From assembly GCA_014762635.1 (NCBI GenBank), contig JABURR010000058.1, positions 1 through 64,000 of the forward strand: 64,000 bases of DNA, given 5' to 3'. Source of the stretch: Paracoccaceae bacterium. Its GTDB lineage: Bacteria > Pseudomonadota > Alphaproteobacteria > Rhodobacterales > Rhodobacteraceae. The first letter of the stretch is position 1; each line of letters opens with the position of its first letter. Shown here piece after piece: positions 1 through 64,000 of the stretch. The notes under the pieces are model-generated. The model was not told the DNA's origin, made no database searches, and saw only the letters and a list, made by a program, of their open reading frames with translations. Position numbers and translations under genes: made by a program.

Positions 1-758
1 ACGGGCCATTCCACCAGCCCCGCGACCTCGGCCAGCAGGCCCTTGTCCTCGACCACCTCAAGGCCCTGGGCGAAGGCCATGTTATGGGCGTCGGTCCAGA
101 TGTGATCGGCCCGTTCCGTGGCGTCCAGCAGCACGTAGGCCTTCTTCAGGCGCGTGCGATAGTCGTCGAAACTGCGGATCGTGATCGCGCCCGGCGCGTG
201 GAAGCGGTGGCCCCGCGTGGTGTTGCCCGCCACGATTCCGTCGATCTCCAGCGGGACGGTCTCGGCCCCCTCCTCGGTCGACAGGATGCAAAGGATCGAA
301 TGGAGCGGCCGCACCCAGCGCAAGCTCCCCGCGCCCCAGCGCATGGATTTCGGCCAGGGGAAGTTGCGGATCGTGGCTTCCAGCACCTCGGCCACGATCT
401 CGGCCGCCGGGCGGCCCGGCTTCTCGATCGTGGCGAACCAGACGGTGCCTTTCTTGTCTTCGCGCTGCTCAAGCTGGTCGCGGGTCAGCCCGGTGGAGCG
501 CAGAAACCCCTCCAACGCCTTTTCCGGCGCGTCGGTGCGCGGGCCCTTGCGCTCTTCCTTCAGCGTCGGGCTTTCGGCCAGCAACCCCTCGACCGTCAGC
601 GCCAGTCGCCGCGGAGTCGAGAACGCACCCGCCGAGGCATAGGTCAGCCCGGCGTCCACAAGGCCGTCGGTGACCAGCTTCTTCAGGTCCGCCGCCGCCC
701 TGGACTGCATCCGGGCGGGGATTTCCTCGGAAAAGAGTTCGATCAGCAAATCGGGCAT
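1..758 (-). CDS. glyS: glycyl-tRNA synthetase beta subunit, N-terminal part (runs off the window)
   Basis: Beta subunit of the alpha2-beta2 glycyl-tRNA synthetase, which charges tRNA-Gly with glycine in the cytoplasm. From the ATG at 758 the protein begins [18 protein letters not shown], the family's typical N-terminus, and about 252 codons stay open to the window edge, so the C-terminal part is missing here. It is the last visible gene of a minus-strand operon that starts with glyQ. Its start lies 3 bases after the stop of the isochorismatase-like gene, so the two synthetase subunits are separated by two unrelated small genes. Confidence 0.93.
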
Positions 759-761
759 GGG

Positions 762-1358
762 TCAGTCCTGGATCGCGCTTGCGGGCGCGACCACGGCAAA
801 GCGGTCGGCCAGAGCGGAAAGGGTGGCAAGATGGACGGCATCCGCCGTCACGATGCGGGCCGGATCGGTGGCGTCGGGCAGATCGCGCGTGGCGGTGGCG
901 TCCGAGATCACGGTGGAGAACCGCCCGTGATCAATCGCCGACCGCACCGTGGCCGAGACGCAGAGATGGGTCATGAACCCGCAGACGATGAGCGGCTTGT
1001 CGGGATGCGCGGCCAGTTCATCAGCCAGCGAGGTTCCGGCGAAGGCATTGGGCAGGCCCTTGTCGATCACGGTTTCGCCCGCCGCAGGGGCAAGGCTGTC
1101 ATGTATCTGGAAGCGCGGCGCGCCGGGATCGAAGGCACCGCCCTCACGCCCCCTGTGACGGATGTGGATCACGGGCGTTCCCAGCTTGCGCGCCCGGGCC
1201 AGCAGCCCCGCCGCGGCCTCGGCCGCCTTTGCCGCTCCGGGCAGCGCAAGGGGGCCGTCGAAATACTCGTTCTGCATGTCGATCAGGATCAGAACGCCAG
1301 CCGAAAGCGCCGCGGGTGCGGGATCGGCCCCAGCCATCTGCAACAGGGTCTTAGCCAT
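762..1358 (-). CDS. isochorismatase-family cysteine hydrolase
   Basis: A 198-residue alpha/beta hydrolase of the isochorismatase superfamily, which includes nicotinamidases, N-carbamoylsarcosine amidases and ureidoacrylate hydrolases. The expected catalytic triad is visible: Asp in LILIDMQNEYF near residue 28, Lys in VIDKGLPNAF near residue 98, and Cys in VCGFMTHLCV near residue 132. I chose the ATG at 1358 (MAKTLLQMAG) because the 14 residues before it look non-coding. It sits between the DUF6446-like gene (8-base gap) and glyS (3-base gap), so it is co-transcribed with the synthetase genes. The substrate cannot be told from sequence. Confidence 0.85.
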   Translation of the reverse strand: MAKTLLQMAGADPAPAALSAGVLILIDMQNEYFDGPLALPGAAKAAEAAAGLLARARKLGTPVIHIRHRGREGGAFDPGAPRFQIHDSLAPAAGETVIDKGLPNAFAGTSLADELAAHPDKPLIVCGFMTHLCVSATVRSAIDHGRFSTVISDATATRDLPDATDPARIVTADAVHLATLSALADRFAVVAPASAIQD

Positions 1359-1366
1359 GGTGTTTC

Positions 1367-1831
1367 TCAGTCCCTGAATTTCTCGTTGAGCTGGTGCCAA
1401 GCATAGCCGCGCCCATCGGGGAACACCGCGATCACCCGGTCGACACCATCATGGATGTTTTCCTGCGACATGAAGGCCTGCGCCTCGCCGCGTTCCAAGG
1501 CTTCACCAATGGCCACCGCGTCATAGCAATCAAACCATCCCGGCGCGGTCAGCGGCTCGGGCCGCGGATAGGTGGCATAGGTCCGGGCAAGTTTCTCAAC
1601 CGGCTCGGGCGTCACGAAACAGGCACGGAAGCGAAGCGGCGAGCTGTCCGCGTCAATCGCGTCGACATCGCTGGCCGCAAGCGGTTCCAGAGCGTCACCC
1701 TCGGCCACTGTCAGACGCAGCTCCACCGCGTCCAGCTGCTCGTAATAGGCGTAGACCTGCAGATAATACATGCCAAAGCCGCCGAGAAAGGCGGCTGCGA
1801 CGATGGATCCGGCTACGATTTTTCCGTTCAC
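1367..1831 (-). CDS. DUF6446-like membrane-anchored protein
   Basis: A 154-residue protein with one N-terminal hydrophobic segment (residues about 4-24, [20 protein letters not shown]) followed by a soluble domain, so probably anchored with its C-terminus in the periplasm. Two cysteines (in [10 protein letters not shown] and WFDCYDAV) could form a disulfide. I recall this family as DUF6446 from Rhodobacterales, next to glycyl-tRNA synthetase genes; that is memory, not a search. Its start overlaps the glyQ stop by 4 bases (ATGA), so translation is coupled to glyQ. Function unknown. Confidence 0.75.
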
Positions 1832-2751
1832 GCTGCCAGCCCCCCGGCCTCGGTGGTGACGAAAGCGTCAGCACATTTCTTCGCGAGGGCGCGTACGCGG
1901 CCGATATAGGCCTGACGTTCGGTGACCGAGATCACACCGCGCGCGTCCAGCAGGTTGAAGAGGTGCGAGGCCTTGATGCACTGGTCATAGGCGGGATGCG
2001 CCATGACGATGCGTCGGCCGGTTTTGGGATCGACCTCTTCCTGGGCGAGGATGCGCTCGCATTCGGCCTCGGCATCCTTGAAGTGCTGCAGCAGCATCTC
2101 GGTGTCGGCCACGTCAAAGTTCCAACGGCTGTATTCCTGCTCGGTCTGGCGGAAGACATCGCCGTATTTCAACTGGATCGGGGCGTCCGGGTCGTTGAAC
2201 GGCATCTCCATGACATGGTCGATACCCAGCACGTACATCGCCAGGCGCTCCAGACCATAGGTCAGTTCGCCCGAGACCGGCTTGCAGTCATGGCCGCCGA
2301 CCTGCTGGAAATAGGTGAACTGGCTGACTTCCATGCCGTCGCACCAGACCTCCCACCCAAGGCCCCAGGCGCCCAGCGTCGGGCTTTCCCAGTCGTCCTC
2401 GACGAAACGGATGTCGTGCATCTCCATGTCGATGCCGATCGCCTCGAGACTGCCGAGGTACAGTTCCTGCAGGTCCGGCGGGCTGGGTTTGATCAGCACC
2501 TGGTACTGGTAATAGTGCTGCAACCGGTTCGGGTTCTCGCCATAGCGCCCGTCGGTCGGGCGGCGCGAGGGTTGGACATAGGCCGCGGCCCAGGACCGGC
2601 TGCCAAGCGCGCGCAGCGTGGTCGCCGGGTGAAACGTGCCCGCCCCCACTTCCATGTCATAGGGTTGCAGCACAGCGCACCCCTTCGAGGCCCAGTAGCC
2701 CTGGAGCCTGAGAATGATCTCCTGAAAGCTGCGCGGTCTGCCCGTAGCCAT
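1828..2751 (-). CDS. glyQ: glycyl-tRNA synthetase alpha subunit
   Basis: Catalytic alpha subunit of heterotetrameric glycyl-tRNA synthetase (ATP + glycine + tRNA-Gly). The 307-residue form starting [16 protein letters not shown] at 2751 matches the usual family length. Visible signatures include the N-terminal [19 protein letters not shown] and the [20 protein letters not shown] loop of the class II catalytic core. An upstream in-frame start at 2763 is possible but would add residues unusual for the family. First gene of the glyQ - DUF6446-like - isochorismatase - glyS operon. Confidence 0.96.
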
Positions 2752-2905
2752 TGTAAAGCCCATCCTTCCGAGAAACGCGTTCTCAATAGGCAACGCCTTG
2801 CATGGGGTCAATCAAATGCCTGCAATATTGACGTGCATCTTGTGATTGCTTTGATAGGTTCTTATGCGAGGGGCACTTCAGGGCAAGATGCAAGGCAGGA
2901 TAGGT

Positions 2906-4651
2906 ATGCAACCGTTTTTGAGATTGATGGTTTTCTTGGTTCTGGTTGCGGGACCCGGCCTTGCCAATGCGCAGCAGGATTTCTGGATTCAGGTCGAAGG
3001 TGCTGTTCGTACCGCCGATGACGTGGCAAAACGGGCTCAGATCTACGCTCCAAAGGTCGAAAACGTGCGCGGGATGGCCAAGCCGCCCTATTTCTCGGTC
3101 GCGATCGGACCCTTCACCGAGGCCGAGGCCCGCAACGAGTTGAGCCGCCTTCGCCGTGCAGGAACCATCCCCTCGGATGCCTTCATCGCCCGTGGGAACA
3201 GCTACACCGAACAGGTCTGGCCCAAACCGGGCGAGGCCACGGCACCCGCACCAGCCGAATCGCCCACCGAAACCGCAGCCACACCTGCGCCGGAACCCGA
3301 GCCCGCGCCTGAGCCGATCCCCGCCGAAGAAACGCGGGCCGAGGCACGGGCAAGCGAACGCGCTCTCGACCGTGAAGCAAAGCGCGATCTGCAGCGCGCG
3401 CTGCAATACGAAGGTTTCTACAATTCCACCATCGACGGATCCTTCGGGCAAGGCACGCGCCGCTCCATGGCGGCCTGGCAGGAAGCCAAGGGCTACGAGG
3501 CCACGGGCATCCTGACCTCCAAGCAGCGCCAGATCCTGATGGAGACCTACAACTCCGCCATGGCCTCGCTGGGGCTTGAGACCATCACCGACGAGGCTGC
3601 GGGGATCGAGATCACGCTGCCCATGGGCATGGTCCAATTGGCCGACCGCCAGGCCCCCTTTGCCCGCTACGACGAAAAGGGCGACAGCGGGGTCGAGGTT
3701 CTGCTGATCAGCCAGACCGGCGATGACGCCACGCTGGGCGGGCTCTACGACCTTCTCGAAGGGCTCGAGATCGTTCCGCTCGAAGGCGACCGAACCCTGG
3801 ACACCCGGGACTTCACCCTGACCGGCAGCAATGCGCGTGTTCAGAGCTATGCCTATGCGCGCCTGGTTGACGGTCATGTCAAAGGCTACCTCCTGTCCTG
3901 GCCCGCGGGTGCGGACCGTCGTCAGGAAGTTGCGCTCGAAGCCATGAAGAACAGCTTCAAGCCGCTTCCCGATCAGGTTCTGGCCGATGAAGAAGGCGCC
4001 GCGTTGCAACAGGGCGTGAACCTTCTGGTCGGCCTCGCTGTGCGCGAGCCCACGCGGGCACGTTCCGGCGTGTTCATCGACAACGTCGGCCATGTTCTGA
4101 CCGCCTTCGAAGCCGTTGAAGGCTGCACCAAGATCACCATCAACGAGAACACCGATGCCGTCATTCAGACGGTGGATCAGATTTCCGGCCTCGCGCTGCT
4201 CGCCCCCACCGAGGAGCAAGCCCCGCTTGCCGTTGCGGCCCTCGTCACCGAAGCCCCAGTCGGCAAGGCCCAAGTCGCCGTCGCTGGGTATCCCTATGGC
4301 AGCAAGCTGCGCGCCCCGATCCTGACTTTCGGCACCCTGGCCGAGTTGCAGGGCCTCGAGGGTGAGGTGACGCTGGCACGGCTGGAGCTTGACGCGCGAC
4401 CCGGCGACACCGGCGGCGCGGTTCTGGACGCGAACGGCGGCCTGTTGGGTGTGCTGCTTCCACCGCACGGCAACGGCAACCAGCAACTGCCCGAGGGCGT
4501 GAGCCTTGCCGTCAATGCCGGTGCCGTCGCTGAATTCCTCGCCGCCCAAGGCATTGCGACCGAAGTGGCCGAAGCGACGGAAGCACTACACCCCGAGGAT
4601 CTTTCGGCCCGCGCGGCGGACATGGCCACGGTGATCAACTGCTGGAACTGA
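2906..4651 (+). CDS. secreted SPOR / peptidoglycan-binding protein with a degenerate trypsin-like domain
   Basis: A 581-residue exported protein. Order of parts: signal peptide (residues 1 to about 23, LANAQQ cleavage region), a SPOR-like domain (about 25-95) that would bind denuded peptidoglycan, a Pro/Glu/Ala-rich linker (about 105-150), a PG_binding_1 domain (about 152-214, with LQRALQYEGFYNSTIDGSFG), a middle region, and an HtrA-like trypsin fold (about 370-560). All three catalytic positions are changed: GHVLTAFEAVEG has Glu402 where His is expected, SGLALL has Gly428 for Asp, and GDTGGAV has Thr502 for Ser. It should therefore be a non-proteolytic cell-wall protein. Start chosen at ATG 2906 because it opens directly into the signal peptide. 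Divergent from glyQ and convergent with trkH (6-base gap). Confidence 0.85.
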   Translation: MQPFLRLMVFLVLVAGPGLANAQQDFWIQVEGAVRTADDVAKRAQIYAPKVENVRGMAKPPYFSVAIGPFTEAEARNELSRLRRAGTIPSDAFIARGNSYTEQVWPKPGEATAPAPAESPTETAATPAPEPEPAPEPIPAEETRAEARASERALDREAKRDLQRALQYEGFYNSTIDGSFGQGTRRSMAAWQEAKGYEATGILTSKQRQILMETYNSAMASLGLETITDEAAGIEITLPMGMVQLADRQAPFARYDEKGDSGVEVLLISQTGDDATLGGLYDLLEGLEIVPLEGDRTLDTRDFTLTGSNARVQSYAYARLVDGHVKGYLLSWPAGADRRQEVALEAMKNSFKPLPDQVLADEEGAALQQGVNLLVGLAVREPTRARSGVFIDNVGHVLTAFEAVEGCTKITINENTDAVIQTVDQISGLALLAPTEEQAPLAVAALVTEAPVGKAQVAVAGYPYGSKLRAPILTFGTLAELQGLEGEVTLARLELDARPGDTGGAVLDANGGLLGVLLPPHGNGNQQLPEGVSLAVNAGAVAEFLAAQGIATEVAEATEALHPEDLSARAADMATVINCWN

Positions 4652-4657
4652 CCCCGG

Positions 4658-6106
4658 TCAGGGGCGCCAGAAGCGGACTGTGAGCATCGCGTAGACCGCC
4701 ATCAACTCAAGGCGGCCCACCAGCATGGCTGCACTCAGCAGCCACTTGGCGGTGTCGTTGAGGCTGGCGAAGTTTCCGGCCGGGCCGATCTCGTCTCCCA
4801 GGCCCGGCCCCACGTTGGCAAGCGCCGTCGCCGCCCCGGAGACCGAGGTCACGAAGTCGAGCCCCGTCAGGCCCAGCGCCACTGACAAGACCCCGAGGCT
4901 TACGATGAAAAGCACGAAGAAGGACATGACCGAGTAGAGAATGTCCTCGGTCACGGGGCGGCCCTCGTAGCGCGGGGTGAACACGCCGTGGGGCGAGTGG
5001 ATCTTGCGGATTTGGGACCGGATCGAGGCGAACAGCAACTGGAACCGGAATATCTTGATCGAACAGCAGGTCGATCCCGCGCAGCCGCCGATCAGCCCGA
5101 CAAAGAAAAACAACAGAACCGGAAAGGCGCCCCAAAGCTGGTAATCGACGCTTGAGTACCCCGTGCCGGTCATGATCGACGTGATGTTGAACAGCGTTTC
5201 CCGCAGACTGGTTTCCGCTCCCTCCGCGCTCAGCACGATCCGGAAAAGGACTACGGTCACGACAAGCAGGGCGAGGACGATCAGGAACACCCGTACCTGG
5301 CTATCCTTGAAAAGAGGCCGCGAAGATCCAGCAAGAAGCTGTACATAGCGAACGAACGGCAGGCTCGCGAGGATCATGAAGACGGTGGCCACATATTCCG
5401 GCGCCCCGCGAAATGCACCGAAAGACGCGTCATAGGTCGAAAAACCACCCGTGGCGACCGTGGTTAACGCATGGTTCAACGCGTCGAACGGACCCAGTCC
5501 GACGACCATGTAGCCAAGCAGGCAAGCCCCGGTCAGAAGCACATAGATCGTGCCGATCTGCGACGCGATCTGTGCCGCGCGGGGCAGTACCTTGCCCGCG
5601 GTATCGAAAGCCTCGGTTCGGAAGATCTGCATGCCGCCGACGCGCAGCTCGGGCAGGAACACCATCGCCACGACGATGATCCCGATCCCGCCGAACCACT
5701 GCAACATGCTCCGCCACAGAAGCAGCCCGCGCGGAAGCTCATCGAGACCGGAGAACACCGTCGACCCGGTGGTGGTGAGGCCCGACATCGCCTCGAAGAA
5801 GGCATCGACGATCCGCGCCTCGGTGGCGCCAAGCAGAAATGGGATCGCTCCGAAGATGGGAAGCGCCAGCCAGACGCCCGTGGTGATCAGGAAGGTCTGT
5901 TGAAGGGTCAGCCGTTCCTCGACCCCGTTGGCACAGGCCAAGGCACTGAACCCACCGATCACCAGGGAAATCGCCGCCGCCTCCAGGAAGATGGGCCAAT
6001 GCCCGTTCCCGTCGATCAGGTCCATCGCCATGGGGACAAGCATCGTTGCGCCCAGCGTCGCAACGAGCAAACCGATCACATATCCCACAGGCCGCAGGTC
6101 CAGCAT
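4658..6106 (-). CDS. trkH: TrkH-family potassium uptake protein
   Basis: Membrane subunit of a Trk/Ktr K+ uptake system. The 482 residues hold four membrane-pore-membrane repeats, and each filter region is visible: SGLTTTGSTV (near 112), LTTVATGGFST (near 218), SIMTGTGYSSVD (near 310) and ALANVGPGLG (near 425). These Gly residues line the ion path in the superfamily. Length is normal for TrkH. The cytoplasmic nucleotide-binding partner TrkA is not in this window. Ends 6 bases from the convergent SPOR-protein gene; folE2 lies 47 bases upstream on the same strand. Confidence 0.93.
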   Translation of the reverse strand: MLDLRPVGYVIGLLVATLGATMLVPMAMDLIDGNGHWPIFLEAAAISLVIGGFSALACANGVEERLTLQQTFLITTGVWLALPIFGAIPFLLGATEARIVDAFFEAMSGLTTTGSTVFSGLDELPRGLLLWRSMLQWFGGIGIIVVAMVFLPELRVGGMQIFRTEAFDTAGKVLPRAAQIASQIGTIYVLLTGACLLGYMVVGLGPFDALNHALTTVATGGFSTYDASFGAFRGAPEYVATVFMILASLPFVRYVQLLAGSSRPLFKDSQVRVFLIVLALLVVTVVLFRIVLSAEGAETSLRETLFNITSIMTGTGYSSVDYQLWGAFPVLLFFFVGLIGGCAGSTCCSIKIFRFQLLFASIRSQIRKIHSPHGVFTPRYEGRPVTEDILYSVMSFFVLFIVSLGVLSVALGLTGLDFVTSVSGAATALANVGPGLGDEIGPAGNFASLNDTAKWLLSAAMLVGRLELMAVYAMLTVRFWRP

Positions 6107-6153
6107 GGGGGCGAGCGTTGTCCCGTCCCGCCCCCGCTGTCAAGCGGGCTTGC

Positions 6154-7254
<1,101 letters not shown>

Positions 7255-7350
7255 GGCACTTGTTCCCTTATAATCCCCCAACCCGCCACCAGGAGGCGAG
7301 CATTAAGGATTTACCAATGACTTCCTTTACATACGGTTTACGCTGTTTGG

Positions 7351-8532
7351 TCAGATCACTTTCAATGCGTTCTTTATGTCCGCGATCAGATCGGCCGGTT
7401 CCTCAAGCCCCACGGACAGCCGCACAAGGCCCGGCGCGATGCCCAACGTTTCCTTCTGTTCATCCGAAAGGCGCTGGTGCGTCGTGGTTGCGGGGTGGGT
7501 GATGATGGACTTGGCATCGCCGAGGTTGTTCGAGATCGTCACGATCTCAAGCGCGTTCAGGAATTTGAACGCCGCCGGCTGGCCGCCCTTGACCACCAGC
7601 GACAGAACCGTGCCGCCCGATCCCATCTGCCGCCGGGCCAGCTCGTGCTGGGGATGTTCGGGCAGGCCGGGGAACAGCACTGTCTCGACCTTCGGATGAT
7701 CCTTGAACGCCTCGGCCAGAAGCTGCGCCCCCGCCGCTTGCGCGCGCACGCGCAGATCCAGCGTCTCCATCCCTTTCAGCATCACCCAGGCGTTGAACGG
7801 GCTCATGGCCGAGCCGGTATGCTTGGCATAGGGCTCCAGCGTCTTGCGGATGAATTCCTTCGTGCCCAGCACCACCCCGCCAAGGCAGCGTCCCTGCCCG
7901 TCGATATGCTTGGTGGTGGAATAGACCACCACGTCGACGCCCAGCGCGATCGCCTGCGAGAAGATCGGCGTGGCAAAGACGTTATCGGCGATGACGGTGG
8001 CGCCCATCGCATGGGCGATCTCGGCCACGGCCTTCACGTCGATCACGTCCAACGTGGGATTCGAGAGGCTTTCGAAGAACACCGCCTTGGTGTCCGGACG
8101 GACCGCGGCCTTCCATTGCTCAAGGTCGGTTCCGTCGACAAATGTGACCTCGACCCCGTAGCGGGTCAGCACCTCTTCGAGGATATAGAGGCAGGAGCCG
8201 AACAGCGCGCGGGAAGACACCACGTGATCCCCCGCCTTCAGAAGCGAGGTCAGCGCCGCGTTGACCGCCGCCATGCCCGAGGCCATGGCGAAGGCATCTT
8301 CGGCCCCCTCCAGCGCCGCTATGCGATCTTCGAACATGCGCACCGTGGGGTTGCCGTAACGAGCATAGATGAACTCGTCATCCCCCGACTGAATGAAGCG
8401 TGCCTCGGCCTGCTCAGCGCTTTCATAGGCGAAGCCCTGGGTCAGGAAGATCGCCTCGGACACCTCGCCGTATTGGCTGCGCCGGATGCCCTCGTGCACC
8501 AGTTTCGTCCGCGTGTTCCAATCCTTCGACAT
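7351..8532 (-). CDS. metZ: O-succinylhomoserine sulfhydrylase
   Basis: PLP enzyme that makes homocysteine from O-succinylhomoserine and sulfide in direct sulfhydrylation for methionine synthesis. The 393 residues start MSKDWNTRTKLVHEGIRRS at 8532; the PLP lysine lies in VYSTTKHIDGQGR near residue 206, and the Cys/Met-metabolism PLP motifs (ASGMAAVNAAL, ADNVFATP) are present. A GGAGG ribosome site sits just before the ATG. Upstream lie a promoter, a SAM-II riboswitch and a terminator hairpin, so expression should fall when S-adenosylmethionine is plentiful. MetZ is chosen over the O-acetyl enzyme from the N-terminal motif and the alphaproteobacterial SAM-II context; the acyl specificity is inferred. 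Confidence 0.9.
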   Translation of the reverse strand: MSKDWNTRTKLVHEGIRRSQYGEVSEAIFLTQGFAYESAEQAEARFIQSGDDEFIYARYGNPTVRMFEDRIAALEGAEDAFAMASGMAAVNAALTSLLKAGDHVVSSRALFGSCLYILEEVLTRYGVEVTFVDGTDLEQWKAAVRPDTKAVFFESLSNPTLDVIDVKAVAEIAHAMGATVIADNVFATPIFSQAIALGVDVVVYSTTKHIDGQGRCLGGVVLGTKEFIRKTLEPYAKHTGSAMSPFNAWVMLKGMETLDLRVRAQAAGAQLLAEAFKDHPKVETVLFPGLPEHPQHELARRQMGSGGTVLSLVVKGGQPAAFKFLNALEIVTISNNLGDAKSIITHPATTTHQRLSDEQKETLGIAPGLVRLSVGLEEPADLIADIKNALKVI

Positions 8533-8549
8533 CGCTGCCTCCAAGCAAC

Positions 8550-8580
8550 AAAAAAGCCCCCACCGCATGAGCGCCGGGGG
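8550..8580 (-). terminator. intrinsic terminator in the metZ leader
   Basis: On the minus strand a C5...G5 stem with an inner CGC/GCG pair is followed by six T (8550-8555). It lies between the SAM-II aptamer and the metZ ribosome site, so it probably ends transcription when the aptamer holds SAM. A transcriptional rather than translational read-out is inferred from this position. Confidence 0.75.
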
Positions 8581-8591
8581 CAATTGTCCCT

Positions 8592-8648
8592 GACCTCTTT
8601 AGCGGCATGTTTAACGTGGCCCGCAATCCGGTGTACAAATCGCCACGG
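8592..8648 (-). ncRNA. SAM-II riboswitch aptamer upstream of metZ
   Basis: The minus strand carries the ordered conserved blocks of the SAM-II (metA element) family: GTGGC, GATTTG, CGGATTGC, GCCACGT, TAAA and GCTAAAGAGG. GTGGC (8642-8646) pairs with GCCAC (8616-8620) to form P1, and the A-rich GCTAAAGAGG segment supplies the pseudoknot side. The spacing agrees with the known small H-type pseudoknot aptamer. It sits directly at the expected transcription start of the promoter at 8654-8682. The target is the methionine gene metZ, the classical target in alphaproteobacteria. Confidence 0.9.
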
Positions 8649-8653
8649 TGAGA

Positions 8654-8682
8654 GGAATAGACCCAGCAGGGCCAGCGGTCAA
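8654..8682 (-). promoter_or_regulatory. sigma70-type promoter for metZ
   Basis: Minus strand: -35 TTGACC (8677-8682), 17-base spacer, -10 TATTCC (8654-8659). The predicted start, about 8647, coincides with the first base of the SAM-II aptamer, which supports both calls. Confidence 0.65.
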
Positions 8683-8711
8683 GAGAGAGCCGCCGGCCCT
8701 GCCCCGCAGGC

Positions 8712-9773
8712 CTAGTCGATCGCGGCCAGGATCGCCGCCTCGCTGGCCTTGGTATCGGCGGTGCCGCCCAGGTCGCGAGTGCGCGTCTCGGGCTTCTCCA
8801 GCGAGGTTTCGATCGCGGCCTCCAGCGTCTTGGCGGCCTCGACCTCACCCAGATGTTCGAGCATCATCGCCGCGGTCCAGACCGCCGCCACCGGGTTCGC
8901 GATGCCCTTGCCCGCGATATCCGGGGCCGAGCCGTGCACCGGCTCGAACATCGACGGGAACTTGCCCTCGGGGTTGATATTGGCCGAGGGTGCGATGCCG
9001 ATCGAGCCCGCCACCGCGGGACCCAGGTCCGACAGGATATCGCCAAAGAGGTTCGAGCCCACCACCACGTCGAACCAGTCCGGGTGCTGGACGAAATGGG
9101 CGGTCAGGATGTCGATGTGATACTGGTCCGTCTTCACGCCGGGGAAACGCTCTTTCGCCGCCGCGAACCGCTCGTCCCAGAAGGGCATCGTGTGGACGAT
9201 CCCGTTGGACTTGGTGGCCGAGGTCACGTGCCCCGCGCGCGTCTGGGCCAGCTTGAAGGCGTAGTCCATGATCCGGTCCGTGCCACGACGGGTAAAGACC
9301 GCCTCCTGCACAGCCATCTCCTGATCGGTGCCGCGATAGATCCGACCGCCCACTTCGGAATACTCTCCTTCGACGTTCTCGCGCACGACGACGAAGTCGA
9401 TGTCTTCCGGCCCACGCCCCGCCAGCGGGCTTTGCACGCCGCGCAGAAGGCGCACCGGGCGCACGTTGGCATATTGGTCCATCTCGCGACGGATCGGGAT
9501 CAACAGCCCCCAGAGCGAGACATGATCCGGCACGCCCGGGAAGCCCACGGCACCCAGGTAGATCGCATCATGGGGCTTGAGCTGTTCGATCCCGTCCTCG
9601 GGCATCATGCGCCCGGTTTCGGCATAGCGTTGGCAGGACCAGTCGAACTCCACCCATTTCAGGGAGAACCCGTGCTTTTTCGCGGCAGCCTCGGCGGCGC
9701 GCTGGCCAACCGGAAGAACCTCGGTGCCGATCCCGTCCCCGGGGATGGTCGCGATGGAGTAGGTCTTGCTCAT
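8712..9773 (-). CDS. dmlA: D-malate / tartrate dehydrogenase (decarboxylating, NAD+)
   Basis: Member of the beta-decarboxylating dehydrogenase family (isocitrate / isopropylmalate type). The 353 residues beginning MSKTYSIATIPGDGIGTEVL read closely along E. coli DmlA as I remember it, with GRMMPEDG, DHVSLWGLL, the TRRGTDRI and SATKSNG segments, and the Mg-binding SNLFGDILSDLG. The substrate is probably D-malate or tartrate with NAD+, giving pyruvate or a hydroxy-keto acid and CO2. Start chosen at 9773; the frame runs further upstream but that part is not protein-like. It is not the leuB of leucine synthesis: no leuCD nearby and different substrate-loop motifs. Confidence 0.83.
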   Translation of the reverse strand: MSKTYSIATIPGDGIGTEVLPVGQRAAEAAAKKHGFSLKWVEFDWSCQRYAETGRMMPEDGIEQLKPHDAIYLGAVGFPGVPDHVSLWGLLIPIRREMDQYANVRPVRLLRGVQSPLAGRGPEDIDFVVVRENVEGEYSEVGGRIYRGTDQEMAVQEAVFTRRGTDRIMDYAFKLAQTRAGHVTSATKSNGIVHTMPFWDERFAAAKERFPGVKTDQYHIDILTAHFVQHPDWFDVVVGSNLFGDILSDLGPAVAGSIGIAPSANINPEGKFPSMFEPVHGSAPDIAGKGIANPVAAVWTAAMMLEHLGEVEAAKTLEAAIETSLEKPETRTRDLGGTADTKASEAAILAAID

Positions 9774-9805
9774 GGTCTGTCCCTCGTTTTCTTGTTGCTC
9801 GGGCC

Positions 9806-10411
9806 TCAGCCCTCGTTCTCGTCTTCGATTCCGTATTCCTGAAGCAGGCCCGCCTGCGCCATGAAGAACAGGAACAGCGCCGCCGTCAGGCCAAAGGTCT
9901 TGAAGTTGACCCAGGCATCCGTGGACATGGTGCGCCAGATCACCTCGTTCAGAACCGCCAAGCCGAAGAAGAAGGCCGTCAGACGCCGCGTCAGCTTCAT
10001 CCAACCCTCGGGCTTGAGGGGCATCATCCCTTCCATCACGTATTCAAGGTAGGACTGGCCGCGCATCAGGCCCATGCCCAGCATTCCGCCGAACAACAGG
10101 TAGATGATCGTGGGCTTCATCTTGAAGAACCGCTCGTCATTCAGCCAGACCGTCAGCCCCCCAAAGACGACCACAAGGACCAGCGTCACGATCTGCATCT
10201 TCGCCAGTTTGCCGGTCAGCCACCACAGCAGAAAAGTCGAGATCGCGATAAGCGGGATGAACAGCGCCGTCACCACGATGAAGCCGGAATATTCCGTGCC
10301 AGAGATCATGAATATCTCGTCGCGCAGCTTGATATAGGCCACGAAGAACAGAAGGATCGGCCCCAGTTCCAGGGCGCTTTTCAGCACCGGGTTCACTTGC
10401 CGCTCACTCAT
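9806..10411 (-). CDS. yciB: YciB / septation protein A family inner-membrane protein
   Basis: A 201-residue polytopic membrane protein with about five or six hydrophobic segments. The opening VNPVLKSALELGPILLFF and the later FGGLTVWLNDERFFKMKPT and LNEVIWR segments are typical of YciB (IspZ), which in enterics interacts with cell elongation and division machinery and affects envelope integrity. Two adjacent ATGs (10414 and 10411) are possible starts; the first begins exactly one base after the stop of the upstream DMT transporter, so the two are translated together. Confidence 0.9.
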   Translation of the reverse strand: MSERQVNPVLKSALELGPILLFFVAYIKLRDEIFMISGTEYSGFIVVTALFIPLIAISTFLLWWLTGKLAKMQIVTLVLVVVFGGLTVWLNDERFFKMKPTIIYLLFGGMLGMGLMRGQSYLEYVMEGMMPLKPEGWMKLTRRLTAFFFGLAVLNEVIWRTMSTDAWVNFKTFGLTAALFLFFMAQAGLLQEYGIEDENEG

Positions 10412-10414
10412 CAT

Positions 10415-11320
10415 TCAGCCTCCAAATTCCACGATGACCGCACCAATGGCGATCAACGCGATCAACATCAACCGCCTCGGGCCGACCTTTTCGCCCAGAA
10501 GCACCCAACCGATCAAGGCGGCAAACACGACCGAGGTTTCGCGAAGCACCGCGGCCTCGCCCACGTTGTCCAACCGCGTCGCCATCATGATCGCCCCGAA
10601 TGAGAAGAAGGCAACCACGCTGCCGATCAATCCGCGCAGCGCCAGCGGGCCCAGTGCAGGCCGATCCGCCATCCGCCACCAGCGCACCGCCGCGATCTGC
10701 GGGAAGATCACGATCCCGTCGAACACGAAGAACCACGCCAGAAAAGTGAACGGGTCCGCCGAGGCGCGGATACCATAGGCATCGAACGTGGTGTAGAGCG
10801 ACACGAACAGCCCCGTCAGAACCGCCAGCGCCAGGGCAATCGGAAGCATATCCCGGTCCACCTCGAGGAAGATCAGGTTGTAGACCGCCAGCCCGAAGAT
10901 GCCCGAGAGCAGCACGGCAACGCCGAGCCACTGAAGCGGCGTGAAGACCTCGCCGAACACCAGGTAGGCGCCGAACACCGCGAACAACGGCCCCGTGCCC
11001 CGCACCACCGGGTAGACGACGGTATAGGCCCCCTTGGTGTAGGTAAACGCCTGCGCGAACTTGTAGAACATGTGGATCAGGAACGCGCCCGCGAAGATCG
11101 GCCACATATGCGGTTCGGGCCAAGGCACGACGAACAAGGCAAATGGCAGGGCGATCATCGCGTAGGAGATATCGATCGCGCCCCGGCTGAGCCACGGATC
11201 GTGCCGCCCCTTCTGCAGCGCCCCGAAAAGCGCATGCAGAAACGCCGCCAGAAGCGCGAGGCCAAGCGCGAGATGTGTCGCTGCCTCGGTGCCTTCGATG
11301 GAAACGATCCACTCGGTCAT
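10415..11320 (-). CDS. DMT-superfamily (EamA) permease
   Basis: A 301-residue membrane protein with about ten predicted helices arranged as two EamA-like halves; the second half carries VLRETSVVFAALIGWVLLGEKVG, a typical EamA signature around helix 9. Start at 11320 (MTEWIVSIEG) because earlier in-frame sequence reads as low-quality non-coding residues. It lies between ftsY (46-base gap) and yciB (no gap), all on the minus strand. The substrate (amino acid, nucleotide or other small metabolite) is unknown. Confidence 0.85.
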   Translation of the reverse strand: MTEWIVSIEGTEAATHLALGLALLAAFLHALFGALQKGRHDPWLSRGAIDISYAMIALPFALFVVPWPEPHMWPIFAGAFLIHMFYKFAQAFTYTKGAYTVVYPVVRGTGPLFAVFGAYLVFGEVFTPLQWLGVAVLLSGIFGLAVYNLIFLEVDRDMLPIALALAVLTGLFVSLYTTFDAYGIRASADPFTFLAWFFVFDGIVIFPQIAAVRWWRMADRPALGPLALRGLIGSVVAFFSFGAIMMATRLDNVGEAAVLRETSVVFAALIGWVLLGEKVGPRRLMLIALIAIGAVIVEFGG

Positions 11321-11366
11321 TCGGGAGAAGCCACGCGCCGGAGAAATTCTTCCAGATAAGAAGTTG

Positions 11367-12680
11367 TCACTCGGACAACCCGGTGAGCGCGCGGGCAAAT
11401 TCCTCGGGGTCGAAGGGCGCAAGATCGTCGATCTGTTCGCCGACGCCGATGGCATGGATCGGCAGGCCGAACTTGTCAGCCAAGGCAACCAGCACCCCGC
11501 CCCGCGCGGTGCCGTCGAGCTTGGTCATCACGAGGCCCGAGACATCCGCCAACTTTTGGAATATCTCGACTTGGCTCAAGGCGTTCTGCCCGGTGGTCGC
11601 GTCCAGCACAAGCAGCGTGTTGTGCGGCGCCTCGGGGTCCTTCTTGCGGATCACCCGAACGATCTTGGCCAATTCCTCCATCAGGTCGGCGCGGTTCTGC
11701 AGCCGTCCGGCAGTGTCGATCATCAGAAGGTCGGCGCCCTCGGCCTCGGCCTTCGTCATCGCATCGAAGGCGAGCGACGCCGGGTCCGAGCCTTCGGGCG
11801 CGGTCATCACCGGCACCCCGGCACGTTCGCCCCAGACCTGGAGTTGTTCCACGGCGGCCGCGCGGAACGTGTCGCCCGCGGCAATCACCACGTTCTTGCC
11901 CGCGGCCTTGAACTGGCTGGCGAGCTTGCCGATCGTCGTCGTCTTGCCCGAGCCATTCACGCCCACGACCAGCACCACCTGCGGCTTCTTCGGGAAAAGC
12001 GGCATGGGCTTGGCCACCGGCTCAAGAATGCGGGTGATCTCCTCGGCAAGCAGGCGCTTGATCTCGTCCACGCTCAGTTTCTTGCCGAACCGCCCTTCGG
12101 CCAGGTTCGCGGTGACGCGCATCGCGGTTTCCACGCCCATGTCCGAGGTGATGAGCAGTTCTTCCAACTGCTCCAGCATCTCGTCGTCCAGCACCCGGCG
12201 GGTGACGATCCCCGTGCCGCGCCCCAGCATGCGGCCGATAAAGCCGGGGCGTTGCTTCAGAGGCGCGTCGTCCGAACCGCGCATCATGGGCCCTGTGGAG
12301 GGAATTTCCATCGGGCCTTGCTCGGGCATCGGATCGCTGTAGCCCGGCACCTCGGACGGCACGTCGACCGGCCCTTCCGGCTCGGGGGCAGGCACGTTGC
12401 TGGGTTCCTCCTCGGGCATCGGATCGCTGCCGGGGTGCGGCTCGCGCTCCGGAACCCGCTCGGGTTCGGGCACCGGGATCGTGACCGGTTCTTCCTCGGG
12501 CGTCGTGGGTTCCGTTGGGGGCGTCTCATCCGGCCCCGGCGGCACCTGCTCGGGCTCTGGCGTCGGCTGCGGTTCTTCGGGTTCGTCGACTCCACCGTCG
12601 GACACTATGGCATCCAACCCATCCTCGAGCTTCGAGGAGGATTTCAGCAACCGGCTCTTGAGCTTTCCGAAGAATGACAT
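11367..12680 (-). CDS. ftsY: signal recognition particle receptor FtsY
   Basis: SRP GTPase that docks ribosome-nascent chain complexes at the membrane. The 437-residue reading from ATG 12680 (MSFFGKLKSRLLKSS) has a long acidic, proline-rich A domain (residues about 30-140, mostly Glu/Pro/Asp), then the N domain and the G domain with GVNGSGKTTTIGKLA (P-loop), GDTFRAAAVEQL, the DTAGRLQNRADLMEEL box and TKLDGTARGG. The A domain is unusually rich in PEP/PEE repeats. The downstream DMT permease is 46 bases away; the upstream gene is the formate dehydrogenase beta subunit. Confidence 0.96.
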   Translation of the reverse strand: MSFFGKLKSRLLKSSSKLEDGLDAIVSDGGVDEPEEPQPTPEPEQVPPGPDETPPTEPTTPEEEPVTIPVPEPERVPEREPHPGSDPMPEEEPSNVPAPEPEGPVDVPSEVPGYSDPMPEQGPMEIPSTGPMMRGSDDAPLKQRPGFIGRMLGRGTGIVTRRVLDDEMLEQLEELLITSDMGVETAMRVTANLAEGRFGKKLSVDEIKRLLAEEITRILEPVAKPMPLFPKKPQVVLVVGVNGSGKTTTIGKLASQFKAAGKNVVIAAGDTFRAAAVEQLQVWGERAGVPVMTAPEGSDPASLAFDAMTKAEAEGADLLMIDTAGRLQNRADLMEELAKIVRVIRKKDPEAPHNTLLVLDATTGQNALSQVEIFQKLADVSGLVMTKLDGTARGGVLVALADKFGLPIHAIGVGEQIDDLAPFDPEEFARALTGLSE

Positions 12681-12747
12681 GTGCGCCCCCTTGGTCTGGG
12701 ACATGACCTAATGCCAAAGCCCCGCCATTGGAAGGGGCGCCCCCGGA

Positions 12748-14433
12748 TCAGATCTCGTCCGGGAAATGCTTCATCGTCAGACGGATCGGGTTCGGCGCCG
12801 CCTGCCCCAGGCCGCAGATCGAGGCATCGGCCATCGCCAGGCAGACCTCTTCCAGCAGCGGCTGATCCCAGCGATCCGCCTGCATCAGCTTGACCGCCTT
12901 CTCACAGCCCACGCGGCAAGGGGTGCACTGGCCGCAGCTTTCATCCTCGAAGAACCGCAGCATGTTGAGCGCCGCCTCGCGCGCGCTGTCCTTGTCGGAC
13001 AGCACCACTACGGCGGCCGATCCGATGAAGGACCCCAGCGGCTGTAACGTGTCGAAATCAAGCGGCACATCGTCGATCGAGGCAGGAAGCAGCCCCGAGG
13101 ACGGCCCGCCCGGCTGATAGGCCTTGAACGCGTGCCCCTCGGCCATACCACCTGCCGCCGCGATCACGTCGCGGATCGTAGAGCCTGCCGGAAGCAGGTA
13201 AACACCCGGCTTCGCCACCCGACCCGAGACCGAGTAGGAACGCAGCCCCTTGCGCCCGTTCTTTTCGGTCGAGTTCAGAACCGCCGGCCCTTCGCGGCAG
13301 ATGCGCGCCACCCAGTAAAGCGTCTCGATATTGTGGACGAGGGTCGGCCGCCCGAAAACGCCAACCTCGGCCACGTAGGGCGGACGATGGCGCGGGATGC
13401 CGCGCTTGCCCTCGATCGACTCGATCATCGCGCTTTCCTCGCCGCAGATATAGGCCCCGGCCCCGCGGCGCAGGTCGATATAGCCCGGCGCAACGATGCC
13501 AGCTTCTTCCAGCGCCGCGATCTCCCGGCGCAGGATCTCCAGCACCGCCGGGTATTCGTCGCGCATGTAGAGGAAGACCGTCTCGGCCTCGACCGCCCAG
13601 GCGGCGATCAGCATGCCCTCAAGGAAAAGATGCGGCGTGCGTTCCAGGTAGTAGCGGTCCTTGAACGTACCCGGTTCGCCCTCGTCACCGTTCACCGCCA
13701 GATAGCGCGGGCCCTCATAGCCGCGCACGAAGCCCCATTTCCGGCCCGAGGGGAAGCCCGCCCCGCCAAGCCCGCGCAGGCCGGAGTCCAGCACCTTCTG
13801 CTGGACCGCTTCCCAATCGCCGCTGGCGCGAAGCTCTTCCAGGACGGTGTAGCCGCCATTGGAGCGATAGGCCTCGATACCTTCGTAAGCGGGGATCACG
13901 GGGTGAGTGTCACCTTCGGCGATGGCCGTCTTGATCTTCTCAGGGTCGGCATGGTCGATGTGCCGATGGCCAAGTTCCACCACAGGCGCGGTATCGCAGC
14001 GGCCCATGCAGGGGGCGCGCAGCACGCGCACCTCGGACGGGTCCAGACCCTCTTCCAGCGCGGCGCGCAGTTTTTCGGCCCCGGCGAGTTCGCAAGACAG
14101 CGAGTCGCAGACACGGATCGTCAGCGCGGGCGGCGGGGTTTCCCCCTCTTTCACCACGTCGAAATGGGCGTAGAAACTGGCGACCTCGTAGACCTCGGCC
14201 TGGGAGAGGTTCATCTCATGGGCCAATGCCCGCAGATGCGCGGCGCTCAGATGGCCATGGGCGTCCTGGATCAGGTGTAGGAACTCGATCAGCAGGTCCC
14301 GGCGGCGCGGACGGCCACCCAGAAGCGCCTGCACCTCGGCCCAGGCCTGATCGTCAAGCTGGCGCCCCTTGGGCGTCTTGCGCCCTTTCCCGCGACCGGA
14401 TTTCCAGACGCCCTTGTCATGATCGAGTGCCAT
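12748..14433 (-). CDS. fdsB: NuoE-NuoF fusion, formate dehydrogenase beta subunit type
   Basis: A 561-residue diaphorase-like subunit combining a thioredoxin-fold 2Fe-2S domain (residues about 40-190; cysteines in VCDSLSC and APCMGRC) with an FMN/NADH-binding NuoF core (GLRGLGGAGFPSGRKW, GAGAYICGEESA) and a C-terminal 4Fe-4S motif ESCGQCTPCRVGC with the fourth Cys in SICGLG. In NAD-dependent formate dehydrogenases this subunit passes electrons from the Mo/W alpha subunit to NAD+. Start at 14433 (MALDHDKGVWKSG). The N-terminus is basic (KSGRGKGRKTPKGR). No alpha, delta or FdsC-like gene adjoins: ftsY follows directly. The partner must be elsewhere, or this serves another oxidoreductase. Confidence 0.82.
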   Translation of the reverse strand: MALDHDKGVWKSGRGKGRKTPKGRQLDDQAWAEVQALLGGRPRRRDLLIEFLHLIQDAHGHLSAAHLRALAHEMNLSQAEVYEVASFYAHFDVVKEGETPPPALTIRVCDSLSCELAGAEKLRAALEEGLDPSEVRVLRAPCMGRCDTAPVVELGHRHIDHADPEKIKTAIAEGDTHPVIPAYEGIEAYRSNGGYTVLEELRASGDWEAVQQKVLDSGLRGLGGAGFPSGRKWGFVRGYEGPRYLAVNGDEGEPGTFKDRYYLERTPHLFLEGMLIAAWAVEAETVFLYMRDEYPAVLEILRREIAALEEAGIVAPGYIDLRRGAGAYICGEESAMIESIEGKRGIPRHRPPYVAEVGVFGRPTLVHNIETLYWVARICREGPAVLNSTEKNGRKGLRSYSVSGRVAKPGVYLLPAGSTIRDVIAAAGGMAEGHAFKAYQPGGPSSGLLPASIDDVPLDFDTLQPLGSFIGSAAVVVLSDKDSAREAALNMLRFFEDESCGQCTPCRVGCEKAVKLMQADRWDQPLLEEVCLAMADASICGLGQAAPNPIRLTMKHFPDEI

Positions 14434-14599
14434 GCGCTGCCTCCCCGTTTTCGCGCTCAACCTAGTGGCAGAGCGTGGGGCGCGACCATAGCAAATGCGA
14501 CCTTCGCACGCATGGTTGCGGTGAACGGATGACACGGGTTGGAAACCCGGGACACCTAAAGCCTCTAGTCAAGATGTCTGAATTGTGAAATAATTTCTC

Positions 14600-14989
14600 A
14601 TGATAAAAAGAATTGCGTTTCTTACCTTCCTCGCGACGTCGGTTGATGCAGAAACCGCAATGACTGCGGCAGAGTTCGAATCCTACGCGACAGGCAAGAC
14701 GCTGACCTACGCGGAAGGCGGAATTGTTTATGGAATCGAGGAATATCTTCCCGACCGGAACGTTCGCTGGTCCTTTCTGGACGGGGAATGCACCGATGGA
14801 TACTGGTATGCGAACGAAGATCTGATCTGTTTTCGCTACGTGGGAATCGCAGACGCGCAGTGCTGGCGTTTCTTCCAGCGGTCGGGGCAACTCATCGCGC
14901 AATTCGAAAGCGATGCATCCATCGAATATTACGAGGCGCAGCAAACCTCGGCACCGCTGCAATGCCGCGGGCCGGACGTGGGTGTTTGA
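14600..14989 (+). CDS. small exported protein of unknown function
   Basis: A 129-residue protein with an N-terminal signal sequence (MIKRIAFLTFLATSVDAETA, cleavage likely after VDA). The mature part is about 110 residues, with aromatic-rich segments and four cysteines (ECTDGYW, LICFRY, AQCWRFF, LQCRG) that could form two disulfides in the periplasm. It lies divergent from the fdsB-like gene and convergent with the Roadblock gene, 12 bases away. Similar small secreted proteins occur in Roseobacters, but I do not recognise a named family. Confidence 0.7.
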   Translation: MIKRIAFLTFLATSVDAETAMTAAEFESYATGKTLTYAEGGIVYGIEEYLPDRNVRWSFLDGECTDGYWYANEDLICFRYVGIADAQCWRFFQRSGQLIAQFESDASIEYYEAQQTSAPLQCRGPDVGV

Positions 14990-15001
14990 CCCTAGGCTGA
15001 A

Positions 15002-15355
15002 TCAGATGTTGATCTTGGACTCGATGTTGCGCACCTGAATGCGCGCCATGCCAACATTGCCTTCCGCGCGCTTCACGGCGACGAACAGGAACACGCTCGG
15101 CGCGCATCTGAGCGGCCGGATGATGTGGTGCTGGTTGCCCAGCGTGATAAAGATGTCCTCGATGTCGGTTTCGAGGTCCAGCGTCTCGACAGTCTGAATG
15201 TTGGACTGCACCACCTGGGTGTACATCGCGGCCACGGCCTCAAGGTCGACGCCACCGCCACCCAGTGAGTTCACCATCAGCCCCGAATCGCTGTCCACGA
15301 GGCAAGCCCCGATAAAACCCTCGATTTCACTGGCTTTGGAGATATCCGTCGACAT
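15002..15355 (-). CDS. Roadblock/LC7-domain protein
   Basis: A 117-residue single-domain protein. The pattern IEGFIGACLVDSDSGLMV, a helix with VDLEAVAAMYTQVV, the strand pair DIFITLGNQHHIIRPL and the closing GNVGMARIQVRNIE fits the Roadblock/LC7 fold (beta-helix-beta sheet), which forms dimers and acts as a GTPase-activating or scaffolding partner, as MglB does for MglA. It is the last gene of an operon with two dynamin-like GTPases; a 91-base gap containing the 12-base palindrome TTGCCGCGGCAA (15390-15401) separates it from the gene before. I infer that it regulates or assembles these GTPases. Confidence 0.82.
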   Translation of the reverse strand: MSTDISKASEIEGFIGACLVDSDSGLMVNSLGGGGVDLEAVAAMYTQVVQSNIQTVETLDLETDIEDIFITLGNQHHIIRPLRCAPSVFLFVAVKRAEGNVGMARIQVRNIESKINI

Positions 15356-15446
15356 ACTGCTGAGTCCTTTTTTCCAGACCCTTACAGCGTTGCCGCGGCA
15401 ATTTCCACCGGATCAGTGACCTGCGACGACTTGGCGTAGCATTCTC

Positions 15447-17060
15447 TCAAAGGAACCGCTTCACACTGGCCAGCGTTTCCTGGGTATCCTCATCCGGTTC
15501 ACGATAGTCGGCGTCGCTCACCTGCTCACCGCCATAGAGACGCTGCAGGAATTCGTCGAACAGGATGGTCATCTGTTCGGTCGCCGGATCGAGTTCGTAC
15601 TGGTTGATGATCTCACGCCACAGCTCCACCTCATGCGGCAGCCGCGGCTTTGGCTTTGCCGCGCGACGCGGGGGCGGCGCGGGCTCTTCTTCCTCGTAGC
15701 CGTAATCGTCGTATTCGGGCTCGGGCTCGGGCTCGGCAGCTCGGCGACGCGCTACGGGCTGCGGCTCTTCCTCGTAGCCATCGTCGTCATAGTCATCTTC
15801 GGCTGGAAGGGCCGCGCCGAGGACAAGGGGCATCGGCTCTTCTTCGGCCTCGTAGTCATCCTCGTAGGCCGGCTCATCTTCGTAGGCGGCCTCTTCTTCG
15901 TAGGCGGCCTCTTCTTCGTAGGCGGCCTCTTCCTCATAGCCACCGTCATCATAATCGTCGTCGTCATCCTCATAGACCGGCTCAGGCTCCGGTTCCTGCA
16001 AACGCGCACGACGAGGCGCAGGTGCAGGTTCTTCCTCCTGCGTCGGGCGCATGGAAATCCGGCGTGCGACACGCGGCGCTTGATCCTCCTCCGGCTCCAT
16101 TCGCATGCTGCGCATCTGCGGCGCGGGCTCAGCTGGCACCTCGGGCTCGGGTTCCACGATCCTCATCTGCGGACGCGCCGGCGGCTCTTCTTCGGCGCCG
16201 ATCGTGGTTGCCTTCATCATCGGCGGTGCGCCGGCTCCGCGGATTCGCTGAGTCGGCCGGCGCATGCTCACGCCAGCACCACCCTCGTGATACCGAGTCA
16301 TCAGCGCCTGCCGCCGGTCAGAGATATCCGAGAACTGCGTTATGAGCAGCTCCAAGAGACGATTTCCGCCGCTAGTCTCCCACTCGTCCGTTTCTTCTCC
16401 ACGTGCCAGTTTTTCTTTTGCTTTCAACGCCCTGAGCGTGGCCATGAACACCCGACCCGCGAACAGTCCCTCGGTCTCACGATCCATGCGGCGACCAACT
16501 TTCGCGCGATCGATATCCGAGACAAGCTTATCGGCGCGGGTTACGATCAGAAGGCTGTTGCGGCGCAGGCGCTTCGGCATAGACAACCATGCGGCGCGTT
16601 CGGACTCACGCCAAGCCTGCGTGGCGCTGGTGCACCAGATCACCATGTTGGCGTAGCCAGCCGCAGTGCGCCAGTTCTCGACCGCAAGGTTCGGGTCCGA
16701 GATACCTGGCGTATCGATGATGTCGCAATGTTCAAGGATTTCCGCCTCGATGAAAATTCGAATGCAACGCGCCTCACGGGGCGCAGCGTTCAAATTGTCC
16801 ATCGACAGCGGGTGGCGCTGCATGCTTTCGTCAAGCCAATAGGGAGACTGGTTCCCGAACGAGAACCAAACCGGCGGTAATTCCGTCGCGGTCACCTTGG
16901 TTGGCAATACTTCCTCTTCGATGAGGAAGTTCAGAAGGGTCGACTTGCCAGCACTGAACTCACCCATCAGCGCAACGCAGGGTTTGCGCTGGGCCCATCT
17001 GTTCAACCGCTTGTACTGCTCACTAGTGACCTGACGGCCCGGCTTGTCGTCCAGGGACAT
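15447..17060 (-). CDS. dynamin-like GTPase with long acidic tail
   Basis: A 537-residue protein. The N-terminal GTPase domain (about 20-260) shows GEFSAGKST (33-41, P-loop), a switch-I Thr in VTATELPP, DTPGISDP (116-123) and TRAD (174-177) in place of NKxD. The TRAD form is seen in other bacterial dynamin-like and EngA-distant GTPases. From about 270 to 490 it becomes disordered and strongly acidic, with RRP/EPEP stretches and tandem AAYEEE repeats, before a short predicted helical end (LPHEVELWREIINQYELD) that may be a separate binding element. No membrane helices. Starts 11 bases after the stop of the larger dynamin-like gene. Confidence 0.8.
   Translation of the reverse strand: MSLDDKPGRQVTSEQYKRLNRWAQRKPCVALMGEFSAGKSTLLNFLIEEEVLPTKVTATELPPVWFSFGNQSPYWLDESMQRHPLSMDNLNAAPREARCIRIFIEAEILEHCDIIDTPGISDPNLAVENWRTAAGYANMVIWCTSATQAWRESERAAWLSMPKRLRRNSLLIVTRADKLVSDIDRAKVGRRMDRETEGLFAGRVFMATLRALKAKEKLARGEETDEWETSGGNRLLELLITQFSDISDRRQALMTRYHEGGAGVSMRRPTQRIRGAGAPPMMKATTIGAEEEPPARPQMRIVEPEPEVPAEPAPQMRSMRMEPEEDQAPRVARRISMRPTQEEEPAPAPRRARLQEPEPEPVYEDDDDDYDDGGYEEEAAYEEEAAYEEEAAYEDEPAYEDDYEAEEEPMPLVLGAALPAEDDYDDDGYEEEPQPVARRRAAEPEPEPEYDDYGYEEEEPAPPPRRAAKPKPRLPHEVELWREIINQYELDPATEQMTILFDEFLQRLYGGEQVSDADYREPDEDTQETLASVKRFL
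15863..15934. repeat. 18-bp tandem repeat inside the acidic-tailed GTPase gene
   Basis: Four head-to-tail 18-base units (starts 15863, 15881, 15899, 15917). The middle two are identical, the fourth has one change and the first is more diverged. On the coding strand they give the repeating Ala-Ala-Tyr-Glu-Glu-Glu block. The period is a multiple of three, so copy-number change would keep the frame. Confidence 0.85.
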
Positions 17061-17071
17061 CTACTGCTCTC

Positions 17072-19141
17072 CTATTGCGCCGCCGTCCTCATTGCCTGGG
17101 CCGGAAGCTCTTCCAGTGCCGCCATCGCCGAATCCAGCGCAGCAGTTCTTGCGGAATGTTCGCCTGCGCCAATGGCCGTACGCAGACCGTCGGCATCGAC
17201 GGAACCGGCCTTGGCAATACGGACAAGTGCGTCCGAATGATCTTCAAGGAATTCACTCAACGACAGACGAAGAGCTTCCGTTACGGAATGCGCCTGTTGT
17301 TCTTCGATTTCGCGAATGATTCCAGTCGTTTCGCCCTTGATTAGCTCGCGATATTCCTTCGCGAATGCCTCGGAGCCACGACGCGTGGCCGTCCATTTCT
17401 TCCACCAGGTGGACTGCAGATCGACAACGATCGTCTTGCCGATGGCGACCGGCGGCGGAACAGCAGGTGCAAGCGGCGGTTCGAGCCTCAGGCCGTCGGC
17501 CGGATCCCCGAGGAGATCACGATAAAGGCCGATGACTTCCTTCGACGCGCGCTTGAGGATGTTGGTCGACAAGGCACGCGAGGACCGGGTGAAATTCAGA
17601 TATGCCGCGCGAAGCTGCATCCTGAGCCGCATCGGATCGCATTCCCACTGCCCTTCGGCGCCGTGGATCTCCACATGCTTGATCATGTTTGCGATCGTGG
17701 TCTCGACGAAGGTCTCGTTGGCCGTTTCCATGCGGGAATTAAGATCAGCGAGGATCGTGTCAATATTCTTGTCCAGTTCGGTGTGCAGCCTGTTGCTGAC
17801 CTCCTTGGCGCGCGCCGCGATCTCTTTCGAACGCATTTTCACGCTCGCCTGGCCATCGATCTGCACCTGGTCGGCGATGTTCGTCGCCATGGACTGCGCA
17901 ACGATGTTCTTGAGCTGCTTGCGCGCCTTCTGGATCACGCGCTGCGCAGACCCCTGGGCCACACGCTCGCCCACGGCCGAAATCAGCGTCGGCACGCCGG
18001 ACAGCAGCCAGACCATACGGGTCGCGTCGTCACTGCCGGGAACATCCGCCACGCTGGCCCAGTCGAACAGGGCTTCCTGGCTTTCCTCGGGCAGTTGCGA
18101 AACACGTCCACGCAGGGCGGCTTCGGCCCACATGGCACTGCCGAAGACGATGTCGGCGGTGCCGCCGACGCCATGACGCTTCATGGTTTCGATCAACGAT
18201 TCGCGGATTTCACCGACCTGAACCGAAGGCTTCTCAAGTTCGTCGATCCGGTTGACGAAGATCACGACCTGACGCTTTTCGAGGTTGGTCAGCAGCCGGA
18301 CCAGTGCAAGGTCGACCGTGTTCAGGGCCTGGCTGGCGGACAGCACAACGACGCAGAGTTCCGCGGTGCGGACGCAGCGCAGAGTGATCTGTTCGCGCAT
18401 CAGGAACGGGTCGTTGACGCCCGGCGTATCCTGAATCGACAGCGAGGCCGGGTATTGCGGCACCTTGAGATAAAGGTCGGCCGAGCGGGTCAGGTCCGCG
18501 AAACGGCCCTGCTTGCCCGACTGGATATCCTCGTCATCCGGGTCGCCCATACAGACATAGCGCTCAACCAGTTCACTATCGAACCAGTCGTAATTGTGAC
18601 GCTGACCCAGCAGCAGTTCGAAGTTGCGGCCAAGGCGCTCCTTGGATTTCTCACGCACTTCCATGACCTGGCGGGCGATCTCGCTCACCTCTTCCTCGGC
18701 ACCGGCACGGCTTGCCATTTCGCCAAGACGGCCACCGCCGGAAATGATGCGGTCCCACTCGTCCTTGTCGAAGAACTGGAACTCGGCGCGGGTATTCGGC
18801 GGCGCAGGCTTGTTGATGTGAACGGTCGTCACAACCGATGTCCACGGGTTGACGTCCGAGGACAACAGCCCCGGCTGGCCGGCGATGGAGTTGATCAGCG
18901 CAGTCTTGCCCGCCTTCACCTGACCCACGATCGTCACGGTGGCGGAAAAGTCCGAGAGCATCGTGTCCACATGACGGACGCGACGCTGAGCCCTTTCGTC
19001 GACGGCACCTTCCAGATCGGACAGAACACCTTTCAGCGAGTCGACTTGCGTCCGCACCGTAGCGAGCGGTTCGGTTCCCAGCGAAAGCAGCCGGGCATTT
19101 GCCAGCTGCTTGTCGAATGGCGTCTTGGAGCGTTCGGTCAT
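17072..19141 (-). CDS. dynamin-family GTPase
   Basis: A 689-residue large GTPase. G1 is GQVKAGKT (73-80), G2 a Thr around 101-105 (NPWTSVVTT), G3 DTPGVNDP (238-245) and G4 NRID (297-300). The GTPase domain is followed by a long, mostly helical region to about 680 that would form the bundle/stalk typical of dynamins; short hydrophobic helices could act as a membrane paddle, but there is no clear transmembrane segment. These proteins usually oligomerise on membranes and bend, fuse or tether them. It heads a three-gene operon with a second dynamin-like GTPase and a Roadblock protein; paired dynamins are common in bacteria and may hetero-oligomerise. Confidence 0.85.
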   Translation of the reverse strand: MTERSKTPFDKQLANARLLSLGTEPLATVRTQVDSLKGVLSDLEGAVDERAQRRVRHVDTMLSDFSATVTIVGQVKAGKTALINSIAGQPGLLSSDVNPWTSVVTTVHINKPAPPNTRAEFQFFDKDEWDRIISGGGRLGEMASRAGAEEEVSEIARQVMEVREKSKERLGRNFELLLGQRHNYDWFDSELVERYVCMGDPDDEDIQSGKQGRFADLTRSADLYLKVPQYPASLSIQDTPGVNDPFLMREQITLRCVRTAELCVVVLSASQALNTVDLALVRLLTNLEKRQVVIFVNRIDELEKPSVQVGEIRESLIETMKRHGVGGTADIVFGSAMWAEAALRGRVSQLPEESQEALFDWASVADVPGSDDATRMVWLLSGVPTLISAVGERVAQGSAQRVIQKARKQLKNIVAQSMATNIADQVQIDGQASVKMRSKEIAARAKEVSNRLHTELDKNIDTILADLNSRMETANETFVETTIANMIKHVEIHGAEGQWECDPMRLRMQLRAAYLNFTRSSRALSTNILKRASKEVIGLYRDLLGDPADGLRLEPPLAPAVPPPVAIGKTIVVDLQSTWWKKWTATRRGSEAFAKEYRELIKGETTGIIREIEEQQAHSVTEALRLSLSEFLEDHSDALVRIAKAGSVDADGLRTAIGAGEHSARTAALDSAMAALEELPAQAMRTAAQ

Positions 19142-19791
19142 TGCCCAACCTTCACTGTTCTTGATCTGTCGTTTCGCTGCGCAATCCCGTCCCAGGATAC
19201 AAGCGCGCGTCGGACGATGGTCTTCTGGTTTGCCGCCGCATTACATGCAACAACAGGAATATCAGAGTTTAAAACTAGGGCGCAAACCCCGAGCGCGCAA
19301 GGATTCGCCCGTTGATCTGGGCCGTACCCGGCGAAAGCCCGCCCGCCATGCCCAGTCTCGATGCCAGATTCCATGATCCCCCACCAATCACTATTCATTT
19401 CTTGAGGAGCGAAACGCGCAAATCCAACCCGATCATTTCCGACCCGGCTGGTTGCTGTCGCGACGGTCGCTAAGCCCTTCATCAACACAATCCTTCTCTC
19501 CCCAGACCGAATGATCCGGGCGCTGCCCAAAACTCAGACGAGCCGCCGCCACGGCCTCGCTCAGGTTTCCTCAAGACAGCTCTCTGCGGAGCCTTGGTAA
19601 AAACGGAACGATTCGCGACATCCCGTACCGGGTACGCGAGTCACCATCCCTTCAGATCGTTTATTTGGTCGGAATCGAGCAAAAATAGGGCAGCAGATCG
19701 AAATTCTTGTTACAGCGCAGAATCTTAGCGCTCGAAATACATCGTAGACGGGATTCCGCTCAAAGATTCACCGACTTGAAATACAGGGCGT
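19142..19791. other. 650-bp intergenic region upstream of the dynamin-like operon
   Basis: No convincing gene. It holds the promoter region for the dynamin operon. On the minus strand a TTGCGC then TATTCC pair about 120 bases before the start codon is a weak candidate. A 13-base inverted repeat CGTACC-G-GGTACG lies at 19624-19636. The stretch is noticeably more AT-rich between about 19600 and 19790 than flanking genes. A 114-codon frame ends in an ATGA overlap with the dynamin gene but has non-native codon use (see rejected list). Confidence 0.6.
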
Positions 19792-21345
19792 CTAGAAGAG
19801 GCTGCCCTGCTCGGGTGGTTCATCCTTTCGACGCGTCCGCACCGGGCCTGCGATCCCTGTAGCCGCAAGTTTCCCGTCGGCAAATTCGATCTCCAGATCG
19901 CGCGCTCCCGCAGCGGCCTCCCGGGTGGTCACCACTTCGCCATTGCCCCGGACCACCGCGTAGCCCCTGCGGAGGGTCTCGGTGTAGCCCAGCGTCTGGC
20001 GCAGCCGCTCCAACCCGTCGATCCGGTCCCGCCAGCCAGAAACTTGACCTTTTCCGACATCCGACAGGCGCCGGGAAAGCCGATCCAGATCCCGGGCGCG
20101 TATTTGGGTCTCGCGCGCGATGCGACCGGGTACCAGCCGCCCGCCAAGCCGGTCGAGGTCACGCTGCCCATTGCGAAGCCCACGCTTCACCCCCAAGGCC
20201 ATGCTGTCCGCGATCTGGCCAACCCGCTGCCTCTTGTCTCGCAGGAACCCTTGCAAGGCCGAGGGGCGCAGCGAGGCCGAGGCCTCGATCAAGCGCAGGC
20301 GCTTTCGCTGCGCCACTGCGACCAGCGCATTTCTCAGCCGCTCGGACGCGTAGTCGAGGCGCTGGTTCTGCGTCTCGACGATAGCTTCGGGGCGGGGCAA
20401 TGCACGGGACAGATCGCGCAACCGCTGCTGCCTGAGCGTCACCCCCTGGCTCAGCGACCGGCTGAGCCGGGCGCCCTGGTTGTCGACCCAGGCCAACAGT
20501 TCCATCCGCACCGGCACCGCCAATTCCGCCGCCGCCGTGGGCGTGGGGGCGCGCCGGTCCGCCACGAAGTCGATCAGCGTCGTATCAGTCTCGTGCCCCA
20601 CGGCCGAGATCAGCGGGATCTCGGACGCCGCCGCCGCGCGGGCGACGATCTCTTCGTTGAAGCCCCACAGATCTTCGAGGCTCCCGCCACCCCGTGCCAC
20701 GATCAGAAGATCGGGCCGGGGCAAAGATCCGCCCGGCGTCAGCCTGTTGAACCCCTCGATCGCGCGAGCCACCTCGGAAGCGCATTTCTCTCCCTGCACG
20801 GCCACGGGCCAGATCAGCACCTTGCGCGGGAACCGGTCGCGCAGCCGGTGCAGGATATCCCGGATCACGGCGCCCGAGGGCGAGGTCACCACCCCGATCA
20901 CTTCGGGCAGATAGGGCAAGGGCTTCTTGCGCGCCGGATCGAACAGCCCTTCCGCCTCGAGCATCTTCTTGCGCTTCTCCAGCATCGCCATCAGCGCACC
21001 GACACCCGCGGGCCGGATATCCTCGATCACGATCTGGTACTTGGACTGGCCGGGGAATGTCGTCAGCCGGCCCACGGCGATGACCTCCAGCCCCTCTTCG
21101 GGCTGGGTTGCCAGTCGCGCGGCCACGCCCTTCCAGATCACGCCGGACAGGACCGAGCGTTCATCCTTCAGGTCCAGGTAGATATGCCCCGAGCGCGGGC
21201 GCGAGACCCGCCCGACCTCACCCCGCACCCGAACGTGGGAAAACTCGCCCTCGATCATCCGCTTCACCGCTCCCGAGATTTCCGAGACGGTGAATTCGGG
21301 GGCGTTGCCACCGGTGCCGGGGTCGTCGTCGATCAGGTCGGTCAT
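19792..21345 (-). CDS. xseA: exodeoxyribonuclease VII large subunit
   Basis: Catalytic and DNA-binding subunit of exonuclease VII, which degrades single-stranded DNA from either end. At 517 residues it is a normal length. It has the N-terminal OB fold (VRGEVGRVSRPRSGHIYLDL), the catalytic core with GVVTSPSGAVIRDI, VARGGGSLEDLWGFNEE and SAVGHETDTTLIDFVADRRA, and a long coiled-coil region after about 290. The small subunit xseB is not in this window. Divergent from purD: the start codons are 69 bases apart. Confidence 0.96.
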   Translation of the reverse strand: MTDLIDDDPGTGGNAPEFTVSEISGAVKRMIEGEFSHVRVRGEVGRVSRPRSGHIYLDLKDERSVLSGVIWKGVAARLATQPEEGLEVIAVGRLTTFPGQSKYQIVIEDIRPAGVGALMAMLEKRKKMLEAEGLFDPARKKPLPYLPEVIGVVTSPSGAVIRDILHRLRDRFPRKVLIWPVAVQGEKCASEVARAIEGFNRLTPGGSLPRPDLLIVARGGGSLEDLWGFNEEIVARAAAASEIPLISAVGHETDTTLIDFVADRRAPTPTAAAELAVPVRMELLAWVDNQGARLSRSLSQGVTLRQQRLRDLSRALPRPEAIVETQNQRLDYASERLRNALVAVAQRKRLRLIEASASLRPSALQGFLRDKRQRVGQIADSMALGVKRGLRNGQRDLDRLGGRLVPGRIARETQIRARDLDRLSRRLSDVGKGQVSGWRDRIDGLERLRQTLGYTETLRRGYAVVRGNGEVVTTREAAAGARDLEIEFADGKLAATGIAGPVRTRRKDEPPEQGSLF

Positions 21346-21414
21346 GCTCTGCCTTGTGCTGCGCTCCCCCTGACCTTAGAACGCCGCAAATCCGAGGCCA
21401 AGCAGGGGCGACAG

Positions 21415-22677
21415 ATGAATATCCTCATTCTGGGTGGCGGCGGGCGCGAACATGCGCTGGCCTGGGCCGTAATGCAGAACCCGAAATGCGACCGGCTGAT
21501 CGTAGCGCCGGGCAATGCCGGGATCGCCCAGATCGCCGAATGCGCCAGCATCGACATCAACGACGGCGGGCTTGTGGCCACATTCGCCGAGGAAAACGCC
21601 ATCGACTTCGTGATCGTCGGCCCCGAGGCGCCGCTTGCCGCGGGCGTGGCGGACCGGTTGCGGAACGCGGGCGTCACGACTTTCGGACCCAGCAAGGCCG
21701 CTGCCGAGCTTGAAGCCTCGAAAGGTTTCACCAAGGAAATCTGCGATGCCTGCGGCGCCCCCACCGCCGCCTGGGCCCGTTTCACCGAGGCCGAAGCCGC
21801 CAAGGCCTATGTCCGCGAACAAGGCGCGCCGATCGTTGTGAAGGCCGACGGGCTGGCCGCTGGCAAGGGCGTCATCGTGGCGATGGAGCTCGACACCGCA
21901 CTGGCCGCCATCGACGACATGTTCGGCGGCGAATTCGGCGACGCGGGCGCCGAGGTCGTGATCGAGGAATTCATGGAAGGCGAGGAAGCCTCGTTCTTCG
22001 TGCTGGTCGATGGCGAAGAGGCGCTGCCCATCGGCACAGCGCAGGACCACAAGCGCGTCGGCGAAGGCGATACAGGCCCCAACACCGGCGGCATGGGGGC
22101 CTATTCCCCTGCTCCGGTGTTGACCGACGAGGTCGCGCAAAAGGTCATGGACCGTATCGTGAAGCCCACCGCCGCCGAAATGGCCCGTCGCGGCACACCC
22201 TACCAGGGGGTTCTCTACGTCGGGCTGATGATCAAGGACGGCGAACCGCGCCTGGTGGAATACAACGTCCGTTTCGGCGATCCGGAATGCCAGGTGCTGA
22301 TGATGCGGCTTGGCGCGCAGGCGCTCGACCTGCTGCAGGCCGCTGCCGAGGGGCGCCTGGCCGAGGCCAAGGTGAACTGGGCCGATGATCACGCGATGAC
22401 CGTGGTGATGGCGGCGACGGGCTATCCGGGGGCCTATGAGAAAGGCTCGGTGATCGGCGGGCTGGACGCGCTCCCCGAAAGCTCCAGCCAGATGGTGTTC
22501 CACGCCGGCACAGGCGAGAAGGACGGGCAGATCGTCGCCACCGGCGGGCGGGTGCTGAACGTCACCGCGCGCGGCGCGACCCTGCAAGAGGCGCGCGACC
22601 GCGCCTACACGATGATCGACCGGATCGACTGGCCCGAAGGCTTCTATCGCAAGGATATCGGCTGGCGCGCGCTCTGA
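21415..22677 (+). CDS. purD: phosphoribosylamine-glycine ligase
   Basis: GAR synthetase of purine synthesis: phosphoribosylamine + glycine + ATP. The 420-residue reading starts at ATG 21415 (MNILILGGGGREHALAWA). The ATP-grasp features IVVKADGLAAGKGVIV, the middle GEGDTGPNTGGMGAYSP and the Mg-binding RFGDPECQ are present. The frame stays open far upstream, antisense to xseA, but the family start is unambiguous. Convergent with the FG-GAP gene, 3 bases between. Confidence 0.97.
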   Translation: MNILILGGGGREHALAWAVMQNPKCDRLIVAPGNAGIAQIAECASIDINDGGLVATFAEENAIDFVIVGPEAPLAAGVADRLRNAGVTTFGPSKAAAELEASKGFTKEICDACGAPTAAWARFTEAEAAKAYVREQGAPIVVKADGLAAGKGVIVAMELDTALAAIDDMFGGEFGDAGAEVVIEEFMEGEEASFFVLVDGEEALPIGTAQDHKRVGEGDTGPNTGGMGAYSPAPVLTDEVAQKVMDRIVKPTAAEMARRGTPYQGVLYVGLMIKDGEPRLVEYNVRFGDPECQVLMMRLGAQALDLLQAAAEGRLAEAKVNWADDHAMTVVMAATGYPGAYEKGSVIGGLDALPESSSQMVFHAGTGEKDGQIVATGGRVLNVTARGATLQEARDRAYTMIDRIDWPEGFYRKDIGWRAL

Positions 22678-22680
22678 TCG

Positions 22681-23444
22681 TCAGCGGCAGGCCAGCGCGG
22701 CCTGTTCCGCCTCGGGCGTGTTGGGGCCGATGTGGCGGGTTTCGAATTTCCCGCCCCGGAACCGCGTGGCCACGAGGCCGCGCCAATCGGGCGTCGCGGT
22801 GATCATCTCGGGGCCGTCGCCGCAGTCCCGGATGCCACCCAGAATGCGGTCATCGCCGATCCGGTGATTGGTGAGGCCCGGCAGTTCCGCGACCTTTTCC
22901 AACTCGCCATCCCGGAATCGCCAGATCATCAGAACCCGCGCCAGATGCGGCCGGTCCACATAGGCGATTTCCATATGGCCATCGCCATCCAGATCGGCGG
23001 CCCCCACAGGGGCCAACCAGCGGTTCGAGCGCCCGATATGCGGGGTCGCGGCAATCTTCTGAAGCCGCCCGAGGCGCAGGCCGTATACCGCCAGCGAGCC
23101 GCCCTGATTCACCTGGGTTTCCACGACGATGATCTCGGGCCGCCCGTCACCATCCAGGTCGGCAAGCCGGGGTGCGAAGTCTTCGAACACCCGGTCCTCG
23201 GGCAGGATGACCGACAGATCGCAGGGCCCCCGCATCCGGGTCATGGCCCTGAGGCCCCCGGCCTCGACCGCATCACCCAGAACACCATGGCCATAGCGCG
23301 TGGTGGCGTCCGAGAACCCGGCCCATGTGATCCCCCGCCCCTCGGCGCGGGCTTCGCCGCTGCCGGGCGGCGGTCCGGGGTAGTCGCAGGCGGCGGCAGA
23401 GGTGGCGGCGATCACCGCGAGCAGAAGCGCCGCCAATGCGCGCA

Positions 23445-23445
<1 letters not shown>
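22681..23445 (-). CDS. secreted FG-GAP / VCBS-repeat protein
   Basis: A 254-residue exported protein. Signal peptide MRALAALLLAVIAATSAAAC; the Cys after AAA could be a lipoprotein site, although the lipobox would be atypical. The body contains two calcium-loop repeats, DLDGDGRPEIIVVE (near 111) and DLDGDGHMEIAYVD (near 161), of the integrin-like beta-propeller type, so it probably forms a partial propeller. Its start overlaps the ferredoxin stop by one base (TGATG), so the two are translated in coupling although their functions look unrelated. Role unknown. Confidence 0.78.
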
Positions 23446-23870
<425 letters not shown>

Positions 23871-23872
23871 TC

Positions 23873-24475
23873 ATGTCACTTCAGGTCATAGGCGCGGGAT
23901 TCGGGCGCACCGGCACCGACTCGCTGCGCGAGGCGCTCAACATCCTCGGCCTCGGCCCCTGCCACCACATGATGGAGGTGATGGCGGACGCGGAACAAAA
24001 GCGCCTATGGCGGGCGCTGGCGCAAGGCGCGCCGCCAGATTGGCAGGCGCTTTTCAAGGGTTTCAACTCCTGCCTCGACTGGCCCTCGGCCTTCTACTGG
24101 CGCGAACTGGCCGCGGCCTACCCAAAGGCCAAGGTCATCCTGACCTGGCGCGACCCCGAGGCCTGGTATCGCAGCTTCAGCAACACGATCCTACAGCGGT
24201 TCGGAGAGGATGCGGAGCCCGAAAGCCTGGGCGTGGCGCTGATCCGCAAGCAGGTGTTCGACGGACGCCCCGAGGATCCCGATCACGCGATGGCAGTCTA
24301 CTGCGCCAATGCCGAGGCCGTGCGCCACGAGATCCCGCCAGAGCGCCTACTGGTCTATGAACCGGGCGATGGCTGGGAGCCGCTTTGCGCGTTCCTCGAT
24401 GTGCCAGTGCCGGATCAACCCTACCCGCACCGCAACACCACCGCCGATATCCAGACGCGCTTCTCGGAATCCTAG
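23873..24475 (+). CDS. sulfotransferase-family protein
   Basis: A 200-residue protein whose N-terminus VIGAGFGRTGTDSLREALN is the 5'-PSB loop of PAPS-dependent sulfotransferases (Sulfotransfer_4-like), followed by ILTWRDPEAWYRSF, which corresponds to the 3'-phosphate-binding Arg/Ser region. The length fits this short bacterial group. The acceptor is unknown. Divergent from the ferredoxin gene; the SOS-regulated OB-fold gene follows 38 bases downstream on the same strand. Confidence 0.85.
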   Translation: MSLQVIGAGFGRTGTDSLREALNILGLGPCHHMMEVMADAEQKRLWRALAQGAPPDWQALFKGFNSCLDWPSAFYWRELAAAYPKAKVILTWRDPEAWYRSFSNTILQRFGEDAEPESLGVALIRKQVFDGRPEDPDHAMAVYCANAEAVRHEIPPERLLVYEPGDGWEPLCAFLDVPVPDQPYPHRNTTADIQTRFSES

Positions 24476-24477
24476 GC

Positions 24478-24511
24478 TTGGCCCGCAGCGCATGATGTTC
24501 TATATTTGTTC
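24478..24511 (+). promoter_or_regulatory. LexA-box promoter (SOS)
   Basis: A perfect alphaproteobacterial LexA operator GTTC-N7-GTTC lies at 24497-24511. It overlaps a good promoter: -35 TTGGCC (24478-24483), 17-base spacer, -10 TATATT (24501-24506), with the -10 inside the operator. The predicted start falls at about 24512-24514, right at the ATG at 24514, so the message would be leaderless. Confidence 0.85.
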
Positions 24512-24513
24512 AC

Positions 24514-24894
24514 ATGCTGCCCGCCACGCCGAAACCAGGTTCCTATCCCCGCCCGCCCGCCGCAATTCCGCACGGGCGGCTGGACGAGGTGCCCAACGGC
24601 GCCCGCGTGACCGTGGCCGGGCTGGTGCTGGTCCGCCAACGCCCCGGCACCGCCAGGGGCGTGATCTTCATCACGCTGGAGGATGAAACCGGCGTCGCAA
24701 ACGTGGTGGTCTGGAAGGCGCTCTACGAACGCTACCGCCGCGCGGTCATCGCCGGGCGGCTGCTGCGGGTCACCGGAAAACTGCAGCGCGAAAGCGGCGT
24801 GGCCCATGTGATCGCGGACAAGATCGAGGACCTGTCCCACCTGCTGGACATGCTCCTGCAGCCTGAGAATAGCCCGCACCCGGAACGGCAGTAG
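24514..24894 (+). CDS. OB-fold protein resembling the C-terminus of error-prone polymerase DnaE2
   Basis: A 126-residue protein. From about residue 28 (VPNGARVTVAGLVLVRQRPG, then FITLEDETGVANVVVW and VTGKLQRESGVAHVIADKIEDLS) it follows the OB-fold tail of DnaE2, the SOS translesion polymerase, but the polymerase domains are absent and no imuA or imuB adjoins. The start lies 2 bases after a LexA box with no ribosome-binding sequence, consistent with a leaderless transcript. It may be a remnant of an imuA-imuB-dnaE2 cassette after deletion, or a retained stand-alone single-strand-DNA-binding accessory. The open frame and intact promoter favour function. Confidence 0.75.
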   Translation: MLPATPKPGSYPRPPAAIPHGRLDEVPNGARVTVAGLVLVRQRPGTARGVIFITLEDETGVANVVVWKALYERYRRAVIAGRLLRVTGKLQRESGVAHVIADKIEDLSHLLDMLLQPENSPHPERQ

Positions 24895-25051
24895 GCGGAA
24901 TTCGGCTAGACCTCGGCGAAAAAACGTCAATTTTTTGGCGGCCACAGGAATCCACTCGCACAAGAGGCGGTTCTCAAAGGATTATTCACGAAGAATCGCC
25001 ACCCTGCGGTCACGCGGCCGAATGGGCAGGCGTATCTTGGGGGACACGAAG

Positions 25052-26713
25052 ATGAACGATCAAACACTCAGCTACCGGGCTGCTTCCCGGCAGATCGACG
25101 CTCTCGAAATTACCTGCGTTCTCCTGATTACCGCATCCGTCGCGGCCGCCTTCACCGGGCTCGGCGTGTCGAGCATGTGGCTCGATGAATTCTTCACCGC
25201 CTACCACGCGGGCCCCGAGGTGTCAGACCTGCATGATCTTTTCGCGCGGACGGGAGAGAACGATCATCCCCCCGCCTATTTCTGGCTGGTCTGGGTCGTC
25301 TGGCAACTCGTTCCCGGAGACTACACGATCATCGCACGAGGACTCAGCGCGGTGCTGGCCAGCGCCGTCATACCAACGCTCTACTTCGGCCTGCCGAACC
25401 GGATCACCCGTAGCGCCCGGCTCTATGCTTGTGCGATCGCGGCCACCTCCGCGCTGTGGTTCAACTACGCGCAGGAAGCGAGGTCCTACGCCCTGACCCT
25501 ACTACTCGCAGCCGCGCTCTTTGTTCTTGCCATGCGCATGCGCGACGCCTGGGCCGAAGGCCGTCCTGCGCGCCGCCTGCGCAGCGCCTTCGTCCTGATC
25601 GCGACGCTTGGCGGGCTGACCCATTTCTACATGGTACACTTGGCCGCCGGGCTTCTGGCCGCCTTGATCCTGCTTGCCCCGGCCACACAACAGCGCAAGG
25701 CCATGATCCGGGCAGGCATGACCTTTCCGTTGCCCGTTCTGACCTTCGTCACCTGGCAACTAGATACCCTGCCATTCGACCCGAACGACGTCTGGATGCA
25801 GGCCCAGCCCAGCTTCTTCATCGAGCATATCCTGCGCGGCATACATGCGCTTGCCGGGTCGAACAGTGCCCTTGCCCTGACCGTTGCCATCATCGGCTCC
25901 GGCCTCGCGATGGTGTCCGTTTCGGCGCATCGCAGCTCTGAGGAGGCCGGCGTCAACGATCTCACCTCGGACCTGAGTTTCCTGGCGATTGCCAGCGCGA
26001 TCGCGATTGCCAGCGCGATTCTGGTCAGCGTGGCGGCGGTCCCGCATTTCTCCTACCGTTTCTTCGTGGTGCTGGCCCCGGCCTTCTGGATCAGCGCAGG
26101 GCTGGTCGCGGCCACCGCGCTGAATGTCCTTCATGGGTCACGCGCGTCCGCATGGACGGCACTTCTGCTGTTCGCCCTGACGCTCAACGGCACCAAGGTC
26201 GCCTGGCGCGATGTTCCGACCAAGCAGCCGTGGCGAGAAACGGCGCAAGCCGTGGAGGGCTTGCCCGGCTGCGCGAACGCCACCCTTCCGGTGGCCTGGC
26301 TCGAGCCGCGCGGCATGGCGGCCCAACCGCAAGCGAGTTTCTATGGCTACTACCTGCCCAACGGGATGTCACGCGACTGGCTCTCGGTCCCACGAACGCA
26401 CCTTCGGAACGGCAACCTGCCGGGAGAGTACCGCGCCCTGCTCGCGAAACGCCTGTCAGGTGAAGACCCCTGCCCACTTCTGCTGTGGTCGGTTCACATG
26501 ACCCCAGCCCACTTGGTTCCGGCCGTGATCGCGGCCATCGAAGGGACCGCCGTTCTGCCCGAGGGCGCCAAGGTTACCGTCCGCCGCTTCCAGACGCCGC
26601 AGCCGGAGGGATGGCGCCGCTGGCTGGAGGGGGGCTCCCTCGCCGTGGATGGGGCCAACTTCGATGATCCCTTCAGGGCGCAAGGGTTCCTCTTTCTTCT
26701 CGAGCGCGGATAG
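25052..26713 (+). CDS. polytopic glycosyltransferase (GT39/ArnT-like, GT-C fold)
   Basis: A 553-residue membrane protein with roughly ten to twelve hydrophobic segments. Near the N-terminus SSMWLDEFFTAYHAG carries the acidic DE pair in the first periplasmic loop that acts as the catalytic site in GT-C enzymes using polyprenyl-phosphate sugars. A soluble C-terminal domain of about 150 residues follows the last helix. I chose ATG 25052 because GGGGGA lies 8 bases upstream; an ATG at 25022 in the same frame is less well placed. Acceptor (lipid, polysaccharide or protein) unknown. Stands alone and ends in a strong terminator. Confidence 0.78.
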   Translation: MNDQTLSYRAASRQIDALEITCVLLITASVAAAFTGLGVSSMWLDEFFTAYHAGPEVSDLHDLFARTGENDHPPAYFWLVWVVWQLVPGDYTIIARGLSAVLASAVIPTLYFGLPNRITRSARLYACAIAATSALWFNYAQEARSYALTLLLAAALFVLAMRMRDAWAEGRPARRLRSAFVLIATLGGLTHFYMVHLAAGLLAALILLAPATQQRKAMIRAGMTFPLPVLTFVTWQLDTLPFDPNDVWMQAQPSFFIEHILRGIHALAGSNSALALTVAIIGSGLAMVSVSAHRSSEEAGVNDLTSDLSFLAIASAIAIASAILVSVAAVPHFSYRFFVVLAPAFWISAGLVAATALNVLHGSRASAWTALLLFALTLNGTKVAWRDVPTKQPWRETAQAVEGLPGCANATLPVAWLEPRGMAAQPQASFYGYYLPNGMSRDWLSVPRTHLRNGNLPGEYRALLAKRLSGEDPCPLLLWSVHMTPAHLVPAVIAAIEGTAVLPEGAKVTVRRFQTPQPEGWRRWLEGGSLAVDGANFDDPFRAQGFLFLLERG

Positions 26714-26719
26714 GGCAAC

Positions 26720-26749
26720 AAAAAAGCGCCCCGTTTCGGGGCGCTTTTT
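26720..26749. terminator. bidirectional intrinsic terminator
   Basis: GCGCCCC-GTTTC-GGGGCGC-type hairpin flanked by A5 on one side and T5 on the other, between the convergent glycosyltransferase and Deg-protease genes. It would work in both directions. Confidence 0.9.
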
Positions 26750-26767
26750 CATTTCTTTAACAATAGC

Positions 26768-28231
26768 TTACTTCAGCGACAGCGCGATGAAGCGCGGCTC
26801 GCCCTCGCGACGGATCAGCAGGAGGATGGACTTGCGTCCGGCCGCGTCCGCTTCCTCGATCCGGGTTTCCAGGTCGCCGATGCTCGCCACTTTCTGCTGC
26901 CCGGCCTCGGTGATCACGTCCCCGGCACGAAGACCCTTCTTGAAGGCCTCGGTCGCTTCCTCGACATTGGTGACCACGAGACCGTCGAGACCACCAGACA
27001 GCCCCAGTTCGGCACGCATCTCTTCTGTGAGCGGCGTGACCGTCAGGCCAAGCAATTCCTTCTCGATCGGCTCGTTCGCGGGCGCGGCGGCGGGCATGAC
27101 ATTCTCGGCCTCTTCCCGGCGGCCAAGGGTCACGGTCAGGTCCCGAGTGTCACCGTCACGGAACACGGTCAGGGCAACATCGCGTCCAACAGGTGCATTG
27201 CCGACCCGGCGCACCAGGTCGCGCACGTCCACGACCTCTTCGCCTTCAAAGGCCACGATCACATCACCCGGCTCGACACCTGCCACCGAGGCCGGGCCTT
27301 CCGGCACATCGGTCACAAGGGCGCCGTTTGCGGTTTCCAGCCCCAGGGCCTCGGCCACGTCGGGGCTCACGTCCTGAATGCGCACTCCCAGCCAGCCACG
27401 GCGCGTTTCACCGAAGTTCTTGAGCTGGTCGACCACATTGGCCACCACCGCCGAGGACATGGCAAAACCGATCCCGATGGATCCGCCCGTGGGGCTGAGG
27501 ATCGCGGTGTTCACGCCGACAACCTCGCCATCCATGTTGAACAGAGGACCGCCCGAGTTGCCCTGGTTGATCGCCGCGTCGGTCTGGATGTAATCGTCAT
27601 AGCTGCCCGACAGCGCGCGCCCCCGGGCCGAAACGATCCCGGCAGAAACCGAAAACCCCTGGCCCAGCGGGTTGCCCATGGCCATCACCCAGTCGCCCAC
27701 GCGCATCGCGTCGCTGTCGCCGAAAGAAACGAATTCCAGCGGCTGGTCACTCTCGACCTTCAGCACCGCGATATCAGTCTTGGGATCGGTGCCGACGATC
27801 ACGGCGGCCAGGCGCTCACCCGAGAAGAACTCGATCTCGATCTCTTCGGCGTTCTCGATCACGTGGTTGTTGGTGACGATGTAACCATCCGGGGAAATCA
27901 CGAAACCCGAACCCAACGCCGACCCGCGGCGCGGCCTGCGGGGCATCCCCTCCTGACCTTCCTCCATGAAATCGCGGAAGAAGTCCTCGAAGGGCGAGCC
28001 CTCGGGCACCACCGGCCCAGGCCCCGCCGAAGTGGCGATCACGGTCGAGGTGGTGATGTTCACCACCGCCGGGCTGACCTTCTCGGCCAGGTCGGCGAAA
28101 CTTTCGGGTGTGCCGCGCGCGGCGGAGGGCATCGCCTGCGCCAGCATCAGCGCGGCGGCGAGCACGAGCACCCAGAGCGCGGTGAACGGGTTCACCACCG
28201 GGCGGGAAATGGAAATTGCCTTACTACTCAC
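26768..28231 (-). CDS. degQ: periplasmic serine protease DegP/DegQ family (Do)
   Basis: A 487-residue HtrA protease and chaperone. The GTG at 28231, preceded by GAGGAGG, is the best start; no suitable ATG exists before the signal anchor NPFTALWVLVLAAALMLAQA. Catalytic residues are intact: His in VTNNHVIENA, Asp in KTDIAVLKV, Ser in GNSGGPLF. Two PDZ domains follow (about 275-370 and 400-487). It degrades or refolds damaged periplasmic proteins. It follows hflK-hflC-DUF2065 on the same strand, so the cluster pairs cytoplasmic-membrane (FtsH-HflKC) and periplasmic proteolysis. Compare with the degenerate protease at 2906-4651. Confidence 0.94.
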   Translation of the reverse strand: MSSKAISISRPVVNPFTALWVLVLAAALMLAQAMPSAARGTPESFADLAEKVSPAVVNITTSTVIATSAGPGPVVPEGSPFEDFFRDFMEEGQEGMPRRPRRGSALGSGFVISPDGYIVTNNHVIENAEEIEIEFFSGERLAAVIVGTDPKTDIAVLKVESDQPLEFVSFGDSDAMRVGDWVMAMGNPLGQGFSVSAGIVSARGRALSGSYDDYIQTDAAINQGNSGGPLFNMDGEVVGVNTAILSPTGGSIGIGFAMSSAVVANVVDQLKNFGETRRGWLGVRIQDVSPDVAEALGLETANGALVTDVPEGPASVAGVEPGDVIVAFEGEEVVDVRDLVRRVGNAPVGRDVALTVFRDGDTRDLTVTLGRREEAENVMPAAAPANEPIEKELLGLTVTPLTEEMRAELGLSGGLDGLVVTNVEEATEAFKKGLRAGDVITEAGQQKVASIGDLETRIEEADAAGRKSILLLIRREGEPRFIALSLK

Positions 28232-28365
28232 TGCGACCTCCTCATGTCTTTCTGCGCCCCGGCCATGCCGGAGCGTTGCAGTACCCGTAAGATAGGTAGC
28301 CCTTTGAACGGCGCAAAGGGTCACGCGGGCACGTCACGCGACCGTGAACTGCTCAGGCCGATACG

Positions 28366-28560
28366 TCAAATACCCATCGACTTTGCCGCCCACACCATGA
28401 CCACACCGGCGGCAAGGGCCGCGAGCCCGAGCATCCGCCGGGTCTCGACCGGAATGCGGCGCAGCAGTTCCAGCGCTTCGTCCAAACGCGAAGGGGCCAG
28501 CGCAATGACCAGCCCCTCCACACACAATACCAGACCTATGGCCAAGACCACGAAGCTCAT
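28366..28560 (-). CDS. DUF2065 small membrane protein (YjeT-like)
   Basis: A 64-residue protein with two hydrophobic helices (SFVVLAIGLVLCVEGLVIAL and LGLAALAAGVVMVWAA) around a basic loop with RRIPVETRRM. This is the DUF2065/YjeT pattern, usually found beside hflK-hflC. Its start overlaps the hflC stop by 4 bases (ATGA). Probably an accessory of the HflKC complex; the function is not established. Confidence 0.88.
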   Translation of the reverse strand: MSFVVLAIGLVLCVEGLVIALAPSRLDEALELLRRIPVETRRMLGLAALAAGVVMVWAAKSMGI

Positions 28561-29435
28561 TGCCGCGGCTGGTCGCTCTTCAGGTAGTTGAAGAACTCGC
28601 TGTCGGGCGACATGACCATGGTCGAGTTCCGCCCCTGCAGCGCGCGGCTGTAGGCCGTGAGCGAGCGGTAGAACTCGAAGAACTCCGGATCCTGCCCGAA
28701 GGCCTCGGCGAAGATCGCGTTCCGGCGGGCGTCGGCCTCACCTCGGGCGATATCGGCCTCTTTTTGGGCTTGCGACGTCAGTTCCACCACGGTTCGGTCA
28801 GCCTGTGCGCGAACCCGCTGCGCGGCTTCCTCACCGCGAGCGACTTCGTCTGCCGCCTCACGCTCGCGCTCGGCGCGCATCCGAGCGAAGGTCGCATCGA
28901 GGTTCTGTTCCGGCAGGTTGGTCTGCTTCAGGCGCACGTCCACCACGTCAAGGCCCAGCGCGCTGGCACGCGCCTGCGCCAATTCCGTGATCCGCACCAT
29001 CAGCGCCGCCCGGTCGGACGACAGGATCGTGTTGGAGGTTACACCCTCGGAACCCAGAACTGCACGAGTCTGGGTCAGCAGGATCGAAGCCAGACGGTCC
29101 TCGGCAGCAGGAATGCCCAAGGCACCGACAGCCTGTCGGAACTGCACCACGTCGGCGATGCGGTAGCGCGCGAAGGCATCCACCACGAGACGACGGTCAT
29201 CCGAGGGCGTCACCTCGATCGGCGGCGTGTCGAGCGACAGGATACGGTCGTCGTAGCGAACCACTTCCTGAATCAGCGGGATCTTGAACGCCAGGCCTGG
29301 ATCTTCCTTGATCTGCTTGATCTGGCCGAACTGCAGAACCAGCGCCTTCTCGCGTTCGTCAACGATGAATACCGAAGACAGGGCCCCGGCAAGCACCACG
29401 GCAACGATCGGCAGAATGAGTGCACTCTTGTTCAT
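28557..29435 (-). CDS. hflC: HflC, SPFH-domain regulator of FtsH
   Basis: A 292-residue membrane protein with one N-terminal anchor (SALILPIVAVVLAGALSSVF) and an SPFH/band-7 domain in the periplasm. The ERLAS/ITQTRAVLGSEG and REREAADEVARGEEAAQRVR segments (coiled coil) are typical of HflC, which with HflK forms a large cage around FtsH. Start at 29435, one base after the hflK stop, and it ends in an overlap with the DUF2065 gene, so all three are one translational unit. Confidence 0.95.
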   Translation of the reverse strand: MNKSALILPIVAVVLAGALSSVFIVDEREKALVLQFGQIKQIKEDPGLAFKIPLIQEVVRYDDRILSLDTPPIEVTPSDDRRLVVDAFARYRIADVVQFRQAVGALGIPAAEDRLASILLTQTRAVLGSEGVTSNTILSSDRAALMVRITELAQARASALGLDVVDVRLKQTNLPEQNLDATFARMRAEREREAADEVARGEEAAQRVRAQADRTVVELTSQAQKEADIARGEADARRNAIFAEAFGQDPEFFEFYRSLTAYSRALQGRNSTMVMSPDSEFFNYLKSDQPRQ

Positions 29436-29436
29436 A

Positions 29437-30579
29437 TCAGTTGCCTCCACCGGAATTGCGCCGCAGCTCGTTCAAGGGAAGGTAGGGAACAACACCCTGC
29501 CCCCCCTGGCCGCCTGCAATATTGTCGTCGATGATGATCTTGTCGACGTCGCCGAGGACCTGCTCCATGGTCTCGATATAGAGACGCTTGCGCGTCACTT
29601 CGGGCGCATTCTGGTATTCGGTCAGAACCGCGAGGAAGCGGCTCGCTTCACCTTCGGCTTCGTTCACCACCTGGGCACGATAGGCCTCCGCTTCTTCCAG
29701 CAACTGCGCAGCTTCACCGCGCGCACCAGCCTGAACCCGGTTCGCATAGGCATCGGCCTGACGTTCCAGCCGGTCACGTTCCTGTTCGGCAGCCTGAACT
29801 TCGCGGAAAGCGTCGATCACCTCGCGCGGCGGGTCCGCCTTGTCGAGGTTGACGCGGACGATGTTGATGCCGCTTTCGTAACTGTCCAGCGTCGCCTGGA
29901 TCAGTTCGAACGCGTCCTGTTCGATCTGTCCACGATCCCGGTTCAGGATCGGAGCCAGCTCGGACTGGGCGATGATTTCGCGCATGGCCGCCTCGCTCAC
30001 CGAGCGGACCGTTTGCTGCGGATCACGCAGGTTGAAAAGGTATTTCGCCGGGTCGTTGATGTTCCAGACCACCTGGAAATCGATGTCGACGATATTTTCA
30101 TCCGTGGTCAGCATCAGCCCATCGCCACCGCGTGCATTGCTGCGGCCAACGCCGATGTCTTCCGACTGTTCGCGCGTCACCGGGATGACCTCTGCCGTCA
30201 CCAGGGGCCACGGCGCGAAGTTCAGGCCGGGCTCGCCGATGCTGCTGAACTCACCAAGGAAAAGCTCGACCGACTGTTCTTCCGGCTTCACCGTGTAGAA
30301 CGACGCCGCCACCCAGACCGCGATCACGGCCATGGCGCCAAATACCAGAGTCCCGCGGTTGAACGGGCCTTCGCCGCCGCCATCGCCGCCGCCCGAGCCG
30401 CCACCGCGGCCGCCCATGAGCACGCGAAGCTGTTCCTGCCCCTTGCGCATCAGATCGTCGATCTCGGGGATTTGCCCCCCTTCACCCGGGCGGCGCTGTC
30501 CGTTGCCGCCGCGTCGGTCGTCATCGCCGCCGCCGCGGTTTCCACCGCCGCCCCACGGCCCTCCGTTATTTCCCGCCAT
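29437..30579 (-). CDS. hflK: HflK, SPFH-domain regulator of FtsH
   Basis: A 380-residue partner of HflC. The N-terminus is a Gly/Arg/Asp-rich cytoplasmic stretch (about 55 residues), then a transmembrane helix (FGAMAVIAVWVAASFYTV) and the SPFH domain with EQSVELFLGEF and DIDFQVVWNINDP, then a coiled coil and a C-terminal region. Glycine-rich N-termini are common in alphaproteobacterial HflK. First gene of hflK-hflC-DUF2065-degQ; a 61-base gap separates it from gor upstream. Confidence 0.95.
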   Translation of the reverse strand: MAGNNGGPWGGGGNRGGGDDDRRGGNGQRRPGEGGQIPEIDDLMRKGQEQLRVLMGGRGGGSGGGDGGGEGPFNRGTLVFGAMAVIAVWVAASFYTVKPEEQSVELFLGEFSSIGEPGLNFAPWPLVTAEVIPVTREQSEDIGVGRSNARGGDGLMLTTDENIVDIDFQVVWNINDPAKYLFNLRDPQQTVRSVSEAAMREIIAQSELAPILNRDRGQIEQDAFELIQATLDSYESGINIVRVNLDKADPPREVIDAFREVQAAEQERDRLERQADAYANRVQAGARGEAAQLLEEAEAYRAQVVNEAEGEASRFLAVLTEYQNAPEVTRKRLYIETMEQVLGDVDKIIIDDNIAGGQGGQGVVPYLPLNELRRNSGGGN

Positions 30580-30640
30580 CTGGCTGTCTTTCCCTCTCTT
30601 GTCAGAGTCTGGTGTCTACCTGTGCATGAATGCCCGAAAA

Positions 30641-31999
30641 TCAAGCCGTACGCACCGGTTGTTTCATCAAAACAATCTCTTCCGACATGGTCGGATGGAC
30701 CGCAACCGTGCGGTCAAAATCTTCCTTGGTGGCGCCCATCTTCACCGCGACCCCGGCAAACTGGATCAGTTCGCCCGCGCCGGGCGCGATGATATGGCAG
30801 CCAAGCACCTTGCGGCTGGCACGGCTGACGATCAGCTTGAACAGCACCCGCTCCTCGCGCCCGATGAAGGAACCCTGCATCGGCCGGAACGCGGCGCAAT
30901 AGACCTCGATCTCTTCCTGCTCGCGGGCCTCCTCCTCGGTCAGGCCCACCGCACCGTATTCCGGCTGGGTGAAAATGGCCGAGGGGATGTCCTTGTGATC
31001 CACCGTCGTCGGGTTGCCCTTGAACACGGTCTCGACGAAAGCAGCCCCCTCGCGGATCGCGACGGGGGTCAGGTTCACCCGGTCGGTCACGTCGCCCACG
31101 GCGAAGATCGACGGCACCGAGGTCTGGGAATACTCGTCCACCTCGATCTGGCCCCAGCGGCCCAGCTTCACCCCGGCCTCCTCAAGCCCCAGGTCGGCGG
31201 TATTGGGTTTGCGCCCGGTGGCATAGAGCACCTTGTCATAGACATCTTCCGAGCCATCGCTGGCCTTGACCCAGATGCCGCCGTCGCGTTCCTCCATGCG
31301 CTGCACGTCGGTGCCCACGTGCAGGTTCACCCCACGGCCCCGGATCAGCTCGGCCAGATGGCCGCGCGCCTCGTCGTCGAAACCGCGCAGGATCTGGGCG
31401 CCGCGATAGAATTGCGTCGTCTCGACGCCAAGCCCGTTGAAGATGCAGGCGAACTCGCAGGCGATGTAGCCGCCGCCCACGATCAGGATCTTCTTCGGCA
31501 GGTCGTCCATCAGGAATACGTCGTTCGAGGTCATCGCAAGCTCGATGCCCGGCGTCTCGGACGGCAGGAACGGCCGCCCGCCGGTGGCGATCAGGATGTG
31601 CTTGGCGGTGACGGTCTGGCCCGTGGCCAGCGCCACCGTGTGGGGATCGGCCACCGTGGCGCGGGTGTCGAAGACATCCACCCCGGCCTTGCCGACATTG
31701 GTCCGATAGATCGATTCCAGCCGGTCAAGCTCGGCCCGCATCCGGGGTCGGAACTTCGACCAGTCGAACGCGCCTGCGGTGATATCCCAGCCATAGTCCG
31801 CCGCGTCGCGGGCGTGTTCCGAATATTCCGAGGCGAAAACCATCAACTTCTTGGGCACACAGCCGCGGATCACGCAGGTGCCGCCCATGCGGTACTCTTC
31901 CGCCAGCGCCACCTTGGCGCCGGTCTCAGACGCGACGCGCGCAGCCCTTACGCCACCGGAGCCACCACCGATGACAAACAAATCGTAGTCGAAGGCCAT
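30641..31999 (-). CDS. gor: glutathione-disulfide reductase
   Basis: FAD- and NADPH-dependent enzyme that reduces glutathione disulfide in the cytoplasm. 452 residues. Key motifs: FAD site FVIGGGSGGVRAARVA, redox-active GGTCVIRGCVPKK (Cys pair about 43 and 48), NADPH-site GGGYIACEFACIF and the C-terminal VAVHPTMSEE with the catalytic His that comes from the partner subunit. Follows rpiA on the minus strand with a 44-base gap. Confidence 0.95.
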   Translation of the reverse strand: MAFDYDLFVIGGGSGGVRAARVASETGAKVALAEEYRMGGTCVIRGCVPKKLMVFASEYSEHARDAADYGWDITAGAFDWSKFRPRMRAELDRLESIYRTNVGKAGVDVFDTRATVADPHTVALATGQTVTAKHILIATGGRPFLPSETPGIELAMTSNDVFLMDDLPKKILIVGGGYIACEFACIFNGLGVETTQFYRGAQILRGFDDEARGHLAELIRGRGVNLHVGTDVQRMEERDGGIWVKASDGSEDVYDKVLYATGRKPNTADLGLEEAGVKLGRWGQIEVDEYSQTSVPSIFAVGDVTDRVNLTPVAIREGAAFVETVFKGNPTTVDHKDIPSAIFTQPEYGAVGLTEEEAREQEEIEVYCAAFRPMQGSFIGREERVLFKLIVSRASRKVLGCHIIAPGAGELIQFAGVAVKMGATKEDFDRTVAVHPTMSEEIVLMKQPVRTA

Positions 32000-32043
32000 A
32001 ATCTCTCCTGTTCCGCCGTCAGGCAGGCCGAAGCCCGCCCTGA

Positions 32044-32826
32044 TCAGATGTCCGAGAACATGTTATCGGACCCGTCAAGATCTTCGCCGTCTTCCCACTC
32101 GCTCTTGCCGTAGATGTCAACCAACTCGACCCGGCCATCGCCGTGGCCGATCACCGCCTTCTGGCAGATGTCGATGAAAAGCCCGTTTTCCACCGCGCCC
32201 GGGATCTGGTTCAGAACCAGGCTCAGCTGGCGCACGTTCTCGATCCGCTTCAGGTGCAGGTCGAGGATGAAATTCCCCTCGTCCGTGCGGAACGGCGCGC
32301 CGTCGCGCTCACGTCGGCTCACCTCCTGCCCCAGCACGGCGATGCCCGAGAGCGCATCCTCGATCAGCCCCTTGGTGGCCTTCCATCCGAAAGGGATGAC
32401 CTCGACCGGCAGCGGGAAGGCGCCCAGCTTTTCCACCCGTTTCGAGGCGTCGGCGATCACGATCATCCTGTCCGAGGCCGTGGCCACGATCTTTTCACGC
32501 AGCAGCGCGCCGCCGCCGCCCTTGATCAGGTTCAGGTCGCCGTCAAATTCATCCGCCCCGTCGATCGTCAGGTCGAGCCAGGTCACGTCGTCGAGCGTCG
32601 CCAGTTCGATGCCCTCTTCCCGCGCAAGGTCGGCGGTCTGCACCGAGGTCGGAACCGCGGTGATCTTCAGCCCCTCCTCCCGCACACGCTCGCCCAGGCG
32701 CCGCACCAGGAAGGCCGCGGTGGAGCCGGTACCCAACCCGACTTTCATGCCGGTTTCGACGAATTGCGCAGCCCGCGTGGCTGCGACCGATTTCGCGTGA
32801 TCCATGGGTGTAAGGGACTTGTTCAT
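32044..32826 (-). CDS. rpiA: ribose-5-phosphate isomerase A
   Basis: Interconverts ribose-5-phosphate and ribulose-5-phosphate in the pentose phosphate pathway. 260 residues with VGLGTGSTAAFLVRRL, the acidic GADEFDGDLNLIKGGGGAL (catalytic Asp and phosphate loop) and EVIPFGW. Slightly longer than the usual 220-230 residues because of a C-terminal extension (YGKSEWEDGEDLDGSDNM). Probably co-transcribed with gor. Confidence 0.95.
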   Translation of the reverse strand: MNKSLTPMDHAKSVAATRAAQFVETGMKVGLGTGSTAAFLVRRLGERVREEGLKITAVPTSVQTADLAREEGIELATLDDVTWLDLTIDGADEFDGDLNLIKGGGGALLREKIVATASDRMIVIADASKRVEKLGAFPLPVEVIPFGWKATKGLIEDALSGIAVLGQEVSRRERDGAPFRTDEGNFILDLHLKRIENVRQLSLVLNQIPGAVENGLFIDICQKAVIGHGDGRVELVDIYGKSEWEDGEDLDGSDNMFSDI

Positions 32827-33030
32827 ACTACGCGCCTCCGATTACCACTGGCGTTATAGGAAAGTTGTTCTTCTGGCGCGAGAGCGAATTGCCCGGAAAT
32901 CGAGGATTCGGGTTCGAATCCGGCTACCACGCGCACAGGGCGCGGATATTTCACCGATGGTCGGTTTGAGAGGCGCGTGTCCGTGCTAGAAGGGCGATCT
33001 GGCGCGTAGGTTGGCAGTGGAGCGAAGCAG

Positions 33031-34404
33031 ATGTTCTTGTCGGTGTTCGAAATGTTCAAGGTCGGCGTCGGCCCGTCCTCGTCGCACACCATGGGGCCGA
33101 TGGTGGCCGCCGCGCGGTTCCTCGACCTGCTGCGCGCCTCGCCCTTCCAGGCAAGCGGGCTGCGCGCCAGCCTGCACGGGTCGCTCGCCTTCACCGGGGT
33201 GGGCCATGCGACGGACAGGGCCGTGATCCTCGGCCTTGCCGGGTTCCAACCCCAGACCTATGACGCCGAGGCTGCCGAAGCGGCGCTGAAGGAGATTCAC
33301 GCCAGCAACACCGTCTCCCCAGCGGACCTGCCCGTGCTGCGCTTCGACCCGAAGGCGGACGTGGCCTTCGACTATGGTCCGCCGCTGCCCGGCCATGCCA
33401 ACGGGATGATCCTGATGGCGACCGACGCGCAGGGCGACGTGATCCTGCAGGAAACCTATTACTCGGTTGGCGGCGGCTTCGTGCTGACCGAGGCGGAACT
33501 TGCCGCGGGCAAGGACACGGACGATGGCCCGCCGGTGCCCTACCCGTTCAAGACCGCCGCCGAAATGCTGGAGATGTGCCGCGCCACTGGCCTGCCCATC
33601 GCCGGGCTGAAGCGCGCCAACGAGCTCAGCCGGATGAACCGCGACACCCTCGACACGGGGCTGGGGCGGATCTGGCAGGTGATGTCGGACTGCATCGACC
33701 GGGGGCTTGCCTCCGAAGGCATCTTGCCCGGCGGTCTTGGGGTCAAGCGGCGGGCCAACGGCATTCACCAGGCGCTGCTGGCGGAACGCGGCATGAACCT
33801 GCAGGCCCCGCATACGATCAACGACTGGATGAGCACCTATGCCATGGCGGTGAACGAGGAAAACGCCGCCGGCGGGCAGGTCGTCACCGCGCCCACCAAT
33901 GGTGCGGCCGGCGTGATGCCCTCGGTGATCCGCTACTGGCTTGACCATGTGCCGGGCGCCTCTCCTTCGCGGGTGGGGGATTTCCTGCTGACCGCGGCGG
34001 CCATCGGCGGGTTGGTGAAACACAACGCCTCGATCTCGGGCGCCGAATGCGGCTGCCAGGCCGAGGTGGGCAGCGCGGCGGCCATGGCGGCGGCGGGGCT
34101 CGCGGCAGTTTTGGGCGGCACGCCCGAGCAGGTGGAGAACGCCGCCGAGATCGCGCTGGAGCATCACCTGGGCATGACCTGCGACCCGGTCAAAGGGCTT
34201 GTTCAGGTGCCTTGCATCGAGCGCAACGGGCTTGGCGCGATCAAGGCGGTTTCGGCGGCCTCGCTGGCGCTCAGGGGCGACGGCTCGCACCTTGTGCCGC
34301 TGGATGCGGCGATCGAGACCATGCGCCAGACCGGCCAGGACATGAGCGAGAAATACAAGGAAACCTCGCTCGGCGGGCTCGCGGTCAACGTGCCGAACTG
34401 CTGA
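33031..34404 (+). CDS. sdaA: L-serine ammonia-lyase (iron-sulfur type)
   Basis: Deaminates L-serine to pyruvate and ammonia using a 4Fe-4S cluster. 457 residues: the small N-terminal domain begins [19 protein letters not shown], and the catalytic domain carries [11 protein letters not shown] and the cluster cysteines in [20 protein letters not shown] and [15 protein letters not shown] lies near 33017. The DMT permease starts 22 bases after its stop, so the two form an operon. Confidence 0.95.
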
Positions 34405-34426
34405 TGCAGAACGCCGGGATCACGCC

Positions 34427-35404
34427 ATGACGCAGGATCGCCCCCTTCTGGGCGTGATGCTCATGCTGGGGTTCTGCTTCCTCGCACCCTTGGGCGACGG
34501 GCTGGCGAAACACCTGGGCGAAACCATCCCGGTCGCGCAACTTGTCACCGTCCGCTTCGTCCTGCAGGTGGTGTTCCTGCTGCCGGTGGCGCTGTGGGCC
34601 GGGACATCTCTTTACATGCCCGGCCCGGTCATGGCGCTGGTGGCGCTGCGCACCGGGCTGCATATCCTCGGCGTCAGCACCATGTTCCTGTCGCTCAGGT
34701 TCCTGCCGCTGGCCGATGCGCTGGCCATCGCCTTCGTGATGCCGTTCCTGATGCTGCTGCTTGGCAAATATGTATTGGGCGAGGAAGTTGGCCCGCGCCG
34801 CCTCATCGCCTGCGCCGTGGGGTTCGGCGGCACCCTGATGGTGATCAAGCCCAGCTTTGCCGAGGTCGGCCTGCCCGCGCTGCTGCCACTGGTGGTCGCG
34901 GTGGCCTTCGCGCTTTTCATGCTGGTGACCCGCAAGATCGCCAAGGCCTGTGACCCGGTCGCCCTGCAGGCAGTCAGCGGGATGATGGCCTCGGCGCTGC
35001 TGGTGCCGTTGCTCATGCTGGCGCATCTGGGAGATTGGTCCTCGCTTGCGCCCGTAACGCCAGGGATATCGGAGGCCGGCTTGCTGCTGGTTCTCGGGGC
35101 CATCGGTTCGGCCGCGCATCTCCTGATGACCTGGTCATTGCGCTTTGCCCCGTCAGCGACGCTCGCCCCGATGCAATTCCTCGAGATCCCCTTCGCGACG
35201 GCGATCGGATGGCTCTTCTTCCGCGACCTGCCCGATGGGATGGCCGCCGCCGGGATCGTTTTGACCATCGCGTCAGGGCTCTACGTGATCTTTCGGGAAC
35301 GCAGCCTCGCCCTCACCCCGCCGCCCGCAGGGCTTCGATCACCGCATCAAGTTGCGCCCGGGGCAGGATCGCCAGCATCCCCGGACCGGACAAGGACAGG
35401 CTGA
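34427..35404 (+). CDS. DMT-superfamily (EamA) transporter
   Basis: A 325-residue protein with ten predicted helices in two EamA halves (APLGDGLAKHLGETIPVAQL in the first, WSLRFAPSATLAPMQFLEIPF in the second). Such proteins export amino acids or other small metabolites. Its position directly after sdaA may hint at serine or threonine but does not prove it. The last ~30 codons after VIFRERSLALTPP are proline/serine-rich and overlap the 3' end of thiN on the other strand by 92 bases. Confidence 0.85.
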   Translation: MTQDRPLLGVMLMLGFCFLAPLGDGLAKHLGETIPVAQLVTVRFVLQVVFLLPVALWAGTSLYMPGPVMALVALRTGLHILGVSTMFLSLRFLPLADALAIAFVMPFLMLLLGKYVLGEEVGPRRLIACAVGFGGTLMVIKPSFAEVGLPALLPLVVAVAFALFMLVTRKIAKACDPVALQAVSGMMASALLVPLLMLAHLGDWSSLAPVTPGISEAGLLLVLGAIGSAAHLLMTWSLRFAPSATLAPMQFLEIPFATAIGWLFFRDLPDGMAAAGIVLTIASGLYVIFRERSLALTPPPAGLRSPHQVAPGAGSPASPDRTRTG

Positions 35405-35978
35405 CCCGCGAGGCCACGGCCTCGTTCGAAGTACCCACCCGCGACCATGGCGCGAACTCGATCCCGCCGATGGGCCAGCGCAGCCCTTCGCTTTCACCGC
35501 TGACGGCGCGCAGGGGAAAGAGCGAGAATCGCGATCCCTCGGGTACGTCAATTTCGAACCGCTCAGGCAAATGAAAACAGATATCCGTCGGCCCGATCAC
35601 GATGCAGCGCTTTTCGGGCCGCCGAACCAGCACATTGTAAACCGCCAATTCATGATCCAGCCGCGAGCCGGTAAATCCCACGCACAGGAAAAGCGGTGCC
35701 GAAACGCTGCGCAGGCACTTGTCGAAATCGGTGCTGTCCTGCTCGGGGATCGGATGTTGCCGGTCGGCGGGAATCAGCGCCCGGGTATCCTGATCGATGG
35801 AATCGAAGTCCCCGATCACCGCTTTCAGATCGAACCCGGTTTCCAGAGCGAACCGCGCCGCGCCGTCCGCGGCAACCAGATTTGGCGCCCGCACATGCGA
35901 TTCTTCCACGTCCCGGAGAGTCGCAATCCCGCCACCCAAAAGCGTCACCGCGCCACTGAATTGACACAAAGCCTCCAC
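35313..35978 (-). CDS. thiN: thiamine diphosphokinase
   Basis: Transfers pyrophosphate from ATP to thiamine, giving thiamine diphosphate. 221 residues with the family motifs LVAADGAARFAL, VIGDFDSID, QDSTDFDKCLR, GFTGSRLDHELA and the C-terminal VGTSNEAVASRV. Convergent with the DMT transporter; the final ~30 codons of both genes share the same DNA in opposite orientation. Confidence 0.92.
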   Translation of the reverse strand: MEALCQFSGAVTLLGGGIATLRDVEESHVRAPNLVAADGAARFALETGFDLKAVIGDFDSIDQDTRALIPADRQHPIPEQDSTDFDKCLRSVSAPLFLCVGFTGSRLDHELAVYNVLVRRPEKRCIVIGPTDICFHLPERFEIDVPEGSRFSLFPLRAVSGESEGLRWPIGGIEFAPWSRVGTSNEAVASRVSLSLSGPGMLAILPRAQLDAVIEALRAAG

Positions 35979-36181
35979 GATTGGGCGCCCCTCCTAACAC
36001 AATCCGACTTTCTGCCTCGGGTTATCCCGAATTGAGCGCCGAAAAACAGTTGGAATTGTGAAATTATGTTTGCCTTTAGGCGGATTCCCGCCAATACTGG
36101 ATAAGAATTTAGAGTTTTAGGTCAATAAATCCTGAACCAAGTTTTTGTGTTTGTGTTTCGGTCAATGTGGTGCTGCTTACA

Positions 36182-37558
36182 ATGGTTACTGGAAACAGAA
36201 TTCTAACAGTTTCATACGGAGCGTTCTCCTGCACGCTTGAAGGCTTCGAAGATCCATTCCTCGTGATGAGCAAGGTCGTCGACTACTTCAAGGAACTCGC
36301 GGCGCAGAACCCGTATTTCGGGGCCGATCCGGTCCAGCCGGATCCGCGTTATCTGGAAAGTCTTTCGCGTTCCAATGGTGTCGAGACACAGGCCGAGGTC
36401 AACGGGAACGAGGTGATCCTGCGGCAAAGCCCCGGCGCGGAGCTTCTGCGGGCGACCAGCGGAACCACCACCGAGGCGCGCAAGCCTTTCAACCTGGGCG
36501 TCGCGAAAGAGGAAGAAGACGAGCTTCAGCCCGATCTGGTTTCATCGGACGAAGACACCCTGATGGCGGATTCAGGATCCGATGATATCGATGACGAACA
36601 GGAAAACCTGCTTGACGTCCGGGACCAGGAAAAAGACCTGAAGCGTCCGGCGGCCTCGCGTCGGCGGGTGAAGAACAGCAGCTTTGGCATGCTTCTGAGC
36701 CGTATGGCCGCCGAGGAAAAGGCCCGGCACGAGGAAGAGCAGGCCAAGAAGACCGCGCATGGGACTGCGGATGAATTGCGCCGCGCCCTGAACTCGGTCG
36801 AGACGGAGTCCGAAGAGCCGGAGAACGCCTTCAGCGAATTCGCCGCCAGGCATGTCCCGAGCCCGGAGGAGGACGAGGAAGTCCTCGATCACATCCTGGC
36901 CGAGACCGACTCGCATTTCGAGGACGAGGCCGAAAACCGCCGCCGCTCGGCGATCGCCCATCTCAAGGCCGCGGTCGCCGCAACCAAGTCGGGGCAGGTT
37001 CCGGCAAGCGGCAAGGGCGGCATCGACGATTTCCGCGAGGATCTTGCCGCGGCGGTGAAGCCCGTTCGCGAAGAACCGCCGAAGACGAAAGCGCCGTTCA
37101 AGCTGGATGACTCGGGACAGCAAAAGCCCGAAAACCGGACCCGTTCCGAATGGTCCGAATCGCGTGTCAATCCGAGGCTTGAAGACACCCTGTTCAGCGA
37201 GACCTTCGGGGCAGAATCACCCTTCGGCGAGGAAATCGAGGAAGAATACGACGACAACCTCTTCCGCGGCAGCATCTCCTACGCGGATTTCGCCCAGCGG
37301 ATGGGCGTCGAGGATCTGCCTGACCTGATCGAAGCAGCGGCGGCCTACGTGACCTTCATCGAGGGCCGCAGCCAGATGACCCGCCCGCAGATCATGCGGC
37401 TGGTCACCAGCCTTGAAGGCTACGCCTTCCCGCGTGAGGACGGGCTTCGCGCCTTTGGCGTGCTGCTGCGGGACGGGCGCATCAAAAACTTGCGGCGCGG
37501 CTTGTTCGCGGTGTCGAGCAATACCAGATTCAGACCGGCAATGCGCGCGGTCGGCTAG
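36182..37558 (+). CDS. acidic conserved protein of unknown function
   Basis: A 458-residue soluble protein. The first ~55 residues (ILTVSYGAFSCTLEGFEDPF, then MSKVVDYFKELAAQNPYFG) look like a small folded domain seen in other Rhodobacteraceae proteins. A long charged, Glu/Asp/Lys-rich region (about 100-350) that is probably disordered with helical parts follows. The C-terminal ~90 residues (ISYADFAQRMGVEDLPDLIE, GRSQMTRPQIMRLV, then an RxGxLRR-like basic end) form a second compact domain. Start ATG 36182 rather than the GTGs at 36167/36170. I see no catalytic motif. Upstream is an AT-rich 200-base promoter region; a strong terminator follows. Confidence 0.75.
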   Translation: MVTGNRILTVSYGAFSCTLEGFEDPFLVMSKVVDYFKELAAQNPYFGADPVQPDPRYLESLSRSNGVETQAEVNGNEVILRQSPGAELLRATSGTTTEARKPFNLGVAKEEEDELQPDLVSSDEDTLMADSGSDDIDDEQENLLDVRDQEKDLKRPAASRRRVKNSSFGMLLSRMAAEEKARHEEEQAKKTAHGTADELRRALNSVETESEEPENAFSEFAARHVPSPEEDEEVLDHILAETDSHFEDEAENRRRSAIAHLKAAVAATKSGQVPASGKGGIDDFREDLAAAVKPVREEPPKTKAPFKLDDSGQQKPENRTRSEWSESRVNPRLEDTLFSETFGAESPFGEEIEEEYDDNLFRGSISYADFAQRMGVEDLPDLIEAAAAYVTFIEGRSQMTRPQIMRLVTSLEGYAFPREDGLRAFGVLLRDGRIKNLRRGLFAVSSNTRFRPAMRAVG

Positions 37559-37584
37559 AAGACCCTGGAAGGGGTCGGGGGCGG

Positions 37585-37619
37585 AAAGGCGGACTGGGCA
37601 GCTACCCTAGTCCGCCTTT
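37585..37619. terminator. bidirectional intrinsic terminator
   Basis: AAAGGCGGACT (37585-37595) pairs with AGTCCGCCTTT (37609-37619), with an inner GGG/CCC pair. It ends the plus-strand gene at 37558, and the last codon of the minus-strand DUF2842 gene lies within it. Confidence 0.88.
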
Positions 37620-37852
37620 CTATTTTCCTCGGAGGGGGGCGCGTCCGGATCGGCCTGACCGATTCCCCGGAAGACGGCCTTGAACGGCAGCGCCCAGACG
37701 ATGCCCAGCGCCACGTAGACGACGAATTCCAGCCAAAGCGGCGGGCGCTCGAGCCAATTCACCACAGTGACAGCCGCGACGATATAGGCAGGAAGCCCCA
37801 CCACCAGGATGAACAGCGACCAGCGCCGCCGGGCTTTGTAGCTCAGGGCCAT
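37607..37852 (-). CDS. DUF2842 small membrane protein
   Basis: An 81-residue protein with two transmembrane helices (LFILVVGLPAYIVAAVTVV and LEFVVYVALGIVWALPF) and a charged C-terminal tail. This matches DUF2842, a short alphaproteobacterial family of unknown role. Its start overlaps the purA stop by one base (TGATG), so it is translated with purA. Confidence 0.85.
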   Translation of the reverse strand: MALSYKARRRWSLFILVVGLPAYIVAAVTVVNWLERPPLWLEFVVYVALGIVWALPFKAVFRGIGQADPDAPPSEENRKAD

Positions 37853-39144
37853 CAGTCCGAGAACGGGTCGGTGACAAGGATCGTGTCGTCACGCTCGGGG
37901 CTGGTCGACAAGAGCGCCACGGGGCACTGGATCAGTTCCTCGATCCGGCGCACGTATTTCACCGCGGCGCCGGGAAGGTCAGCCCAGCTGCGGGCGCCCT
38001 CGGTCGATTCGCTCCAGCCTTCCATGGTCTCGTAGATCGGGGTGCAGCGGGCCTGCGCCTCGGCGGCGGTGGGCAGGTAATCCAGCCGCTCGCCGTCAAG
38101 CTCATACCCGGTACAGATCTTAAGCTCCTCGAACCCGTCCAGCACGTCGAGCTTGGTCAGCGCGATGCCGTTCACACCAGAAGTCGCGCAGGTCTGGCGC
38201 ACAAGAACCGCGTCGAACCAGCCGCAGCGGCGCTTCCGACCGGTTGTGGTGCCGAACTCATGGCCCCGTTCGCCCAGACGCTGGCCGTCGTCATCCAGCA
38301 GTTCCGTCGGGAACGGCCCCTCGCCCACGCGGGTGGTGTAGGCCTTGACGATTCCCAGCACGAAGTCGATCGCCCCCGGCCCAATCCCGGTGCCGGTGGC
38401 CGCCTGCCCGGCGATCACGTTCGAGGAGGTCACGAAGGGATAGGTACCGAAGTCGATATCCAGAAGCGCGCCCTGCGCCCCTTCGAACAGGATCCGGCGC
38501 CCGGCCTTGCGCTTTTCGTTCAGCACTTTCCAGACCGGCGCCGCGTATTCGAGGATCGCCGGGGCGATCTCGTTCAGCTGCGCGATCAAGGCGGCGCGGT
38601 CGATGGGTTCCAGCTCCAGCCCCCTGCGCAGCGCATCGTGATGCGCCAGCGCCCGGTCGACGCGCATTTCCAGAGTCTTCTGGTCGCCCAGGTCCGCAAC
38701 CCTGATCGAGCGGCGGCCAACCTTGTCCTCGTAGGCGGGGCCGATCCCGCGGCCGGTGGTGCCGATCTTGGCCACGCTGACAGCGGCCTCGCGCGCCCGG
38801 TCAAGTTCCCCGTGGAAGGGCAGGATCAGCGGCGTGTTCTCGGCGATCATCAGGCTTTCGGGAGTGATCTCGACGCCCTGCGCGCGGATCGTCTCGATCT
38901 CTTTCACGAGGTGCCAGGGGTCCAGCACCACACCATTGCCGATGACGCTCAGCTTGCCACCGCGCACCACGCCCGAAGGCAGCGCGTGCAGCTTGTAGAC
39001 CGTCCCGTCGATGACGAGCGTATGCCCGGCATTGTGACCGCCCTGAAAGCGCGCGATCACATCGGCACGCTCGCTCAGCCAGTCTACGATCTTGCCTTTA
39101 CCCTCGTCGCCCCACTGGGCGCCTACGACGACAACGTTGGCCAT
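37852..39144 (-). CDS. purA: adenylosuccinate synthetase
   Basis: Forms adenylosuccinate from IMP, aspartate and GTP on the way to AMP. The 430-residue reading starts at 39144 ([20 protein letters not shown]); WGDEGKGK is the GTP-binding loop, and [24 protein letters not shown] and the later [14 protein letters not shown] are family signatures. The frame extends further upstream but those codons are not conserved-looking. Confidence 0.97.
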
Positions 39145-39279
39145 GATACTCCCCGATCGTCGGAAAACCCGCGCCGGTATAGCGACAGCCGCGCCCATGT
39201 GAAACAGCAAATTCGTCGCGGGGCTGGACAGACCCCGGGCAATCGGCTCAGGATTAGCGCAAAATCAAGCGGAGCATTC

Positions 39280-39675
39280 ATGAGCTTTCTTCTGCGCTGG
39301 CTTTTCGCCTTCGTCCTGATCGCGGCGACCTTCAACCCGACCCAGTGGAACTACACCCGCTGGGCGATGAACAACTACTCCGAGCAACTGTCCATCACGG
39401 TGTTGCTGGGGCTCATTCTACTGGTGGGCTACATCATCTACCTGCGCGCCACGCTGCGCTCGATCGGAGCTTTCGGCATGGGCCTGGTGGCGGCCGTGGT
39501 CGCCGCGCTGGTCTGGGTGATGGCCGACCTGGGGCTGCTTTCGCTGGAAAACCCTACGCTCAACACCTGGATCGCCATCTTCGCCCTGTCGATCGTGCTG
39601 GGCGTCGGGCTTAGCTGGTCCTTCGTGCGCCGTGCCCTTTCGGGCCAGTACGACGTGGACGAGACCGACGAATAA
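39280..39675 (+). CDS. DUF6524-like four-helix membrane protein
   Basis: A 131-residue protein with four hydrophobic helices. The opening MSFLLRWLFAFVLIAATFNP then YTRWAMNNY, and the acidic tail QYDVDETDE, fit what I recall as DUF6524 in Rhodobacteraceae. Function unknown. GGAG lies 9 bases upstream of the ATG. It precedes secG on the same strand by 80 bases and is divergent from purA. Confidence 0.72.
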   Translation: MSFLLRWLFAFVLIAATFNPTQWNYTRWAMNNYSEQLSITVLLGLILLVGYIIYLRATLRSIGAFGMGLVAAVVAALVWVMADLGLLSLENPTLNTWIAIFALSIVLGVGLSWSFVRRALSGQYDVDETDE

Positions 39676-39755
39676 GCACCCCTGTGGGCATCCGGGGGGT
39701 TGCGGCGCAAGGCCCGACCTTCTAGATACGCGCTGATAATCTTGGAAGGTCGAAG

Positions 39756-40115
39756 ATGGAAAACGTCATCCTTGTGATCCACCTGATGCTCGCGCTGACG
39801 CTGATCGTTGTGGTGCTTCTCCAGCGTTCCGAAGGCGGTGGCCTCGGAATGGGCGGCGGCGGCGGCGGTGCCGTGTCGTCCCGCGGGGCGGCAACGGCGC
39901 TCGGCAAGATCACCTGGGCCCTGGCTATCGGGTTTCTCGTGACCTCGATGACGCTCACCATCATCGCCGCACAGAAGTCGGCCGGCAGTTCCGTGATCGA
40001 CCGCCTTGGGGACGAGGCGCCCGCCGACTCCTCCGTCCCGGCGCTGCCCGGGGGCGAGGGGCTACTGCCGCCCTCGGCAGGCGACGCGCCGCTCACGCCG
40101 CCGCGCGCGGACTGA
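39756..40115 (+). CDS. secG: preprotein translocase subunit SecG
   Basis: Small SecYEG subunit that supports protein export at the cytoplasmic membrane. 119 residues: two membrane helices (VILVIHLMLALTLIVVVLLQ and ITWALAIGFLVTSMTLTIIA) linked by the Gly-rich conserved loop RSEGGGLGMGGGGGG, then an alpha-proteobacterial Pro/Ala-rich tail. Followed by a strong terminator, so secG ends its own unit before pyrG. Confidence 0.95.
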   Translation: MENVILVIHLMLALTLIVVVLLQRSEGGGLGMGGGGGGAVSSRGAATALGKITWALAIGFLVTSMTLTIIAAQKSAGSSVIDRLGDEAPADSSVPALPGGEGLLPPSAGDAPLTPPRAD

Positions 40116-40155
40116 TCGCCAGAGTCCCGGCGCTGTTCTTGGCGCCCCGATATAC

Positions 40156-40182
40156 CGCGCGGCCCAACGGGCCGCGCGTTTT
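40156..40182 (+). terminator. intrinsic terminator after secG
   Basis: A 10-base perfect stem CGCGCGGCCC / GGGCCGCGCG with an AAC loop (40156-40178), followed by TTTT. Confidence 0.9.
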
Positions 40183-40429
40183 CGTTCAGGCCCGAGAATC
40201 TCCAGGAAACCCTGATTTCATGGGAAGAAATCTCCCCTGATCCGCGGCAGGCCGCAACACAAACGGGCGCGTATATCTGCCCCCCGCCCGAGAGTGAAGC
40301 CCCAAGTTTTCGGTGCTTGCGGGTTGTTCCGCTGGCCGATTTCGGGTAACCATCAAACCCCGTGAGCAGGCGCGGATCGGCTGTCGCCGCCGCCCGGAAA
40401 AACCGGACCGCACGGGGAATAAGTACACA
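40183..40429. other. intergenic region between secG terminator and pyrG
   Basis: About 250 bases with no gene. It must hold the pyrG promoter; a TTGTTC ... TAACCA pair with 17-base spacing near 40325-40355 is a weak candidate. No riboswitch motif or clear operator is visible. Confidence 0.5.
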
Positions 40430-42073
40430 ATGGCACGTTATGTTTTCATCACCGGCGGTGTGGTTTCGTCGCTTGGCAAGGGCCTCGCGTCGGCCGCGCT
40501 CGGGGCGCTTCTGCAGGCCCGGGGCTTCTCGGTCCGGCTGCGCAAGCTCGACCCCTACCTGAACGTCGATCCGGGCACCATGAGCCCCTTCGAACATGGC
40601 GAGGTCTTCGTCACCGACGACGGCGCGGAAACCGACCTGGACCTGGGCCATTACGAACGCTTCACCGGCGTTTCGGCGCGCAAGACCGATTCCATCTCCT
40701 CGGGCCGGATCTATTCCAACGTGCTCGAGAAGGAACGCCGCGGCGACTACCTCGGCAAGACGATCCAGGTGATTCCCCACGTCACCAACGAGATCAAGGA
40801 TTTCATCTCGATCGGCGATGACGAGGTCGATTTCATGCTCTGCGAGATCGGCGGCACCGTCGGAGATATCGAGGGCCTGCCCTTCTTCGAGGCGATCCGC
40901 CAGTTCGGTCAGGACAAGCCGCGCGGTCAGTGCGTCTTCATGCACCTGACGCTGCTGCCGTGGATCGCGGCCTCGGGCGAACTCAAGACCAAGCCCACGC
41001 AGCACTCGGTCAAGGAACTGCGCTCCATCGGCATCGCGCCCGACATCCTCGTCTGCCGTTCCGAACGCCCGATCCCCGAGAAAGAGCGCCAGAAGCTTGC
41101 GCTGTTCTGCAACGTGCGCCCCGACAGCGTGATCGCCGCCTATGACCTGAAGTCGATCTACGAGGCCCCGCTGGCCTATCACCGCGAGGGGCTGGACCAG
41201 GCGGTGCTGGACGCGTTCCAGATCAGCCCGGCCCCCAAGCCCGACCTCAGCCGCTGGGAAGACGTCTATGACCGCGTTTTCCACGCCGAGGGCGAAGTGC
41301 GCGTGGCCATTGTCGGCAAGTACACCCAGCTCGAGGACGCCTACAAATCCATCGCCGAGGCGCTGACCCACGGCGGTATGGCGAACCGGGTGAAGGTGAA
41401 GGCCGAGTGGATCGACGCCGAGATCTTCGACCGCGAGGACCCGGCCCCCTACCTGGAAAACTTCCACGCCATCCTGGTGCCCGGCGGCTTTGGCGAGCGT
41501 GGCACCGAAGGCAAGATCAAGGCCGCGCAATTCGCGCGCGAAAAGCAGATCCCCTACCTGGGCATCTGCCTCGGCATGCAGATGGCGGTGATCGAGGCGG
41601 CCCGGAACATGGCGGACCTGTCCGACGCCGGGTCCGAGGAATTCGACCACGAGGCCGGCAAGCGCCGCTTCACCCCCGTGGTCTACCACCTCAAGGAATG
41701 GGTGCAGGGCAACCACATGGTCGAACGCAAGGTCGACGATGACAAGGGCGGCACCATGCGGCTAGGCTCCTACACCGCGCATCTGACCAAAGGCTCCCGC
41801 GTGGCCCAGGTCTACGGCGCGACCGAGATCCAGGAACGCCACCGCCACCGCTACGAGGTGGACATCAAGTACCGCGACAAGCTCGAGGCCTGCGGACTGG
41901 TGTTCTCGGGCATGTCCCCCGACGGCCGCCTCCCCGAGATCGTCGAACACCGCGACCACCCCTGGTTCATCGGCGTCCAGTTCCACCCGGAACTGAAATC
42001 GAAACCCTTCGAGCCGCACCCGCTGTTCAAGGATTTCATCCGCGCCGCCAAGGAAGGGGAGCGGTTGGTCTAG
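40430..42073 (+). CDS. pyrG: CTP synthase
   Basis: Makes CTP from UTP, ATP and glutamine. The 547-residue reading from ATG 40430 ([18 protein letters not shown]) holds the synthetase domain ([31 protein letters not shown]) and the glutamine amidotransferase domain ([16 protein letters not shown] with the nucleophile Cys, [19 protein letters not shown] with His and Glu). Normal length. An unusual direct-repeat stretch follows it. Confidence 0.97.
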
Positions 42074-42095
42074 GGGCCACGCAGTTGGCCGATCC

Positions 42096-42117
42096 GTAGG
42101 GCGGGCTTCAGCCCGCC
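42096..42117 (+). repeat. REP-like GTAG hairpin
   Basis: GTAG followed by GGCGGGCT-TC-AGCCCGCC, an 8-base perfect stem with a 2-base loop. A GTAG tetranucleotide at the foot of a short hairpin is the layout of REP elements mobilised by RAYT/TnpA-REP transposases. Other copies would lie outside this window. Confidence 0.55.
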
Positions 42118-42172
42118 GCCTCTCTTCCAGCCAACCGGGGACCTGTCGACTCCTAACCGAACCGGACCAAAG

Positions 42173-42211
42173 TCCGATGAAAGTCCGATAGAATTCCGAT
42201 GGTTTTCCGAT
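42173..42211. repeat. four TCCGAT repeats at exact 11-bp period
   Basis: TCCGAT occurs at 42173, 42184, 42195 and 42206. The first two units are AAAGTCCGATG-like; the later two diverge outside the hexamer. Spacing of one helical turn puts all copies on one DNA face. The stretch lies between the convergent 3' ends of pyrG and the GH13 gene. Confidence 0.85.
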
Positions 42212-42227
42212 TTGGGTTTTGGCCCCC

Positions 42228-44600
42228 TCAGCCCGTCTTGCGGGTGAAGACGAGCCCCATGGAATCGCGCAGGGTGATGGGGCCGCCGAGGTAGTCCGAG
42301 CCGATGCCGGGGGTGCGCAGCGCGACCTCCCAGCCGAAGCCCTCAAGCCCCGGAATCGGCAGTCTCAGCGGGTCGATCTCCCCGGTTTCCTTGCCCTCCA
42401 TGTGCAGGATCGAGAAGACCTGCTCGCCATCGGGGCCATTCCGCAGCGAGGTGAAAACCGTGCGCCCGTTCAAGGGGCGCAGGTAGTCGAACTGGTCCCC
42501 CGCGCCGTAATTGTCGCGCAGCCACGGCCGCGCCCGGCGGAAGTTGCGCAGGTTCAGCATGAAGTCGCATTGGGCTGGATCGAGCGAGGAAAGCGAATGC
42601 GAGACATTGCAGTAATCATGCATGTCATCCATCCAGGCCCGCGCGATTTCCTTCAGGTTATCAACGGTATAGGCCTCGGGCCCCGCAAGCGGCGGTTCGG
42701 CCTGATTGAGTAGCCGCGCGATTTCCTCAAGGGTGTACTCGGTCACCTCCACCAGCGCGGGGAGGAACTCGAAGAACCGCGCCAGGTCGGCGCGCGTCTC
42801 ATAACCCATCTCTTTCAGGCGGCGGAAATTCGACGGGATCGAGTAGCTGTATTCGTCCACCTGCCATTTCAGGCTAATCGCCTCTTCCGCCACGACCTTG
42901 ACGCCGTAGCGGTCGTCCTGGTTTCGGATGAAGCCCCAGCTTGCCCGCGCCGCGGCGTTGAGGAAATCCATGGGCACGCCCGGCATCGCCACATAGGTCA
43001 GCATCGAGACCGCCGGGTTGTCATAGGCCTTGTCGAGGATCTCCATCCGGCTCTCGCCCAGCCGGGTGTTGACGTTCATCTTCGGGCTGACCTGCGTCCC
43101 GCGCCTGAGCGTGTCATGGTTCGACGTGCCCGAGATCCAGTGCGAGCCGACCTCGACCATCTCCTTGATTCTCCAGAACTTCGACAGCCAGAACGTATAG
43201 AGGAACGGCGTGTTGTGGGCGAAGGTCAGCGGCCCCCACTGAAACACGTCCGCGTCGCGCTGGCTTTCGATGACCGAACGGTAGGAGGAACTCAGCTCCC
43301 AGTCCTCGTCCGGCCAGGGGCGGCCATCCTCGAAGATGAACCAGGGGCGATAGGCGGTGCCCGCAACCTGCTGTTCGACATCGGCCATGAGTTGCAGGTA
43401 GTCGTCGTCGTGACGCAATTCCTGCGCAGCGGCGTCCCACCATTTGAAATCCTGCGCACCATCCACGCGCACCCCGTCGGCGCCGAAATCCACCTTACGG
43501 CGCTGCATCTCGAGCAGGATCGCCCGCACCGCCGGGTTCTGGTAATCCATGTTCTGGCCGTACATGTTCGGCCCGGCGAAGTAATGCCCCGGCAGCGCCC
43601 GCAGGCCCTGATTGTCGGAATGACCAAACACCACGTCGAATATCAACTGCTTGGGCCTGGTCGGGAAATTGTGCAGCGCGGCGGCGAAATCCACCAGCTC
43701 ATCAGGCCGTCCGCTTTCCAGCAGCACCGGGTTCACCGCGCCCATGCCCGAGATCACCACGTCATAACCCCAGTTGGTGGTGTCAGGTCGGGTGAGGGAA
43801 ACGGTGACCTCTGCGTCATCCCCGCCGCTTTCCTGCCAGAAATCCGGCCCGGTCTCGTAGACCGTGGTGGGTTCCACCGGCAGCAGCTGCACCGCGTCAT
43901 AGCCTAGGAAAAGCTGGTCGGCGGGCTCCAGCGGCAGCCCCTTCTTGACCCGCTCCGACAGGCGCTCATAGGCGCGGGTCAGACTTGCCAGCGTGCCGCC
44001 CGCCGTGGCGGTGGGCACGTGAAGTTGCAGGATATTTACCGGCGGGCCGAACTTGTGCGGCGCCTCGCCCTCCAGCGCTTCCCAATAGGCCCGATCCGAG
44101 CGGCGCTTCTGCATCTCGGCCACGTCGTAAAGCTCTGCCGGGGCGAAGGCGCCAAAGGGCAGCGACATGGCCAGCGGGTCGAAGATCCGGTGCCAAGCGC
44201 CTTCGGCGTCGCGCCAGCAGAGCGCGTAGAAATCACCCCCCTGCTCGCGCGTGCCCGCGATCATGCCTCGCACGGCGGCAAAGCAATGGGCCTCGTAGCG
44301 GGCCACGGGAAGGTAGGCACGCTCGAACCGGATGTCCTGGTGCGCACGGGTCAGATCCAGCGGCTCGGCAGGCGACAGCACCTCGAGGAAGATGTCCCCC
44401 TCTGGCACGCGCTGGTCCAGCAGCTCCGGCGTCCAGAAGCCGAAGGTCGCCAACTCGCCCTCCACATGACCGCCCAGCTTGCGAGCGATGGCGCGTTCGG
44501 CGTCGAACAGGGTCTCGGCAGTGTTGTGCAACCGGCGGCATTCATTCGCCAGCGCGTGGGCGGCGTCCAGATCTGCGGTGATACGCTCACTCAGTGTCAT
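42228..44600 (-). CDS. gghA: GH13 glycosidase, probable glucosylglycerol hydrolase
   Basis: A 790-residue GH13-type enzyme. The (beta/alpha)8 core shows the nucleophile Asp in GADGVRVDGAQDF, the acid/base Glu in WFIFEDGRPWP and the third acid in ISGTSNHDTLRRG. The long N-terminal part and the NMYGQNMDYQNP segment resemble cyanobacterial glucosylglycerol hydrolase (Slr1670/GghA) as I remember it, rather than amylase, GlgX or GlgE. It would split 2-O-glucosylglycerol, a salt-stress compatible solute, into glucose and glycerol; a sucrose- or glucan-acting enzyme is the alternative. It is last in the glycogen cluster, 68 bases after pgm, behind an intrinsic terminator. GAGGA precedes the ATG. Confidence 0.7.
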   Translation of the reverse strand: MTLSERITADLDAAHALANECRRLHNTAETLFDAERAIARKLGGHVEGELATFGFWTPELLDQRVPEGDIFLEVLSPAEPLDLTRAHQDIRFERAYLPVARYEAHCFAAVRGMIAGTREQGGDFYALCWRDAEGAWHRIFDPLAMSLPFGAFAPAELYDVAEMQKRRSDRAYWEALEGEAPHKFGPPVNILQLHVPTATAGGTLASLTRAYERLSERVKKGLPLEPADQLFLGYDAVQLLPVEPTTVYETGPDFWQESGGDDAEVTVSLTRPDTTNWGYDVVISGMGAVNPVLLESGRPDELVDFAAALHNFPTRPKQLIFDVVFGHSDNQGLRALPGHYFAGPNMYGQNMDYQNPAVRAILLEMQRRKVDFGADGVRVDGAQDFKWWDAAAQELRHDDDYLQLMADVEQQVAGTAYRPWFIFEDGRPWPDEDWELSSSYRSVIESQRDADVFQWGPLTFAHNTPFLYTFWLSKFWRIKEMVEVGSHWISGTSNHDTLRRGTQVSPKMNVNTRLGESRMEILDKAYDNPAVSMLTYVAMPGVPMDFLNAAARASWGFIRNQDDRYGVKVVAEEAISLKWQVDEYSYSIPSNFRRLKEMGYETRADLARFFEFLPALVEVTEYTLEEIARLLNQAEPPLAGPEAYTVDNLKEIARAWMDDMHDYCNVSHSLSSLDPAQCDFMLNLRNFRRARPWLRDNYGAGDQFDYLRPLNGRTVFTSLRNGPDGEQVFSILHMEGKETGEIDPLRLPIPGLEGFGWEVALRTPGIGSDYLGGPITLRDSMGLVFTRKTG

Positions 44601-44612
44601 GGGTCCTCATCC

Positions 44613-44648
44613 AAAAAAAGGGTGGCGGGCGGCGTTGCGCCCGCCACC
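44613..44648 (-). terminator. intrinsic terminator between pgm and the GH13 gene
   Basis: Minus strand: GGTGGCGGGC (44639-44648) pairs with GCCCGCCACC (44621-44630), followed by seven T (44613-44619). It ends only 12 bases before the GH13 start codon, so most transcripts from the glycogen operon should stop here. Confidence 0.88.
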
Positions 44649-44668
44649 TGAATTACATCCTCGATCCC

Positions 44669-48185
<3,517 letters not shown>

Positions 48186-48189
<4 letters not shown>

Positions 48190-50276
48190 GGGACTGGCTC
48201 CATCACCAGGACGACGACGGAATCCGCGGGGCTTTCGACGCGATTGTCCTCGACGGGACCAGCGGGCACCTCCGGCACGGCCGTGTCGATCTGTAGTGAC
48301 CAGCAGGCGCCCTTCGGCGGTTCCGGCAGCGTCACCTCGCGCACCGGCCCCATGTTGAAGATGAGGAAGATCGCGATTTCCTGCGCGTCATACTCAGGCG
48401 TTCCAGAAGCTGTCCGCATTTCCGCGCAGAGAAGATGCGTTTCGGGATCGGTCCAGTCGCCGTTGACCATCGGTGTGCCATCCGCGCGCCACCAGAACAG
48501 GTCCTCGATCCCGTCGAACGCGCGCTCCCGCGAATGCAGGAACCGCTTCTGCCGCAGGATCGGGTGCGCCTTGCGGAAGGCGATCATCTTGCGGGTGAAG
48601 GCCAGAAAGTCCCGGTCCGCCTTGTCCCAATCGAGCCAGGAGATGTCGTTGTCCTGGCAATAGGCGTTGTTGTTGCCGCTCTGGCTGTTGCCGATCTCGT
48701 CACCTGCAAGGATCATCGGCGTTCCCTGGCTCAGCAGCAGCGTCGCCATCATGTTGCGCCGCCGCCGCGCGCGGGCGGCCAGAATATCGGCGTCCTTGGT
48801 CGGCCCCTCGACACCGAGGTTGTCCGAGAAATTCTCGTGATGCCCGTCGACCCCGCCCTCGCCATTTGCAAGGTTGTGCTTGTGGGCGTAGCTCACCACG
48901 TCGACCAGGGTGAACCCGTCATGGGCGGTGACGAAATTGACCGAGGCCGTCGCTGGCCGCCCTGAATGATCGAACTGGATCGCCGAGCCGGTCAACCGGT
49001 TCGCCAACTCGGGCACCATGCCCTGATCGCCACGCCAGAAACGCCGAACCCCGTCCCGGAACTTGTCATTCCATTCCAGGAAGGGTGACGGAAAGGCCCC
49101 CAGCTGGTAGCCGCCGAACCCGATGTCCCATGGCTCCGCGATCAGCTTTACCCGGGTCAGAACAGGATCCTGCCTGAGCGCATCGAAGAAGGCCGCGCCG
49201 GGCTCGAACCCGTGCACCGTGCGCCCGAGGGTGGAGCACAGGTCGAAGCGGAACCCGTCCACATGCATCACCTCGACCCAGTAGCGCAGCGAATCCATGA
49301 TCATCCGCAACACCATCGGGTGATCCACGTTCAGCGTGTTCCCGGTGCCGGTCTCGTTGATATAGAAGCGCGGGTTCTCTTCCAGCCGATAGTAGCTGAG
49401 GTTGTCGAGGCCGCGGAACGCAAGGGTCGGGCCAAGCTCGTTGCCCTCGCAGGTGTGGTTGTAGACCACGTCCATCAGGACCTCGATCCCGGCGGAATGG
49501 AAGCGCGCGACCATCTCCTGGAACTCGCGGATCTGGCCATGGGCGAGGTAGCGCGGGTCCGGCGCGAAAAAGCCCAGCGTCTGGTAACCCCAGTAGTTGA
49601 CCAGCCCCTTCTGCACCAGGAAGCGGTCGTTGAGGAACGCTTGCACCGGCAGCAGCTCGATCGCCGTGATGCCTAGGTCGCTCAGGTGATCAAGGATCGG
49701 GTCCGACGCAAGACCCAGGAACGTGCCCGCGGCATCGACGCCGGGATGGCGCGCGGTCATGCCCTTCACATGGGCCTCGTAGATCACGCTTTCCTCGGTC
49801 CTTGTGCCGGGCAACCGGTCGTTGCCCCAGGAAAATGCCGTATCCTCGACCACCGAACGCGGCATGTATGGCGCGCTGTCGCGGGTGTCGAAACTCAGGT
49901 CCACGCCCGCGGCTTTGGTATCGTATCCGAACAGCGCATCGTGCCATTGCGGGTGACCGGTCAGCCGCTTTGCGTAGGGATCGATAAGCAGCTTGTTGGG
50001 GTTGAACCGGTGCCCGTGTTCCGGCGCATAGGGACCGTGGGCGCGGTAGCCATACATCTGCCCAGGGCGCAGGCCCGAGACATAGCCATGCCAGACATCG
50101 CCGTCGCGTTCCGGCAACTCGATGCAGATGTCCTCGGTCCGGCCATCGGGGGAAAACAGGCACAGGGTCATTCGCGTCGCATGGGCCGAGAAGACGGCGA
50201 AGTTCACGCCGTCCCCGTCGAACGTGGCCCCAAGCGGCCAGGCCTGTCCGGCCGAAACAGCGACGCGATGTGTCAT
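48186..50276 (-). CDS. glgX: glycogen debranching enzyme GlgX
   Basis: Isoamylase-type GH13 enzyme that cleaves alpha-1,6 branches of phosphorylase-limit glycogen. The 696-residue reading begins [19 protein letters not shown] at 50276, followed by the CBM48 domain and the catalytic barrel with GFRFDLCSTLGR (nucleophile), LIAEPWDIG (acid/base) and TAHDGFTLVD. Normal GlgX length. It overlaps the glgA stop by 4 bases and the malQ start by 4 bases. Confidence 0.95.
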
Positions 50277-51679
50277 CGGGTGAGAACCGCCCTGTAGAGA
50301 TCCGCGTAATCGGCGGCAGAGTGCTCCCACCCCACAGGATGCGCCATGGCGTTCTTCTGCATCCGTCGCCACGTCGCCCCTTCCCGGTAGAGCGCGCAAA
50401 GCTGGTCCAGCGCGCGGCCCAGCGCCTCGGTGCTGACCGGGTGGAACTGGATCCCCGTGGCGGCCCCGGCGCGCAGCCCGGCGGGGCTTGCGGGGATCAC
50501 CGTGTCGGCCAGCCCGCCGGTATAGGCGACCAGCGGCAGCGTGCCGAAGCGCAACCCGTAAAGCTGGGTCAAACCGCAGGGTTCGAACCGCGAGGGCACA
50601 AGGATCGCATCGCCGCCCGCGATGAGGCGCCGCGAAAGCGCCTCGTCATAGCCGATCTTGACGGCGACATTGGCCTCGGACTTCGCGGCCTTGGTGAAGG
50701 CCTGTTCCAGCGCCTTGTCGCCGCTGCCCAGCAGCGCCAACTGCCCGCCGCCCGCCAGCAGGCGCGGCAGCGCCTCGAGCAGCAGGTCCAGCCCCTTCTG
50801 CTGCGTCAGGCGCGAGACCACCACGCAGAGCGGTCCGTCGCTTTCGGGCAGGCCGAATTCCTCGCGCAGGGCCTCCTTGTGGCGGGTCTTGCCACGCGCG
50901 GTCTTGTAGGGCGGGGTCCAGGCCTCGGTATCGACGCCGTTCAGGATGCCCACCAGATCAGCCTGCCGGACCCGCAGCACGCCATCCAGCCCCATGCCGA
51001 ACTCGGGCGTCAGCAACTCGCCCGCATAGGTCGGGCTGACGGTTGAGATCTTGTCGGCATAGATCAGCCCCGCCTTCAGTGCGCTGATCTTGCCCCAGTA
51101 TTCGAACCCCTCGCGGGTGAAGCCGGTGGCGGGCAGGCGCAGGCGCACCAGGTCCTCGGCCTCGGCCAGGCCCTGGAAGGCGATGTTGTGGATGGTCAGC
51201 AGGGTCGGCACATGGGGCAGCCCGTGCTGGCGCAGGTAGACAGGCGTCAGCCCCGCCTGCCAGTCGTGCAGGTGCAGCAGGTCGGGCTGCCAGCCCGCCG
51301 CCCCGTCGCGCGCGATCTGCGCCGCGACCCAGCAGAGCGCACCATAGCGTTCCGGGTTGTCAGGCCAGTCCTTGCCATCGGGTCCGAGGTAGAGCGAACC
51401 CTTCCGGTCGAACAAGTGCGGCGCATCTAGGACCAGCAGGTCCAGACCGCCGCCCTGCCCCGCCAGCACCCGCGCCGGGCCGCCGAACAGATCCGGGTTT
51501 TCCCAGATGATCTCGGGCGTCTTCAGCGCCTGCATCACCGCCGGATAGCCCGGCAGCAGGGTGCGCATGGTCACCTCATGCGGCGCCAAGGCGGCCGGCA
51601 GCGCGCCAGCCACATCCGCCAGCCCGCCGGTCTTGACCAGCGGCGCGCATTCCGAGGCAACCGAAAGGACGTGGATCAT
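50273..51679 (-). CDS. glgA: glycogen synthase GlgA
   Basis: GT5 enzyme that adds glucose from ADP-glucose to glycogen. 468 residues from the ATG at 51679 ([20 protein letters not shown]). KTGGLADV binds ADP-glucose, and the C-terminal [20 protein letters not shown] carries the retaining-transferase E-x7-E site. Its start overlaps the glgC stop by 4 bases, coupling ADP-glucose synthesis with its use. Confidence 0.96.
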
Positions 51680-52941
51680 AGAGACGCCGCCCGTTTGTCC
51701 AGCATCGGCTGGGTGATGAGCGTGACGCCGCCCTCGGACACGCGGAACCACTTGGCATCTTCCTCGGGGTCCTCGCCCACGACGAGGCCCTCAGGGATGT
51801 GCACGCCACGGTCGATCACCACGTTGCTGAGCCGCGCCGAGCGTTCCACCACCACGTCGGGCAGCACCACCGCGCCTTTCAGCGAGGCATAGGAGTTGGT
51901 GTGCACCCGCGTGAAAAGCAGAGAGTTGCGCACCTCGGTCCCCGAGATGATGCAGCCGCCCGAGACCATCGAGGACACCGCGCTGCCACGCCGATCCGCA
52001 TCGTCATGGATGAACTTCGCGGGCGGCACGGATTCCGAGTAGGTCCAGATCGGCCAGTTGTTGTCCCACAGGTCCAGGTCGGGTGTGAAATCGGTCAGGT
52101 CGATATTGGCCTTCCAATAGGCGTCCACAGTCCCCACGTCGCGCCAATAGGCGGGCGCCTCGGGGACGTGCCGCACGCAGCTTTGCGAAAAACGATGCGC
52201 CTTGGCTTTGCCGTTCTTGACGATATCGGGGATGATATCGCCCCCGAAATCATGGGTGGAGTTCTTGTCCTCCGCATCGCGGATCAGCAACTCGCGCAGG
52301 AACTTCCAGTTGAAGACATAGATCCCCATAGAGGCCAGCGTCACGTTCGGATCATCCGGCGTGCCCGGTGGGTCCTTGGGCTTTTCCAGGAAGCTGGTGA
52401 TCCGGTCATCGTCGTCGATCGCCATCACCCCGAAGGCCGAGGCCTCGGCCCGTGGCACGGTCAGGCAGCCCACCGTTACATCCGCCCCGCTTTCCACGTG
52501 CTGGCGCAACATGACCTCGTAATCCATCTTGTAGATGTGGTCCCCCGCCAGGATCAGGATGTAGTCGATATCGTAGCTGTCGATGATGTCGATGTTCTGG
52601 GTCACGGCGTCGGCGGTGCCCATGTACCACTTGTTCTCGTCCACGCGCTGCGAGGCGGGCAGGATATCGAGATACTCGTTCCGCTCGGCCCGGAAGAAGT
52701 TCCAGCCGCGCTGGCAGTGGCGGATCAGGCTGTGCGCCTTGTATTGCGTGGCGATCGCCATCTTGCGGATGCCCGAGTTCAGCGCGTTCGACAGCGCGAA
52801 GTCGATGATCCGGGTCTTGCCTCCGAAATAGACCGCCGGTTTCACCCGCTTGTCGGTCATCTCCCGCAATCGGCTCCCGCGCCCACCGGCCAGGACGAAG
52901 GCCATGCTGCGCTGTGTCAGGCGTGATGTTGATGCACTCAT
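51676..52941 (-). CDS. glgC: glucose-1-phosphate adenylyltransferase
   Basis: Makes ADP-glucose from ATP and glucose-1-phosphate, the committed and allosterically controlled step of glycogen synthesis. 421 residues; N-terminal [38 protein letters not shown] and [15 protein letters not shown], then the left-handed beta-helix end with repeated hydrophobic turns. A GGGGGG ribosome site lies just before the start. Separated from glgB by 66 bases. Confidence 0.96.
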
Positions 52942-53007
52942 TTTCTTTCCCCCCTTGCTCGTGCGGGCCGGATCGGTGCCCGGCCCATCTTGGTTTTCGT
53001 CTCCGCG

Positions 53008-55215
53008 TCAGCCCCGGTCCAGGACCAGGAACACCGCTGACAGGGCCGGGATCACGACCTCGGCCACGGCAGGTTGGCCGTGATGCTCTCCGGTAACGGC
53101 GGTCACGGCGCCCATGTTCCCACGGTTTGCCCCGCCATAGAGTTCGGCGTCGGTATTCAGCGCCTCGCGCCAGGTGCCTGCCTCGGGCAATCCGATGCGA
53201 TAGCCCGCGCGTTCCACCGGCGTGAAGTTGCACAGCACGGCCACCGGCGTGTCATCCGGCCCACCCCGGCGTATCCAGCCATAGACCGAATGCTCGGCAT
53301 CATTGGCCTCGATCCACTGGAACCCGTCCTCCTCGCAATCCTTGACGTGCAGCGCCGGTGTTTCGCGATAAAGCGTGTTGAGATCGCGGACGAGGTTCTG
53401 GATGCCGCGATGTTCGGGCCGGTCCAGAACGCCCCACTCGACCTCGGCATTGTGGTTCCATTCCGAAGGCTGGGCGATCTCCTGCCCCATGAACAGAAGC
53501 TTCTTACCCGGATGTCCCCACATGAACCCGTAATAGGCGCGCAGGTTGGCAAACCGCTGCCAGTGATCGCCGGGCATCTTCGTCAGCATCGAGCCCTTGC
53601 CGTGCACCACCTCGTCATGGCTGATCGGCAGGATGAAGTTCTCCGAGAAGGCGTAGTGCAGCCCGAAGGTCATCTTGTGATGATCGTATTTGCGGTAGAC
53701 CGGGTCTTTCTGGATGTATTCGAGCGTGTCGTTCATCCAGCCCATGTTCCATTTGAACCCGAAGCCAAGCCCGCCCATGTCCACGGGTCGTGAGACCATC
53801 GGGAACGAGGTACTCTCCTCGGCCACGGTCATGATCCCGGGCTGCTCGCCGTAGGTCGTGGTGTTCATGCGGCGCATCATGTCGATGGCCTCGTAATTCT
53901 CGCGCCCGCCGTCCTTGTTGGGGACCCATTCGCCTTCGGCCCGCGAGTAGTCGCGGTAGAGCATTGAGGCCACCGCATCCACGCGCAGCCCGTCGATGTG
54001 ATATTCATCCAGCCAGTAGAGCGCGTTCGACACCAGAAAATTCGCGACCTCGGTGCGGCCGTAGTTGTAGATCAGCGTGTTCCAGTCCTTGTGGAACCCC
54101 TCGCGCGGGTCGGCGTGTTCGTAGAGCGCGGTGCCGTCGAACTGGCCCAACCCGTGCGCATCCGCCGGGAAATGCCCCGGCACCCAGTCGAGGATCACGC
54201 CGATCCCGGCGTTATGAGCGGCATCCACAAGATCGCGGAATTCATGCGGGGGCCCGTGGCGGATGGTCGGCGCGAACAGGCCCACCGGCTGATAGCCCCA
54301 GGAGCCATCGAACGGGTATTCGCTGATCGGCAAAAGCTCGATATGGGTGAAGCCCATGTCCTTGACATAGGCGATAAGTTCCTCGGCGGCTTCCTTGTAG
54401 GAGATCTGGCGCCCGTGATCCTTGCGCCGCCAGGATCCCAGCTGAACCTCGTAGACCGAGATCGGTGCCGAGCGGTCGTTGTTCGCCCCCCGCGATTTCA
54501 TCCAATCGCCGTCTTTCCAGCCATACCCCGTGATATCGCGCACCACCGAGGCGTTCTCGGGCGGGTGCTGCGAGCCGAAGCCCACCGGGTCGGCCTTGAG
54601 CGGCAGCACGTCCCCGTAAGCGCCGAGGATCTCGTACTTGTAGGGCTCGCCCTCGCCGATGCCGGGGATGAAGATCTCCCAGACGCCCGTCGCGCCACGG
54701 CGGCGCATCACGTGGCGGCGCCCGTCCCAGTGGTTGAAGTTGCCCACCACCGAAACACGGCGGGCATTCGGCGCCCAGACGGCGAAATGCGTTCCGTGCG
54801 CGCCTTCATGCTCCATCACATGGGCGCCGAGCACGCGCCAGATATGCTTGTGGGTGCCTTCACCCAGAAGGTATTCGTCGATTTCGCCCATCACCGGGCC
54901 GAAACGATAGGCATCCTCGCGCTCCCAGCTTGCCCCGTCGGGGCCGGTCGCGTGGATCATGTAGGGCTTGGTCCCCGGCACCTTGCCGGTGAAAAGCGAG
55001 CTGCCCTCGGACAGGCGCTCCAGCTTGTGCGACTTGCCGTCCACGACGGCGGCGACTTGGTCAGCCCCCGGCTCGAAAACGGTCACGTGGCGTGATCTTC
55101 CGACTTTCTGCGGACCGAGGATCGCGAATGGCTCGTCGAAAGTGCCTGCCTCGATCCGGGCGGCGATATCGGCGGGAATCGTAGCGTGCGGGTCTGCTGT
55201 CGTCGTTTGGGTCAT
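53008..55215 (-). CDS. glgB: 1,4-alpha-glucan branching enzyme GlgB
   Basis: Creates alpha-1,6 branches in glycogen. 735 residues: two N-terminal CBM48-type domains (second with HFAVWAPNARRVSVVGNFN), then the GH13 barrel with DGLRVDAVASMLYRDYSR (nucleophile Asp), MTVAEESTSFPMV (acid/base Glu) and LPISHDEVVHGKG. Normal length for the long, two-domain GlgB form. Placed between glgP (48-base gap) and glgC. Confidence 0.96.
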   Translation of the reverse strand: MTQTTTADPHATIPADIAARIEAGTFDEPFAILGPQKVGRSRHVTVFEPGADQVAAVVDGKSHKLERLSEGSSLFTGKVPGTKPYMIHATGPDGASWEREDAYRFGPVMGEIDEYLLGEGTHKHIWRVLGAHVMEHEGAHGTHFAVWAPNARRVSVVGNFNHWDGRRHVMRRRGATGVWEIFIPGIGEGEPYKYEILGAYGDVLPLKADPVGFGSQHPPENASVVRDITGYGWKDGDWMKSRGANNDRSAPISVYEVQLGSWRRKDHGRQISYKEAAEELIAYVKDMGFTHIELLPISEYPFDGSWGYQPVGLFAPTIRHGPPHEFRDLVDAAHNAGIGVILDWVPGHFPADAHGLGQFDGTALYEHADPREGFHKDWNTLIYNYGRTEVANFLVSNALYWLDEYHIDGLRVDAVASMLYRDYSRAEGEWVPNKDGGRENYEAIDMMRRMNTTTYGEQPGIMTVAEESTSFPMVSRPVDMGGLGFGFKWNMGWMNDTLEYIQKDPVYRKYDHHKMTFGLHYAFSENFILPISHDEVVHGKGSMLTKMPGDHWQRFANLRAYYGFMWGHPGKKLLFMGQEIAQPSEWNHNAEVEWGVLDRPEHRGIQNLVRDLNTLYRETPALHVKDCEEDGFQWIEANDAEHSVYGWIRRGGPDDTPVAVLCNFTPVERAGYRIGLPEAGTWREALNTDAELYGGANRGNMGAVTAVTGEHHGQPAVAEVVIPALSAVFLVLDRG

Positions 55216-55263
55216 GGTCGAACCTTATGTCCCTCTCTGTCGGTTTCAACCGGGGGCCCGGCA

Positions 55264-57663
55264 TCACAATAGCGACGTGGCCCTCCAGATGTCTTGCATG
55301 TAGCCCCGGATCGTCCGGTCCGATGAGAACCAGCCCGACCGGGCCGTGTTGAGCGCCGCCATGCGGGTCCAGGCGGCAGTGTCGCGATAGGCGGTGTCGA
55401 TTTCGCGCTGGGCGCGCCAGTAGTCGGTGAAGTCCGAACTGACGAGGAAGTAGTCCGGCCCGCTCAGGTTTTCGACGATGTCGTGGAACCGGTCCGGCTC
55501 ATCCTTCGAAAACGCCCCCTCCTTGATCGCCGCGATGGCGCGCGCGAGGCGCGGATCGGCCTTGATGGCCTGGCCCGCATGATCCTTGATCGCGCGGCGG
55601 GCGACGACCTCTTCGGCGGTCATGCCGAAGAGGAAAAAGTTCTCGGGCTTCACCCAGTCGCGGATCTCGACGTTTGCCCCGTCCAGCGTGCCCACGGTCA
55701 ACGCGCCGTTCAGCGCGAATTTCATGTTGCCGGTGCCCGAGGCTTCTTTGCCTGCGGTGGAAATCTGTTCCGACAAATCAGAGGCCGGGATCAGCTTTTC
55801 GGCCAGCGAGACATTGTAGTTCGGCAGAAAGACGACCTTCAGATAGGGGCTGGTCACCGGATCGGCATTCAGCACCTCGGCCACGTCGTTGATCAGGTGG
55901 ATGATCTTCTTGGCAAAGACGTAGCCCGGCGCCGCCTTGCCGCCGAAGATCTTCACCCGAGGGGTCCAGTTGGCATCGGGGTTGTCGCGGATCTCCTGCC
56001 AAAGCGCGATGGCCTCGAGGATATTCAGGTGCTGGCGCTTGTATTCATGGATGCGCTTGATCTGCACGTCGAACATCGCCTGCGGATCGACGCTGACCCC
56101 ATGCGCCTCGGCCATCCAGTGGGCAAGGTCTGCCTTGTTGGCGCGCTTGGCTTCGGCATAGGCGGCGGCGAACCCGGCGTCCTCTACGTGCGGTTCCAGT
56201 TCCTGCAGCCGGTCCGCGTCATCGACCCAGCCCTCACCGATCGTCTCGGTGATGAGGCCGCTCAGGCGCGGGTTCGACGACAAGAGCCAGCGGCGCGGCG
56301 TGACGCCGTTGGTCTGGTTCACGATGCGGTCGGGATGCAGCGCGTTCAGATCCTCGAACACGGTCGATTTCATCAGGTCGGTGTGCAGGGCCGACACCCC
56401 GTTCACCTTGTGCGCCATGATGAACGAGAGCTCGCCCATGTTCACATGACCTTCCGCCAACGCGGTGGATTTGCGCTTGGGGTTGGCCTTGGCGTGCGCC
56501 GCGTCGATACGCTCGATCAGGGTCAGATGGCGCGGCAGAAGGCGACCCATCAACCCCTCGGACCAACGCTCCAGCGCTTCGGGCAGCAGGGTGTGGTTCG
56601 TGTAGGACAGCGTCCCGCGTGCGGCCTCGACCGCATCGTCGAAGGCCATCCCGTGCTCGTCATGCAGCAGACGCACCAGTTCCGGGCCGGCAATCGCCGG
56701 GTGCGTGTCGTTGAGCTGGATCGCCACCTTGGCGGGCAGCTTGCGCAGGTCGTCATGCTCGGAACAGAACCGACGCAGAATGTCGCGCAGCGAGGCGGCA
56801 GTGAAGAAATACTCCTGCTTCAGCCGCAACTCCTTGCCCTGTTCGGTGGTGTCGTCGGGATAAAGCACACGGCTGATCGTGCGCGCCAGCGCCTCGGGCT
56901 CGGCCGCGGCGGCGTATTCCCCGCGGTTGAAGCGATCCAGGTCGAAGGCATGGATCGGCTTCGCGGACCAGAGCCGCAGCGTATTGGCCCATTTCCCCTG
57001 CCAGCCAACAATAGGCGTGTCATAGGCCTCGGCATGGACGGCTTCCGCCGGGGTCCAGAGCGCACGGGCACCGTTTTCGCTGACATCGCCGCCAAAGCCG
57101 ACTTCGAACCGCGCCTCGGGACGCTCAAATTCCCAGGCGTGAGGTTGTTCCAGCCATGTCTCGGGCGCTTCCATCTGGCGGCCCTCCACGAAGCTCTGGC
57201 GGAACAGGCCGTGCTCGTAGCGGATGCCATAGCCATAGGCCGGGCAGCCCAGCGTCGAAAGCGACTCCAGGAAACAGGCGGCAAGACGGCCCAAGCCGCC
57301 ATTGCCCAGCGCGGCGTCGGGCTCGTCGGTCACGACCGTATCGAGGTCGATGCCAAACTCGCGGAACGCGGCCTCGGCCTGTTCCTCCAGCCGCAGGTTC
57401 ACGATGGCATCTTCCAGCAGCCGGCCGATCAGGAACTCCATCGACAGGTAATAGACCCGCTTCGCCCCTTTCGCGTAGGTCGCGCGGGTCGAGGCGATCC
57501 AGCGATCCACGATCCGCTCGCGCACCGCGAAGGACAGCGCCATGCGCCAGTCATAGATCTGCGCGTGGCCCGGATCCTTGGCCAGCGTATAAGTCAGGTG
57601 GCGCAGGATCGCGTCCCGAAATTCGGACGCAGGCACGTTGGTCAGATCTTTGTCCTGATACAC
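55264..57663 (-). CDS. glgP: glycogen/starch phosphorylase
   Basis: PLP-dependent phosphorolysis of alpha-1,4-glucans, releasing glucose-1-phosphate. 799 residues, the usual length. Signatures: YYLSMEFLIGRLLEDAIVNL near the N-terminus, RRLAAC-like GNGGLGRLAACFLESL, and EASGTGNMKFALNGALTVGT with the PLP lysine. First gene of the glycogen operon, so its promoter region (57664-57740) probably controls the whole unit. Both synthesis and breakdown enzymes are made together, so the direction must be set allosterically. Confidence 0.96.
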   Translation of the reverse strand: MYQDKDLTNVPASEFRDAILRHLTYTLAKDPGHAQIYDWRMALSFAVRERIVDRWIASTRATYAKGAKRVYYLSMEFLIGRLLEDAIVNLRLEEQAEAAFREFGIDLDTVVTDEPDAALGNGGLGRLAACFLESLSTLGCPAYGYGIRYEHGLFRQSFVEGRQMEAPETWLEQPHAWEFERPEARFEVGFGGDVSENGARALWTPAEAVHAEAYDTPIVGWQGKWANTLRLWSAKPIHAFDLDRFNRGEYAAAAEPEALARTISRVLYPDDTTEQGKELRLKQEYFFTAASLRDILRRFCSEHDDLRKLPAKVAIQLNDTHPAIAGPELVRLLHDEHGMAFDDAVEAARGTLSYTNHTLLPEALERWSEGLMGRLLPRHLTLIERIDAAHAKANPKRKSTALAEGHVNMGELSFIMAHKVNGVSALHTDLMKSTVFEDLNALHPDRIVNQTNGVTPRRWLLSSNPRLSGLITETIGEGWVDDADRLQELEPHVEDAGFAAAYAEAKRANKADLAHWMAEAHGVSVDPQAMFDVQIKRIHEYKRQHLNILEAIALWQEIRDNPDANWTPRVKIFGGKAAPGYVFAKKIIHLINDVAEVLNADPVTSPYLKVVFLPNYNVSLAEKLIPASDLSEQISTAGKEASGTGNMKFALNGALTVGTLDGANVEIRDWVKPENFFLFGMTAEEVVARRAIKDHAGQAIKADPRLARAIAAIKEGAFSKDEPDRFHDIVENLSGPDYFLVSSDFTDYWRAQREIDTAYRDTAAWTRMAALNTARSGWFSSDRTIRGYMQDIWRATSLL

Positions 57664-57688
57664 GGGGACACCCCCATTCCTGTTATGT

Positions 57689-57737
57689 TAGCGTTACCAA
57701 AGCGCCGCAAAGCGCTTTAACGCTATGTGCCTGTCAA
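57689..57737 (-). promoter_or_regulatory. glgP promoter with overlapping operator-like repeats
   Basis: Minus strand carries TTGACA (57732-57737), a consensus -35. Where the -10 should be lies the perfect 10-base palindrome AAAGCGCTTT (57709-57718), the CG-centred form typical of LacI/GalR-family operators. A pair of direct CAAAGCGC copies (57698-57705, 57708-57715) and an outer inverted repeat TAGCGTTA / TAACGCTA (57689-57696, 57718-57725) surround it. A sugar-responsive repressor is the likely ligand; none is encoded nearby. Confidence 0.65.
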
Positions 57738-57945
57738 ACGCAAGGTTCAAGGGGGTCCCCGGACACAAGTCGACTGGTTCCGACCCTCGGTCACGCGGCT
57801 GGCCAAATCGTCTATCCACTAGGCGCGATGCTCAAAATCCCATCAGCGTGAAACCGCAAATCGCGGCCCTAAGGCGCGATGGACCAACCCTTGGATATGG
57901 AGTAACTGGTTTTTCAACGGTTTTTTTCGAGGCGGTGAGAGCAGA

Positions 57946-58824
57946 ATGCTTGAAGACTTGGCGTTCAACATCCTGGAACTGGGGTCGGGCATCCTGACCC
58001 TTGTCACGGTGGCCGTCTGGCTGGGCGGCTTCGCAACCGCGCAATATGTTCGCCGGGACGATCGCTGGTCGCTGCCGCCTGTCCCACATTTCGTGATGGT
58101 TTCGGCGCTTTTTGCGGCGATGACGTTCCTGCCGATTCTCTGGCTCGGCACGTTCGAGGCCCTGGCCCGCGATATGGTCTGGGTACTTCTGTCGGCCAGC
58201 CTGCTCGGGTTTGCGACGCTCGGCTATGGGTACGGGATGATCGCGCGGGCCCGCGCGCTGAACGCGTTCGGGAACCCGGCACGCGCCTGGCTGGCCATCG
58301 TGCCACTGGCCAACTTCTGGCTACTGTTTGCGCCGACCAAGGGGACCAAGCTTTCACGCCCGACGGCCCCGCAACTCGCAGGCGGCGCGCTGGGGCTTCT
58401 GCTGATCGCCGCGGGCGTCGGCGCGACCCAGACCGGGAAAGGTATCCTTGGCGACATGATCCGCCGGTCCCAGAACGACACGCAGACCCTTGGCGTCATC
58501 TACAGCCGCTGGATCCGCGACCACGGGCTTGAGGTGGCGCTCAATCGAATAGCGATCCGCACCAAACCGGCTCAGGTCGACCAGGCCACCACCCTGGACG
58601 GGGCCGAGGTTGCCGATCGCAATCTCCGTTTCCTCTATACGGTCGGCTTCGACGCACCGGAACTTCCGGATACGCTTCGGACCGCTCTTTCCAACCAGAT
58701 ATGCCGAAACGCGGGTCTTCGCCCTCTTCTGGTGACCGGCGCCACAATCTCGCACGTCTACCGTCGGGAAGACGGGAGCGAGATCGGAAGCGTTGATATC
58801 ACTTGGGCTGGGTGCACCGGGTAG
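57946..58824 (+). CDS. membrane protein of unknown function
   Basis: A 292-residue protein with four probable N-terminal helices (for example ELGSGILTLVTVAVWLGGF and MVWVLLSASLLGFATLGYG) and a fifth around LGLLLIAAGVGATQTG. A C-terminal domain of about 120 residues follows, probably periplasmic, with Cys residues in NQICRNAG and TWAGCTG that could form a disulfide. I do not recognise the family. Divergent from glgP and upstream of the phasin gene; no functional link is evident. Confidence 0.7.
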   Translation: MLEDLAFNILELGSGILTLVTVAVWLGGFATAQYVRRDDRWSLPPVPHFVMVSALFAAMTFLPILWLGTFEALARDMVWVLLSASLLGFATLGYGYGMIARARALNAFGNPARAWLAIVPLANFWLLFAPTKGTKLSRPTAPQLAGGALGLLLIAAGVGATQTGKGILGDMIRRSQNDTQTLGVIYSRWIRDHGLEVALNRIAIRTKPAQVDQATTLDGAEVADRNLRFLYTVGFDAPELPDTLRTALSNQICRNAGLRPLLVTGATISHVYRREDGSEIGSVDITWAGCTG

Positions 58825-58943
58825 ATCGACGCCGCGGCAGCAAAGAAACAGGGATGATTCTCGGGTTTCCCAAGGACAAATTCGTAGAAATCCGACGCTT
58901 TGAGTCGTCATTGCTCTGATAAATATGGATAAAATCTTTTGTG

Positions 58944-58991
58944 CTGCAGCGCAGCATTTCCCTTGATTTGCTGCGCTGCAGCATGTATTCA
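58944..58991 (+). promoter_or_regulatory. phaP promoter with two PhaR sites
   Basis: Two perfect CTGC-N3-GCAG sites (58944-58954 and 58971-58981), the site reported for PhaR of Paracoccus denitrificans. The second lies inside the 17-base spacer of a promoter with -35 TTGATT (58963-58968) and -10 TATTCA (58986-58991). PhaR bound there would block transcription until PHB granules titrate it away. Confidence 0.83.
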
Positions 58992-59043
58992 CTATGCAGA
59001 CGCAGAAAAAACGGGCGCCGCCCGAAGACCAAGGAGAGAACAC

Positions 59044-59487
59044 ATGGCTAAAGCCGCTAACGACTTCACCAAGATGGTTCAAGACATCTGGGCCGCTTAC
59101 CCGATCGACACCAAAGCCTTTGAAGAGACCTTCAAGACTTCGGCTGACTACAGCGAGAAGCTGTCGAAAGTGGCTCTGAGCGCCGCTGGCAAGTCGACCG
59201 ACCTGTCCAGCAAGTTCGCCAAGGACACCATCGCCAAGATCGGCGCTGCGACCAAGGTTCAGGAAGACCCGGCCAACTACGCCAAGGTTCTGACGGACTT
59301 CGCGACCGCCCAGGTCGAAGCTTCGGCTGAAATCGCCACCGCCTTCGCCGATATCGCGAAGAAGGCCAACACCGAAGCCATGGAAATCGTCATGGCTGCC
59401 GGCAAGGCCGCTTCGGACGACGCCGCCAAGGCCGTCAAGAAAGCCACCGAAGAGGTTACCGCTGCGACCAAGAAGGTTGCTGCCTGA
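59044..59487 (+). CDS. phaP: phasin (PHB granule-associated protein)
   Basis: A 147-residue Ala/Lys/Thr-rich amphipathic helical protein (MAKAANDFTKMVQDIWAAYP, VALSAAGKSTDLSSKFAKD and a lysine-rich end KKATEEVTAATKKVAA). Phasins coat polyhydroxybutyrate granules and set their size. An AAGGAG ribosome site precedes the ATG at 59044. Codon use is strongly biased, as in highly expressed genes. Control by PhaR is supported by the upstream sites, and a strong terminator follows. PHB synthase (phaC) is not in the window. Confidence 0.9.
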   Translation: MAKAANDFTKMVQDIWAAYPIDTKAFEETFKTSADYSEKLSKVALSAAGKSTDLSSKFAKDTIAKIGAATKVQEDPANYAKVLTDFATAQVEASAEIATAFADIAKKANTEAMEIVMAAGKAASDDAAKAVKKATEEVTAATKKVAA

Positions 59488-59530
59488 TAGACTGACCCAG
59501 CCGGTTTCCTCCCAGACCGGCATGGAACAA

Positions 59531-59558
59531 GGGCGGACCGCAAGGTCCGCCCTTTTTT
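59531..59558 (+). terminator. intrinsic terminator after phaP
   Basis: GGGCGGACC-GCAA-GGTCCGCCC, a 9-base perfect stem (59531-59552), followed by six T. Confidence 0.93.
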
Positions 59559-59576
59559 GTATTCTCTCGCGCTTGA

Positions 59577-59975
59577 TCAGGCCGCTGCCGTCTTGCGCGA
59601 CGGCTCCAGCCCCGATGCCAGGTAACCGAACACGATCGCCACGACGAACAAGGCAGGTACGTCGCCGATCAGGTGGCCGGTCTCGTTGCCATCTTTGATG
59701 CCGTAGAAGCCCATCACCACGGCATGGGCTACGCTGGACCACACGGTGAACCAGATGAGCGACAGGTTTTCCAGCGGGTTCGCGGCCGCTCGGATCAGGT
59801 AGATGCCCAGCACCGCGTAGACGCCGATGATCATGTGAAGGTAGTAGTAGCCGTCCCCGCCGTGCCAGACCCACCCGGCAGGCCAGACGACGCCAAGCGG
59901 ATAGATCAGCAGAAAGATGCCCCCGAACGTCGCCAGCGACAGTTTAAGGTACCGGATCTTGGTATCGGTATCCAT
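59577..59975 (-). CDS. small four-helix membrane protein
   Basis: A 132-residue protein with four hydrophobic helices (TFGGIFLLIYPLGVV, YYLHMIIGVYAVLGIYLIRA, LIWFTVWSSVAHAVVMGF, VPALFVVAIVFGYLASG). The MIIGVYAVLGIYLI and HAVVMGFYG parts remind me of DUF6632, but I cannot confirm. GGAGAAACGC gives a good ribosome site. Function unknown. Lies between the phasin and the winged-helix regulator. Confidence 0.65.
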   Translation of the reverse strand: MDTDTKIRYLKLSLATFGGIFLLIYPLGVVWPAGWVWHGGDGYYYLHMIIGVYAVLGIYLIRAAANPLENLSLIWFTVWSSVAHAVVMGFYGIKDGNETGHLIGDVPALFVVAIVFGYLASGLEPSRKTAAA

Positions 59976-60132
59976 GCGTTTCTCCTCTCAGATACTGCTT
60001 CACCAAAAGCGCACCGGTCTTTGTCCCCGCCGGACGCCATGCAGAAACGCTATCGCAACAATCCGCCCGGGTTCTTGAAGCGCTTCTGAGTTTTCCTTGT
60101 GGAAAATCCGGGAACTGCCATAACCTTTCCCG

Positions 60133-61695
60133 GTGAAATACCGGTTCGAAGACTTCGTGCTCGACACGGATTGTGCCGAGTTGCAAGGGCCAGACGGACT
60201 TGTCCGTCTGGAAGGGCGTGTTTTCGACTTGCTCGCCCTGCTCGTGGCAAATCACCAACGCCTCTTATCGAAGGACGAAATCGTCGATGAGATCTGGCAG
60301 GGTCGCGCGATTTCGGATGCCACTATCTCAACCGCAATCAAGGATGCCAGGCGGGCCATCGGGGATGACGGCAATGCCCAGCGCCTGATCCGTACTCAGC
60401 ACGGCCGCGGGTTCCGATTCGTCGGCACCGTGGGGTACGACGCGCCAGCGCAGGCAGAACCTCCCCGGGCTGAGCAGTCCACGGCCGACCCTGACGGGCC
60501 GACGCAAGGCACGCGTCCCTCCATCGCGATCCTGCCGTTCAGGATCATCGGCATCATTCCCGAGGTCAGCGCTATTGCAGAGGCGATCCCGACCGAACTC
60601 ATCTCATCGCTGGCCCGGCTGCGTTGGCTCCGGATCGTCGCACGCGGGTCCAGCTTCAGATTCCACAGCGTCAGCGCCGACCCAGCGGCCGTCGGCCAGA
60701 CGCTTTCGGTCGGGTATTGCCTGACCGGCAGCGTGGAGATCAGCGGGCGCCGCGTCGCGATCATGGTCGAACTTGTCGACACCCGCACCGGCGACATCGT
60801 CTGGGCCGAACGTTTCGAAGCCCCGCTGGACGAGGTGCACGCGATCCGCGCCGACATCGTGCATCACGTCGTCGCGGCGCTGGAACTGCACATCCCGCTG
60901 CACGAGGCCGAACGCGCCCGCCTCGCCACCCCCGCCTCCATGGACAGTTGGAGCACCTATCACCTCGGCCTGCAGCACATGTACCGCTTCAACCGGGCCG
61001 ACAATGAAATCGCGGCCCACCATCTGCAACGCGCGACCGAGCTGGACCCGAACTTCGCCCGGGCCTTTGCCGCCCGATCCTTCACCAGCTTTCAGAATGC
61101 GTTCCAGAAACTGGTTTCGGACCCGCAACAGGAGATCGCCAACGCCCGCCGCTTTGCCGAACGCGCGCTGGAACTGGACCCGATCGATCCGTTCTGCAAT
61201 TTCGTTCACGGGCGGGCGCAATGGTTGGTCGGTGACCCGGACGAGGGCCAGCACTGGCTTGACCGCGCGGTCCTGCTCAGCCCGAATTTCGCGCAGGGCT
61301 TCTATGCCCGAGGCTGGACCGATGCGATCGCAGGCCGTGCCCACGAGGCATTGGAAAACGTGAGCACCTCGATCCATCTCAGCCCGCTCGACCCGTTTCT
61401 CTATGCGATGCAAAGCGTTCGCGGCATTGCGCTGATGCAGACCGGCGACCTGGACGAGGCCGCGCTCTGGGCCGACATGGGTGCGCGCGCGCCCGGCGCC
61501 CACCACCTGATCGCCCTGGTGGCCGGGGTGGCGCACAAGCTCAACGGAGACCTGGACAAGGCAAACTACTGGGCGGCACGGGTTCGCGATCGCAGGGCCG
61601 ACACGACGACCGCGGATTTCTTTCGCGCCTTCGATTTGAAGTCCGAGCCCTTCCGGCGCGACGTCATCGACGCGCTCAGCGATCTGGGATTCTGA
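60133..61695 (+). CDS. CadC/HilA-like winged-helix regulator with TPR repeats
   Basis: A 520-residue protein starting at GTG 60133. Residues 1-95 are an OmpR-type winged helix ([27 protein letters not shown], recognition region [15 protein letters not shown] and GRGFRFVG). Next comes a TolB/FlgO-like segment (about 120-260, [10 protein letters not shown] and [11 protein letters not shown]), then about four to five TPR-like helix pairs to the C-terminus ([36 protein letters not shown]). Unlike CadC it has no obvious transmembrane helix, so it is probably cytoplasmic. It may bind a protein or small ligand through the TPRs. Target genes unknown. Confidence 0.8.
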
Positions 61696-61711
61696 TCAAG
61701 GGAAGTTCTGG

Positions 61712-61784
<73 letters not shown>

Positions 61785-61910
61785 AGACGGGTGCGATATG
61801 GAGGATGCACCGTCACGTGTCAAGACCGTGGACGGCACCGCGGATCGGCTTCGCATTGCCGAGTTTCCCCGTTAGTCTGAGCATCAGCCGCCAACGCCCG
61901 GAGCCTTGCC

Positions 61911-62543
61911 ATGGAACTCTATGTTCATCCCCTGACCCCCAATTCCGCGCGGGTGCTGGCGCTGGCCCATGACCTTCACCTGGAACTCGACATCATCCCG
62001 GTGGACATCACCAAGGGCGAAACCCGGACGCCGGAGTTCCTGGGGATCAATCCACTCGGGACCGTACCGGTGCTGGTGGACGATGACCTGGTCCTGTGGG
62101 AAAGCCGCCCGATCATGGGCTACCTGGCCGCGATGCGCCCGGAACTGGTGCTCTACCCGGTGTCGCCGGACCACCGGGCGAATGTCGATCAATGGCTGTT
62201 CTGGGAGGCACAGACTCTCGGCCCGGCCATGTTCGCCCTGGGCGACGAACGGGTGGTGAAGCCCCGCATGGGACAGCCCGCCGACATGGACCGGGAGGCC
62301 GATGCCGAGGCCCGCGTGCTGCAACACCTGCCCCATCTGAACGCTGCGCTGAAGGGCAAGGATGGCGTGATCGGCACCGTCACCATCGCCGACTACGCCC
62401 TTGCCATGTGGTTCGCCCTGCGCGAGGGGATGGGCCTCGACCTCGACCGCTTCCCCGAGATCACCCGCTGGATCGAAGCCATGGAAACCCGCCCGGGGCT
62501 CGCCAATGCCGCCAAACGGGCGCGCGGGGCGTTCTTGGCTTGA
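61911..62543 (+). CDS. glutathione S-transferase family protein
   Basis: A 210-residue GST. The N-terminal thioredoxin-like domain has VHPLTPNSARVLALAHDL, where Ser or a nearby residue would activate glutathione, then NPLGTVPVLVDDD (cis-Pro) and LWESRPIMGYLA with the glutathione-binding ES pair. The C-terminal helical domain carries TVTIADYALAMWF. The class (theta/beta-like) and substrate cannot be fixed. Confidence 0.88.
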   Translation: MELYVHPLTPNSARVLALAHDLHLELDIIPVDITKGETRTPEFLGINPLGTVPVLVDDDLVLWESRPIMGYLAAMRPELVLYPVSPDHRANVDQWLFWEAQTLGPAMFALGDERVVKPRMGQPADMDREADAEARVLQHLPHLNAALKGKDGVIGTVTIADYALAMWFALREGMGLDLDRFPEITRWIEAMETRPGLANAAKRARGAFLA

Positions 62544-62638
62544 TCTGAGCCTCACGGTTCCGAAGACCAGCCTTGGACCAGAGAGCACCGCGTGCTATCG
62601 TTGCGCTTCCCAACTCTAGAGCACTGGAGACGTGAAAC

Positions 62639-63124
62639 ATGCAAACACCGGAGGAACGTCTCGACGAGTTGGGATTGGTCCTGCCAAAGCCCGTGGAAGT
62701 CCCTGCGGGACTGCATCTGCCATTTACATTCATCAATGTCCGAGGCGATCGACTGGCCTTCTCCGGACACCCCAAGCAATCACAGGACGGCGCCATTGCG
62801 GGGCCGTTTGGCGAACTTGGTTCTGATCTATCGACGGAAGAAGGTTATGCCGCCGCGCGGGACGTCGCGCTGTCCGTTCTGGCGAACATGAAGGCCGAGA
62901 TCGGGGAACTGTCCCGCGTCACGGGATGGGTGCGCGTCTTCGGGATGGTCAATTCGGCGCCGGGCTACACGGAACAGCACCTCGTGATCAACGGTTTCAG
63001 CGATTTGATCGTGGAGGTTTTCGGAAAAGACATCGGGCGGCATGCGCGTTCCGCGATTGGTACGGCCGGTCTGCCTTTAGGCTTCGCAATGGAAATCGAA
63101 GGCGAGGTCTTGATCCGCCCCTAA
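62639..63124 (+). CDS. RidA-family (YjgF-like) protein
   Basis: A 161-residue protein of the RidA superfamily, which hydrolyses reactive enamine/imine intermediates from PLP enzymes. The sheet-helix pattern with LAFSGHPKQSQDG, VRVFGMVNSAPGY and the closing RSAIGTAGLPLGFAMEIEG includes the conserved Arg near 137 that holds the substrate carboxylate. It is longer than the 128-residue RidA type and belongs to the YjgH/atypical branch. GGAG lies upstream of ATG 62639. Serine and glycine enzymes nearby (sdaA, gcvP) make imine stress plausible but unlinked. Confidence 0.85.
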   Translation: MQTPEERLDELGLVLPKPVEVPAGLHLPFTFINVRGDRLAFSGHPKQSQDGAIAGPFGELGSDLSTEEGYAAARDVALSVLANMKAEIGELSRVTGWVRVFGMVNSAPGYTEQHLVINGFSDLIVEVFGKDIGRHARSAIGTAGLPLGFAMEIEGEVLIRP

Positions 63125-63185
63125 CGGCGCCACCAGCATGCGTCTCCACCCCGGCATCTCTGCCAGGGTGGGGTGAAAGCGCAGG

Positions 63186-64000
63186 CTACTCCGCCGCGTC
63201 CTGGTAGTCTTCCAGCGGCGGGCAGGTGCAGACCAGGTGGCGGTCGCCGTACACGTTATCCACCCGGTTGACCGGGGCCCAGTACTTGTCCACGCGGAAG
63301 CTGCCCTTGGGGAAGCAGGCCTGTTCGCGGGTGTAGGGGCGGTCCCAGTCGCCCACCAGGTCCTCGACCGTGTGGGGCGCGTTTTTCAGCGGGTTGTTCT
63401 CGGGATCCATCTCGCCCTTCTCCACCGCCGCGATCTCCTCGCGGATCGAGAGCATGGCGTCGCAGAAGCGGTCAAGCTCGGCCTTGGTCTCGCTTTCGGT
63501 GGGTTCCACCATCAGCGTGCCCGCCACCGGCCAACTCATGGTCGGCGCGTGGAAGCCGTTGTCCACGAGCCGCTTGGCGATGTCGTCCACGGTGATATGG
63601 GCGCTGTCGGCGAAAGGCCGGGTGTCGAGGATGCACTCATGCGCCACGCGTCCGTTGCGGCCCTTGAAGAGCACGTCATAGGCGCCTTCGAGCCGCTTGG
63701 CGATATAGTTGGCGTTCAGGATCGCGATCTTGGTGGCTTGCGTCAGGCCCGCCCCGCCCATGAGCAGGATATAAGCCCAGCTGATCGGCAGGATCGAGGC
63801 CGAGCCGTAGGGAGCGGCCGAGACCGGCCCCTCGCGCCCGCCGGTTTCGGGATGGCCGGGCAGGAAGGGCGCCAGATGCGCCTTCACGCCGATCGGGCCC
63901 ATGCCGGGACCGCCCCCGCCATGCGGGATGCAGAAGGTCTTGTGCAGGTTCAGGTGGCTCACGTCCGAGCCAAGCTCACCGGGCTTGGCCAGCCCCACCA
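63186..64000 (-). CDS. gcvP: glycine dehydrogenase (decarboxylating), C-terminal part
   Basis: P protein of the glycine cleavage system, a PLP enzyme that decarboxylates glycine and passes the aminomethyl group to the H protein. The 271 visible codons begin in the middle of the gene (the 5' part is outside the window) and include [20 protein letters not shown] with the PLP lysine and the glycine-rich loop, then the C-terminal [20 protein letters not shown]. Ends normally at 63186. The gcvT and gcvH genes would lie beyond the window edge, if adjacent. Confidence 0.96.

Follow-up and report, generated by a model that had tools for sequence, protein, structure and literature searches.

The 64-kb stretch of Rhodobacteraceae DNA analyzed here (the window) contains, on its minus strand, three consecutive open reading frames (ORFs) for proteins of 689, 537, and 117 residues, separated by 11 and 91 bases. 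A first-pass annotation of the same sequence had described an operon of two dynamin-like GTPases and a Roadblock/LC7 protein, and the ORF coordinates bear out the gene lengths, strand, and gaps that it gave. We refer to the three proteins as DLP-A, DLP-B, and Rob; the features of the locus are as follows.

17072..19141, minus strand: DLP-A, predicted full-length bacterial dynamin-like GTPase, 689 aa (Pfam Dynamin_N, AlphaFold2 model, Foldseek)
17360..17506, minus strand: DLP-A stalk tip region, residues 546-594 (model helices and conserved tryptophans)
17061..17071, no strand: DLP-A/DLP-B gap, 11 bases (ORF coordinates)
15447..17060, minus strand: DLP-B, dynamin-superfamily GTPase, 537 aa (Pfam Dynamin_N)
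16296..17060, minus strand: DLP-B G domain, approximately residues 1-255 (homologous domain of the L076 fusion)
15636..16295, minus strand: DLP-B acidic, proline-rich low-complexity tail, approximately residues 256-475 (sequence composition)
15450..15635, minus strand: DLP-B C-terminal segment, residues 476-537 (profile of six tails)
15356..15446, no strand: DLP-B/Rob gap, 91 bases (ORF coordinates)
15002..15355, minus strand: Rob, divergent Roadblock-fold protein, 117 aa (weak profile matches and the fold of a 49%-identical domain)

A terminator-like site was looked for in the 91-base gap between DLP-B and Rob, and none was found. The long ORFs, the conserved families, and the conserved gene order argue that the trio is not a chance arrangement. 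By eye, the neighboring genes in the window look like housekeeping genes.

DLP-A possesses the G1, G3, and G4 motifs of a dynamin-type G domain (GQVKAGKT at residue 73, DTPG at 238, and NRID at 297) and scores 42.4 bits against Pfam Dynamin_N, for which the cut-off is 27. Its AlphaFold2 model (pLDDT, 81; pTM, 0.82) is helical over residues 398-688, where long helices extending to residue 544 and again from residue 594 form a stalk (neck and trunk) that carries a tip at approximately residues 546-594. The top rows of a Foldseek search were BDLP, SynDLP, IniA, Cj-DLP1/2, and LeoA, and superposition on BDLP (2j69) gave a VIA Z of 16.4 (rmsd, 5.5; 550 aligned). Among 13 sequences, W580 of the tip is invariant and W579 nearly so. 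On the strength of the model, DLP-A is predicted to be a full bacterial dynamin with a G domain and a long helical stalk, the tryptophan-bearing tip is a likely membrane contact, and the protein would act on membranes.

The second GTPase, DLP-B, likewise contains the expected motifs (GEFSAGKS at residue 33, DTPG at 116, and TRAD at 174), as the first-pass annotation had noted for both proteins, and matches Dynamin_N with 41.2 bits (cut-off, 27). The G domain of a modeled relative, the protein encoded at locus L076, aligns with IniA (6j73_B; Z, 21.8; rmsd, 4.5; 247 aligned) and also matched BDLP, which, together with the Dynamin_N score, identifies the G domain of DLP-B as one of the dynamin superfamily. 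In the model of this relative, rather than of the window protein itself, a helix at residues 228-254 is followed by a disordered linker, and no dynamin stalk is present. DLP-B itself continues into a long acidic tail, as had been proposed, with residues 251-475 consisting of 28% D+E and 16% P and being of low complexity. Given the stalkless L076 model and this low-complexity tail, the pair appears to combine one full dynamin with one GTPase that probably lacks a stalk. The earlier reading of two dynamins therefore stands for DLP-A and for the G domain of DLP-B, whereas DLP-B as a whole is not classed here as a complete dynamin. The C-terminal segment of DLP-B is conserved in near relatives and could, speculatively, be a docking element. 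Among 98 B proteins, a profile built from six DLP-B tails matches 12, and half of these are the training sequences themselves; since the profile fails to match the other 86, its absence from two fused B proteins means little.

The assignment of the 117-residue protein to the Roadblock fold, also made in the first-pass annotation, holds with some care. Rob scores 14.3 bits against Pfam Robl_LC7 (PF03259), below the cut-off of 23, and is therefore best described as a divergent Roadblock-fold protein and not as a member of PF03259. Nine of 15 Rob homologs match PF03259 at E values up to 1 (best, 2.3e-4), and a profile of the 15 homologs, searched against the PDB at E values up to 10, returned just two matches, both to Roadblock proteins and both weak (E, 0.017 and 0.043). 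The Roadblock fold is a helix, two strands, a helix, three strands, and a helix. The L076 protein carries a domain 49% identical to Rob whose predicted elements follow this order (H308-312, E316-323, E328-334, H341-361, E371-375, E378-384, E391-398, and H404-417) and which aligns with 3kye (Z, 15.9; rmsd, 2.4; 113 aligned) and with MglB 6hjm (Z, 15.5; rmsd, 2.2; 114 aligned). It is thus on this relative that the Roadblock fold was recognized. A match of Rob to an NCBIfam methylmalonyl-CoA epimerase model (16.6 bits versus a cut-off of 115; 1 of 15 homologs) was taken as chance. Canonical Robl_LC7 matches were found in 0 of 61 genomes of the family, and Rob had no match in phage records at an E value of 1e-3.

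Conservation of the arrangement was assessed with six-frame ORFs and profiles. The 501 stretches collected contain any protein with a tblastn E value up to 1e-3 and are not a count of true DLP-A genes; from a longer list of named loci the best 80 were taken, and Ruegeria is strongly represented among them. DLP-A and DLP-B genes (A and B) are adjacent and on the same strand in 80/80 of these best loci. Where the sequence extends far enough, either Rob or a second family, F1, starts within 341 bases downstream of the B stop codon in 71 of 73 loci (66 with F1, 5 with Rob itself); two loci have neither, and the remaining seven end within 423 bases of B. Co-conservation of the trio across relatives, on which the idea of a system had been made to depend, is therefore observed in this form. 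In a second set of 15 fetched loci with strong A and B from other genomes, at least three of which are also represented among the best 80, F1 or Rob was found in 12. The exceptions include L068 and L079, where A-B is present and F1/Rob absent from the stretch, L135, where neither lies within the 804 bases after B, and L138/L071, where F1 occurs on the opposite strand only. By hhalign, F1 is Roadblock-like through an intermediate (F1 versus A8, 98%; A8 versus Rob, 95%), and its own profile found no Roadblock protein in the PDB; these profile comparisons suggest that a Roadblock-like gene occupies the place of Rob in most other loci.

Rob adjoins A-B in 12 Rhodobacteraceae genomes and is fused to DLP-B in two (G015 and G004). 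It occurs in 5 of the 61 family genomes, and these five all belong to the 16 that have strong A and B (hypergeometric P, 0.0007, or 0.003 without the source genome, both uncorrected for relatedness); 11 of these 16 are without Rob, and strong A and B are absent from the other 45. In an A tree that was built by a quick method from 51 of 141 rows after removal of near-identical ones, several deep branches retain Rob next to A-B. Lone Rob genes are found on contig C12 of the source genome, in G019, and as second copies in G577 and G602. At the A-B loci of G577 and G602, Rob lies upstream of A and does not adjoin B. Rob also occurs on 21 plasmid records, of which six were inspected.

The association of Rob with DLP-B extends to natural fusions, at L076 and L072, in which the two are joined in one chain that corresponds to separate chains in the window. 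The L076 model (pTM, 0.63) consists of an IniA-like G domain, a disordered linker with pLDDT partly below 50, and a Roadblock domain, without a docked interface; in view of the pTM and the disordered linker, no G domain-Roadblock contact was read from it. The two fusions make a physical link between Rob and DLP-B likely. Outside the family, 30 genomes with Rob yielded 26 loci, in which a small GTPase was found within 3.3 kb of Rob in 16, a second Roadblock-type gene in 17, and a dynamin in 0. Seven sequences of the same genome set went into the small-GTPase profile and six into the second-Roadblock profile, so that the 16 small-GTPase loci include 7 on which the profile was trained. Because the Rob family so often stands beside a small GTPase elsewhere in Pseudomonadota, it has likely changed partner between small GTPases and a dynamin-superfamily GTPase.

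A wider gene set, of which the trio forms one module, also includes a kinase, an FHA protein, a PP2C phosphatase, further dynamins, and Roadblock-like genes. The system had been called compact, which is right for the trio; the larger set is spread over five contigs in the source genome. There, the kinase-FHA-PP2C genes are on contig C22, apart from the contig of the trio, whereas in relatives they are contiguous with dynamins. On C22 they come after genes read by eye as psd, pssA, and pmtA, and the second Rob of the source genome adjoins an acyltransferase with a GPAT C-terminal match.

Several known systems share parts of this architecture. With its two adjacent dynamin-family genes in one operon, one of them encoding the full predicted fold, the locus recalls Cj-DLP1/Cj-DLP2 and other paired bacterial dynamins; PMC6104087 describes one Cj-DLP partner as serving the other as an adaptor. 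Compared with the Cj-DLP pair as presented there, DLP-B seems stalkless, a Roadblock-type gene is attached, and the wider set includes a kinase, PP2C, and FHA. MglA-MglB and the conservon proteins CvnB-CvnD likewise pair the gene of a small Roadblock protein with that of a neighboring GTPase (PMC4316618 and PMC9481161). Elsewhere the Rob family itself often belongs to modules of this type. Unlike in these modules, the neighboring GTPase here has a dynamin-superfamily G domain, and no Ras-like small GTPase coupled to a Roadblock gene was found in the window. The order of domains in the L076 fusion, GTPase and then Roadblock, is that of Rag/Gtr proteins, which function with Ragulator, and Foldseek aligned the fusion with Rag/Gtr chains over approximately 415 to 424 columns, nearly the whole chain (E, ∼1e-8). 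The low TM-scores (0.23 to 0.41) and rmsd of ∼20 indicate that the domains are placed differently, and the G domain belongs to the dynamin superfamily (best matches, IniA and BDLP) and not Ras-like. The type VI secretion threonine phosphorylation pathway comprises PpkA, PppA, and Fha; kinase, PP2C, and FHA genes occur together here as well but stand with dynamins and Roadblock-type genes. LeoABC also groups several dynamin-like genes, and the PADLOC LeoBC and LeoA models match the pair, yet the present set adds Roadblock and phosphorylation genes and has hardly any defense gene among the scanned neighbors.

We consider it about an even bet (probability, ∼0.5) that the trio encodes a Roadblock-coupled dynamin pair, in which Rob holds or regulates DLP-B and DLP-B controls the assembly of DLP-A on the membrane. 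DLP-A, with its stalk and tryptophan-bearing tip, would be the membrane-acting part, and DLP-B would join a G domain of the dynamin superfamily to a long acidic tail that is flexible. By analogy with other Roadblock proteins, Rob is probably a dimer, and as a scaffold, GAP, or recruiter it could hold or regulate the DLP-B G domain; DLP-B would in turn nucleate GTP-dependent assembly of DLP-A at the inner membrane or gate it. The Ser/Thr kinase, the PP2C phosphatase, and the phosphothreonine-reading FHA protein may switch assembly on and off, perhaps according to the state of the envelope. We infer the binding, the regulation, the control by phosphorylation, and the membrane action from the genes and models described above, and likewise the cellular role, for which envelope remodeling or repair is our first choice. 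A broader reading is more tentative: Rhodobacteraceae might possess a phosphorylation-controlled multi-dynamin membrane machine in which Roadblock platforms run the GTPases, a Roadblock family that serves small GTPases elsewhere having been recruited to a dynamin-superfamily GTPase. In the fused form, this would amount to a bacterial version of the Rag architecture in which the G domain is that of a dynamin.

The same small-GTPase loci outside the family, together with the lone Rob genes within it, would also fit a shared operon without a shared complex, in which the partner of Rob would be an unlinked small GTPase and the position of Rob here a relic. This is unlikely in light of the two natural fusions to DLP-B, the retention of Rob beside A-B in deep branches of the A tree, and the Roadblock-like gene in the same place at most other loci; moreover, the small-GTPase profile has no match within the 64-kb window. 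A module for cell division or polarity, instead of envelope repair, seems similarly doubtful. Streptomyces DynA and DynB stabilize FtsZ rings. Precedents for such a module also include the in vivo interaction of DynA with DynB (PMC6104087) and the Roadblock protein MglB of Myxococcus, which acts as GAP for MglA, a polarity GTPase (PMC9481161). No division gene was recognized by eye among the recurrent neighbor families, and a core division function is hard to reconcile with the fact that 45 of the 61 genomes of the family lack strong A and B.

Strong A and B occur in 16 of 61 genera, and 18 plasmid records carry copies, a patchy distribution of the kind that might be expected if the genes formed a LeoABC-like or other dynamin-based anti-phage defense or secretion system, and LeoA is among the Foldseek matches of DLP-A. 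The PADLOC matches mentioned above, of LeoBC to DLP-A (43.5 bits; E, 5.9e-12) and of LeoA to DLP-B (30.7 bits; E, 4.4e-8), come from models without a stated cut-off and would be expected of any bacterial dynamin. Control by kinase, PP2C, and FHA is not known from LeoABC, the neighbors in the window have a housekeeping appearance, and 73 neighbor proteins (of 110 in the window and eight related loci) gave at most two PADLOC matches at 1e-10, to two RT-protease XI models with one protein each (best, 5.9e-16). Phage defense, one of the roles first suggested, thus finds little support in the scanned neighbors and was rejected as the main reading despite the patchy presence; we regard a system of this kind as quite improbable. 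Least probable of all is a system of membrane-lipid homeostasis that senses or answers phospholipid synthesis. It is suggested by the psd-, pssA-, and pmtA-like genes before kinase-FHA-PP2C and by the GPAT-type acyltransferase beside the second Rob, each of which was seen once: by BLAST against the called genes of other loci, the first three had no match and the acyltransferase matched itself only. These nonrecurrent neighbors were not retained as part of the system.

Judged by titles and the starts of abstracts, neither a dynamin-Roadblock pair nor a kinase-FHA-PP2C-dynamin cluster was found described in the open literature (PMC). We know of no dedicated class of regulators for bacterial dynamins and of no earlier Roadblock-governed dynamin, of which this would be the first if the Roadblock-coupled reading is true. 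A Roadblock-type protein beside a dynamin-superfamily GTPase, and in two genomes fused to it, is a concrete candidate for such a regulator and suggests an undescribed control of bacterial membrane remodeling. The partners of Roadblock proteins would then reach beyond small GTPases, and a GTPase platform could change the class of GTPase that it serves, a change that would be relevant to how Rag-type signaling arose. Many of the carriers, Ruegeria among them, are marine bacteria in culture, and the proposal is therefore readily testable.

The window carries three minus-strand genes, encoding two dynamin-type GTPases (DLP-A and DLP-B) and a divergent Roadblock-fold protein (Rob), separated by gaps of 11 bases (A/B) and 91 bases (B/Rob), exactly as the first-pass annotation had described them:

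17072-19141, minus strand, DLP-A
15447-17060, minus strand, DLP-B
15002-15355, minus strand, Rob

Both GTPases scored above the Pfam Dynamin_N cut-off, and Rob scored below that of Robl_LC7 (14.3 bits; cut-off, 23). No terminator-like site was detected in either gap by a scan that yielded fewer sites than shuffled sequences and whose two weak patterns lie within genes, one of them on the minus strand in rob. Reading of the ORFs by eye placed an xseA-like gene upstream of the trio; downstream come a small ORF on the plus strand and a NuoF-like gene of the formate dehydrogenase type.

The distribution of the genes was examined in 61 Rhodobacteraceae genomes, one per genus, with four genomes bearing a weak DLP-A match and one bearing a weak DLP-B match left out of the count. 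Strong matches to DLP-A and DLP-B occurred in the same 16 genomes; Rob was present in 5 of these and in none of the remaining genomes sampled (P 0.0007, or 0.003 without the window's own genome, both values ignoring relatedness). The best 80 loci kept from a scan of named genomes are titled as Rhodobacteraceae-type genera or MAGs, two of them just as Alphaproteobacteria. DLP-A and DLP-B are adjacent in all 80, and in 71 of them Rob (5 loci) or F1, a family of ∼130-aa proteins (66 loci), starts at most 341 bases past the DLP-B stop. The sequence ends within 423 bases of DLP-B in 7 loci; neither gene follows DLP-B in L135, where 804 bases of sequence are left, or in L138, whose F1 lies upstream of DLP-A on the other strand. 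F1 or Rob was likewise found in 12 of 15 stretches around strong A-B matches in other family genomes (in L071 on the opposite strand), with none in the L068 and L079 stretches and DLP-B extending past the contig end in L080. The two sets overlap: L067, L071, and L073 seem to come from the same genomes as L095, L138, and L136, respectively. The proposed search for the three genes across relatives thus found them co-conserved. Rob itself lies beside A-B in 12 genomes, three of them Rubellimicrobium and two (G577 and G602) of one genus: unfused in the window, in L140, in L085, L086, and L087 (these three with two tandem Robs each), in L090, L206, and L070, and in L207 and L208 (these two with Rob upstream of DLP-A), and fused to DLP-B in L076 and L072. 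Lone Robs occur on contig C12 of the window's genome, in G019, and as second copies in G577 and G602.

Several neighboring features were recorded. A related small ORF of 78 codons, open towards its start, occupies the F1/Rob place after DLP-B in L068 (12950-13183) and L135 (14160-14393). A ∼140-aa family with no Pfam match, whose L067 member (5043-5462) is encoded upstream of DLP-A, has members in 42 loci, many from Ruegeria. L081 (5720-11695; G059) holds a separate dynamin-like cluster of three genes (644, 750, and 587 aa) whose relationship to DLP-A and DLP-B is remote.

By profile comparison, F1 is predicted to be Roadblock-like too. It had no meaningful Pfam match, and its profile found no Roadblock protein in the PDB; hhalign related F1 to Rob directly (73%, E 3e-5) and through three bridging proteins encoded next to Rob in loci outside the family (L195 and L196), which matched F1 at 98% (E 4e-15) and Rob at 95% (E 4e-8). 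The best PDB match of the bridging proteins was the MglB paralogue MglC (E 0.0013, residues 1-24 only). In L195 (1504-3330), Rob, two F1-like proteins, and a Roadblock-type gene stand in a row.

The natural DLP-B-Rob fusions are proteins of 420 aa (L076, G015; 41% identical to DLP-B and 49% to Rob) and, more distant, 473 aa (L072, G004; 31% and 32%). The L076 model (pLDDT 86, pTM 0.63) comprises a G domain without a stalk (residues 1-254), a linker (261-300; mean pLDDT 43-54), and a Roadblock-type domain (303-420). With VIA, the G part matched IniA (Z 21.8), and the Roadblock part matched Streptomyces Roadblock 3kye (Z 15.9), an Asgard Roadblock (15.6), MglB (15.5), and LAMTOR/Ragulator subunits (about 15). 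Foldseek also matched Rag/Gtr GTPases over ∼415-424 columns (E ∼1e-8, TM-scores 0.23-0.41). The domains of the fusion are therefore ordered as in a Rag GTPase, with a G domain of the dynamin superfamily. In DLP-B, a tail follows the G domain; 28% of its residues are acidic and 16% are proline. A profile of the DLP-B C-terminal segment finds 12 of 98 DLP-B proteins, six being training sequences; neither fused protein has the segment, which speculatively may dock Rob, but most other DLP-B proteins lack it as well. A Rob domain is also C-terminal in larger proteins of L215 (5867-6784; 305 aa) and L225 (5504-6772; 422 aa).

The AlphaFold2 model of DLP-A (pLDDT 81, pTM 0.82; 13-row alignment) has a G domain and long helices within residues 398-688. 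Its first eleven PDB rows in Foldseek are BDLP, SynDLP, IniA, Cj-DLP1/2, and LeoA; the VIA alignment to BDLP (Z 16.4, rmsd 5.5) spans 550 residues. Two tryptophans close to the tip of the stalk are conserved among 13 sequences, W580 in all and W579 in nearly all, and we infer that this tip contacts the membrane.

The trio was originally interpreted as a compact system, a reading that is partly supported. Its co-conservation stands, and its compactness holds only in part: the set is split over five contigs of the window's genome and runs together in relatives, and the trio is therefore a module of a dispersed system.

Distribution of the set in the window's genome (F2, A2, and B2 are further families)
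C74: window trio
C17: DSP-type phosphatase, F1, F2, ABC-type ATPase, A2, B2
C32: FHA, B2, F1, F2
C12: Rob
C22: kinase, FHA, PP2C

A single run in G058 begins with A, B, and Rob, continues with kinase, FHA, PP2C, and a short dynamin-like gene, and closes with another A and B followed by F1 and F2. The annotation of a Leisingera plasmid shows two dynamins followed by two hypotheticals; next, in the opposite orientation, come a further hypothetical (439 aa, scoring under the Dynamin_N cut-off), PP2C, FHA, a pair of substrate-binding proteins, and a kinase. Among the best 80 loci, whose flanks are short, profiles matched kinase in 63, FHA in 61, F1 and F2 in 68 each, PP2C in 25, A2 in 41, and B2 in 50. 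The C17 genes (L009, 5232-11691) form a paralogous set in which the ABC-type ATPase stands alone; L071 and L138 share their order without A2. On C22 (L165, 4742-9923), psd-, pssA-, and PmtA-type methyltransferase-like genes lie directly 5′ of kinase-FHA-PP2C, with no match among the called genes of other loci. The C12 Rob (L008, 7857-9936; 161 aa, 40% identical) adjoins an acyltransferase with a GPAT C-terminal match. LysM and substrate-binding-type proteins, possible periplasmic sensors, are encoded on the stretches that carry the set in L067 (18560-19768), L119, L125, L126, L132, L133, L158, and L176, in some loci in tandem.

The trio combines known kinds of partnership, paired dynamins and Roadblock-GTPase pairs; the pairing of dynamins with Roadblock is apparently undescribed in the titles and abstract openings of the papers that PMC searches listed. 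Paired bacterial dynamins are described as coupling and tethering membranes, one partner being an adaptor (PMC6104087), and MglB as a Roadblock homodimer that acts as a GAP of MglA (PMC9481161). From these precedents and the fusions, we propose that Rob would be a platform or GAP of DLP-B, DLP-B would gate DLP-A, and the kinase-FHA-PP2C part would act as a switch. As a possible cellular role, we favor envelope remodelling or repair because presence is patchy, which speaks against a core division role, because hardly any defence gene was found among the neighboring proteins scanned, and because LysM or substrate-binding proteins, encoded in some loci, could sense the periplasm.

Of 240 genomes sampled across the class, only that of the window had Rob, and the same was true of DLP-A at E 1e-30; across the phylum, Rob occurred in 34 of 398, 30 of them outside the family. 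The 26 outside loci analyzed (at most 3.3 kb each) included a small GTPase in 16 and a second Roadblock-type gene, whose match to Rob is weak (24%), in 17; no dynamin match was found in any, or in 15 longer stretches (12-19 kb) from outside the family. The three small GTPases scanned exceeded the Pfam ATP_bind_1 cut-off, with Ras and Roc below cut-offs or absent. Wuichet and Sogaard-Andersen (PMC4316618) describe MglA systems that contain a pair of MglB genes, as well as numerous orphan MglB genes, and Rob may be the second MglB-type gene of such a system. In a DLP-A tree (quick method, midpoint root, partly low support for exact branching), a 35-row clade (support 98) unites the other rows, mostly F1-type, including the second DLP-A of L070, which adjoins F1; the Rob-locus rows (window group, L090, L076, and the first DLP-A of L070) fall outside it. 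This placement suggests that Rob came early and that F1 later replaced it. Among six plasmid copies inspected, Roadblock/LC7 genes are found near the Robs of Acinetobacter, Agarilytica, and Streptomyces, and a small GTPase is also near that of Agarilytica; those of Methylomagnum and Deinococcus have neither nearby, and a Comamonas plasmid carries two tandem Robs. The Acinetobacter plasmid, p1_010062, typed as conjugative, encodes in a row (L170, 47-1924) a Roadblock/LC7 protein, a 321-aa protein without a Pfam match, and the Rob homologue.
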